Positions 1 to 40,577 of a stretch of DNA of 40,577 nucleotides are shown here, piece after piece. A program made the translations under genes and the position numbers. Source of the DNA: Calditrichota bacterium (GTDB lineage: Bacteria; Zhuqueibacterota; JdFR-76; BMS3Abin05); the NCBI GenBank assembly GCA_013151735.1, contig JAADHR010000055.1, positions 1-40,577 of the forward strand. Reading direction: 5' to 3'. The notes below the pieces were generated by a model. The model was not told the DNA's origin. It did no database searches and saw only the letters and a program-made list of their open reading frames with translations. Every line of letters starts with the position of its first letter. The first letter of the stretch is position 1.

Positions 1-97
1 AAAAAAGACTAAAATTTTTTAGTGTTAATCCCGATAAAGGTATAGAAGGAAAATGAATTAGGAAATCTATTGTATTGGCTTAAGGAGGAGCCCCAAA

Positions 98-1267
98 ATG
101 AAAAAGGTCATCGGGATTGTTTTCGTTTCGTTTTTAATTGTATCCTTTGGGTCCGCTTTTGCCCAGGAACAGTCAGGAGGCGATGGTTTAATCTATGTTC
201 ACTCGGCAAAAGCACTCGGCAAGGGATATTTAAATGCTTATTTTCACAGCCGATTTTTTGGCAAATTGGGACAAACTGCAACTACAGCTACAACCTATTG
301 GGATGTTCAGGGTTCGTTTGCTCTGAACTACGGACTCAATGATCGGATGGAATTGCAGCTTTTCCCAATATTATATCAGGATACGAATCAGGGGAAGCCG
401 GGTTACAATATCCCGGATGATTTGTTCTTAAAGCTCAAAATTGGTTCCTTGGGAGATCCCGAGAGCCCGCTCAAATTTGGGGTTCAGGCATTTACCCGCA
501 TTCCTACGGCCAAAACGCATAATATCATCTATGAACCGTATTCAGCAGGGACTCCTGAAGCCGGATTCACGGGACTGATGAGCTACTTTAAAGATGTCAG
601 TTATCCCGAAGATAATTACAGTCTGCATTTTAATTTGGGTTATCTGTTTCACAACGACGCGGGGGATAAATTGACCGATAATCCCAGAGACACGGTTTCT
701 GCAAAAAGTATTTCTAGTGAATTGACCTACGGGTTTGGCGTACGCTATCCGTTTGATAAATGGGATATTACTCTGGAATTGAACGGAAATGCCTTCTTGC
801 AAAAACCACCGGTAACGGCGTATTCCCGGGAAAATTATCTTTACTTTACGCCGGGTGTCCGTTATAAAATGCTTCGGTGGCTCAACATTGATTTTGCCGC
901 CGATTTGCGGATGACACCGGACAAGGATGAAACACAATATGGGTTTGTGTCTCGTTTGCCCATGACACTTCCCAGTACCTGGCCCGATTGGCGGGTTAAT
1001 CTGGCAGTTCAGGTATTTATTTTACCGACCTCGATTCGCAAAGAAAGCGAACGAGACATCTTAATGAAAAAGGCCGCCAGCCGACGGGAATTGTTTGAAC
1101 AAATTGTTCGGGAACAAAAGGAAACGGAAGCCGCTGAAAAAGAGTTAGAAAGAATAAAGGCAGAACGCCGAAAAGCCGAAACGGAGCTTCAGAAACTGCG
1201 TGAATTGTTGGAAGGCAAGAAGAAAAAAGAGCAGAAAAAAACGGAACCCCAAAAACCAAAACCATAG
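98..1267 (+). CDS. Outer-membrane beta-barrel-type protein with charged C-terminal tail (function unknown)
   Basis: Codes for 389 aa. An N-terminal signal peptide (MKKVIGIVFVSFLIVSFGSAFA, residues 1-22 approx.) precedes a mature region rich in alternating hydrophobic/polar stretches and aromatic residues, as in outer-membrane barrels. From about residue 315 the protein becomes a Lys/Glu/Arg-rich segment likely to form a coiled coil, ending in a KKKEQKKTEPQKPKP-type tail. A strong AAGGAGGAG site lies before the ATG. The stop codon is only 6 nt from glnB, so the two are probably co-transcribed. I do not recognise a named family. A barrel with a charged periplasmic tail could anchor to peptidoglycan, but that is inference. 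Confidence 0.8.
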   Translation: MKKVIGIVFVSFLIVSFGSAFAQEQSGGDGLIYVHSAKALGKGYLNAYFHSRFFGKLGQTATTATTYWDVQGSFALNYGLNDRMELQLFPILYQDTNQGKPGYNIPDDLFLKLKIGSLGDPESPLKFGVQAFTRIPTAKTHNIIYEPYSAGTPEAGFTGLMSYFKDVSYPEDNYSLHFNLGYLFHNDAGDKLTDNPRDTVSAKSISSELTYGFGVRYPFDKWDITLELNGNAFLQKPPVTAYSRENYLYFTPGVRYKMLRWLNIDFAADLRMTPDKDETQYGFVSRLPMTLPSTWPDWRVNLAVQVFILPTSIRKESERDILMKKAASRRELFEQIVREQKETEAAEKELERIKAERRKAETELQKLRELLEGKKKKEQKKTEPQKPKP

Positions 1268-1612
<345 letters not shown>

Positions 1613-1644
1613 CTTATTTTTCAGCCATAATTTTATCTCTCAGG

Positions 1645-1675
1645 AAAAGACCCTCTAAATTTGAGGGTCTTTTTC
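1645..1675 (+). terminator. Rho-independent terminator after glnB
   Basis: Perfect 11-bp stem AAAAGACCCTC / GAGGGTCTTTT around a 7-nt loop, running into a T-rich tract. It separates glnB from glnA. Confidence 0.93.
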
Positions 1676-1836
1676 GTTTTAGGCTCTTTTATTCGAACAT
1701 CTGTAAAAATATGTGTATCAGAAATCCCGAATAATGCGAATTGTGACAATAAGTTTTGTCGGCTGACGGATTGGGGAAAAGAGTTATCCTGCACGTTCAT
1801 ATCATTCCAAAAAACCAAAATTGAGGAGGAGAAAAA

Positions 1837-3255
1837 ATGAGTCAGACGTATGAAGCAATCAAAAAGCTTGTCAAGGAGCATGAGATCAAGATGGTGGATC
1901 TCAAGTTTCAGGATTTCCCGGGGCAATGGCAGCATTTTTCGATGCCGGTTTCCATGATGGATGAAGCCTTGTTCGAGGAGGGCGCCGGATTCGACGGCTC
2001 CAGTATTCGAGGCTGGCAGGGAATTAATGAAAGCGACATGCTGGTTATCCCGGACCCTGATACAGCTTTTATCGATCCGTTTATGGAACCCGCAACCCTC
2101 AGTCTGATTTGTGATGTGGTCAACCCGCTTACGAAAGAAAAGTATTCCCGCTGTCCCCGAAATATCGCGCAAAAAGCGGAGGACTACCTGAAATCCACGG
2201 GAATTGCCGACACGGCCTTCTTTGGCCCGGAAGCCGAGTTCTTTATTTTCGATAATGTTCAGTTTGAACTCACCCAGAATTCAGCCTTCTATTTTGTGGA
2301 TTCCAAAGAGGGCCGCTGGAATTCCGGAGCGGACGAGGCACCGAATCTTGGGCACAAGCCTCCCTACAAGGGTGGGTATTTTCCGGTACCACCCCTGGAT
2401 GCACTCAATGATATTCGGGCAGAAATGGTGATGGTCATGCAGGAATGCGGCTTGAATGTAGAATATCATCATCACGAAGTGGCCACAGGCGGGCAGTGCG
2501 AAATCGATCTTCGGTTCGATCACCTCATAAAAATGGCCGATTCGCTCATGCTCTACAAGTACATCGTGAAAAATGTGGCTCTTCGAAACAACAAGTCCGT
2601 CACATTTATGCCCAAACCGCTTTACAATGATAACGGTAGCGGGATGCACGTTCACCAGAGCTTGTGGAAAAACGGAAAGCCCCTTTTTGCCGGAACAGAA
2701 TATGCGGGGCTCAGTGAAATGGGCTTGTACTACATCGGTGGCATTCTCAAACATGCAAAAGCTTTGACCGCCATTACGAATCCAACGGTCAATTCCTACA
2801 AACGTCTGGTTCCCGGATTCGAAGCGCCCGTCAATCTGGCCTATTCCCAGCGGAATCGAAGTGCATCCATTCGTATCCCGATGTACTCGTCAAGTCCCAA
2901 GACAAAGCGCATTGAGGTTCGTTTCCCGGATCCGTCCACGAACCCCTATTTTGCATTTTCTGCCATGTTGATGGCGGGTTTGGATGGAATACTGAACAAA
3001 ATCGACCCCGGCGACCCCATTGATAAAAATATCTACGATCTGCCCCCGGAAGAGCTCTCGAATATTCCCACCACTCCGGGCAGTCTGGAAGAAGCGCTCA
3101 ATGCACTGGAAAGTGACTACGACTTTTTGTTGAAAGGCGATGTGTTTACGGAAGACGTCATCGAAACGTGGATAGCGTACAAACGCGAGAATGAAATTCA
3201 ACCGGCAAAGCTTTACCCGACGCCCGTTGAGTTCGATCTCTATTACGATGTTTAG
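1837..3255 (+). CDS. glnA: Glutamine synthetase, type I
   Basis: Codes for 472 aa, matching dodecameric GS-I. It makes glutamine from glutamate, ammonia and ATP. Visible signatures: the early [17 protein letters not shown] segment, metal/substrate residues in FFGPEAEFF, the ATP-site block around [18 protein letters not shown], and NRSASIRIP. Tyr400 in [11 protein letters not shown] matches the adenylylation site of GS-I-beta enzymes, so control by an adenylyltransferase is plausible; that gene is not in the window. The start is fixed by GAGGAG just before the ATG. It has its own upstream region (1676-1836) and terminator, so it is probably a single-gene unit working with the PII gene upstream. 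Confidence 0.98.
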
Positions 3256-3281
3256 CCGGTTTCCGGTTGGCGGTGTCTCTG

Positions 3282-3312
3282 AAAAGGCTGGTTGATAAGA
3301 CCAGCCTTTTTT
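3282..3312 (+). terminator. Rho-independent terminator after glnA
   Basis: Perfect 11-bp stem AAAAGGCTGGT / ACCAGCCTTTT with a 7-nt loop and a following T-run. Confidence 0.95.
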
Positions 3313-3434
3313 ATTTTTTATTAAAGTGAATAGTGACTTTCTTGTTGAATTTTCAGGCGAATACCTTTATATTTACAGTAAAAGTAACCCTCACGGCTCT
3401 GTTTTTTGAAACTCCAAAATCAAATGCAAGAACC

Positions 3435-4844
3435 ATGATCAAAAAAATCAGTCGTCTTTTGGCCTTTTTTACGGGTGCGGCCTGTTTTCTTCAAGCGGGC
3501 TTTTTTCCGGTCAATGCGCAAATTCCCGTGCCATCCACCGGCGATGTTCGCTTTTATGTGGATGCCGCCGGTTTCAACGACCTAAAAGCAGACCGGAAAA
3601 CCTACGAAGAAATCTATCTGACATGTACGATGGGTCAGCTCAAATTTATTCAAAAAGAGGCAAAATATCTGGCCGTCATCCAGTTTTTGGGGGAAATTAC
3701 AGATGCCTCAGGGAATTTTGTGGATTCACTGCGGGCAACGCGTCCGGTAGTTCTGGATTCACTTCCGGAGAAATTCCGCAGACAATCTCTCTTTCAAAAT
3801 TTCGCTGTTCTTTTAAAGCCGGGAAATTATTGGCTCGATGTAACCGCGAAGGATTACGCCTCAGGCCGGGAAGGGCACCGAAAAATGCCGCTGCATGTGC
3901 CGGATTTCAAAACATCCGGGCTCAGTATTAGTGAATTGCAATTGGCCGCCCGTGTTATTTCGGATACAACCCGGACGCAATTCTACAAAAATAATTTTCA
4001 AATCATTCCAAATCCCCTGCGGTTATATGGTACCCACCTGCCGGTGCTCTACAGTTACGCAGAGATTTACAACCTGAGTTCTACTCCCGCGAAAGGACGT
4101 TACGCGGTTTCTTACGCTGTTTTGGATTCCAGTGATGCCGTGTTTGAAACGCTTTTTTCCGATACGCTCAGTAAACCGGGCCGTACCGCCATTGATGTTC
4201 GCGGATTTAATGTGATTGGGTTTCCGAGCGGTACCTACACTCTCAAATTCGCCGTTCGTGATTTGAATTCGGGTGAAATCCGTACCCAAACCCGGTCGTT
4301 TCGGATTGAAAATCTCACGGAAAAAATTCTGCGCCAGGCAGAAGCACGCCGGTCTGAAGCCCCTGCCGAAATTTCGGATGCGAAGCTGGAACAAACCATT
4401 CGTCAGATACAATATCTTTTGAATCCGGAACAAAAACGAATGTTGAAGAAGTTGTCACGTGAAGGCAAGATTCAATTTCTGGCGAATTTCTGGAAATCCA
4501 GAGACCCGAATCCCGCCACCCAAATAAATGAGTTTCAGCAGGAGTTTTACAAACGGCTGAATTACGCCAACCGGCATTACGGGGGCCACAAATTGAAGGG
4601 CTGGCAAACGGATCGGGGCAGAATTCTGATTCTTTACGGCCCGCCGGATGAAATCGAGCGGCATCGCTATGAGCTGGATTACAAACCGTATGAAATCTGG
4701 CATTATTACAAATTGGGTGGCCGTGTGTGTGTCTTTTCTGATCTGGATGGCATGGGAATTTACACCCTGATTCATTCTACCTTCGACGGAGAACTTCACG
4801 ATCGGGAGTGGAAGGATCGAATCTATTTCACGCGCGCGAGGTAG
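3435..4844 (+). CDS. GWxTD-domain secreted protein
   Basis: Codes for 469 aa from the ATG at 3435. The frame is open further upstream, but this start puts a signal peptide (MIKKISRLLAFFTGAACFLQ and on to VNAQ) at the N-terminus. The C-terminal third carries the GWxTD signature: GWQTDRGRILILYGPPDE begins at residue 389. This domain (about 100 aa) is known as a domain of unknown function in FCB-type bacteria. The middle region resembles beta-sandwich repeats. It sits between glnA and folC with no clear operon partner. Location is probably periplasmic or outer-membrane-associated; function is unknown. Confidence 0.87.
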   Translation: MIKKISRLLAFFTGAACFLQAGFFPVNAQIPVPSTGDVRFYVDAAGFNDLKADRKTYEEIYLTCTMGQLKFIQKEAKYLAVIQFLGEITDASGNFVDSLRATRPVVLDSLPEKFRRQSLFQNFAVLLKPGNYWLDVTAKDYASGREGHRKMPLHVPDFKTSGLSISELQLAARVISDTTRTQFYKNNFQIIPNPLRLYGTHLPVLYSYAEIYNLSSTPAKGRYAVSYAVLDSSDAVFETLFSDTLSKPGRTAIDVRGFNVIGFPSGTYTLKFAVRDLNSGEIRTQTRSFRIENLTEKILRQAEARRSEAPAEISDAKLEQTIRQIQYLLNPEQKRMLKKLSREGKIQFLANFWKSRDPNPATQINEFQQEFYKRLNYANRHYGGHKLKGWQTDRGRILILYGPPDEIERHRYELDYKPYEIWHYYKLGGRVCVFSDLDGMGIYTLIHSTFDGELHDREWKDRIYFTRAR

Positions 4845-4851
4845 AAATCAG

Positions 4852-6144
4852 GTGCCCGTAACCCACGATTTATCCGGTGATGCCCTGACGCGTTACCTGT
4901 TTAGTTTGCGGCGGTTTGGCGTTCGTTTGGGATTAGAAAACATCTTTCGGCTCCTGGCGGCGTTGCAGCATCCCCAGCGGAAATTCAGGGCGGTTCACAT
5001 TGCCGGAACCAATGGGAAGGGTTCCACCGGCGCGATGATTGCTTCCATTCTGCAAACGGCCGGATGGACCACGGGGTTGTATGTGTCGCCGCATCTTGTT
5101 TCATTTCAGGAACGCATTCGTGTAAATAACCGCTGGATACCGATTGATGCTGTACAATTGTATTTGAATCAGCTTCTCTCCACCATTGAAACCTATCACT
5201 GTACCTTTTTTGAGGTAATGACTGCCATTGCCTTTGCCTATTTTGCTGATAAAAACGTGGATATTGCCGTGGTTGAAACCGGGCTTGGCGGGCGTCTGGA
5301 TGCGACCAATGTGCTGCATCCCATGGTGTCGGTTATTACGGAAATCGATTTGGATCACACAGGTACGCTGGGGGGAAACATTCGGGATATTGCCCGCGAG
5401 AAAGCAGGCATTATTAAGGAAAATACACCGGTGGTAACGTCTGCTCACCATGCGGATGCAATTGAAGTATTTGAAACCATTTGCGCCGAGCGACACAGCC
5501 CCTTGCATCCCGTTGTGGAGGAATGCCGTTATGCAGACGTAAAAATATCTTTGCAAGGGACCTCATTTCGCATTCAAACACCCGAACAAGAATACAAATC
5601 CGTTCATATGCCGCTTCACGGGATTCACCAGATTTGTAATGCCATCGCAGCCGTTCGAACCGCAGAACTGCTGAATGATCAAGGAACCGCCGTTTCCAGA
5701 TCGCATATTCTGGACGGCCTTGGAAAGACCTATTGGCCGGGGCGATTTGAAATTTATTGGAATCGCCCGACCCTTATTTTGGATATTGCTCACAACCCAA
5801 ACGGTTTGAAACAGCTGGTTCGTACATTTGACCATGTTTTCCCTGGACAAACATTTATTTTGATGATGGGGGTTCTGGCTGATAAAAATTTCGAGGCGAT
5901 GGTAGATGAGCTTCTTCCTAAAACGCGTGAAGCCATTGCCGTTCAACCCAATAACCCCCGCGCCCTCAGGTCTGAAATGCTGGCCGAGGTGTTTCGGAAA
6001 AAGGGAGTCCCCGCGCGGGACAGGGGAACAATTAAAAATGGATTGGCTGATTTCTTTAAGCGTTTTTCGAAGGAGGATATTCTGGTCATTACGGGCTCGA
6101 ATTACACCGTCAGCGATGCTTTGTTGGAATTGCGGAAACTCTAG
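4852..6144 (+). CDS. folC: Bifunctional folylpolyglutamate synthase / dihydrofolate synthase
   Basis: Codes for 430 aa with a GTG start 7 nt after the previous stop. It adds glutamate to folate and, in bifunctional members, makes dihydrofolate. The Mur-ligase fold is clear: P-loop HIAGTNGKGSTG (about residue 45), ETGLGGRLDATN, DLDHTGTLGG, the carbamylated-lysine region REKAGIIKENTP, and the C-terminal DIAHNPNG motif. Length fits FolC. No other folate gene is adjacent, so single versus dual activity cannot be settled from context. Confidence 0.95.
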   Translation: MPVTHDLSGDALTRYLFSLRRFGVRLGLENIFRLLAALQHPQRKFRAVHIAGTNGKGSTGAMIASILQTAGWTTGLYVSPHLVSFQERIRVNNRWIPIDAVQLYLNQLLSTIETYHCTFFEVMTAIAFAYFADKNVDIAVVETGLGGRLDATNVLHPMVSVITEIDLDHTGTLGGNIRDIAREKAGIIKENTPVVTSAHHADAIEVFETICAERHSPLHPVVEECRYADVKISLQGTSFRIQTPEQEYKSVHMPLHGIHQICNAIAAVRTAELLNDQGTAVSRSHILDGLGKTYWPGRFEIYWNRPTLILDIAHNPNGLKQLVRTFDHVFPGQTFILMMGVLADKNFEAMVDELLPKTREAIAVQPNNPRALRSEMLAEVFRKKGVPARDRGTIKNGLADFFKRFSKEDILVITGSNYTVSDALLELRKL

Positions 6145-6489
6145 TTATCGTGCGAGGAACGGTTATTATTTCTGTGGAAGGACAAAGATGCGGTTTTCAC
6201 CCAGGTTCCGCGTCGTGAACGGCAAGCGGAAAGGAGAAGAATTCTTCAAAGGGAAAGGGTGCCCTGAAAACTCGTATTGACCGATTTGAGAAGGGCCCAT
6301 TGGGCGCCACATTTCCCGAACCAAATGGGTAACGTTTGGACAAAAGGGTTTCTTTTTATCGGTGTGGGGACCAAATCGGCAAAATTGATTGTGGGATTCA
6401 AGAAAAAAACTTGACAAATTCAAAAAAAATCTTTATTTTTAGGACGTTTGAACCAACCTCCATTCACCAAATAGTAAAACGAGGATCCG
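6145..6489 (+). promoter_or_regulatory. Gene-free interval with candidate promoter for the ABC ATPase gene
   Basis: No convincing gene. Near its 3' end TTGACA (6411-6416), a 17-bp spacer and TATTTT (6434-6439) form a near-consensus sigma70-type promoter about 50 nt before the downstream start codon. The GC-richer first part (6150-6340) has a short GCCC/GGGC palindrome but nothing I can name. Confidence 0.6.
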
Positions 6490-7590
6490 ATGGCCGAAGT
6501 TGTACTAAATCATGTCTATAAAATATTTGACAAAAATGTAGTTGCCGTTGATGATGTTACATTTAAAGTAAATGATAAAGAGTTCATTGTTCTCGTGGGG
6601 CCCTCCGGTTGTGGGAAATCGACCACCCTTCGGATGATCGCCGGTCTGGAAGAGGTATCGAAGGGGGAAATTCTGATTGACGGCAAAGTGGTGAACGATG
6701 TTCCGCCGAAGGATCGCGATATTGCCATGGTTTTCCAGAATTATGCCCTGTATCCCCACATGACGGTTTACGACAACATGGCATTCGGACTCAAGCTGCG
6801 GAAATATCCCAAGCAGGAAATTAAAAATCGGGTGATGGAGGCGGCGGAAATATTGGGTATCAAGGACTTTTTGGATCGAAAGCCGAAGGCCCTTTCCGGC
6901 GGACAACGTCAACGCGTGGCTGTGGGGCGGGCCATTGTTCGAAAACCCAAGGTATTCTTATTTGACGAACCCCTTTCCAATCTGGATGCCAAGCTTCGTG
7001 TTCAAATGCGAACGGAGATTATTAAATTGCACGACCGCCTGGAAGCCACAATGATTTATGTGACGCACGACCAGATCGAAGCCATGACCATGGGAGATCG
7101 AATTGTTGTGCTCAAAGACGGAAAGGTTCAGCAGATAGACACACCGTTAAATCTTTACAATCATCCTCAAAACAAATTTGTTGCGGGATTTATTGGAAGC
7201 CCGGCCATGAATTTTATGGAGGTAACACTTCGAAAAAACGGGACTATTGTAATTGATGAGGGGCGATTCACGATTTCTGTTCCGGAAAAATATGCCGATG
7301 TACTGAAACCGTTTGTGGGGAAAACGGTCGTCTTTGGGATTCGACCGGAAGATATTCACGATGAGCATACGGCGTATAATGTAAAGGAAAAGGCAACCGT
7401 TAAAGCAACCATTGAAGTGGTTGAACCAATGGGGAGTGAAATGTATTTGTACCTAACAACCGGCTTGAATAATTTTATTGCCCGAATAGAAACGGATTCA
7501 ATTCCTCCCTCGGGAACCGAAACAACCCTCATTTTTGATATGGATAAGGTCCATTTTTTTAATAAAGATACAGAGGAGACAATTATTTAA
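6490..7590 (+). CDS. ABC transporter ATP-binding protein, MalK/UgpC/MsmK type
   Basis: Codes for 366 aa, the usual length for carbohydrate-importer ATPases. Walker A GPSGCGKST is at residues 37-45, the signature LSGGQRQRVAVGRA and Walker B VFLFDEPLSNLDAKLR follow, then the H-loop YVTHDQIEAMTMGDR. The C-terminal ~120 residues form the TOBE/MOP-like regulatory region typical of the MalK subfamily. The start has GAGGATCCG ahead of it. No permease or binding-protein gene lies nearby, so it may serve several sugar transporters encoded elsewhere, as known for MsmK-type ATPases; this is inference. Confidence 0.94.
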   Translation: MAEVVLNHVYKIFDKNVVAVDDVTFKVNDKEFIVLVGPSGCGKSTTLRMIAGLEEVSKGEILIDGKVVNDVPPKDRDIAMVFQNYALYPHMTVYDNMAFGLKLRKYPKQEIKNRVMEAAEILGIKDFLDRKPKALSGGQRQRVAVGRAIVRKPKVFLFDEPLSNLDAKLRVQMRTEIIKLHDRLEATMIYVTHDQIEAMTMGDRIVVLKDGKVQQIDTPLNLYNHPQNKFVAGFIGSPAMNFMEVTLRKNGTIVIDEGRFTISVPEKYADVLKPFVGKTVVFGIRPEDIHDEHTAYNVKEKATVKATIEVVEPMGSEMYLYLTTGLNNFIARIETDSIPPSGTETTLIFDMDKVHFFNKDTEETII

Positions 7591-8239
7591 AATACCGCCA
7601 ATAAAGAAATCTCAACCCATTCGAAATTAATTGGGAACAATTTCGCACCGATTTCGTTTACATACAAAATTCCACAAAATGCCTCGTATTGTATTAAAAA
7701 ATCAAGCTAATATGAAAATTTATTCTGGAATGTTTTAGGGATTTGCATTTTAAGAGGAAGTTTCTTTGGGTGAAAGGTGTGCTGGGGTGGTGCTAATCTT
7801 TTTGTTGAAAATTCCGATAACATAGATAGCCATTAATCGTTGACAATTTCTAATTCCCAAAGCATATCTGTCGAAAGAATTTATCCCAATTTAATATCCG
7901 GCATTTAATCATAATTGCCTGGTTTGTCTGAGGGCAATTAGCTATCTGCATTGTTATGAGATTTCCACTACCTATGCGCTATTAAAATGCAGACTATGTG
8001 GGTCTAAATTCTGTCAAATAATCGGCAAAACGCTTATCAATTTGGCTTTTTTTCGGTGTAGGTGCAAAAAGATAGACTCAATTTTACGGATGAGCAAATG
8101 CGTGTCCGGACCGGTGGTGTTTCCAGCAATGAGTGACTATTGCAGCCATTGTTCTTAACGGTCTTCAATAAAAAATCATCGCTTGTCTTCATTAAACAAA
8201 TAAATTTAAATCAAAATAGAAAAAAGGAAAGGTTGTTTT
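7591..8239 (+). other. 650-base gene-free leader upstream of rho
   Basis: AT-rich and with stops in all frames; no recognisable gene. It holds a possible promoter (TTGACA at 7840-7845, 17-bp spacer, CATATC at 7863-7868) and a 7-bp hairpin AATTGCC / GGCAATT (7913-7939). An A/G-rich GGAAAGG site precedes the rho ATG. If the promoter is real, the rho mRNA has a leader of roughly 370 nt. Confidence 0.45.
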
Positions 8240-9487
8240 ATGGAAATTGCAGAATTAAAATCGATGAAGATTCCTGATCTAACCAAACTGGCACAGGACT
8301 TAAATATTCCTGATTTCGCGAGTCTATCGAAACAGCAATTGATTTTCAGGATACTGGAAGAACAGACGAAAAAGGAAGGGCTGATTTTTGCCGAGGGTGT
8401 TCTGGAAGTGCTTCCCGATGGCTATGGTTTCTTGCGATCGGCCGATTATAATTATCTCCCCGGCCCGGATGATATTTATGTCTCCCCGTCACAAATAAAG
8501 CGCTTTAGCATGCGAACCGGAGACATCGTTTCGGGGCAGATTCGGCCCCCGAAAGAAAATGAGCGCTTTTTTGCTCTCTTGAAGGTGGAAGCCATTAACT
8601 TTGAAGAGCCCGAAAAAGCAAAAGAAAAGATCATCTTTGATAATTTAACCCCTCTTTATCCTGAAGAGCGCTTGCAGCTGGAATTCAAACCTTCAGAATA
8701 CTCGACCCGAATCATGGATATTTTAACTCCGGTTGGCAAAGGGCAGCGCGGAATGATTGTGGCTCAACCCAAAACCGGTAAAACCACGTTGCTGCAGCGC
8801 ATTGCAAATGCCATTACCACAAATCACCCGGAAGTACATTTGATTGTTCTTCTGATTGACGAACGTCCGGAAGAAGTAACCGATATGAAGCGTTCCGTCG
8901 ATGGGGAAGTCATAAGCTCCACATTTGACGAACCTGCCGATCGCCACATTCATGTGGCGGAAATGGTGCTGGAGAAATCCAAGCGCCTGGTTGAATTCGG
9001 ACACGATGTTGTGATTCTGCTCGACAGCTTAACGCGTCTGGCCAGAGCCAACAACACGGTCGTTCCTCACAGTGGCAAAATCCTCTCAGGTGGTGTGGAT
9101 GCCCATGCATTGCAGTGGCCCAAGCGGTTTTTTGGTGCGGCCCGGAATATTGAAGAAGGCGGGAGCCTGACCATTATTGCCACGGCACTTATTGATACCG
9201 GAAGCCGAATGGATGAAGTCATTTTTGAAGAGTTTAAGGGTACGGGCAATATGGAATTGGTCCTGAGCCGCGATCTGGCCGATCGGCGTATTTTCCCGGC
9301 AATTGATATCAATCGTTCGGGAACACGTAAAGAAGAACTCTTGCTGTCCGATTGGGAATTGAACCGCGTGTGGATTTTGCGCAAATTCCTGAGCGAATTT
9401 ACCGCGGTCGAAGCCATGGAATTTTTGCTCCAGAGAATGAGCCGTACCAAAACAAACAAGGAGTTCCTGGAATCCATGAGCGGCTAA
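8240..9487 (+). CDS. rho: Transcription termination factor Rho
   Basis: Codes for 415 aa, the compact form close to E. coli length. Rho is a hexameric RNA translocase that ends transcription. Domain order: N-terminal helical segment ([17 protein letters not shown]), cold-shock-like RNA-binding domain ([20 protein letters not shown]), then the RecA-type ATPase with P-loop AQPKTGKTT (175-183), [13 protein letters not shown] and the Q/R-loop region downstream. No large N-terminal insertion is present, unlike some relatives. Confidence 0.98.
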
Positions 9488-9515
9488 TTCTGCAATAGAA
9501 TGGTTTCTTGAGGAG

Positions 9516-9548
9516 ATGCCCGGCACTTCCGGAACACCGGGCATTTAA
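9516..9548 (+). terminator. Probable hairpin terminator after rho
   Basis: 8-bp stem ATGCCCGG / CCGGGCAT (9516-9523 with 9537-9544), 13-nt loop, followed only by a short TTTAAAA tail. Stem is convincing, U-tract weak. Confidence 0.6.
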
Positions 9549-9603
9549 AAATGCGGAATACATGTTGGTCTGCGGGATTTTCTGAGCCTTTTTGAAATAT
9601 TAC

Positions 9604-9632
9604 TTGCAATTGGAAGAAAAATATATTAAATT
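9604..9632 (+). promoter_or_regulatory. Candidate promoter of the rpmE-prfA block
   Basis: TTGCAA (9604-9609), exactly 17 bp, then TAAATT (9627-9632, followed by TG). It lies about 50 nt before the rpmE start and just after the rho terminator. Confidence 0.6.
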
Positions 9633-9685
9633 TGTTGTCTTAATAAAGATCTAAATTAGGCATTGATAGAGAAGGAGGGTCACCC

Positions 9686-9916
9686 TTGAAAGCTGGTATT
9701 CATCCTAAATATCATGTTGTAACGGTAAAGTGTGCGTGCGGAAATACCTTTCAAACCCGCTCTACCATAAATAAAGATGAAATTAAGGTTGATATTTGTT
9801 CTGTTTGTCACCCGTTTTTCTCAGGAAAACAAAAGTTAGTTGATACAGCCGGACGTGTTGAGAAATTTTATCGAAAATACAAGTTACAACGAGAAGCTGA
9901 TTCTGATAAAAATTAG
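9686..9916 (+). CDS. rpmE: 50S ribosomal protein L31 (zinc-binding form)
   Basis: Codes for 76 aa with a TTG start fixed by a strong GAAGGAGGGT site. The family start KAGIHPKYH is present. Four cysteines, C16, C18, C38 and C41 (CAC and CSVC), make the Zn2+-ribbon of C+ type L31. It heads the block rpmE / DUF1385 / prfA / prmC, an order also known in Firmicutes. A strong terminator directly follows, so downstream expression needs read-through or another promoter. Confidence 0.97.
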
Positions 9917-9941
9917 CTTTACAACCAGACATTATTGCAGG

Positions 9942-9979
9942 ACGGAATACGATGCTTTTGGCATGTATTCCGTTTTTTT
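9942..9979 (+). terminator. Rho-independent terminator after rpmE
   Basis: Stem ACGGAATAC-(bulged G)-ATGC / GCAT-GTATTCCGT with a 5-nt loop and a T7 run. It overlaps the most upstream ATG in frame with the next gene (9952), which argues against that start. Confidence 0.93.
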
Positions 9980-10002
9980 GTGTTTTTCAAAACGAGGTAA
10001 CC

Positions 10003-10947
10003 GTGAAAGAAAATAAGGACTTACTCCCAGTGGGTGGGCAGGCTGTCATTGAGGGGGTCATGATGCGTTCGCCCCATTCCGTTTCGGTAGCTGTCAGAAA
10101 ACCAAACGGAAAAATCCTTGTGCGCAGTGAGCCCTATACATCGTGGACAGCTCGAAACAAGTTTTGGGGACTGCCGATTATCCGGGGTGGCATTGTCTTG
10201 ATTGAATCTCTTTATTGGGGAATCAAGACCCTTACATTTTCTGGAGACGTGGCCATGGAAGAGGAAGACGCTAAAAAGGGCAAAAAGAAAAACGGACAGA
10301 AGAAATCAGGCATGTCAGCCTTTCGTACAGCGCTTCTTCTGGTGGTTTCGCTTCTTTTGGGATTGCTTGTATTCTTTTATGCGCCCTTGATGCTCACAGA
10401 TGCTCTGGGCATTCGTTCGGGAATCTGGTTTAATCTGACCGACGGGGGTATTCGCCTGCTGTTCTTCCTCGGTTACCTGATGCTTATTGCATGGATGAAG
10501 GACATCCGCCGTATTTTTGAATACCACGGAGCGGAACACAAAAGCATCTTTACCTATGAAAATGGACTGCCCCTGACCGTTGAAAATACAAAATCCTTTA
10601 CAACCCATCACCCACGGTGCGGAACCAGTTTTCTGCTGATTGTTATGCTGGTAAGTATCCTTGTTTTTATGTTCCTGGGTCGTCCGGACACGATAATCGA
10701 CCGCTTCATCCGCCTGCTTTTTGTTCCGGTTATCGGCGGGATCTCGTATGAGCTTATTCGTCTGTCCGGAAAGGGTTACAAGAACAGAATCGGCGCTGCT
10801 TTGGTTGCTCCCGGACTGTGGCTTCAACGGATTACAACAAAAGAACCTGATGGGTCACAATTGGAAGTGGCCTTTGCTGCATTGAAGGCGGCGCTGGAGC
10901 CCAATGAGTCTAAAAAGGAATACATTCTGGAAGGTGGCTCTTTATGA
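10003..10947 (+). CDS. DUF1385 integral membrane protein (YqhQ family)
   Basis: Codes for 314 aa from the GTG at 10003, preceded by GAGGTAA. The longer frame starting at 9952 is rejected because that ATG lies inside the rpmE terminator. The family start [16 protein letters not shown] is at the N-terminus. A K/E-rich cytosolic stretch ([13 protein letters not shown]) precedes several membrane segments. The conserved [14 protein letters not shown] and HPRCGTSFL motifs supply candidate metal-binding His/Glu/Cys residues. Its last 4 nt overlap prfA (ATGA), so translation is coupled. The molecular role is unknown; gene order next to L31 and RF1 is conserved in other phyla. Confidence 0.92.
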
Positions 10948-12011
10948 TTGAAAAGATAAAATCGATTATGGATCGTTTTGATGAAATTGGCAAGGAACTT
11001 TCTGAGCCGGATGTCGTTTCGGATATGAAAAAATATCAGGCGCTAAACAAGGAATATCGCAATCTTCAGCCCATTGTTGAAAAATATGCGGCCTACAAAA
11101 AGATCGCAGAACAGATAGAGGACGATCAGGAAATCCTGAAAAATTCAAATGATGAAGACCTCCTGGAGATTGCTCGGGCTGAAATCGATGAACTGGAAGA
11201 ACAAAAGGCCGTTCTTGAGGAAGAGATCAAACGCCTCTTAATTCCAAAGGACCCGATGGACGAGAAAAACGTCATCGTGGAGATCCGTGCGGGAACCGGC
11301 GGTGAAGAAGCAGGGCTTTTCGCGGGCGATTTATTTCGGATGTACTCCCGTTACGCGGAACGAAAAGGCTGGAAACTGGAAATTATGGATTCCCATCCTC
11401 AGGAAATCGGAGGATTTAAGGAAATTATTTTTTCCATTTCAGGCGATGATGTGTACAGCCGGATGAAATACGAGGGGGGAGTTCACCGCGTACAGCGCGT
11501 TCCGGCTACAGAAGCCAGCGGCCGCGTGCACACATCGGCGGCATCGGTGGCCGTTTTGCCGGAAGCAGAGGATGTGGATATCGCCATCGACCCAAGGGAA
11601 ATCCGGGTGGACGTGTTTCGTTCCTCCGGCCCCGGCGGGCAAAGCGTTAACACTACGGATTCGGCCGTGCGGATTACGCATATTCCCACAGGACTGGTGG
11701 TCTCGTGTCAGGATGAAAAATCACAGCATAAAAATAAGGCAAAAGCTCTGAAAATCCTGCGGTCGCGTTTACTGGCCAAAAAGCAGGAAGAAGAAACAGC
11801 CAAAGTAACGGAGCAGCGGCGGGCGATGGTTAGCACGGGTGATCGCAGTGCCAAGATTCGTACCTATAATTTCCCGCAAAATCGGCTGACCGATCACCGG
11901 ATCGGACTGACACTTTATAAGTTGGATCAAATTCTGGACGGAAATCTGGATGAGGTTATCGAACCCCTTCAAATTGCCGACCAGACGGAAAAACTGAAGA
12001 AGGCGGGATAA
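10944..12011 (+). CDS. prfA: Peptide chain release factor 1
   Basis: Codes for 355 aa. RF1 reads UAA and UAG and releases the peptide. The stop-codon-reading tripeptide is PAT (residues 187-189, in [14 protein letters not shown]), which marks RF1 rather than RF2. The catalytic GGQ motif is at 231-233 ([10 protein letters not shown]). The N-terminal coiled-coil domain is complete. It overlaps the stop of the DUF1385 gene by 4 nt. Its methylating enzyme PrmC follows after 263 nt. Confidence 0.98.
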
Positions 12012-12274
12012 ATAAAGAATGAATTTTACTAACAAATTTGAAATTACCAAAATAATCTTTACTTTTTAAGAAGAAAATAATATTTTATTATGTTAACAAA
12101 TTTACTTTAAAAAAGGTCTAATTTACTGATTTTACAAATTGATTTTAAAAATCAACGCAGCGCCATTTGTATTTTTTTGTCTTTAAAGTAAATTCAAAAA
12201 AAATAGGGGAATAGGAATTAAACATTTTTTTATCGGAGAGTACGACGAACACAGGCGAGCTAAATTCTGAGAAA
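12012..12274 (+). other. AT-rich intergenic region with inverted repeats (prfA-prmC)
   Basis: No gene. It contains a perfect 13-bp inverted repeat, AATTTACTTTAAA at 12099-12111 and its complement at 12182-12194. Between the arms lies a palindrome TTGATTTT / AAAATCAA (12139-12155). I see no clear promoter. In such AT-rich DNA the significance is uncertain. Confidence 0.5.
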
Positions 12275-13171
12275 ATGAATGGAAATCGTTATCAAGCCCT
12301 GAAGAAGTGGCGAGTGATCGATTTAATTCAATGGACAACGCAGTTTTTTGAAAAGAAAAGCATCCCGGATGCACGACTCAATGCGGAGCGTTTGCTCAGC
12401 CGGGTATTGGGTCTGAATCGGGTTCAACTCTATCTTCAGTTTGAAAATATTCTGACACAAGACCAGCTGGACAGTTTTCGCGAATCGGTTAAACGACGGC
12501 TTAACAACGAACCCCTGCAATATATTTTGGGGGAAACGGAATTTATGTCACTTCCGTTCAAGCTAAGTCCCTCTGTTTTAATTCCCCGACCAGATACGGA
12601 AATCCTTGTAGAACAAGTACTTGAGAATACACCTCAAAACATGGAAATCACCATTCTGGATATTGGAACGGGGTCGGGGAATATTGCGGTTAGTTTGGCA
12701 CATTATCTCCCCCAAAGCCGGATAGTGGCCGTAGACATCTCCCAAGAGGCGATTGACGTAGCCAGAGAAAATGCAGAGCTTAATCGGGTGAACGATCGGA
12801 TTCGGTTTATTCGGGAGGATGTGTTTGACGGTTCTTTTATTATGAAGCTTGGGAATCGGTTTGACAGAGTCGTTTCAAATCCTCCGTATATTTCCGAAAC
12901 GGAGTTTTATACGTTGCCTGAGGAAGTCCGAAATTTTGAACCCCATATTGCACTTCGGGATGGCGCTGATGGACTGACGTTTCATCGAAGGATTTCTCAG
13001 GTGGCCGCTGAAATGCTGACTCCGGGAGGTAAGGTGTTTCTGGAGGTCGGCCAGGGACAGTGGGAAAAGGTTTTGGAAATCCTGGAACAAGATGGGTTTC
13101 AGAATGTATATGTAACAAAAGATCTTGCAGGGATTGATCGCGTGTTGGTTGGTGAAAAGAAATTTGACTAA
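12275..13171 (+). CDS. prmC: Release factor glutamine methyltransferase
   Basis: Codes for 298 aa. It methylates the glutamine of the GGQ motif in RF1/RF2 using S-adenosylmethionine. The N-terminal helical domain is followed by a Rossmann methyltransferase with ILDIGTGSGNIAVSLAH (SAM loop) and the catalytic NPPY at 202-205. The start has only a weak TGAGAAA site. It ends 13 nt before the next start codon. Proximity to prfA supports the assignment. Confidence 0.96.
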   Translation: MNGNRYQALKKWRVIDLIQWTTQFFEKKSIPDARLNAERLLSRVLGLNRVQLYLQFENILTQDQLDSFRESVKRRLNNEPLQYILGETEFMSLPFKLSPSVLIPRPDTEILVEQVLENTPQNMEITILDIGTGSGNIAVSLAHYLPQSRIVAVDISQEAIDVARENAELNRVNDRIRFIREDVFDGSFIMKLGNRFDRVVSNPPYISETEFYTLPEEVRNFEPHIALRDGADGLTFHRRISQVAAEMLTPGGKVFLEVGQGQWEKVLEILEQDGFQNVYVTKDLAGIDRVLVGEKKFD

Positions 13172-13184
13172 GATGGAGGACGGT

Positions 13185-14570
13185 ATGAATCCGGATATTT
13201 TTAGAGAATATGACATTCGCGGTATTGTTGAAACCGATCTTACAGAGGATGTGGCGGAACTGGTTGGAAAAGCCTACGGTACGCATATGAAACGCCTGGG
13301 TTATAAAACCTTTTCGGTCGGCGGGGATGTTCGGCTAACGACTAACCGTTTGAAAAAGGCACTCATCAGGGGACTTCTTTCCACGGGGGGAGATGTTGTC
13401 GATATTGGAACGGTACCCACACCGGCATTCTATTTTTCGATTCCTCATCTGAGCCTGGACGGAGGGGTTATGGTAACCGGCAGTCATAATCCTATTGAAT
13501 ACAATGGATTAAAAATGAACAAAGGGTTGGGTTCCGTTTACGGCGACGAAATTCAAGTGCTGCGAAAGCTTATCGAAGCGAACGATTTTGAGACCGGCAG
13601 CGGGACATTCAAGGAAATCTCCGTTCTTGACGATTACAAGTCCATGCTCAAAAGTAAAATCAAACTCAATCGTAAACTAAAAATTATTATGGACCCGGGA
13701 AATGGGACGGGCGGATTGGTCGCTCCGGAGGTTTTTCGGGCATTGGGTGCCGATGTAACCTGTATTTTTTGTGAACCGGATGGGCATTTCCCCAATCACC
13801 TGCCGGACCCCACGGTTTTGAAATACATTCAGACCCTGCGTGAAAAGGTGCTTGAAACAAAGGCAGATATCGGTATCGGTTACGACGGCGATTCCGATCG
13901 CGTGGGTGTCATCGATAATACGGGGCGCGTGATTTTTGCCGATCGGCTTCTTGCTATTCTCGCAAAAGAGGTGCTGAAACGGCGTCCCGGCTCCGAGATT
14001 ATTTTCGATGTAAAGTGCTCTCAAGCACTTGTTGAGGAAATTGAAATGAGCGGCGGGAAGCCTCTCATGTGGAAAACCGGGCACGCTCTTTTGAAATCAA
14101 AATTGCAGGAAGATAAGGCGCCTCTGGCGGGCGAAATGTCCGGCCACATCTTTTTCGCGGATGATTATTATGGGTTCGATGATGCCATTTACGTCTCCCT
14201 TCGGCTGGCTCAATTGCTATCCAATTCGGATAAAACAATGGCCGAGCTGGCAGACGAAATTCCGTCGTATTATTCGACCCCGGAAATTCGGGTAGAATGC
14301 GCCGAGGAAGAAAAATTCAAAATCGTTGACGAATTGTCGAACTATTTTAAATCGAAATACAAAACGATTGATGTCGATGGGGTCCGTGCGCTTTTTGGAG
14401 ACGGCTGGGGTCTCCTGCGTGCATCCAACACACAGCCCGTTTTGGTGCTTCGGTTTGAAGCGAAAACCGAAAAGCGAATCAAAGAAATCATCGATATTTT
14501 TGTTCAAAAATTGAAAGAATATCCTTCCGTCAAATTGGACGAGGGTGATTTTACGATCGTAAAAGGGTGA
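13185..14570 (+). CDS. Phosphomannomutase / phosphoglucomutase (alpha-D-phosphohexomutase)
   Basis: Codes for 461 aa from the ATG at 13185, which has GGAGGA four bases upstream and starts MNPDIFREYDIRG as in the family; the longer frame would overlap prmC. It interconverts hexose 6- and 1-phosphates for sugar-nucleotide synthesis. Phosphoserine Ser100 lies in TGSHNPIEYNG, the Mg2+ loop is DGDSDR (234-239), the sugar loop is GEMSGHIFF and the phosphate loop RASNTQPVLVLRFEA. It resembles the AlgC/ManB group; which hexose is preferred cannot be told. Confidence 0.94.
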   Translation: MNPDIFREYDIRGIVETDLTEDVAELVGKAYGTHMKRLGYKTFSVGGDVRLTTNRLKKALIRGLLSTGGDVVDIGTVPTPAFYFSIPHLSLDGGVMVTGSHNPIEYNGLKMNKGLGSVYGDEIQVLRKLIEANDFETGSGTFKEISVLDDYKSMLKSKIKLNRKLKIIMDPGNGTGGLVAPEVFRALGADVTCIFCEPDGHFPNHLPDPTVLKYIQTLREKVLETKADIGIGYDGDSDRVGVIDNTGRVIFADRLLAILAKEVLKRRPGSEIIFDVKCSQALVEEIEMSGGKPLMWKTGHALLKSKLQEDKAPLAGEMSGHIFFADDYYGFDDAIYVSLRLAQLLSNSDKTMAELADEIPSYYSTPEIRVECAEEEKFKIVDELSNYFKSKYKTIDVDGVRALFGDGWGLLRASNTQPVLVLRFEAKTEKRIKEIIDIFVQKLKEYPSVKLDEGDFTIVKG

Positions 14571-14596
14571 GAGTAAAATATTTTATTACATTATTT

Positions 14597-14718
14597 GGAC
14601 TAATAAAAACGACGTATTTCTCAATATTTCTAACCATTAATACGTGTTGTTCACGTCGGGTATGAGCAACTGCGTTTGGTCAGAAAAATGTGTCGTTTGA
14701 ATTAGTCCTTTTTTATTT
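14597..14718 (+). terminator. Long-range hairpin ending in a T-run, downstream of the mutase gene
   Basis: Left arm 14597-14613 and right arm 14692-14708 are complementary at 15 of 17 positions (GGACTAAT..AAACGAC). A T6 run follows directly. Inside are two mutually exclusive smaller stems, ACGTATT/AATACGT (14612-14644) and ACGTG/CACGT (14642-14656). It could be an elaborate terminator or an expressed structured RNA. The rest of the interval 14719-14901 shows nothing I can name. Confidence 0.5.
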
Positions 14719-14901
14719 GTTGAGTGAATGAATTGTACTCCCAAAAATGATAAGTAATTTCCGGTTCGGCATTTGCAGCATTATCATTTGCAAAGCCCGT
14801 CCTGAGAAATAATAAATTGTTGAAACAAAAACACAAAAGCAGAGAATAGAAATTGTAAATCACATAATAGTATGAGTAATTTCAAAGATAAAAGGTTTTA
14901 A

Positions 14902-17034
14902 ATGAACAAAGAATTAGTAGAAAAAAAGATTATCGATATTCTTAAGCACAACCGAAATCGATATTACAAAGCAAAAACACTTGCCAGACACGCAAAAATC
15001 CCCAAAGAAAGCTATTCCTGGTTCCGGGATTTATTGACTCAAATGCAAAAAGAAGGAAAAATTCTTAAGGAAAAGGGGAAGGGCTACACCTATCCTCAGA
15101 AGGTGTCTACCTTTGTTGGAGAGCTACGCGTAAAAACTCAGGGATACGGTTTTGTTATTTCGGACGATGGCAAAACAGAGGTGTTTGTGAGCCAGCGAAA
15201 TATGGGGACCGCTATTCACGGGGACCGGGTTCTTGTACAGCTTTTTGCCCGACCCAAACGAAACGTGCTCCACACAGAGGGAAAGGTAGTGGAAGTGCTG
15301 GAGCGCCGGCAGTCCAGCATTGTTGGAATATTTCGGGAAGGCAAATATTTTAATTACGTCGTACCGGATGATCTGAAAATTACCTGGGATATTCTAATCG
15401 CTCCGGGTCACGATAAAGGTGCCAAACCGGGGCAAAAGGTTGTGGTGAAAATCCTGGAATGGGAACACACCCAATTGAATCCGGAGGGAAAAATTGTGGA
15501 GGTTCTGGGCTATCCGGATGAAAAGGGCGTGGATGTGCTTTCTGTGGTAAAATCACTCGATTTACCGGTTGCTTTTCCCAAAGAGGTGCTCAAGGCTGCC
15601 AGAAATATTCCGGAGGACATCCCGGCTGCTGAGATTGAGCGGCGACTGGATCTGCGGGACGAGGAAATTTTCACGATTGATCCGGAGGATGCCAAAGATT
15701 TTGACGATGCCGTTTCCCTGCGTACGATGGAAAATGGGACTTACGAGCTTGGGGTACACATTGCAGATGTCAGCTACTACGTTCCCGAAGATTCTGTTCT
15801 GGATAAAGAAGCCCTGCGCCGTGCGAACAGCGTTTATCTGGTTGATCGGGTGGTACCCATGCTTCCCGAACACCTGTCGAACACAATTTGCAGTCTCCGA
15901 CCCAATGAAGACCGCCTGACCTTTTCGGTGATTATGATTCTCAACAAAAAGGGAACGGTCGTTGATTATCGAATTGAAGAATCCGTTATTCGCAGCAAGC
16001 GGCGTTTTTCCTACGAGGAAGTCCAAAAGATTATTGACACCGGTAAGGGGCCGTTTGTGGAAACCTTGATAAAAATGAGAGACCTCAGCCAAAAGCTGCG
16101 CCGCAAACGAATCGCTCAGGGAAGTCTGGATTTCGAGACACCCGAGGCAAAAATCATTTTGGATGAAAATGGCCGTCCCATTGAGGTGAAACGAGTGGAA
16201 CGATTGGAAAGTCACCAATTGGTTGAGGAATTTATGCTTCTGGCCAATCAGGTAGTGGCGTTACACGGAACATTTGGTGCATTGATTCAAACGAGAAAAA
16301 AACGGCTTCTTCCTTTCATTTACCGTGTTCACGAACGTCCGAGTCCCGACAAAATCCGCGATTTCCGAAATCTTGTGGAAGCGCTGGGACACAAGTTTCC
16401 GGGCAAAAAGGGACGGGTCGATCAGAAAATGCTTCAGAAATTATTGGAAGAGGTTGAGGATACGCCTGAAGAGATCATTGTGAACAATGTGATGCTGCGG
16501 TCAATGATGAAGGCTCAATACTCAACCAAAAATGTCGGCCATTTTGGGCTGGGATTTTCACATTACACGCATTTTACATCGCCTATCCGCCGCTATCCGG
16601 ATCTGGAGGTTCACCGGCTTCTGAAGGAATACCGGAAAAAGGTACGGCCGGAGCGTAAGACCATCCTTCGTGAAAAATTGCCGGAGGTTTGCAAAATCGC
16701 TTCCGAACAGGAAATCCGGGCTCTTCAGGCCGAAAGAAAATCAATTAAAATGAAACAGGTCGAGTTTATGGCCGATAAATTAGGCGAGGAGTATTTGGGA
16801 ATTATTTCAGGGGTGGTACCGTTTGGAATTTTTGTGGAATTGGAAGAAACTTTGGTGGAAGGATTGGTTCACGTCAAGGATCTTCCGGAGGATTATTACA
16901 TCCACGATGAGAAAAAATTCGCCATGATCGGAAAACACACGGGAACGACATTTCGTTTGGGCGATCAGGTTCGTGTCCGCGTGGCACGGGTCAAACCGGA
17001 TGAAAACATCATCGATTTTACGCTGGTCGTATAA
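14902..17034 (+). CDS. rnr: Ribonuclease R
   Basis: Codes for 710 aa. RNase R is a 3'-5' exoribonuclease that degrades structured RNA. Domain order: N-terminal winged-helix segment (residues 1-65), cold-shock domains, RNB catalytic domain, C-terminal S1 domain (about 625-710). The Mg2+-binding acidic cluster is in DPEDAKDFDDAVSL, starting at D260, followed by HIADVSYYV. The classic HYTHFTSPIRRYPDL motif is present. The lysine-rich tail of some RNase R proteins is absent. It stands alone with its own AT-rich upstream region. Confidence 0.96.
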   Translation: MNKELVEKKIIDILKHNRNRYYKAKTLARHAKIPKESYSWFRDLLTQMQKEGKILKEKGKGYTYPQKVSTFVGELRVKTQGYGFVISDDGKTEVFVSQRNMGTAIHGDRVLVQLFARPKRNVLHTEGKVVEVLERRQSSIVGIFREGKYFNYVVPDDLKITWDILIAPGHDKGAKPGQKVVVKILEWEHTQLNPEGKIVEVLGYPDEKGVDVLSVVKSLDLPVAFPKEVLKAARNIPEDIPAAEIERRLDLRDEEIFTIDPEDAKDFDDAVSLRTMENGTYELGVHIADVSYYVPEDSVLDKEALRRANSVYLVDRVVPMLPEHLSNTICSLRPNEDRLTFSVIMILNKKGTVVDYRIEESVIRSKRRFSYEEVQKIIDTGKGPFVETLIKMRDLSQKLRRKRIAQGSLDFETPEAKIILDENGRPIEVKRVERLESHQLVEEFMLLANQVVALHGTFGALIQTRKKRLLPFIYRVHERPSPDKIRDFRNLVEALGHKFPGKKGRVDQKMLQKLLEEVEDTPEEIIVNNVMLRSMMKAQYSTKNVGHFGLGFSHYTHFTSPIRRYPDLEVHRLLKEYRKKVRPERKTILREKLPEVCKIASEQEIRALQAERKSIKMKQVEFMADKLGEEYLGIISGVVPFGIFVELEETLVEGLVHVKDLPEDYYIHDEKKFAMIGKHTGTTFRLGDQVRVRVARVKPDENIIDFTLVV

Positions 17035-17057
17035 AACGAACAAATTTTAAAAAAGGC

Positions 17058-17088
17058 TTGCTTTTTGGAAAATAATTCCGTATTTTTA
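17058..17088 (+). promoter_or_regulatory. Candidate promoter after rnr
   Basis: TTGCTT (17058-17063), 17-bp spacer, TATTTTTA (17081-17088). The nearest gene on this strand, thrC, starts 460 nt further on, so either thrC has a very long leader containing the repeat relic or the match is by chance. Confidence 0.4.
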
Positions 17089-17099
17089 ATGCAATTTTT

Positions 17100-17288
17100 A
17101 ACCTGAATCATTTATTAGCCACAAAGTCTCGAAAACACAAAGGCAGAATAAACAAAAAGATAAAAGAATATTCATTGAAACAGAAAGATGGACAAAACGA
17201 ATTGAGTTTCAAATAGTCAATTATTTTATTTGGTATAGCCTTTATGGTTTAGGGGCTTCGTGGCGAAAATTTATGAAGAATCCAGGTT
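17100..17288. repeat. MITE-like relic with eroded terminal inverted repeats
   Basis: The left end begins AACCTGAATCATTTATTA and continues GCCACAAAG. The right end, read on the opposite strand, begins AACCTGGATTCTTCATAA and continues to GCCACGAAG. Both ends thus share AACCTG and GCCAC(A/G)AAG, giving a 189-bp element. No transposase is encoded. The interval 17289-17547 up to thrC has no further feature except the GAGGAG ribosome site of thrC. Confidence 0.5.
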
Positions 17289-17547
17289 AAAGAAATTCCA
17301 AAAGAAGACGATAGGTTAAAAAGAAAGACAGTGCAGTTAAAACACAAAGAGTTCAGCCAAATATGCCATTTGAGATTTTCACATATTTACCCCCGATTGT
17401 AAAAATCCAGTGGAAAGGTCATCACCTTTATTCTGATTTCCTCACTACCAACTCTACATCCGTTTCATTGTAGTTCTTTTCTGGTTGTAATTCCTTTTTT
17501 ATTCAAAACAGCACAAAAAATTTATTTTCAATAGAGGAGTCTCTATC

Positions 17548-18918
17548 ATGGCATCTCGTATCGTTTATTACAGTACGAATCAGGCATTGTCTCATTCCCG
17601 GGGGCAGGTTTCCTTTAAAGAGGCCCTATTAATGGGCCAGGCCCCTGATTTGGGCCTGTTCATGCCCAGCCGTATCCCCCAGGTTTCCATGAATGAATTA
17701 CGGCGATTGCCGGACATGTCGTATCCGGAAATAGCAGCGCTCATTTTGGGAAAATATCTTCACGGGGACATTTCATCTGACCGGCTCTTTCAGCTGACAT
17801 CAGAGGCATACGCATTTGATATTCCCATTGAAAAGATGGGAGAGGATCGTTTTTTACTGAGATTGGATCAGGGCCCTACGGCCTCTTTTAAAGATTTTGC
17901 GGCTCAAATGCTGGCCCGTTTGATGGGGGCTTTCAAAGATCCGTCGGTCCATTTGAATCTCCTTGTGGCCACGTCCGGCGATACGGGAGGTGCCATCGGA
18001 CGGGCTTTTCACGGAATTCCCGGGATGGATGTGTACATATTGTACCCGAAGCAGGAAGTGAGTCCGGAGCAGGAGGCTCAGCTTACGTCCATTAATGAAA
18101 ATGTTTTTGCGGTGGCCGTAGACGGCAAATTCGACGATTGTCAGTCCATGGTAAAGGCCGCGTTTGAGGATTCCGAGCTGGACCGCTTTCACCTGACCTC
18201 CGGGAATTCCATCAATATCGGTCGCCTGCTCCCGCAGATGGTGTACTATTTTTATGCCTATTCACGAAGTGTTTCCCCGGGAGAAAAGGTGATATTTTCG
18301 ATCCCTTCCGGAAATTTTGGCAATGCGATGGGCTGTGAACTGGCGCGCCGAATGGGACTTCCGGTTGAAAAAATTATTATTGCCACCAATGAAAATGACG
18401 CCTTTCCCAGATTCCTTCAATCGGGAACGTACAAAAAATTGGCCCATTCCCGGAAATGTCTGTCGAATTCGATGAATGTGGGGCATCCCAGTAATCTGGC
18501 CAGACTCTTCGATTTGTACGGGGGGCATGTGGATAAAGACGGTCGTGTGTATCGGGTTCCGGATCTCCGAAAAATGCGGGAATCTATTTTCAGTGTCAGC
18601 ATTTCCGATGCGGAAACAGTTACGACAATGCGCAGACTTTTGAAGCAAGACAAGATTCTGCTGGAGCCCCACGGGGCCGTTGCCTACGCAGGCCTTGAAA
18701 AATATGAGGATCAATCCGGCCACCACCGAAAAATCTCAAAAATTGTGCTGGAAACGGCACATCCGGGGAAGTTTGCGGGTGTGATTCGGGACCATCTGGG
18801 ATTTGAGCCGGAAATTCCTCCATCGTTGAAGAATGATTCTTTAAAAAATAAGTATGCCGTTTTGCCCAATAATTATGAAATTTTTAAAAATTATTTACTG
18901 GAGAACTTAAAGAAATAA
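17548..18918 (+). CDS. thrC: Threonine synthase
   Basis: Codes for 456 aa. It converts O-phosphohomoserine to threonine with PLP. The N-terminus YYSTNQALSHSRGQVSFKEA with GLFMPSRIPQ is typical. PLP-binding Lys115 lies in GPTASFKDFAAQM, and TSGDTGGAI is the phosphate-cup region. GAGGAG precedes the ATG. No other threonine gene is nearby. A two-hairpin terminator follows. Confidence 0.96.
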   Translation: MASRIVYYSTNQALSHSRGQVSFKEALLMGQAPDLGLFMPSRIPQVSMNELRRLPDMSYPEIAALILGKYLHGDISSDRLFQLTSEAYAFDIPIEKMGEDRFLLRLDQGPTASFKDFAAQMLARLMGAFKDPSVHLNLLVATSGDTGGAIGRAFHGIPGMDVYILYPKQEVSPEQEAQLTSINENVFAVAVDGKFDDCQSMVKAAFEDSELDRFHLTSGNSINIGRLLPQMVYYFYAYSRSVSPGEKVIFSIPSGNFGNAMGCELARRMGLPVEKIIIATNENDAFPRFLQSGTYKKLAHSRKCLSNSMNVGHPSNLARLFDLYGGHVDKDGRVYRVPDLRKMRESIFSVSISDAETVTTMRRLLKQDKILLEPHGAVAYAGLEKYEDQSGHHRKISKIVLETAHPGKFAGVIRDHLGFEPEIPPSLKNDSLKNKYAVLPNNYEIFKNYLLENLKK

Positions 18919-18945
18919 GCGGAGTTTTTTTGGGGATTCCGGTTT

Positions 18946-19062
18946 TCACCACAATAAATTGTGGTGATTGTACAAGGGATTTTGGTATAATTGATCATTT
19001 TGAGGCGGTTACAAAATGGCCAATTTGTACGATCACCCTAATTTATTAGGGTGATTTTTTTC
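18946..19062 (+). terminator. Tandem hairpins and intrinsic terminator after thrC
   Basis: First hairpin 18946-18967: TCACCACAAT / ATTGTGGTGA with a 2-nt loop. Second hairpin 19032-19055: ATCACCCTAA / TTAGGGTGAT with a 4-nt loop, followed by T7, a good terminator for thrC. A third, competing pairing joins GGTGATTGTACAA (18963-18975) to TTGTACGATCACC (19025-19037), with one G-U pair. There is no U-tract on the minus strand, so it does not obviously terminate the convergent gene. Confidence 0.8.
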
Positions 19063-19071
19063 GGTTCAAGG

Positions 19072-20709
19072 CTACCTCTCCTTCCCTTTTTCAATGCGTA
19101 TGCGCAGGGATTCCGGCCACTGCGACGGATCTTCCGAAGGGTAAATCCGAAGCGGGGGGCCGTTTTGTGTTAAAAGATCCTTTGTGCGGCAGTGCAAGAT
19201 CTTTTTTGCGGCGGCCAGTCCGGTTGCCGTTACGCCGGCCACACCGTGACTGAGTGTGTTGGCACCACACATGAACAGGCCGTCAATCTCCGTGCGGATG
19301 GGAAAAGATCCCGGTCCCACCTGCGAAGGCGATTTTTCGATCCCGTACAAACTGCCGCGCGTGCTGTTGATGTAAAATTCATTGGTAAGCGGTGAGGCCA
19401 GGTTCCAGAAAACAACGTGATCACTTAATCCCGGAATGCGTTTGTCCAGGGCACGAAACATGCGCCGGGCCAGGGTTTCCTTCAGGGCCTGATAATCGCT
19501 TGAGCGGGCGCCCGATTTTTCTCCGGCCCATTTTTGGAAAGCGTCGTAGCCGACAAACGTAAACGCTTCACAGGTGTGATGGCCGTGGTGCATTTTTGAG
19601 GGATCCTTTAATGTGGTAACCGTCAAAAAAACAGATTTCGGCATCTCGGCCTTCAACGCGTAATCGGTTAATCCCAGTTTGTAAATCTCATCCACATTTT
19701 CATTTTCATAATACCAGCAATTTCCCGAGTCCAGGCCGGCTGCCCGAAGGTCCATGTCCACGGCAAAAAACAGGCTCAGCGACGATGTTGAATAGGTTAC
19801 GCGATCCAGTTTCCGCCTCAGCTTTGGGCTGATGTGTTCCCGTCCCACCATTTTGCCGAAAGTCACCTCGGGATCGGCGTTGCTGATGACAAAGCGGGAA
19901 CGGATTTCTGTTCCGTCAGAGAGGCGTACCCCAATGACGCGGCGGTTTTCCAGAAGGATTTTTTCCACAGGGGATTTGAGCCGGATTTCTCCGCCTGCCT
20001 GGGTGAGTGCCCGTACAAATGCTTTTGGAATGGCAAAACCCCCGCCCTTTGGATAATATCCCCCATTGAAGTAATGCGCGGTAATTCCCGCATGAACGAA
20101 TGCTGAAACCCGCGACGGAGGCAGACCGTGATCGCCCGATTGTCCGGACAGAACACCCTTTAATACGGGATCCGAAACATGTGCGTCAATCAAATCCTGT
20201 CCGGTTTTTCGGCTCCATTTAAAGATTGAAAGCAAGCCGCCTGCTGATTTTAGGGCCTCTGCCGGACCGTGAATATTTCCCAGACGGTTGATGTTTTTCA
20301 TGAGCCCGGAAATGGTTTCAAAGTAGGTATCAATCCCCTTTGCGTCGTGGGGGAAACGCGACTTTAATCGTTCTATGAGGTTTTCTTTTCCTTTGGGCAG
20401 ATCAAAACGTTCCTTTCCCAAAAAAATGTGGTCGTAGCCTTCCGGATTCAGTTCCAAAAAAATCAAATCCTTGGAAACGCCGAGCCCTTCGTAAATGGCG
20501 CGCAGAAACCCGTCGGCTTCCAGATCGCCGATGTAATGCACACCCGGGCTGAACCGGTATCCGTTGAGTGTAAAAGAATGGGTCCAGCCCCCGGGGACTT
20601 CGTGCTGTTCGCACACAAGTACCCTTAATCCGGCTTGCGCCAGTGGGACGGCTGCTGCCAACCCGCCTGCGCCGGAGCCAATCACAATAACGTCGTAATC
20701 GGTAGTCAT
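19072..20709 (-). CDS. FAD-dependent phytoene desaturase / carotenoid isomerase / RetSat-like oxidoreductase
   Basis: Codes for 545 aa from the ATG at 20709, with GGGAGG correctly spaced; a longer TTG start would consume that site. The N-terminal dinucleotide fold is VIVIGSGAGGLAAA with the acidic residue in VLVCEQHEVPGG. The GVHYIGDL segment and the C-terminal FAD motif (LFMCGANTLSHGVAGVTATG) place it in the CrtI/CrtISO/retinol-saturase family. The substrate is unknown, and no carotenoid genes are near. It is last on the minus strand; a terminator lies between it and the protease gene upstream. Confidence 0.87.
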   Translation of the reverse strand: MTTDYDVIVIGSGAGGLAAAVPLAQAGLRVLVCEQHEVPGGWTHSFTLNGYRFSPGVHYIGDLEADGFLRAIYEGLGVSKDLIFLELNPEGYDHIFLGKERFDLPKGKENLIERLKSRFPHDAKGIDTYFETISGLMKNINRLGNIHGPAEALKSAGGLLSIFKWSRKTGQDLIDAHVSDPVLKGVLSGQSGDHGLPPSRVSAFVHAGITAHYFNGGYYPKGGGFAIPKAFVRALTQAGGEIRLKSPVEKILLENRRVIGVRLSDGTEIRSRFVISNADPEVTFGKMVGREHISPKLRRKLDRVTYSTSSLSLFFAVDMDLRAAGLDSGNCWYYENENVDEIYKLGLTDYALKAEMPKSVFLTVTTLKDPSKMHHGHHTCEAFTFVGYDAFQKWAGEKSGARSSDYQALKETLARRMFRALDKRIPGLSDHVVFWNLASPLTNEFYINSTRGSLYGIEKSPSQVGPGSFPIRTEIDGLFMCGANTLSHGVAGVTATGLAAAKKILHCRTKDLLTQNGPPLRIYPSEDPSQWPESLRIRIEKGKER

Positions 20710-20733
20710 AAGGATGCCTCCCAATTAGGGATG

Positions 20734-20768
20734 AAAAAAGACAGGGAGCGTGCTTGCGACGGCTCCCT
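20734..20768 (-). terminator. Rho-independent terminator after the second SDH protease gene
   Basis: On the minus strand AGGGAGC / GCTCCCT (20743-20749 with 20762-20768) with a 12-nt loop, then TGT and CTTTTTT. It ends the protease cluster just before the FAD oxidoreductase gene. Confidence 0.8.
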
Positions 20769-20777
20769 TTTTGGGCC

Positions 20778-21605
20778 CTACGTTGTCTGATCGTGATAGG
20801 GAATAGGAATATATTGAACCGACGGACGGTTCAATCCCGACTGGGGGAAGAGGTTCATGAACTGATACACCTCCTGGGGCAGATCGGTGCGAACGGGAAG
20901 ACCCAGTTCCCGGGCGATTTTCACGGTAATCGGATAATCGTGGGTCCATCGGCCTTCCGAAAGAGTTTGGGCCAGAACTTTTGCTTTAGCTTCCGGCATT
21001 TTGCCTTTAAGGCAGGACATGACAAATTCCCTGACCTGTTTCATGGCCTTTCGGGCCTGATCGGCCAAAATAAGCGTTTTATCGTCCAATTTTTCAGTTG
21101 ATTTTTTCTGGACGACCTTTAGAATAGAGGCCGCCGGGGATTGTCCCAATTGTGGATCAACCGGCCCGAGGACGGCGTTTTCATCCATTAGGATTTCGTC
21201 CGCTGCCAGAGCAAGCAGGGTACCGCCTGACATGGCATAGTGGGGAATCATGACCGTCACCTTTGCCGGATGTTTCAGCATGGCCGTTGCAATTTGTTCC
21301 GTGGCCAGAACCAATCCCCCGGGCGTGTGCAAAATCAGATCGATTGGCATATCCTTGGGTGTAAGCCGGATCGCCCGCAAAATCTGTTCGGAATCCTCAA
21401 TGCTGATGTATTTGATGATCGGAAATCCGATAAAGCTCATGGATTCCTGTCGGTGGATGAGCGAAATGACACGGGACCCGCGCTTTTTTTCCATCTTTTT
21501 TAAAAAATTCATTCGGGTTTTGGTTATCAGGTATTTTTGATACCAGGGAATTAAGAGTGACAGAATAAATAATAACCAGAAAAGATTTGCCAATGGGTCT
21601 TTCAT
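20778..21605 (-). CDS. SDH-family (ClpP-fold) membrane-anchored serine protease, copy 2
   Basis: Codes for 275 aa. One N-terminal membrane segment (LFWLLFILSLLIPW) is followed by a ClpP/crotonase-fold domain of the serine dehydrogenase proteinase family. The oxyanion-type segment is DMPIDLILHTPGGLVLA. The likely nucleophile is Ser126 in HYAMSGGTLLALAADEI, and GPVDPQLG follows. It is closely similar along its full length to the gene at 22341-23192, so the two are duplicates. GGAGG precedes the ATG. It lies 15 nt after the rhomboid gene. Confidence 0.9.
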   Translation of the reverse strand: MKDPLANLFWLLFILSLLIPWYQKYLITKTRMNFLKKMEKKRGSRVISLIHRQESMSFIGFPIIKYISIEDSEQILRAIRLTPKDMPIDLILHTPGGLVLATEQIATAMLKHPAKVTVMIPHYAMSGGTLLALAADEILMDENAVLGPVDPQLGQSPAASILKVVQKKSTEKLDDKTLILADQARKAMKQVREFVMSCLKGKMPEAKAKVLAQTLSEGRWTHDYPITVKIARELGLPVRTDLPQEVYQFMNLFPQSGLNRPSVQYIPIPYHDQTT

Positions 21606-21620
21606 GGAATTTCCTCCAAA

Positions 21621-22328
21621 TTACCAGGGTAAATATTCGTCAACAAATGCGGGACGCCGCTTTTCTTTGAAAAACCAGACCAGGATTAAACCGGTTGCGA
21701 AACCGCCGATGTGTGCAAAATAGGCAACCCCGCCTGTGGCCATGTGAGCGGCCGGCAATGCGACCAGTCCGTACACCAGCTGCAAGGCAAACCAAAAAAG
21801 AATAAAGATGAAGGCCGGAATCTCAATAATATCGATGAAAATAATGATAATAAGCAGGGTCAGAATTTTGGCCCGGGGGTACATTAACAGATAGGCGGCC
21901 ATGACACCGGCAATGGCTCCGCTTGCCCCGATGTTGGGAATGGTAGAGGCCGGATTCACGGCATATTGGGTCATCGTTGCGGCCACTCCGCACAGAAGGT
22001 AAAAGATCAGATAGCGACCATGCCCCATGGCGTCTTCCACGTTATCCCCGAAAATCCACAGAAACCACATGTTTCCGATAATATGCAGCCACCCCCCGTG
22101 GAGGAACATGGCCGTAAAAATGGGGATAATGCGCCCGAAAAACGGGTCCATTCCGAAAGCGGCGGGATGGGTAAAATGCGCAGGGACAAATCCGTAAACC
22201 TGAAGAAAATTTTGTATGGCCGGGCCAAGTGACACTTCAATGAAAAATGCCCAAACGTTGACCATGATGATCAAAAAATTAACAATAGGAAAATGTCTGG
22301 ACGGAATGGTGTCTTTTAGTGGAATCAC
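21621..22328 (-). CDS. Rhomboid family intramembrane serine protease (first)
   Basis: Codes for 235 aa with a GTG start and AGGAG upstream. Rhomboids cut substrates within the membrane. About six to seven membrane segments are visible. The HGGWLHIIGNMWFLWIFG block supplies the conserved His/Asn. The nucleophile is Ser136 in NIGASGAIAG, and the catalytic His206 is in AHIGGFATG. It is sandwiched between the two SDH proteases with gaps of 12 and 15 nt, so one transcript and a shared task are likely. Confidence 0.94.
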   Translation of the reverse strand: MIPLKDTIPSRHFPIVNFLIIMVNVWAFFIEVSLGPAIQNFLQVYGFVPAHFTHPAAFGMDPFFGRIIPIFTAMFLHGGWLHIIGNMWFLWIFGDNVEDAMGHGRYLIFYLLCGVAATMTQYAVNPASTIPNIGASGAIAGVMAAYLLMYPRAKILTLLIIIIFIDIIEIPAFIFILFWFALQLVYGLVALPAAHMATGGVAYFAHIGGFATGLILVWFFKEKRRPAFVDEYLPW

Positions 22329-22340
22329 AAATACGCTCTC

Positions 22341-23192
22341 CTATTTTTGTTGTTGACTGGAGCCATTGGGATTTCCGGGACGTCTGTAGGGCAGCGGAAT
22401 ATATTGAACGGAAGTTTTTTGCTGACCGGGCTGCGGGTACAAATCCATGAGGGCGTAAACCTCTTCCGGCAAGTCGGTGGAGATGTTTAATCCCAATTTT
22501 TTGGCTTCTTCTGCCGAAATGGGGTAATCGTGTGTCCAGCGCCCTTCCGTGAGTGTTTGGGCCAGGGTTTTTGCGGCTTTTTTGTCCATTTTATCGATGA
22601 GCAGATTTTCCACAAAGTCCCGAATCTGTTTCATAGCCTTTTCACTGACATCGGCCAGGATAAGTGTTTCATCGTCAATATCGTCGTATTTTTTTTGTTC
22701 GAGTAATTTCAAGATGGAGGCGGCCGGCTTATCTCCAAGCTGAGGATCAACGGGCCCCAGTACCGCACTTTCGTCCATGATAATTTCATCGGCTGCCAGT
22801 GCCAGCAAAGTGCCCCCGGACATGGCATAGTGAGGGACCATAACCGTTACCTTGGCGGGATGATTCTTGATGGCATTGGCAATTTGCTCGGCGGCCAAAA
22901 CGAGTCCGCCGGGGGTGTGAAGGATCAAATCGATGGGCATGTCCTTTGGGGTCAGACGAATAGCTCGGAGAACCTGTTCGGAATCGTGAATGTCAATATA
23001 TTTTACCAGGGGGAATCCCAGGAACGCCATGGTTTCCTGACGATGGATCATAGCGATTACCCGGGACTTTCGCTTGTTTTCGAGCTTGTGGAGCATTTTA
23101 ATGCGGCCGGCTTCGAGCGCCCGCTTCTGAAAAAGCGGAATCAGAGCGGCAAATATAAAAAGCAACCAAAATAAATCTGCAAAAGAACTCAT
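22341..23192 (-). CDS. SDH-family (ClpP-fold) membrane-anchored serine protease, copy 1
   Basis: Codes for 283 aa with the same plan as copy 2: one N-terminal membrane anchor (LFWLLFIFAALIPL), ClpP-like fold, ILHTPGGLVLA, probable nucleophile Ser125 in HYAMSGGT, and GPVDPQLG. The C-terminus is a little longer and Gln/Pro-rich. Its GGAGG site begins immediately after the stop of the 49-aa gene, indicating coupled translation. Related archaeal proteases (1510-N type) act with NfeD/stomatin, but no such partner is here. Confidence 0.9.
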   Translation of the reverse strand: MSSFADLFWLLFIFAALIPLFQKRALEAGRIKMLHKLENKRKSRVIAMIHRQETMAFLGFPLVKYIDIHDSEQVLRAIRLTPKDMPIDLILHTPGGLVLAAEQIANAIKNHPAKVTVMVPHYAMSGGTLLALAADEIIMDESAVLGPVDPQLGDKPAASILKLLEQKKYDDIDDETLILADVSEKAMKQIRDFVENLLIDKMDKKAAKTLAQTLTEGRWTHDYPISAEEAKKLGLNISTDLPEEVYALMDLYPQPGQQKTSVQYIPLPYRRPGNPNGSSQQQK

Positions 23193-23201
23193 TATTCCTC
23201 C

Positions 23202-23351
23202 TTAAAAATGACGGAAGTACCAGTAACCGAGAACGGCATATAACGTTAAGATAACCCAGCCGCCGCGCAGAAAGAGATTCCACAAACGGCTCCATTTTAC
23301 GTAAACAACGTACAGTAAAAGTCCCAACAGAATTGATACAATTGTCCACAT
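23202..23351 (-). CDS. Small two-segment membrane protein, 49 aa
   Basis: Too short for usual gene callers but well supported: ATG at 23351 with GGGAGG eight bases upstream, TAA at 23204-23202, and the next gene's ribosome site directly after. The protein starts MWTIVSILLGLLLYVVYVKW, has a basic turn (SRLWNLFLRGG), and a second hydrophobic stretch (WVILTLYAVLGYWYF). It is the first gene of the SDH-rhomboid-SDH cluster. No homologue is known to me. It may be a regulatory or assembly subunit of the proteases (inference). Confidence 0.72.
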   Translation of the reverse strand: MWTIVSILLGLLLYVVYVKWSRLWNLFLRGGWVILTLYAVLGYWYFRHF

Positions 23352-23379
23352 GGTTTGGACCTCCCTAATCATACTGTTT

Positions 23380-23385
23380 ATTATA
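23380..23385 (-). promoter_or_regulatory. Candidate -10 box for the protease cluster
   Basis: A perfect TATAAT on the minus strand 29 nt before the 49-aa gene. No good -35 box is seen at 17-18 bp, so activity would depend on an activator or the match is chance. Confidence 0.35.
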
Positions 23386-23406
23386 CGGACTGTTTTCGTT
23401 CAGACA

Positions 23407-23919
23407 CTATTTATTCCAACCTTTTCCCCCGCCCAATCCACGGCCACCCCCCAGGCCCCGGCCAAGCCCCCGGCCTCTTCCCATGCCGCGTCCCAGACCC
23501 CGACCCAATCCGGGTCCCATGCCGCCTCTGAAAGACTCCCCCTCATGCCCGACGCCGAATCCCCCGCCATCATGCGGGCTGTTTTTCATGGTGGGCTGAT
23601 CGATGGGCTTTAATTCACCGGATTTTAGCTGTTCGACGGCCTCTTTTACGGTTTTGTTGCGAACCACAAACACCGGAATATGGGCGCGGTTTAACGCTGC
23701 AAACGATCCCGGCCCAATGTTTCCGGTAATAATCGCATCAATGTTCATCGCAAGGATGTCCGCAAGTGTGATTTGGTTTTGGCCGTCAACCGCATTGGGG
23801 ATCGCCCGAAAATCCATGGTTTCCACATCTATTAAAATGAAATATTTGGAATGGCCGAAACGCTTTTCTGTTTTTCCATCCAGGGTTGGTTCGCTTGATG
23901 TCACCAGTACTTTTTTCAT
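23407..23919 (-). CDS. NifX/NifB-type dinitrogenase cofactor-domain protein with Gly/Arg-rich tail
   Basis: Codes for 170 aa. Residues 1-115 match the dinitrogenase iron-molybdenum cofactor biosynthesis domain (VLVTSSEPTLDGKTEKRFGHSKYF...AIITGNIGPGSFAAL). Such stand-alone proteins are common in non-fixing anaerobes and are thought to bind metal clusters. From about residue 117 the chain is Gly/Arg/Met-rich (GMGPGLGRGLGRGMGRGRG). GGAG precedes the ATG, 12 nt after the radical SAM gene. There are no nif structural genes here, so nitrogen fixation is not implied. Confidence 0.88.
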   Translation of the reverse strand: MKKVLVTSSEPTLDGKTEKRFGHSKYFILIDVETMDFRAIPNAVDGQNQITLADILAMNIDAIITGNIGPGSFAALNRAHIPVFVVRNKTVKEAVEQLKSGELKPIDQPTMKNSPHDGGGFGVGHEGESFRGGMGPGLGRGLGRGMGRGRGLGRGLGGGRGLGGGKGWNK

Positions 23920-23931
23920 GGGGATGCTCCT

Positions 23932-24876
23932 TTAATCAACCAGCTCTGCTTCGGAAGGAATCTTAAAATACGTTTTTCCTTCAAATTGAATTCTTTGTAA
24001 GCGCCTGTCTTCCTGAAGAAGCTCGAGATATTTGAGCAATTCATCCCTGTGAATGCCCAGGGATTCCTCCATTTCCTCGATTGTACAGGCACGGATTTTC
24101 AAAAGCGTAATCAGTGACTCTTCGATTTTTTCACGATACGCCTTATTGGTTTCCCGGTCAAAGGTCGCAATGATTTCCGCCTTTGGGCCAATGATTTGCC
24201 GGAGTTTTTGTAATTCCTCTTTGGTTACCGGTTGAGCTCTTCCAAATCCCGGGGGACGAACCACCGTATTCAATTGAACACGATCCGGATTGATCTTTCG
24301 AACCGCTTCTGCCAGACGGTAGTACTCCTCTTCCTTATCATTGACATTTTTTACGATGAGGATTTCCAGCCAGATCGGGCCGGAATAGTCTTTACGAAAT
24401 TGTACAAGGCCTTCCAGAACCCGCTTGAGGGTAAGGCCCTTGACCGGATGGTTAACCTTTCTAAAAATCTCCTCGGAGCCGGCATCCAAAGACGGCATGA
24501 CCAAATCAGCCGGAAGCAGATCTTCACGGACATCCGGCCGCCACAGAAGGGTTCCATTTGTAATCACGGCAATGGGTGTGTCGGTCATGCGTTTGATTTC
24601 TCGAATGAGGTACCCCAATTGGCTGTTCAGGGTGGGCTCGCCCGATCCGGAAAATGTAATAAAATCCAATGGAACATGATTATGTGACAGGTACTCCTGC
24701 AGTTCGGAAAGGATGTCCCTGGCGGAAATGTACTCGGCCCGCTCAAGGGTTTTCATGGACGTTTTATCGACTTCACAATAAACGCAATCGAGGGAACACA
24801 CTTTCTTGGGGATGGGATCGATACCCAGGGAAACTCCCAGCCGCCGTGAGGGAACGGGGCCGAATAAGTGCTTCAT
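23932..24876 (-). CDS. Radical SAM protein (COG0731-like)
   Basis: Codes for 314 aa from the ATG at 24876 (GAGGAG upstream); an in-frame TTG four codons earlier would use that site. The start KHLFGPVPSRRLGVSLGID and the cluster motif CSLDCVYC (C-x3-C-x2-C) mark this group. TFSGSGEPTLN is the SAM-contacting GGEP-type segment. The C-terminal ~70 residues look like a winged helix (TIEEMEESLGIHRDELLKYLE). It pairs with the NifX-like gene 12 nt downstream. The exact substrate is unknown. Confidence 0.88.
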   Translation of the reverse strand: MKHLFGPVPSRRLGVSLGIDPIPKKVCSLDCVYCEVDKTSMKTLERAEYISARDILSELQEYLSHNHVPLDFITFSGSGEPTLNSQLGYLIREIKRMTDTPIAVITNGTLLWRPDVREDLLPADLVMPSLDAGSEEIFRKVNHPVKGLTLKRVLEGLVQFRKDYSGPIWLEILIVKNVNDKEEEYYRLAEAVRKINPDRVQLNTVVRPPGFGRAQPVTKEELQKLRQIIGPKAEIIATFDRETNKAYREKIEESLITLLKIRACTIEEMEESLGIHRDELLKYLELLQEDRRLQRIQFEGKTYFKIPSEAELVD

Positions 24877-24898
24877 AATGCTCCTCAAATCATTTACA

Positions 24899-24932
24899 GG
24901 TGCACAGGCATCAAAAGGGATGCCTGCGCACC
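24899..24932 (-). terminator. Strong 14-bp hairpin between aldolase and radical SAM genes
   Basis: On the minus strand GGTGCGCAGGCATC pairs with GATGCCTGTGCACC around a 6-nt loop, the single non-Watson-Crick position being G-U. On the plus strand that position would be an A-C mismatch, so the structure favours the minus-strand RNA. There is no U-tract, so it may be an mRNA-stabilising intercistronic hairpin rather than a terminator. Confidence 0.65.
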
Positions 24933-24950
24933 GTTGACAGCGGTTGTTTT

Positions 24951-25874
24951 TCAGGCCTTGTTTGCAGAACCAAACAAGCGAATTCTGTCTTTAACCACGT
25001 CTTTCATTTTTTCGCGCGCGGGGCCGATGATTTTTCTGGGATCAAAAACGCCCTTGTTGGTTGTCAGAACTTCTCGCAGAGCAGCCGTAAACGCCAGGCG
25101 CAAGTCCGTGTCTGTATTGACTTTGTTGATACCGTACCTGATGGCCTCTTTTAATTCATCCGCGGGAAGACCCTTGGCGCCCTTAATGTCGCCGCCGTAT
25201 TGATTAATGGTATCCAAAAGGTGCTGTGGAACGCCGGAAGCGCCGTGAAGGACCAGAGGAATGCCGGTTTTTTCCTTCACTTTCTTCAGGCGATCGAAAT
25301 CCAGTTTGGCTTCTCCCTTAAATTTAAATGCTCCGTGAGAGGTGCCGATCGCCGGGGCCAGAAAATCGACGTGGGTGAGTTCAACAAATCTTTCGGCTTC
25401 GTCGGGATCAACCAGAATGGCATCTCGTTCGGAAACGGATATTTGGTCTTCAATGCCCTGCAGCCGCCCTAATTCAGCTTCTACCGATACGCCCATCGGG
25501 TGTGCGATGTCTACAATTTGTTTGGTTAATCGAACATTTTCGTCAAAGGGTTTTGACGATGCGTCAATCATCACAGAGGTAAATCCGCCCCGCAGGCATT
25601 GCATGATCACATCAAAATGGGTGCCGTGATCCAGGTGGAGCGCAATGGGAATGGATGTTTGCGCCGCCGCCGTGCGAACCAGACTAACCAGATAATCCAG
25701 TCCGGCGTATTTGATCGCGCCTTCGCTGGCCGCAATTATTACAGGCGATTTTTCCTCCTCTGCCGCCTCAATAATAGCCTGCAGAATTTCCATATTATTA
25801 ATATTAAAGGCCCCAACCGCATAACCGCCTTTGTTTGCGGCATCCAACACAACCTTTCCAGAAACCAGACTCAT
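24951..25874 (-). CDS. fba: Class II fructose-bisphosphate aldolase family protein
   Basis: Codes for 307 aa from the ATG at 25874 (AAGGAG upstream); the family start MSLVSGKVVLDAANKGGYAVGAF supports this. It cleaves fructose 1,6-bisphosphate or a related ketose bisphosphate with Zn2+. The Zn ligands and catalytic region are visible in ALHLDHGTHFD, EAELGRLQGIED, GTSHGAFKF and LHGASG. A tagatose-bisphosphate aldolase (GatY/KbaY) is the main alternative. It is the first of the minus-strand genes. Confidence 0.92.
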   Translation of the reverse strand: MSLVSGKVVLDAANKGGYAVGAFNINNMEILQAIIEAAEEEKSPVIIAASEGAIKYAGLDYLVSLVRTAAAQTSIPIALHLDHGTHFDVIMQCLRGGFTSVMIDASSKPFDENVRLTKQIVDIAHPMGVSVEAELGRLQGIEDQISVSERDAILVDPDEAERFVELTHVDFLAPAIGTSHGAFKFKGEAKLDFDRLKKVKEKTGIPLVLHGASGVPQHLLDTINQYGGDIKGAKGLPADELKEAIRYGINKVNTDTDLRLAFTAALREVLTTNKGVFDPRKIIGPAREKMKDVVKDRIRLFGSANKA

Positions 25875-25926
25875 GGCGGAAACTCCTTTCCTCTTTCGGT
25901 TCAATCGTTTTGTTTTAGTCCATCTA

Positions 25927-25955
25927 AAATTACAAAATCTCTTGTTTAAATTCAA
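25927..25955 (-). promoter_or_regulatory. Candidate promoter of fba
   Basis: Minus strand TTGAAT (25955-25950), 17-bp spacer, TAATTT (25932-25927), about 50 nt before the fba start codon. Confidence 0.55.
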
Positions 25956-25985
25956 GTTAATTTTATTTTTCCAAAGAGATTTTGC

Positions 25986-26110
25986 CCCTCACCCCGACAA
26001 ATAATGGCGACGGCTCACATTTGGGGTGTTTGGGCGATCGGTTTTTTGGGGGGCCGCTCAAATCCCTGAACAGTCGCCGTAAAGTATCAGCGAGGACGAT
26101 TACGGATACT
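25986..26110 (+). other. GC-rich, structured stretch upstream of the symporter gene
   Basis: No gene. CACCCC (25990-25995) can pair with GGGGTG (26023-26028), and GGCGAC (26006-26011) with GTCGCC (26073-26078); the two pairings cross, as in a pseudoknot or alternative folds. AGTATC (26083-26088) pairs with GATACT (26105-26110), followed by an A-run. I do not recognise a riboswitch class. Confidence 0.4.
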
Positions 26111-26178
26111 CAAAAAAACCTTGATGTTTGCCTCGAAGTTCTCTAAATTTTAAATCAATTGAGAAAGGAAACGGCAGA

Positions 26179-27657
26179 GTGGAAAACCGTGTGTACTATT
26201 GGATTGGGTTTCTGGGTTACAGTATTCTGGTTGTAGCCGTCGGATTTTATGTTTATTGGAAGGAAAAACAGGCCGGACAAACGTACGACAATCGGGCGTT
26301 CTGGACGGCTAACCAGCAATTATCCGGATATTCCATTGGACTGTCTATTTCGGCCAGCATGATGTCCGTGAGCTGGTCCTGTGTGTACGATGTGCAGCTT
26401 TTTTATTGGTACGGATGGGGCGGGTTGTGGCTGCTGGCGATCCCCTGGCTGATTACAATGGGTGGCTTCTTTTTCTTTTCACCTCTCTTTCGCCGATTAC
26501 GGGTGTTTTCTCAACCGGAACTTCTGGAACGCCGTTTCGGGGCACGGGCACGTCAATTACTGGCCCCTGTGCTGATTCTTGTGTTTATCACGTGGGCCGG
26601 CGCTGAAATCTACGCGGCCGGAATTTTAATTGCACCCTTTTTGGGACTATCCCTTCCGTGGATGCTTTTCCTCATTGCACTGGTTGTGGCTCTTTATTCA
26701 TTTGCCGGGGGATTTGAGGCAGTGGTTTCAACGGATAAAATCCAGTTTGCAATTGTGGCCGTTTTTGTGGCGGTCTCGGCGTACGTGGGCGTAAACGCAG
26801 CTGCCCGGCAGGCCGGCAATTTTTGGGGATTTCTTTCGGCTCTCCCCACACCTCCCAAAGCCAACCCGAATTTTCTGCAGGCGTTTTCTCCGGGACTGGC
26901 GCTTATCGGACTGACGTTTTTAGCCTATTTGCCGGGCTGGCTGGTAGAAACCGACGTTTGGGTGCGCCTGCAGGCGGCCTCCAGCAACAACCAGGCCCGT
27001 AAAGGAATCGGGGTAGCTGCTTTGAATTCCTTTTTATTTGTGGGTGTTTTTCCCCTGCTGATTGGCCTTTCGGCACTCTACTTGTACCCGCCTCTGGGGG
27101 CACACATCCCGGATAAACTTCAAGACGGAGCCCTCATTTTTACGGTTCTTTTGCAGGATTTTGCCCCGACGTGGTTGAGTCTGGTGCTGAGTATCGGCCT
27201 CATTGCGGCCGCCATGTCCACAGTGGACACCTGCGGGAATGTGGTGGCGCTTTCTCTTTCTTACGATCTGTTGGAACCGGCTCTTCGGGAAAAATGGTCG
27301 GCTCAAAAACTCAACCGCTTGGCCCGCTGGATGTCGGTGTTTGCTATTGGCCTCGCCTTCATTTATGCCCTGTTCACAAACTCCCTCTGGGATATTTTTT
27401 ATCTGTCTTCCGGGCTGCTGACCACCACCATTTTTTTCCCTGTAATCGGTGCTTTTTTAAAAGATACGACAAAATTGCAGATTCATCTGTCCACCGGTCT
27501 GGGTTTTCTGGGAACTCTGGGCGGCTATTCTCTGGAAAAAGCCCATATTTTACAGGTTGTGGAACCGGATTGGCTGGCCCAGACAGGGCTGGGGTACATT
27601 CTTTTGGGTTTTTTCCTGAGTGCCGTTGGTTTTGTTCTGGGGAGAATCAGAAAATAA
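26179..27657 (+). CDS. Sodium:solute symporter family (SSS) transporter
   Basis: Codes for 492 aa from the GTG at 26179 (AGAAAGGA upstream); an upstream in-frame TTG has no ribosome site. It is an integral membrane protein with 12-13 predicted segments. The family pattern is seen in FWTANQQLSGYSIGLSISASMMS, the LYSFAGGFEAVVSTDKIQF block and AAAMSTVDTCGNVVALSLSYD. SSS carriers import sugars, amino acids or organic acids with Na+; the substrate cannot be told. It is divergent from fba and has no obvious partner. Confidence 0.9.
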   Translation: MENRVYYWIGFLGYSILVVAVGFYVYWKEKQAGQTYDNRAFWTANQQLSGYSIGLSISASMMSVSWSCVYDVQLFYWYGWGGLWLLAIPWLITMGGFFFFSPLFRRLRVFSQPELLERRFGARARQLLAPVLILVFITWAGAEIYAAGILIAPFLGLSLPWMLFLIALVVALYSFAGGFEAVVSTDKIQFAIVAVFVAVSAYVGVNAAARQAGNFWGFLSALPTPPKANPNFLQAFSPGLALIGLTFLAYLPGWLVETDVWVRLQAASSNNQARKGIGVAALNSFLFVGVFPLLIGLSALYLYPPLGAHIPDKLQDGALIFTVLLQDFAPTWLSLVLSIGLIAAAMSTVDTCGNVVALSLSYDLLEPALREKWSAQKLNRLARWMSVFAIGLAFIYALFTNSLWDIFYLSSGLLTTTIFFPVIGAFLKDTTKLQIHLSTGLGFLGTLGGYSLEKAHILQVVEPDWLAQTGLGYILLGFFLSAVGFVLGRIRK

Positions 27658-27738
27658 ATGAAGCCTGCCCCTTCCGCAGCTCCCATCGGGAACCGCTGAA
27701 AATCAAATAAAACAAATACGCTTGTTTGGACATTCCGC

Positions 27739-27767
27739 TTGATTTTTAGTCAAAAAAATGATAATGT
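27739..27767 (+). promoter_or_regulatory. Candidate promoter of the small barrel-protein gene
   Basis: TTGATT (27739-27744), 17 bp, TAATGT (27762-27767), 47 nt before the next start codon. Confidence 0.5.
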
Positions 27768-27814
27768 AATAGTATGTGCGATTTCATCTCAAATCGAATT
27801 GAAGGAGACGAATC

Positions 27815-28468
27815 ATGAAGCGACTGAGCATTCTGTTGACAGCCATTTTTCTGCTGGCTTTGGTAGAAGGCGCATCCGCATTTGGACGGTACAATAATGG
27901 GCGCGTCACGATTGTTAAACTGGGATATTTTGCGCCGAAGGATGTCAAACCCGGTTTTATGGGCTCGCTGACGCTGGGAAGCGCCGTTGACGAAAATGTG
28001 GACGTGGGCGTGTCTATCGGCTATTTCTCCCGATCGTACAAAAAAAATCAGGTCGTAGCTGAAGAAGTTTCTGCGGGCGGCGTTGTTCAAAAAACCATCC
28101 AGCAAACCCTGGATTTTTCCACAAAAGCCATTCCGATTTTGGCCACAATTATGGTGAAGTTTAGCTCGAGGATGCCGTTCACCTTTTTTCTTGGAGGCGG
28201 GCTGGGATATGAACTGCTGTTGAATAACGAAACAAACTATGAACAAAATATTTCAGAAAAACGTTATTACCATGGATTCGGATGGCAATTGCAGGGCGGT
28301 GCCATGTATCGGATTGGCCGGCGATCCTGGTTTTTTGGTGAGATTTTTTACAACAGTGCCACGCCCAGCCGAAACAAATCCAAGGATTCCAAAGGGTTGC
28401 CCACGTGGGAACAGGTCGATTTTTCGGGCATTGGGGCGCGTCTCGGATTCCGTTTGGGGGGATATTAA
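27815..28468 (+). CDS. Putative outer-membrane beta-barrel protein, 217 aa
   Basis: A clear signal peptide (MKRLSILLTAIFLLALVEG, cleavage after ASA) precedes alternating beta-strand-like segments with Gly/aromatic residues, such as FTFFLGGGLGYELLL and FHGFGWQLQGGAMYRIG-like stretches near the C-terminus. GAAGGAG precedes the ATG. The size fits an 8- to 10-stranded barrel. The family is not recognised. The next gene follows after 70 nt. Confidence 0.78.
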   Translation: MKRLSILLTAIFLLALVEGASAFGRYNNGRVTIVKLGYFAPKDVKPGFMGSLTLGSAVDENVDVGVSIGYFSRSYKKNQVVAEEVSAGGVVQKTIQQTLDFSTKAIPILATIMVKFSSRMPFTFFLGGGLGYELLLNNETNYEQNISEKRYYHGFGWQLQGGAMYRIGRRSWFFGEIFYNSATPSRNKSKDSKGLPTWEQVDFSGIGARLGFRLGGY

Positions 28469-28538
28469 AACAGGCCGTGTGTTTCAGGGAATGAGACTTT
28501 TTGCTTCATATTTTTAAGTAACTGGCGATAATAAAATT

Positions 28539-29390
28539 ATGAGTTATTATTCTGAACAAACCTTTCAATTCGGATTGGGTGCCCGTTTAACCCCGGGGGT
28601 CAAGTATCTCCTAATTGCCACGTCGGCCGTGTACCTGCTTCAACTGATTTTCTGGCAGCCGATGATCCATTGGTTTGCTCTGAATCCAAAAATGATCTTG
28701 CAGTCCTTCGCGATCTGGCAATTTTTCACCTATATGTTCCTGCACGGCAATTTTCTGCATATTTTGTTCAACCTCTTCGTTCTGTGGATTTTTGGAGCGG
28801 AAGTAGAAGAGGCCTGGGGAACCAAACCCTTTCTGAAATACTATTTCATTACGGGTGTCGGAGCCGGTGTGATTGACTTCCTGGTCAATTTGATTTTTGG
28901 CATGCACGTGATTACGGTTGGGGCCTCCGGTGCGATTTACGGGCTCATTATCGCCTTTGCACTGATCTTTCCCGAACGATACATTACCCTGCTTGTTTTA
29001 TTTGTGCTGCCCGTTACCATGAAAGCCACACACATGGCGGCCATTATGGCCTTGATTTCTGTTTTTGCGGGTGTTTCAAATCTGTTTGGCGTGGGAGACG
29101 GCGTAGCGCATTTTGCCCATCTTGGCGGGATGCTGGTCGGATACCTTTATTTGAAAACGGATTTACGCCGAACACTTTTTAAGGATACGCTCAAACGCCC
29201 CATGAAACTGCATCGGGTAAAAAAAGACATTAAAAATATACACAAACTAAAAACAATCGAACAACAGGTGGATGAAATTCTGGACAAGATTAATGAAGTC
29301 GGTTATGATGGATTAACCAGCGAAGAGAAAAGGATTCTGAAGCGGGCAAGCAATCATTTTTCACGAGATAAGGACAAGGGTGACCAATAA
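28539..29390 (+). CDS. Rhomboid family intramembrane serine protease (second), with C-terminal extension
   Basis: Codes for 283 aa. Six membrane segments carry HGNFLHILFNLFVLWIFGAEVE, nucleophile Ser130 in VGASGAIYGL and His194 in AHFAHLGGMLVGY. After residue 205 comes a soluble, charged extension (VDEILDKINEVGYDGLTSEE and on to KRILKRAS), a form seen in FCB-type rhomboids. It differs clearly from the first rhomboid at 21621-22328. The PHP gene starts 15 nt later. Confidence 0.93.
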   Translation: MSYYSEQTFQFGLGARLTPGVKYLLIATSAVYLLQLIFWQPMIHWFALNPKMILQSFAIWQFFTYMFLHGNFLHILFNLFVLWIFGAEVEEAWGTKPFLKYYFITGVGAGVIDFLVNLIFGMHVITVGASGAIYGLIIAFALIFPERYITLLVLFVLPVTMKATHMAAIMALISVFAGVSNLFGVGDGVAHFAHLGGMLVGYLYLKTDLRRTLFKDTLKRPMKLHRVKKDIKNIHKLKTIEQQVDEILDKINEVGYDGLTSEEKRILKRASNHFSRDKDKGDQ

Positions 29391-29405
29391 GGGGAAAGAT
29401 CTTCC

Positions 29406-30488
29406 GTGACCAAGAAAAACAAACGTGTTGAATTTTTCGACTACAGGGGAGCCATTCACATTCATACCCATTATTCGGATGGTTCCGGAAATTTAAAGAA
29501 GGTCATAAAATCAGGATTGAAAACGTACCTTGATTTTTTGATCATCAGCGACCACGATACGCTGGCGCCGAAAGAAGAGGGGGCAGAAGGCTGGTACGAC
29601 AATCTTTTGCTGGTTTTGGTGGGGGAAGAAGTCTCTTTTGGCAACGAACACGTATTGGCTCTGAATATTAATAATCCTATTCCAAAAGATGAAAAGCCCG
29701 AAGCCGGTGTTCAGGCCATTCACAAACAGAAGGGCCTGAGTTTTATTGTCCATCCCCATGGAAAATATCATATTGGTATTTTTCGCAAGAATTACGAATG
29801 GAATCACTGGCATCTGGATCGCTGCGACGGGATCGAGGTGTGGTCGTACATGTTCGATTGGATTGCAAAGGTCAGCCTGTTGAAGTTGCCCTTTTATTTC
29901 CTGTTTCCACACAAGGCCATTACGGGCCCGTTCAGCGAAACTCTGTTAAGGTGGGATCAGATCGGCCGGCACCGCAGAATTGCCGGAATCGGCGGATTGG
30001 ATGTACATGCCAGGGGGATTTGGCCTGTGGTTGTTTTCTCTTACAAACGCACGTTTCAGACCGTGCTGACGCATGTCATTCTGGAGCAGCCGTTCACCAA
30101 AACATTTGAGCGGGATTCTGCCCTTATTTACGATGCTCTCAGAGAAGGGCATGCCTATATTGCGTACGAAAAAATGGGGGACCCCCGGGGATTTAAATTT
30201 ACACTGGAAGGCCCCATAAATTTCGCCATTATGGGAGATGAAGTGTTCTTTGATCCGGAAGATGTGCTAACGGTGGAACTTCCGCAAAAGGCACAGGTTC
30301 GCATTTTAAGAAATGGCAAGCCGGTTATGGTTGGTTTTTCGGATGGATTAACCTTCCAAATTCGTGAGGCAGGTGTCTACCGCGTAGATGCCTATCGCGA
30401 GGGGAAACCCTGGATACTCTCTAATCCAATTTATGTAAGAAGCGTGACTGAAGGAGAAGATGAAATAGAGATCGATGAAGCGTATTAG
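29406..30488 (+). CDS. PHP-domain metallohydrolase (CehA/McbA-like)
   Basis: Codes for 360 aa with a GTG start and GGGGAAAG upstream. PHP domains bind two or three metals and hydrolyse phosphoesters or related bonds. Motif 1 is HIHTHYSDGSG, motif 2 ISDHDT, motif 3 around FIVHPHGKYH, and motif 4 GGLDVHARG. The C-terminal ~100 residues look like a beta-rich domain. There is no signal peptide. It overlaps the amidase gene by 14 nt, so the two are translationally linked. Confidence 0.88.
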   Translation: MTKKNKRVEFFDYRGAIHIHTHYSDGSGNLKKVIKSGLKTYLDFLIISDHDTLAPKEEGAEGWYDNLLLVLVGEEVSFGNEHVLALNINNPIPKDEKPEAGVQAIHKQKGLSFIVHPHGKYHIGIFRKNYEWNHWHLDRCDGIEVWSYMFDWIAKVSLLKLPFYFLFPHKAITGPFSETLLRWDQIGRHRRIAGIGGLDVHARGIWPVVVFSYKRTFQTVLTHVILEQPFTKTFERDSALIYDALREGHAYIAYEKMGDPRGFKFTLEGPINFAIMGDEVFFDPEDVLTVELPQKAQVRILRNGKPVMVGFSDGLTFQIREAGVYRVDAYREGKPWILSNPIYVRSVTEGEDEIEIDEAY

Positions 30489-32040
30489 CATAAACACGGC
30501 TCGTTTGATCCTGCTGACAGGAATCTATTTTTTCTTTTCTCTGGCAGGAAATCTATTTTCTTTTCAGGATGCGACATTGAAGATCAATGTGGAAGGGGAA
30601 AAAAGCTTCAGTACCGTGCTGGATTGCCGGGTTGAAGGGAAATTGTATTATGTCCCTGTTCGAAAGTTGGCGGATGTTCTGGAAGCCCGGACCTATTATA
30701 ACAATCTTGCCAAAAAAATTGTCCTGTATCTGGGGGATCACAAAATAAAGGTTACCGCCCTTAACCCATTTATTGTAATCGATTCTCAGGTGTATCAAAT
30801 GCCTGTGGCCACCCTTTACGATGAAAGCGGCATCTGGGTGCCGGTACGATCGTTTGTTGCCTTGCTGGGGACTTACTATTCTCAAGAATTTCAATTCGAT
30901 CCCAAAAACATTCAGCTCAATATTCTTCAGGAAACCCACAATATTGCCCGGATTCAGGTGGAAGAAAAGGTGAATGGGACCCTGATTCGCATTATGACCC
31001 TGAAGAAGTTTAATTCCTCCAGCATTGCCACCCGTATTTCACAAAAATGGCTTTATGTGGATATTTACGGGGGTACGGTGGATACCACACGGCTGCGGAT
31101 GTCGCCCAAAACGGGTGTGGTCCGGCGGGTCATTCCCCTTCAATTTGAAGAATCGGCTCAGCTCTCATTTCAATTGACCCGACGCATTGAAAAAAAAGAT
31201 GTGTCTCTGCAAATCGGGGATCGGGAAATACTGGTTTCCATTCGGACATCCAAAAAGATTCCCAAAAATATATTGTTGGATCTGGAAAACGAAAAGAAAA
31301 AGTGGAAAATCGACAAAATTATTATCGATCCGGGTCACGGCGGGAAGGATCCCGGTGCCATCGGGCGCGGTGGATTGAAGGAGAAGGATGTGGTTCTGGA
31401 TATCGGATTGCGTCTCAGGAGGCTTCTCCGGAAGCGGATGCACGTAAAGGTGCTCATGACGCGGGACACGGATCGGTTTGTTGAGCTGCGCGAGCGGTCG
31501 GCCTTTGCCAACCGGCATGGAGGAAAATTATTTATCAGTATTCACGCCAATTCAAACCCCAGGCGTTCGGTGCGGGGATTTACCACCTATTGTCTGGGGC
31601 CTGCGCGTTCGGATGAGGACCGCGCCATTGCCAAGGAAGAAAACTCCGTGATTAAGTATGAAGATACCTGGGCCGGATACGGTGATTTAACCAACGAGAA
31701 TTTTATTCTGCTTTCCATTGCCCAGAACTCCTTTAATCAGGAAAGCCAGAATTTGGCCGCGATGATCCAAAAAGCGGCCCGCAAGTATCTGCACACGCGG
31801 GACCGCGGTGTACGACAAGCAGGATATTTGGTTCTTGTGGGAACGACGATGCCCAAAATCCTGGTAGAAACCGGATTTATTTCGAATCGAAAAGAAGAAA
31901 GGCTGCTGCGTTCTGCGAGATACCGGCAAAAAGTGGCGGAAGCCATTTATGAGGGGGTGAAAAGTTTCCGCGAGAAAGAGGAAAAAATCGTCGAATCAGA
32001 CAATTCGATGAGCCAGCTTTTTCCGGAAAACACGAAGTAG
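30475..32040 (+). CDS. N-acetylmuramoyl-L-alanine amidase (Amidase_3)
   Basis: Codes for 521 aa with a signal sequence (ARLILLTGIYFFFSLAG). Residues ~35-130 resemble a copper-amine-oxidase-N-like domain (PVRKLADVLEARTYYN and VPVRSFVALLGTYY). An AMIN-like beta domain follows (about 155-265). The catalytic domain starts near 280. Zn2+ ligands are His288 (DPGHGGKD), Glu303 (GLKEKD) and His357 (SIHANS), with catalytic Glu465 (ETGFISN). It cuts the lactyl-peptide link of peptidoglycan in the periplasm, probably during cell separation. Confidence 0.93.
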   Translation: MKRISINTARLILLTGIYFFFSLAGNLFSFQDATLKINVEGEKSFSTVLDCRVEGKLYYVPVRKLADVLEARTYYNNLAKKIVLYLGDHKIKVTALNPFIVIDSQVYQMPVATLYDESGIWVPVRSFVALLGTYYSQEFQFDPKNIQLNILQETHNIARIQVEEKVNGTLIRIMTLKKFNSSSIATRISQKWLYVDIYGGTVDTTRLRMSPKTGVVRRVIPLQFEESAQLSFQLTRRIEKKDVSLQIGDREILVSIRTSKKIPKNILLDLENEKKKWKIDKIIIDPGHGGKDPGAIGRGGLKEKDVVLDIGLRLRRLLRKRMHVKVLMTRDTDRFVELRERSAFANRHGGKLFISIHANSNPRRSVRGFTTYCLGPARSDEDRAIAKEENSVIKYEDTWAGYGDLTNENFILLSIAQNSFNQESQNLAAMIQKAARKYLHTRDRGVRQAGYLVLVGTTMPKILVETGFISNRKEERLLRSARYRQKVAEAIYEGVKSFREKEEKIVESDNSMSQLFPENTK

Positions 32041-32485
32041 GATGATTCCTGCAAACAAAAATTTGCGGCTATTCCGCTTAACCCTGCCGGACATAGTGTT
32101 TAATGGAGTAAAGCCTCTGAATGAAATCTTTCCAACCCCTTTTCTTTTCTGCCATCCTTTTCTTCCCAGTGGTTCTCAGCGTTTCGTTTTCCACAAGAGT
32201 GCGTTCACGCTGAAAACCGCAGATCACATGGATCGAACGAATCTTATTCAATAAACGCACTTCGGGGAAATTCGTGGGAAAAACCCTTTTTGGAACAGAT
32301 TCATCGCTGATTTTCTTCAAAAACAAAATTTCTGAATTTATTGCCGGGCATTATCTTTATTTTCTTTAAACAACTTAAAATAGTCCTTGCAAAAAATGCA
32401 AAAAGATTTTATATTTACTGGTTGTCAATCGTTTTTTTGTTACCGCTATTAAAAACTGCTTTTTAAATATGGTTTTGGAGGGCCA
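32041..32485 (+). promoter_or_regulatory. Intergenic region with strong promoter for glutamate dehydrogenase
   Basis: Only weak spurious frames. TTGCAA (32387-32392), exactly 17 bp, TATATT (32410-32415) lies 70 nt before gdhA; the -10 region TATATTTACTG is identical to that of the tRNA-Lys promoter at 38778. The earlier part (32160-32290) has low-complexity segments (CGCAGATCACATGGATCGA) like eroded dispersed repeats. Confidence 0.65.
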
Positions 32486-33763
32486 ATGGGATATATTGAA
32501 CCTGGGCCGTTATCGAGGGATGAAGAAAATCCCTTTGAATCTATGAAAAGACGCTTTGAAGTTGCTGCTCATTATTTGAGTCTGGAGTCCGGGATATACG
32601 ATTATTTGATTGCCCCGGAGAAGCAGGTCATTATTACGGTTCCCATTCAAATGGACGACGGGACCATTCAGGTTTTCGAGGGCTACCGTGTGATTCACAG
32701 TACAGCACTGGGCCCTTCAAAAGGGGGCATTCGCTATGCGCCCGATGTTAATCTGGACGAAATAAAAGCCCTGGCGGCCTGGATGACGTGGAAATGCGCG
32801 GTCGTAAACATCCCGTTTGGTGGTGCGAAAGGGGGCATTAAATGCGACCCCAATGACCTTACACCGGTTCAACTTGAAAAAATCACCCGTCGTTACACAG
32901 CCAATTTGCTGGAAATATTTGGGCCGGAAAAAGATGTACCGGCTCCGGATGTGAATACGAATGCACAAATCATGGCCTGGATTATGGACACCTACTCCAT
33001 GCATGCTCAGAAAACCCAGACCGCCGTTGTTACGGGCAAGCCCCTTTTCCTGGGAGGGAGCAGAGGGCGCCGGGAAGCGACCGGCCGCGGTGTGATGTTT
33101 GTGACAATGCGGGTTATGGAAAAGAAGGGAATTGATCCCCGGGGGTCCAAAGTCATCGTACAGGGTTTCGGAAATGTGGGGTCCGTGAGCGCCCGGCTTT
33201 TGCACGAACAGGGATGCCGTATTGTTGGAATTAGCGATGTTTCGGGTGGTTTTTACAATCCCAAAGGGATTGATATTGACGCAGCCATTACCTATTTGGA
33301 AACCCATAAAACGCTTCAGGGATTTGAAGGGGGGGATCGTTTGGATGGAATGGAGCTGCTGGAACAGGAGTGTGATATTTTGGTTCCTGCAGCCCGTGAA
33401 GATCAAATCACAAGCCGCAATGCGCACCGCATCAAAGCCAAAATCGTGGTCGAGGGTGCAAATGGTCCGACAACGGCAAAGGCCGATAAAATTCTGGAAG
33501 ATCGCGGGGTTCTGGTTGTGCCCGATATTCTGGCCAATGCGGGCGGCGTAACCGTATCGTATTTTGAATGGGTTCAAAATAGAATGGGCTATTTTTGGTC
33601 AGAAGAAGATGTAAATTCCCGGCTCAAACGCATCATGGAAGAGAGCTTCGATGAGGTTTACAACAACGCCAATAAGCACAATGTTAGCCTTCGAATCGGT
33701 GCATATATTCTGGGTGTGGATCGTGTGGCAAAGGTTGTCCGGATGCGGGGCATTTACGCATAA
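32486..33763 (+). CDS. gdhA: Glutamate dehydrogenase (Glu/Leu/Phe/Val family)
   Basis: Codes for 425 aa, the hexameric short-chain type. It interconverts glutamate with 2-oxoglutarate and ammonia. The substrate-binding stretch [13 protein letters not shown] and the catalytic Lys region [10 protein letters not shown] are present. The Rossmann motif is [11 protein letters not shown], and [15 protein letters not shown] lies near the end. GGAGG precedes the ATG. With glnA and glnB in the same window this completes an ammonia-assimilation set, although gdhA is 30 kb away from glnA. Confidence 0.95.
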
Positions 33764-33813
33764 TCACTTTTAATGGGTTAAAAAGATAGAGTACGAAGGA
33801 GGCATTTAAACGA

Positions 33814-35754
33814 ATGAAAAGAAAATTTTGGATACGCGTGATCATTATTTTTGTTGCAGTTGCGTGGTCTCTATGGCAGCTTTACCCCACTTATAAAGTT
33901 CACAACCTCAGTGCAAAAGAGGCTGAAAAATTAAGACTTTCCGGAAAACTGGATAAACTGCAATCAAAAACAATCAAATTGGGTCTTGATTTGCAGGGAG
34001 GAATGTACCTCGTCCTGGAAGTGGATTTGCAGCAGCTGCTGGTTAACCTGGCCAAGCACAAAGATGACACATTTTACAAAGTCATGAACGAGGTGAACAA
34101 GACCATAAATGAGAATCCCGACCTGGACTATTTTACCGTCTTGCAGCAAACATTTCGCAAACATAAACTGCGCCTTAATCAGTATTTTGGAAAGGTTACC
34201 CAAACGGATCAACAGGTTATTGCCGATCTTCAAAAACAGGCGGATGATGCTGTGGACCGGTCTCTCGAAATTCTCCGTAACCGGGTGGATCAATTCGGCG
34301 TATCTGAACCCAATATTCAGAAGCGCGGAAACCGGAGAATTGTAATTGAATTGCCCGGTATTCAGGATATTGATCGCGCAAAGCGGCTGATTGGTGAAAC
34401 AGCTCTTTTGGAATTCAAGCTTCTAAAAGACCCCGATGTAACAACCGAGGTTTTGAAAAGAATCGATGAAAAACTGAAGGAACTCCAGGAGGCCAAAGGA
34501 AAGGCCGCCCTGCCTGAAAAGAAAAAAAGCAAGGCGTCCGTAAAAAAGAAAATGAAATCAACCGCTGCCGATACCAGTACTAAAAAGGTGATTACGCAAA
34601 AGGATATTTTTGGAGCAACGGAAGCGGCAAAGGATACATCTGCACAGAAAGATACCACCGGGTTGGAGGTGAACCAGGAACTTTTTAATGAGCATCCGTT
34701 CCTCTCGCTGTTAAGGGATTTCAGAAGTCACGGCGGAGAGATTGCCGTTCCTGAGAAAAATAAATATGCTGTTCAGAAAATTTTGAATATGCCGGAAATT
34801 AAAAAGATCATTCCGTCGGATGTGGAATTTGTTTGGGCCAGTAAGCCGATTCCTGTAGGGAATGAAAATTATTACGAACTCTATTTGTTGAACAAGGAAC
34901 CCGAATTAACCGGAAAATATGTGGTGGATGCCGGGGTTCAGATTGGGAGTGGAAGCAGCTTTACATCGGCAGGCAAGCCCATTGTGACCCTAAAGATGAA
35001 TTCGGAGGGGGCCAAGATATTTGCACACGTCACCGGGGCAAATATCAATCGGCGTTTGGCCATTGTTCTGGATAATCGTGTTTATTCGGCGCCGGTCATT
35101 CGAAGCAAAATTCCAAATGGGAATGCCATTATCGAAGGAATGGGAAATATGGATGAGGCAAAAGATCTGGCCATTGTGTTGCGGGCAGGGGCTTTGCCGG
35201 CTCCGGTTAAAATTATTGAGGAACGGACCGTGGGTCCCTCTCTGGGACAGGATTCCATCCGCCAGGGAACATTTTCGGCTATTCTGGGATTTGTCCTGGT
35301 AATCCTGTTCATGATTTTTTACTACCGCCTGTCCGGTTTTCTGGCCGATCTTGCACTTCTTTTGAACATGTTGTTTATTATGGCTATCCTGGCCGGCTTC
35401 CATTTTACACTTACCCTTCCGGGTATTGCGGGTATTATTCTAACCATTGGTATGGCTGTTGATGCAAATGTTCTGATTTTTGAGCGCATTCGCGAGGAAT
35501 TGCGCGCCGGAAAAACCATTCGCGCGGCCATTGATTCCGGCTATGGACGGGCGTTTGTTACCATTCTGGATGCCAACCTGACTACATTATTTGCGGCTAT
35601 TGTTCTTTACCAGTTTGGTACAGGCCCCATTCGGGGTTTTGCCTTAACCCTGTCAATTGGTATTCTCAGTAGTATGTTTACCGCGATTGTGGTTACCCGT
35701 GTTGTGTATGATTATATTACGGAGCATTTTACATTAAAAAAGCTGAGCATATAG
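33814..35754 (+). CDS. secD: Protein translocase subunit SecD
   Basis: Codes for 646 aa. SecD with SecF uses the proton motive force to help export proteins through SecYEG. Signature KLGLDLQGGMYLVLEVD is after the first membrane segment. The periplasmic P1 domain is large. The C-terminal membrane block carries AVDANVLIFERIREELR. Residues ~234-284 are a Lys/Ser/Thr-rich low-complexity insertion (KKKSKASVKKKMKS and on) inside the periplasmic region. AAGGAGG precedes the ATG. secF follows after 28 nt. Confidence 0.97.
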   Translation: MKRKFWIRVIIIFVAVAWSLWQLYPTYKVHNLSAKEAEKLRLSGKLDKLQSKTIKLGLDLQGGMYLVLEVDLQQLLVNLAKHKDDTFYKVMNEVNKTINENPDLDYFTVLQQTFRKHKLRLNQYFGKVTQTDQQVIADLQKQADDAVDRSLEILRNRVDQFGVSEPNIQKRGNRRIVIELPGIQDIDRAKRLIGETALLEFKLLKDPDVTTEVLKRIDEKLKELQEAKGKAALPEKKKSKASVKKKMKSTAADTSTKKVITQKDIFGATEAAKDTSAQKDTTGLEVNQELFNEHPFLSLLRDFRSHGGEIAVPEKNKYAVQKILNMPEIKKIIPSDVEFVWASKPIPVGNENYYELYLLNKEPELTGKYVVDAGVQIGSGSSFTSAGKPIVTLKMNSEGAKIFAHVTGANINRRLAIVLDNRVYSAPVIRSKIPNGNAIIEGMGNMDEAKDLAIVLRAGALPAPVKIIEERTVGPSLGQDSIRQGTFSAILGFVLVILFMIFYYRLSGFLADLALLLNMLFIMAILAGFHFTLTLPGIAGIILTIGMAVDANVLIFERIREELRAGKTIRAAIDSGYGRAFVTILDANLTTLFAAIVLYQFGTGPIRGFALTLSIGILSSMFTAIVVTRVVYDYITEHFTLKKLSI

Positions 35755-35782
35755 ATTTTAGATACAAAGGAGATTGAGGCAG

Positions 35783-36742
35783 ATGCAGTTTTTTAAGAAA
35801 CCGAATATTGATTTCATTGGGATTCGGAAATATGGGTACATGTTTTCAGGAACCATGATTTTAATTGCACTTGTTTTACTGATTGTTCAGGGACCGAATT
35901 ACGGAATTGATTTCAAGGGTGGTGTTTCGATGCGGGTGAAATTCGACAGTTCGGTTACTGTAAGAATGGTTCGAAATTCGCTTTCAAAAATCGGCTATGG
36001 AAATGCCGAAATTAAGGAAACATCCATTCAAACCGCCAAGGGTACCGAAAAAGAAATGATTATTCAGGTGGAACTGACCAATAAACCGGATGAGATTGCA
36101 TCCGCAGTTTCGGCTCAGCTTAAGAAGGATTTTCCCAAAGGGCTGGATATCCGGAGCATCGATACGGTTGGCCCTAAAATTGGGGGCGAACTGCGACGGG
36201 CCGCCATCTGGGCCGTGTTATTTGCCCTGCTTCTAATTCTGATTTACATTACGCTGCGTTTTGAATTTCGGTTTGCTGTGGGAGCCATTCTCCCGTTGTT
36301 TCACGATGTGCTCATCACGCTTGGGTTTTTTCTGATCTTCCGGCTGGAAATATCCCTGGATGTTGTGGCTGCTTTCCTGACGATTGTGGGTTATTCCCTA
36401 AATGATACGATCGTCGTTTTTGATCGTATTCGCGAGAATTTAAAAACCCGCCGCCGGGAAACGTTTACGCAAATCATTAATGAAAGCATCAATGAAACCC
36501 TGAGCCGGACCGTGATTACATCGTTCACAACATTTTTGGTGATTTTGGTTCTTTTCTTATTCGGCGGTGAAGTCATCCACAATTTTTCCTTTGCCATGTT
36601 GGTGGGCGTCGTCATTGGAACCTATTCATCCATTTTTGTTGCGGCACCGCTTTTGGTGGAATGGGAAAATTACGCGCCCCGGCACAAAAAGATTACCGAA
36701 GCACGTATCAAAAAGGCACATCGGGCGGCGAAACGGCGCTAA
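35783..36742 (+). CDS. secF: Protein translocase subunit SecF
   Basis: Codes for 319 aa from the ATG at 35783, which is well placed after AAAGGAG; an in-frame TTG at 35774 abuts that site and is rejected. Signature NYGIDFKGGVSMRVKFD follows the first membrane segment. The D4 motif NDTIVVFDRIRENLK is clear. Six membrane segments are expected. It forms the SecDF complex with the preceding gene. Confidence 0.97.
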   Translation: MQFFKKPNIDFIGIRKYGYMFSGTMILIALVLLIVQGPNYGIDFKGGVSMRVKFDSSVTVRMVRNSLSKIGYGNAEIKETSIQTAKGTEKEMIIQVELTNKPDEIASAVSAQLKKDFPKGLDIRSIDTVGPKIGGELRRAAIWAVLFALLLILIYITLRFEFRFAVGAILPLFHDVLITLGFFLIFRLEISLDVVAAFLTIVGYSLNDTIVVFDRIRENLKTRRRETFTQIINESINETLSRTVITSFTTFLVILVLFLFGGEVIHNFSFAMLVGVVIGTYSSIFVAAPLLVEWENYAPRHKKITEARIKKAHRAAKRR

Positions 36743-36772
36743 AACGAGCTGTTTTCTATTAAGGAGGATTGA

Positions 36773-37111
36773 ATGGAATTTCGGGAAGAAGAAAACTACG
36801 GAATTGTCATTTTTCATTTAGATGGGAAAATGTTGGGTGGCGCTGATGCCAATCTCCTGAACGAACGCATCCACCAATTCCTGGATGAAGGCAAAACACG
36901 TTTTATTCTCGATATGGCGAACGTAAATGTGATGACCAGTTCCGGTTTGGGGGTGATTATCAGCGCCCTTACGGCTGTGCGGAATCAAATGGGGGATATT
37001 CGATTGGCCAATCTGCCCGAAAAAATTCAACATATTTTGAATATTACGAAGCTGGATCGCGTTTTTGAAATTTACGATACAGTAGAAAGTGCCCAAAACA
37101 GTTTTCAATAG
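36773..37111 (+). CDS. STAS-domain anti-sigma factor antagonist (SpoIIAA-like)
   Basis: Codes for 112 aa, a single STAS domain. Such proteins bind an anti-sigma/kinase partner when unphosphorylated. The phosphorylation site region is NVMTSSGLGVIIS with Ser56/Ser57. AAGGAGG precedes the ATG, 30 nt after secF. No kinase or sigma-factor gene is adjacent, so the partner must be encoded elsewhere. Confidence 0.93.
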   Translation: MEFREEENYGIVIFHLDGKMLGGADANLLNERIHQFLDEGKTRFILDMANVNVMTSSGLGVIISALTAVRNQMGDIRLANLPEKIQHILNITKLDRVFEIYDTVESAQNSFQ

Positions 37112-37140
37112 GGCGATGGGATCAAGAACTGGCGCATGAG

Positions 37141-37389
37141 ATTAGATTCAATCTAATGGAATACCGGTGGATTGAACATCCAGTATGACTCTGCTTACAA
37201 AAGCTCTTTTCCGTAAATTTTTCGGATTGATTTTGTAAGAATGACGTTCGTATTCGTCATAGCTTTTGGAACGCACGCATTTGTAAATGTTCACTATCAG
37301 TGCTTGCTTGTTTTATTTCTTCCTGAGAAATCGCCATATACTGTCAGGCATATTATAGAATCGGGCCGCACATGCGACCCGTTTTTTTT
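37141..37389 (+). promoter_or_regulatory. Hairpin-rich leader of purA ending in an intrinsic terminator
   Basis: Four hairpins in a row: ATTAGAT/ATCTAAT (37141-37157), CTTACAAAA/TTTTGTAAG (37194-37239, inner TCCG/CGGA), ATGACG/CGTCAT (37241-37260), and a terminator CGGG-C-CGC / GCG-A-CCCG with a 4-nt loop and T8 (37362-37389). The terminator ends only 20 nt before the purA start codon. It either ends the secDF-STAS transcript or acts as an attenuator. No known riboswitch consensus was recognised. Confidence 0.6.
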
Positions 37390-37409
37390 GATAGGAAAGG
37401 ATTGATTCA

Positions 37410-38681
37410 ATGTCGGTACAAATCATTGTAGGTGCTCAGTGGGGTGACGAGGGCAAGGGCAAGGTTGTGGATCTCTTAAGCGAAGGGGCCGATGCGGTAG
37501 CCCGTTACCAGGGAGGGGCCAATGCTGGGCATACCGTTGTCATTGGCGGAAAAACCTATATTTTTCACCTAATTCCTTCTGGCATATTGCATGATGGCGT
37601 CATCTGCATCATTGGGAATGGGGTGGTTTTTGATCCCGAGGCTTTCGAACGAGAATTGTCTCTCTTGAATGAGAATAACATTCCCTATTCGGGACGGTTG
37701 TTTTTAAGCGCCCATGCGCATGTGATTATGCCTTATCACAAATGGCTGGATGCCAATCGGGAAAAGCTTCAAAAATTCCGTATTGGAACAACCGGACGAG
37801 GCATTGGGCCCGCCTATGTGGATAAATACGATCGTTTGGGCATTCGCATTATCGATTTGTTTTCTCCACAGGTTCTTCGCGAAAAGATTGAAATGAATCT
37901 CTCCCTGAAAAAACCCTTCCTCGGAAATCAACAAATCAATAGAGACGCCATTTTTCGGGATTATTTAAAATACGGACAACGACTGGAACCCTTTGTAGAG
38001 GACACGTCTATTCTTTTGAACCGTCTGATTGCTGAAGGAAAAAATGTCTTATTGGAGGGGGCACAGGGCGCCATGTTGGATGTGGATTTCGGAACCTATC
38101 CCTTTGTTACGTCGTCGAATCCCATCAGCGGGGGGGCCTGCACGGGATTGGGCGTAGCCCCTACAAAAATTGACCGTGTGCTGGGCGTTGCCAAAGCCTA
38201 CACCACCCGGGTTGGTGAGGGGCCCTTCCCAACGGAATTCAAGGATGCCATGGCGGATCAAATTCGCAATTTGGGTGGCGAATATGGAGCAACCACCGGG
38301 CGGCCTCGCCGGTGCGGCTGGCTGGATCTGGTGGCACTCAAATATGCCGTGCGGATTAACGGGATCGATCAGTTGGCCATCACGAAGCTGGATGTTCTGG
38401 ATACCCTGGAAGAGTTAAAAATTTGCATTGCGTATGAATGCAATGGAAAAACGTATCAGGAATATCCTCTTTCGCCGGAGGTATTGAAAAACTGCAAACC
38501 GGTTTACGAAACGGTATCCGGCTGGAAAGCAGATACATCTCAGGCAAAATGTTTGGACGATTTTCCGAAAAATGCCAAAGCCTATTTGGATGCGATTTCA
38601 GCATTTGTGGGAGCAGGTATCCGGCTTGTTTCGGTAGGGGCGGGCCGCGACCAAACGGTACAGATCAATTCGGCCGGGTAG
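37410..38681 (+). CDS. purA: Adenylosuccinate synthetase
   Basis: Codes for 423 aa. It joins IMP and aspartate with GTP in AMP synthesis. The N-terminal GAQWGDEGKGKVVDLL loop with catalytic Asp, GGANAGHTVV with catalytic His, IGTTGRGIGPAY and LLEGAQGAMLDVD are all present. The C-terminal SVGAGRDQT motif is complete. GGAAAGGA precedes the ATG. It follows a terminator-containing leader and is monocistronic as far as seen. Confidence 0.98.
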   Translation: MSVQIIVGAQWGDEGKGKVVDLLSEGADAVARYQGGANAGHTVVIGGKTYIFHLIPSGILHDGVICIIGNGVVFDPEAFERELSLLNENNIPYSGRLFLSAHAHVIMPYHKWLDANREKLQKFRIGTTGRGIGPAYVDKYDRLGIRIIDLFSPQVLREKIEMNLSLKKPFLGNQQINRDAIFRDYLKYGQRLEPFVEDTSILLNRLIAEGKNVLLEGAQGAMLDVDFGTYPFVTSSNPISGGACTGLGVAPTKIDRVLGVAKAYTTRVGEGPFPTEFKDAMADQIRNLGGEYGATTGRPRRCGWLDLVALKYAVRINGIDQLAITKLDVLDTLEELKICIAYECNGKTYQEYPLSPEVLKNCKPVYETVSGWKADTSQAKCLDDFPKNAKAYLDAISAFVGAGIRLVSVGAGRDQTVQINSAG

Positions 38682-38754
38682 AATCGGGATAATCGCTTTT
38701 ATAAGGGGGGAACGCACTGGGCGGTATTCGTGCCGAATTTTCACATAATTTTTG

Positions 38755-38783
38755 TTGACATCTGGTATTAAATTTTGTATATT
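38755..38783 (+). promoter_or_regulatory. Promoter of tRNA-Lys(UUU)
   Basis: TTGACA (38755-38760), exactly 17 bp, TATATT (38778-38783), 20 nt before the mature tRNA 5' end. Near-perfect sigma70-type promoter. Confidence 0.85.
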
Positions 38784-38803
38784 TACTGTGCTTATTTTTG
38801 CGG

Positions 38804-38876
38804 GGGCCAGTAGCTCAGTCGGTAGAGCAGCGGCCTTTTAAGCCGTTGGTCGGAGGTTCGAATCCTCCCTGGCTCA
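38804..38876 (+). tRNA. tRNA-Lys (anticodon UUU)
   Basis: 73 nt. Acceptor stem GGGCCAG / CTGGCTC (one G-U), D-arm GCTC/GAGC, anticodon stem GCGGC / GCCGT with loop CTTTTAA, T-arm GGAGG-TTCGAAT-CCTCC, discriminator A. The CCA end is not encoded. Confidence 0.97.
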
Positions 38877-38886
38877 CAATTAAACT

Positions 38887-38906
38887 GCCCCCTCTCGGGG
38901 CTTTTT
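38887..38906 (+). terminator. Terminator after tRNA-Lys(UUU)
   Basis: 5-bp stem GCCCC / GGGGC with a 5-nt loop and T5. Confidence 0.8.
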
Positions 38907-38968
38907 AAGTTTAAATGGCTCTTTCCGTGAAGGAAACATTGGTTCCGGGAAGAGAAGCGAAGGACCAA

Positions 38969-39020
38969 GCGCCCCTAGCTTGCATGGCAGAGCAATCCGC
39001 CTGAGGCGGATAGGTTCAAG
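38969..39020 (+). pseudogene. Truncated tRNA-Lys-like pseudogene with a palindromic anticodon arm
   Basis: Aligns without gaps to the 5' two-thirds of the tRNA-Lys(CUU) gene at 39034: GCGCCC, TAGCT and GGCAGAGCAA are at identical spacing, and TAGGTTCAAG follows the anticodon arm. The anticodon arm is replaced by the palindrome ATCCGCCTGAGGCGGAT (38995-39011). The T-loop, T-stem 3' half and acceptor 3' half are missing, so it cannot fold as a tRNA. Confidence 0.8.
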
Positions 39021-39033
39021 GGGGGAAACAGAA

Positions 39034-39106
39034 GCGCCCATAGCTCAATTGGCAGAGCAACGGACTCTTAATCCGTAGGTTCAAGGTTCGATTCCTTGTG
39101 GGCGCA
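39034..39106 (+). tRNA. tRNA-Lys (anticodon CUU)
   Basis: 73 nt. Acceptor GCGCCCA / TGGGCGC, D-arm GCTC/GAGC, anticodon stem ACGGA / TCCGT with loop CTCTTAA, T-arm CAAGG-TTCGATT-CCTTG, discriminator A, no encoded CCA. Its 3' part (from 39076) is the start of the 163-bp direct repeat. Confidence 0.96.
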
Positions 39107-39238
39107 CAAGGAAGAAGCGGAGGCTTCCCCCAAAAGGGAAGCCTTTTTCTGTTTTAGGAGGAAACAATGGACGAGGGATCCTATTGGGTGTACGTGTTGG
39201 AATTGGGTAATGGTCGGAGGTATGTGGGACAGACGAAC
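39076..39238 (+). repeat. 163-bp direct repeat, copy 1 (tRNA 3' end + terminator + GIY-YIG 5' end)
   Basis: Differs from copy 2 (39434-39596) at only 2 of 163 positions. It spans the tRNA-Lys(CUU) variable and T-arms and acceptor 3' strand, the terminator hairpin and the first 24 codons of the GIY-YIG gene. The repeat period is 358 bp. Confidence 0.93.
39121..39148 (+). terminator. Terminator after tRNA-Lys(CUU)
   Basis: Perfect 9-bp stem AGGCTTCCC / GGGAAGCCT with a 6-nt loop, followed by a T-run. It lies between the tRNA and the GIY-YIG ribosome site. Confidence 0.92.
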
Positions 39239-39427
39239 AATCTGGAGCGGCGGTTGGCGGAGCATCGTTCAGGGCGGAGCCGGTTTACGCGGAAGTACGA
39301 GGTGGTGAGGGTGTTGTACCGTGAGGAATGCGGGAGTCGGTCAGAGGCCTTGAAGCGGGAGAAGTTTTTGAAGAGTGGAAAAGGTCGGGAGTGGTTAAAG
39401 GTTCGCTTGGCAGAGCAATCCGCCTGA
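39167..39427 (+). CDS. Single-domain GIY-YIG endonuclease (UPF0213/YhbQ-like)
   Basis: Codes for 86 aa with AGGAGG before the ATG. GIY-YIG enzymes cut DNA. The signature appears as WVYVLELGNGRRYVGQT (VYV...YVG in place of GIY...YIG), followed by the conserved Arg in NLERRLAEH and the catalytic-type Glu in ALKREKFLKSGKGREWL. The last codons, LAEQSA and the TGA stop, lie within the tRNA-derived fragment at 39407-39464. It sits in a tandem repeat unit with tRNA sequence on both sides, which suggests a small mobile or recombining module. Confidence 0.88.
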   Translation: MDEGSYWVYVLELGNGRRYVGQTNNLERRLAEHRSGRSRFTRKYEVVRVLYREECGSRSEALKREKFLKSGKGREWLKVRLAEQSA

Positions 39428-39464
39428 GGCGGATAGGTTCAAGGTTCGATTCCTTGTGGGCGCA
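39407..39464 (+). pseudogene. 3' tRNA-Lys fragment with palindromic anticodon arm
   Basis: 58 nt, the same length as positions 39049-39106 of tRNA-Lys(CUU), from TTGGCAGAGCAA to the discriminator base. The 17-nt anticodon arm is replaced by ATCCGCCTGAGGCGGAT (39418-39434); the T-arm and acceptor 3' strand are intact. The 5' part of the tRNA is missing and replaced by GIY-YIG coding sequence. Confidence 0.85.
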
Positions 39465-39596
39465 CAAGGAAGAAGCGGAGGCTTCCCCCAAAAGGGAAGC
39501 CTCTTTCTGTTTTGGGAGGAAACAATGGACGAGGGATCCTATTGGGTGTACGTGTTGGAATTGGGTAATGGTCGGAGGTATGTGGGACAGACGAAC
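39434..39596 (+). repeat. 163-bp direct repeat, copy 2
   Basis: Second copy of 39076-39238 with 2 mismatches, both in the spacer after the terminator stem. Identity stops abruptly after ACAGACGAAC, where unrelated AT-rich sequence begins. Confidence 0.93.
39479..39508 (+). terminator. Second copy of the AGGCTTCCC terminator hairpin
   Basis: Same 9-bp stem and 6-nt loop as at 39121; the T-run is interrupted by one C, so termination may be weaker. Confidence 0.75.
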
Positions 39597-39620
39597 GGAT
39601 TAAAGAAATTGGATTACTGA
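39525..39620 (+). pseudogene. Truncated GIY-YIG endonuclease copy
   Basis: Retains AGG-type ribosome site, ATG and the first 24 codons (through YVGQTN), then reads seven foreign codons (GLKKLDY) to a TGA. It lacks the catalytic Arg and Glu regions, so it is a dead fragment left by the tandem duplication. Confidence 0.85.
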
Positions 39621-39654
39621 AAAATAAAAATAAAATAAAAACTGCATTTTTTGC

Positions 39655-39683
39655 TTGACAAGTACCTAACAAATCTTTATAAT
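39655..39683 (+). promoter_or_regulatory. Perfect consensus promoter of the riboswitch transcript
   Basis: TTGACA (39655-39660), exactly 17 bp, TATAAT (39678-39683). Transcription would start near 39690, giving a leader of about 345 nt before the next start codon. Confidence 0.88.
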
Positions 39684-39810
39684 AAGATAACGAATTTCCT
39701 CTTCTATCAGGGTTTGGGTTAATTTTCCTCCGATTTCAACATTTACGTCTACAACAGTGTATTTTTTCAATTTTTTAAATAGAATTCCATCGTTTGTCTT
39801 CTTTAGAAAC

Positions 39811-39972
39811 GATAAAGGCACACCCAGAGAAATCTGGGGCCGCAAAGCCACGGATCCAACTCAAGCGACCGAGGCGGCATTCGGAATGGGGAAGATGGGG
39901 ATGATTAGGCGCGGATAGATTCCAGGACGCCATCTGAAAAGAACTTGACAGGACAGCCGGGTTACCGAAATC
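39811..39972 (+). promoter_or_regulatory. Class I cyclic-di-GMP riboswitch aptamer (GEMM-I), with extended P3
   Basis: Matches the GEMM-I plan in order. AAAGGCACACC (39814-39824) leads into a 6-bp hairpin capped by a GAAA tetraloop (39823-39838). Then comes the hallmark GCAAAGCC (39842-39849), and a P3 stem made of TCC/GGA and TCAAG/CTTGA around an AAC/CA internal loop, the expected tetraloop-receptor place. The conserved AGCCGGGTTACCG (39955-39967) closes it. The base of P1 looks weak (G-C pairs plus a C-A mismatch). The P3 tip carries a 78-nt extension (39866-39943). A 7-bp hairpin ATCGTTT/AAACGAT (39789-39813) lies just upstream. Confidence 0.85.
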
Positions 39973-40005
39973 CAATTGGTGGAGTGTAGGTAACCCGGCT
40001 TTTTT
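39955..40005 (+). terminator. Riboswitch expression-platform terminator
   Basis: Perfect 12-bp stem AGCCGGGTTACC (39955-39966) / GGTAACCCGGCT (39989-40000), 22-nt loop, T6. Its left arm is the 3' strand of the aptamer, so aptamer folding and termination exclude each other. That predicts an ON switch: bound c-di-GMP prevents termination. Confidence 0.9.
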
Positions 40006-40036
40006 GTTTGGATTCACGCTATTATTGGAAAAATAG

Positions 40037-40577
40037 ATGAAAAAACGAAAAACGAAATTTTTTGCAGAAGTTCTTTTTTTACTATTTTGGATTATTCAAA
40101 TCAAATTAGCTGCCGCCAATACGTTAACGATAGCAGTTGGGAAACAGGGGGGCTATTATGAATTAGTAGGAGAGGCAATTCAAAAAATTATGCAGCGGGG
40201 AGAAAATCCTTTTAAAATCAGTTTGGTTTTTACGCAAGGAAGTCAGGAGAATCTCCGATTTTTGGAAGAAAGAAAAGTTGATCTGGCACTATGCGAAAGT
40301 AACCTGATTGAGTCGGAAACAAAGAAATTCGGGCGGCATATTTTTTCGGGGGTGTTGGCTATTGGTCAAGAGCCGATACAAATTGTGGTCAATAAAGAAC
40401 GAAATATATCCGGGATAGAAGGATTGGCTGGCAGACATGTGGCTATAGGAGAACGGCATGGCGCGGCAAGTTTTATTGGTAAAGAGCTGTTTAACTTATT
40501 GGAAATAAAAGATGTTGTTCTGGATACAACAATTAATGGAATGGATAAAGCATTCGCCTTAAAAAACGGAAAAGTAG
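40037..40577 (+). CDS. TAXI-family periplasmic solute receptor (partial, runs off the window)
   Basis: An open frame from the ATG at 40037 to the window end, 180 codons with no stop. A basic N-terminus and hydrophobic stretch (VLFLLFWIIQIKLAAA) form a signal peptide or anchor. The following TLTIAVGKQGGYYELVGEAI, the GSQENLRFLEERKVDLALCE segment and GIEGLAGRHVAIGERHGAA match TAXI-type TRAP solute-binding proteins. Full-length members have about 320 aa, so the 3' half is missing. A sensor protein with a TAXI-like periplasmic domain is an alternative. It lies directly behind the c-di-GMP riboswitch. No clear Shine-Dalgarno site is seen. Confidence 0.8.
   Translation, partial: MKKRKTKFFAEVLFLLFWIIQIKLAAANTLTIAVGKQGGYYELVGEAIQKIMQRGENPFKISLVFTQGSQENLRFLEERKVDLALCESNLIESETKKFGRHIFSGVLAIGQEPIQIVVNKERNISGIEGLAGRHVAIGERHGAASFIGKELFNLLEIKDVVLDTTINGMDKAFALKNGKV

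Follow-up and report, generated by a model that had tools for sequence, protein, structure and literature searches.

A c-di-GMP-I riboswitch with an extended P3 helix and predicted ON control in an uncultured KSB1 bacterium

The window analysed here is the whole of a 40,577-nucleotide stretch of DNA from a Calditrichota bacterium (GenBank assembly GCA_013151735.1, contig JAADHR010000055.1). Close to its 3' end it holds, all on the forward strand, a sigma-70-type promoter (39655-39683), an A+T-rich leader (39690-39806), a c-di-GMP-I (GEMM-I) riboswitch aptamer (39807-39969), an intrinsic terminator (39956-40005) and an open reading frame (40037-40576) that runs off the contig end, a truncation left unmentioned in an earlier, sequence-only reading of the region. 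The frame encodes the N-terminal 180 residues of a TAXI/NMT1-like solute-binding protein, as judged by matches to PF16868 (E 1.4e-14) and to the TAXI TRAP solute-binding family TIGR02122 (E 7e-17), the latter at 61 bits, below the 84-bit cut-off.

The perfect TTGACA-N17-TATAAT promoter pointed out in the sequence-only reading is indeed present: TTGACA (39655-39660) and TATAAT (39678-39683) are separated by a 17-nt spacer and match the consensus at 12/12 positions. Perfect TTGACA-N16-18-TATAAT sites occur four times in the whole 3.95-Mb genome, and a reversed-pattern control gave none; such rarity makes it unlikely that one was placed directly upstream of the aptamer by chance. The leader extends from a start site deduced from the promoter to the aptamer, and sequence and folding place in it a hairpin (ATCGTTT/AAACGAT) that shares bases with the 5' strand of P1. 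When the whole leader is folded thermodynamically, its pairing with an insert in P3, described below, is favoured over P3 itself; this leader-insert pairing was no better than in composition-matched shuffles.

The same reading had recognised a GEMM-I aptamer with a GAAA-capped hairpin, core and closing strand, and had asked for a search with the Rfam c-di-GMP-I model (RF01051). That search matched 39807-39969 with 64.1 bits (E 2e-10; gathering score 35 bits), the only c-di-GMP-I match in the 3.95-Mb genome, and each of the named parts is there. The core GCAAAGCC lies at 39842-39849 and the closing strand AGCCGGGTTACC at 39955-39966. The cmscan alignment, folding and residue mapping locate the P2 hairpin at 39823-39838, with its GAAA tetraloop at 39829-39832, and alignment and folding locate the 5' strand of P3, AGCCACGGATC, at 39846-39856. 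The 3' closing strand of P3 together with J3-1 (GACAGCCGGGTTACC, 39952-39966) contains the equivalent of C92 (39965) and doubles as the 5' arm of the terminator. P3 forms by pairing of 39846-39856 with 39952-39963, followed by TCAAG/CTTGA (39861-39865 / 39944-39948). The outer P1 helix, not reported earlier, has just 2 bp; its 5' side (C-G, 39810-39811) pairs with 39966-39967 and includes the equivalent of the G14-C93 apex pair, according to the sequence, an alignment to RF03167 and residue mapping. The aptamer fold forced on 39800-39972 is the minimum-energy structure of the same stretch, at no cost, with pair probabilities of about 0.59. When the searched stretch lacked the distal closing strand the best match to the clan fell to 37.5 bits, indicating that this strand is real, and a near closure returned by the genome search scored 40.3 bits against 64.1.

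The window aptamer shares with RF01051 the core sequence, the GAAA loop of P2, its receptor, the pocket residues and the P3 closing strand, but differs in its 2-bp P1 and in the P3 loop, where the covariance model has 4 nucleotides and skips 80. We regard it as a new RF01051 member with a variant architecture. Standard-size c-di-GMP-I aptamers have a short P3 terminal loop; here the loop is a 78-nt extension (39866-39943), which lies past the tetraloop receptor and has TCAAG/CTTGA as its closing pairs, as found both by cmscan and in the minimum-energy fold. The sequence-only reading had taken the element for an ordinary GEMM-I unit and overlooked this extension. In the crystallised Vc2 aptamer a U1A site was reportedly substituted for the P3 loop, which fits a tolerance of change at this place. 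The c-di-GMP-I-GGC variant (RF03167) resembles the window aptamer in its short P1 and flank context, yet membership was rejected because the score of 56.3 bits is below the gathering score of 59 and A47 is A in the window (39844), whereas the RF03167 consensus has G (CGCGAA).

Downstream, GCCGGGTTACC (39956-39966) is perfectly complementary to GGTAACCCGGC (39989-39999), giving an 11-bp stem that runs into TTTTTT (40000-40005), and in isolation this hairpin has a folding energy of -28.5 kcal/mol. The aptamer closing strand thus serves as the 5' arm of the terminator, with 39956-39966 used in both structures, and the earlier proposal of a terminator reusing this strand was borne out. Since the two pairings exclude one another, a P3 stabilised by ligand would prevent the terminator, which predicts ON control. 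RNA polymerase would start at around 39690 and produce a leader with the aptamer in it. In the absence of c-di-GMP, 39956-39966 would pair with 39989-39999 and transcription would end at the T-run; with c-di-GMP, 39956-39966 would be kept in P3 and the ligand pocket, no terminator would form and the TAXI-domain gene would be transcribed. We consider it very likely, from the sequence, that this stretch is a c-di-GMP-I riboswitch working as a transcriptional ON switch, and the RNA probably activates the gene of an exported protein in the presence of c-di-GMP.

To place the extension in context, we surveyed relatives of the aptamer. The named records of the window's relatives belong to candidate division KSB1, and c-di-GMP-I matches were found in 11 of the 82 genomes searched from this phylum. 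An extended P3, with 71-80 nt skipped, is present in four of these 11 (the window, L011, L012 and L013), the other seven being standard. Two of the standard members, L006 and L009, resemble OFF switches in having a terminator arm that complements the closing strand. Extensions similar to that of the window also occur in Omnitrophota, Elusimicrobia, Nitrospirae and others. When genome contigs of 84,980 species, one genome per species, were scanned for a pattern with a 76-106 nt gap in P3, 44 stretches were returned. They are heterogeneous: some have long simple hairpins or repeat-like inserts, others duplicated closing strands or a nested aptamer. Several of the 44 proved not to be such riboswitches (for example L030 from Bradyrhizobium, which lacks a GEMM-I 5' half) and do not enter the counts. 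The insert pattern was not found in viral contigs, nor were close DNA relatives found in plasmids or in 58 related genomes. Several aptamers (L023, L039, L080, L102, L035, L052 and L101) carry a duplicated closing strand, with the near copy closing a shorter aptamer and the far copy forming the 5' arm of a terminator; judging from this arrangement, they may follow OFF logic. Small MAG genomes (G082, G083, G086, G090 and G092) hold 8-19 c-di-GMP-I matches each, several with an extended P3.

The association between P3 length and expression platform was assessed with a fixed heuristic script on RF01051 matches from 22 genomes: those of the 11 KSB1 genomes, plus a sample drawn from 11 further ones. 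Aptamers spanning at least 108 nt were classed as extended and those of 107 nt or less as standard. A terminator built on the closing strand accompanied 16 of 24 extended-P3 aptamers but 6 of 51 standard ones (Fisher p 2.7e-6, uncorrected for relatedness), an association that may be biased by the choice of the 11 further genomes, which were picked for holding a pattern match. With the loci that led to the choice of genomes removed, the figures were 7/13 extended and 6/51 standard (p 0.0026, again uncorrected for relatedness), a result that the choice of genomes may likewise bias. This suggests a design rule in which a long P3 and an ON-type terminator co-occur.

An alternative is that a near closing strand within the extension, CCGAGGC (39869-39875), competes with the distal strand to give a three-state, decoy or OFF switch. 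CCGAGGC is complementary to GCCACGG, and closing strands are clearly duplicated in relatives that include Elusimicrobia and Omnitrophota (L023, L039, L048, L035 and L052). We nevertheless think such competition unlikely in the window and reject the near strand as a closure there, because complementarity of the insert to the P3 5' strand was not significant (p 0.27) and closures other than the distal one (37.5-40.3 bits) fell about 24 bits or more below it.

Slightly less likely still is that the insert derives from a decayed second aptamer, or is another domain with a ligand of its own. The idea draws on the similar lengths of the four KSB1 inserts and on eight loci, mostly from Bipolaricaulota (L018, L021, L026, L027, L040, L049, L053 and L056), in which a complete c-di-GMP-I aptamer forms the P3 insert of another. 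At these loci compensatory changes preserve the outer P1, P2 and P3 (54 pairs, 13 of them changed on both sides), and covariation backs both aptamers; where the downstream genes were read, the nested aptamers lie upstream of small exported proteins. The window insert, however, contains no credible Rfam match, its fold is not significant (z +0.87), and similarity among the KSB1 inserts is not significant either (best p 0.04 of six comparisons).

An insert that is neither significantly structured nor similar to other inserts leaves the platform association as the one argument for its proposed role. From that association we infer that the 78-nt extension acts as a spacer, which would slow or weaken closure of P3 in the ligand-free RNA and so keep the closing strand available to the local terminator, making termination the default. 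More broadly, we tentatively suggest that P3 extensions of about 20-80 nt are a recurrent c-di-GMP-I architecture in candidate phyla, one that may weaken or delay ligand-free P3 closure and, with the closing strand doubling as terminator arm, yield a clean ON switch; in the nested tandems of Bipolaricaulota this position in P3 would house a whole second aptamer.

With regard to the ligand, the genome encodes three GGEEF domains, all full-length and carrying the canonical Asp of the GD.VL motif; Hypr enzymes, which make cGAMP, differ from canonical GGDEF proteins by having Ser in place of Asp. The organism is therefore very likely to make c-di-GMP. Key residues for c-di-GMP recognition are G20, A47, A48 and C92 (PMC3764141), and the same work describes the C44-G83 pair, the G14-C93 apex pair with A95, and docking of the GAAA loop near C59/U60 and G79. 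Residue mapping found equivalents of G14, G20, C22, A23, A25, C44, G45, A47-A49, C59, G79, G83, C92, C93 and A95. In the alignment, G20, the position of specificity for c-di-GMP versus cGAMP, corresponds to G at 39817, and A47 and A48 of the ligand pocket to A at 39844 and 39845; C92 corresponds to C at 39965, set via the P1 apex pair because the crystal-construct sequence used for the mapping runs one position off the published numbering at that end. The GNRA loop of P2 is matched by a receptor in P3, where the equivalents of C59, A61, A62 and G79 are kept and U60 is C. A canonical pocket together with three ordinary GGEEF diguanylate cyclases makes c-di-GMP a likelier ligand than cGAMP, and we take c-di-GMP to be the likely ligand. 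Response to another cyclic dinucleotide such as 3',3'-cGAMP, as reported for GEMM-I variants in Geobacter (PMC8835794, PMC6274999), would leave the ON logic unchanged, but it is very unlikely given this pocket, the canonical Asp in all three strong GGDEF domains, and G at position 20, where G20A is the change examined for cGAMP binding (PMC6274999). Membership of the cGAMP riboswitches (GEMM-Ib), which needs A at that position, was rejected on the G at 39817. Most improbable of all is a decayed element without function: it occurs as a single copy and no c-di-GMP-I match was detected in the sole same-genus genome, but all pocket residues, a perfect terminator and a perfect promoter are retained.

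The predicted ON switch pinpoints a probable c-di-GMP-regulated gene in the uncultured lineage KSB1. Its closest homologues within the phylum are proteins of about 700 residues in which the solute-binding domain is joined to an RCK/TrkA_N channel-like part; the window gene, cut by the contig end after its 180 N-terminal residues, may or may not share this fusion. A pattern scan of genome contigs for proteins related to the truncated product gave none. L072 (1075-3210), L073 (1313-3634) and L074 (1189-3264) encode fusions in which a TAXI/NMT1-like periplasmic domain is combined with a membrane part and a Slo-like RCK/TrkA_N domain, resembling a ligand-gated ion channel. Where targets could be read in relatives of the riboswitch, they are exported proteins: L012 lies upstream of a secreted protein that bears a type IX-like sorting tail and L013 upstream of a 1663-residue exported protein containing FlgD_ig and FIMAH domains, while at L011 just a short signal-peptide-like frame was seen downstream by eye.

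Our search of the open-access literature found neither P3 extensions nor nested aptamers described, and no riboswitch papers on KSB1; it did find papers on tandem c-di-GMP-I riboswitches, and an earlier description is possible in subscription papers, which were outside the search. The tandems (PMC9481103) are of the same aptamer class, and more than one aptamer per leader is also found in the Bipolaricaulota relatives, but the window has a single aptamer and the Bipolaricaulota pair is nested, one within the P3 of the other, which would be an unusual natural architecture. The Bc1 c-di-GMP-I riboswitch (PMC11218506) has a long expression platform and, like the window element, exerts transcriptional control by intrinsic terminators; its additional length follows the aptamer, whereas that of the window is inside P3.

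Upstream of the promoter, the window contains a 163-nt direct repeat (39076-39238 and 39434-39596), the copies being 99% identical and 358 nt apart. In each copy the 3' half of tRNA-Lys(CTT) is accompanied by a terminator and by the beginning of a GIY-YIG open reading frame; the first of these frames (39167-39427) is intact and the second truncated. Adjoining tRNA-Lys are two degenerate tRNA-like stretches (38967-39021 and 39405-39444), in which a CCGCCTGAGGCGG palindrome takes the place of the anticodon arm.
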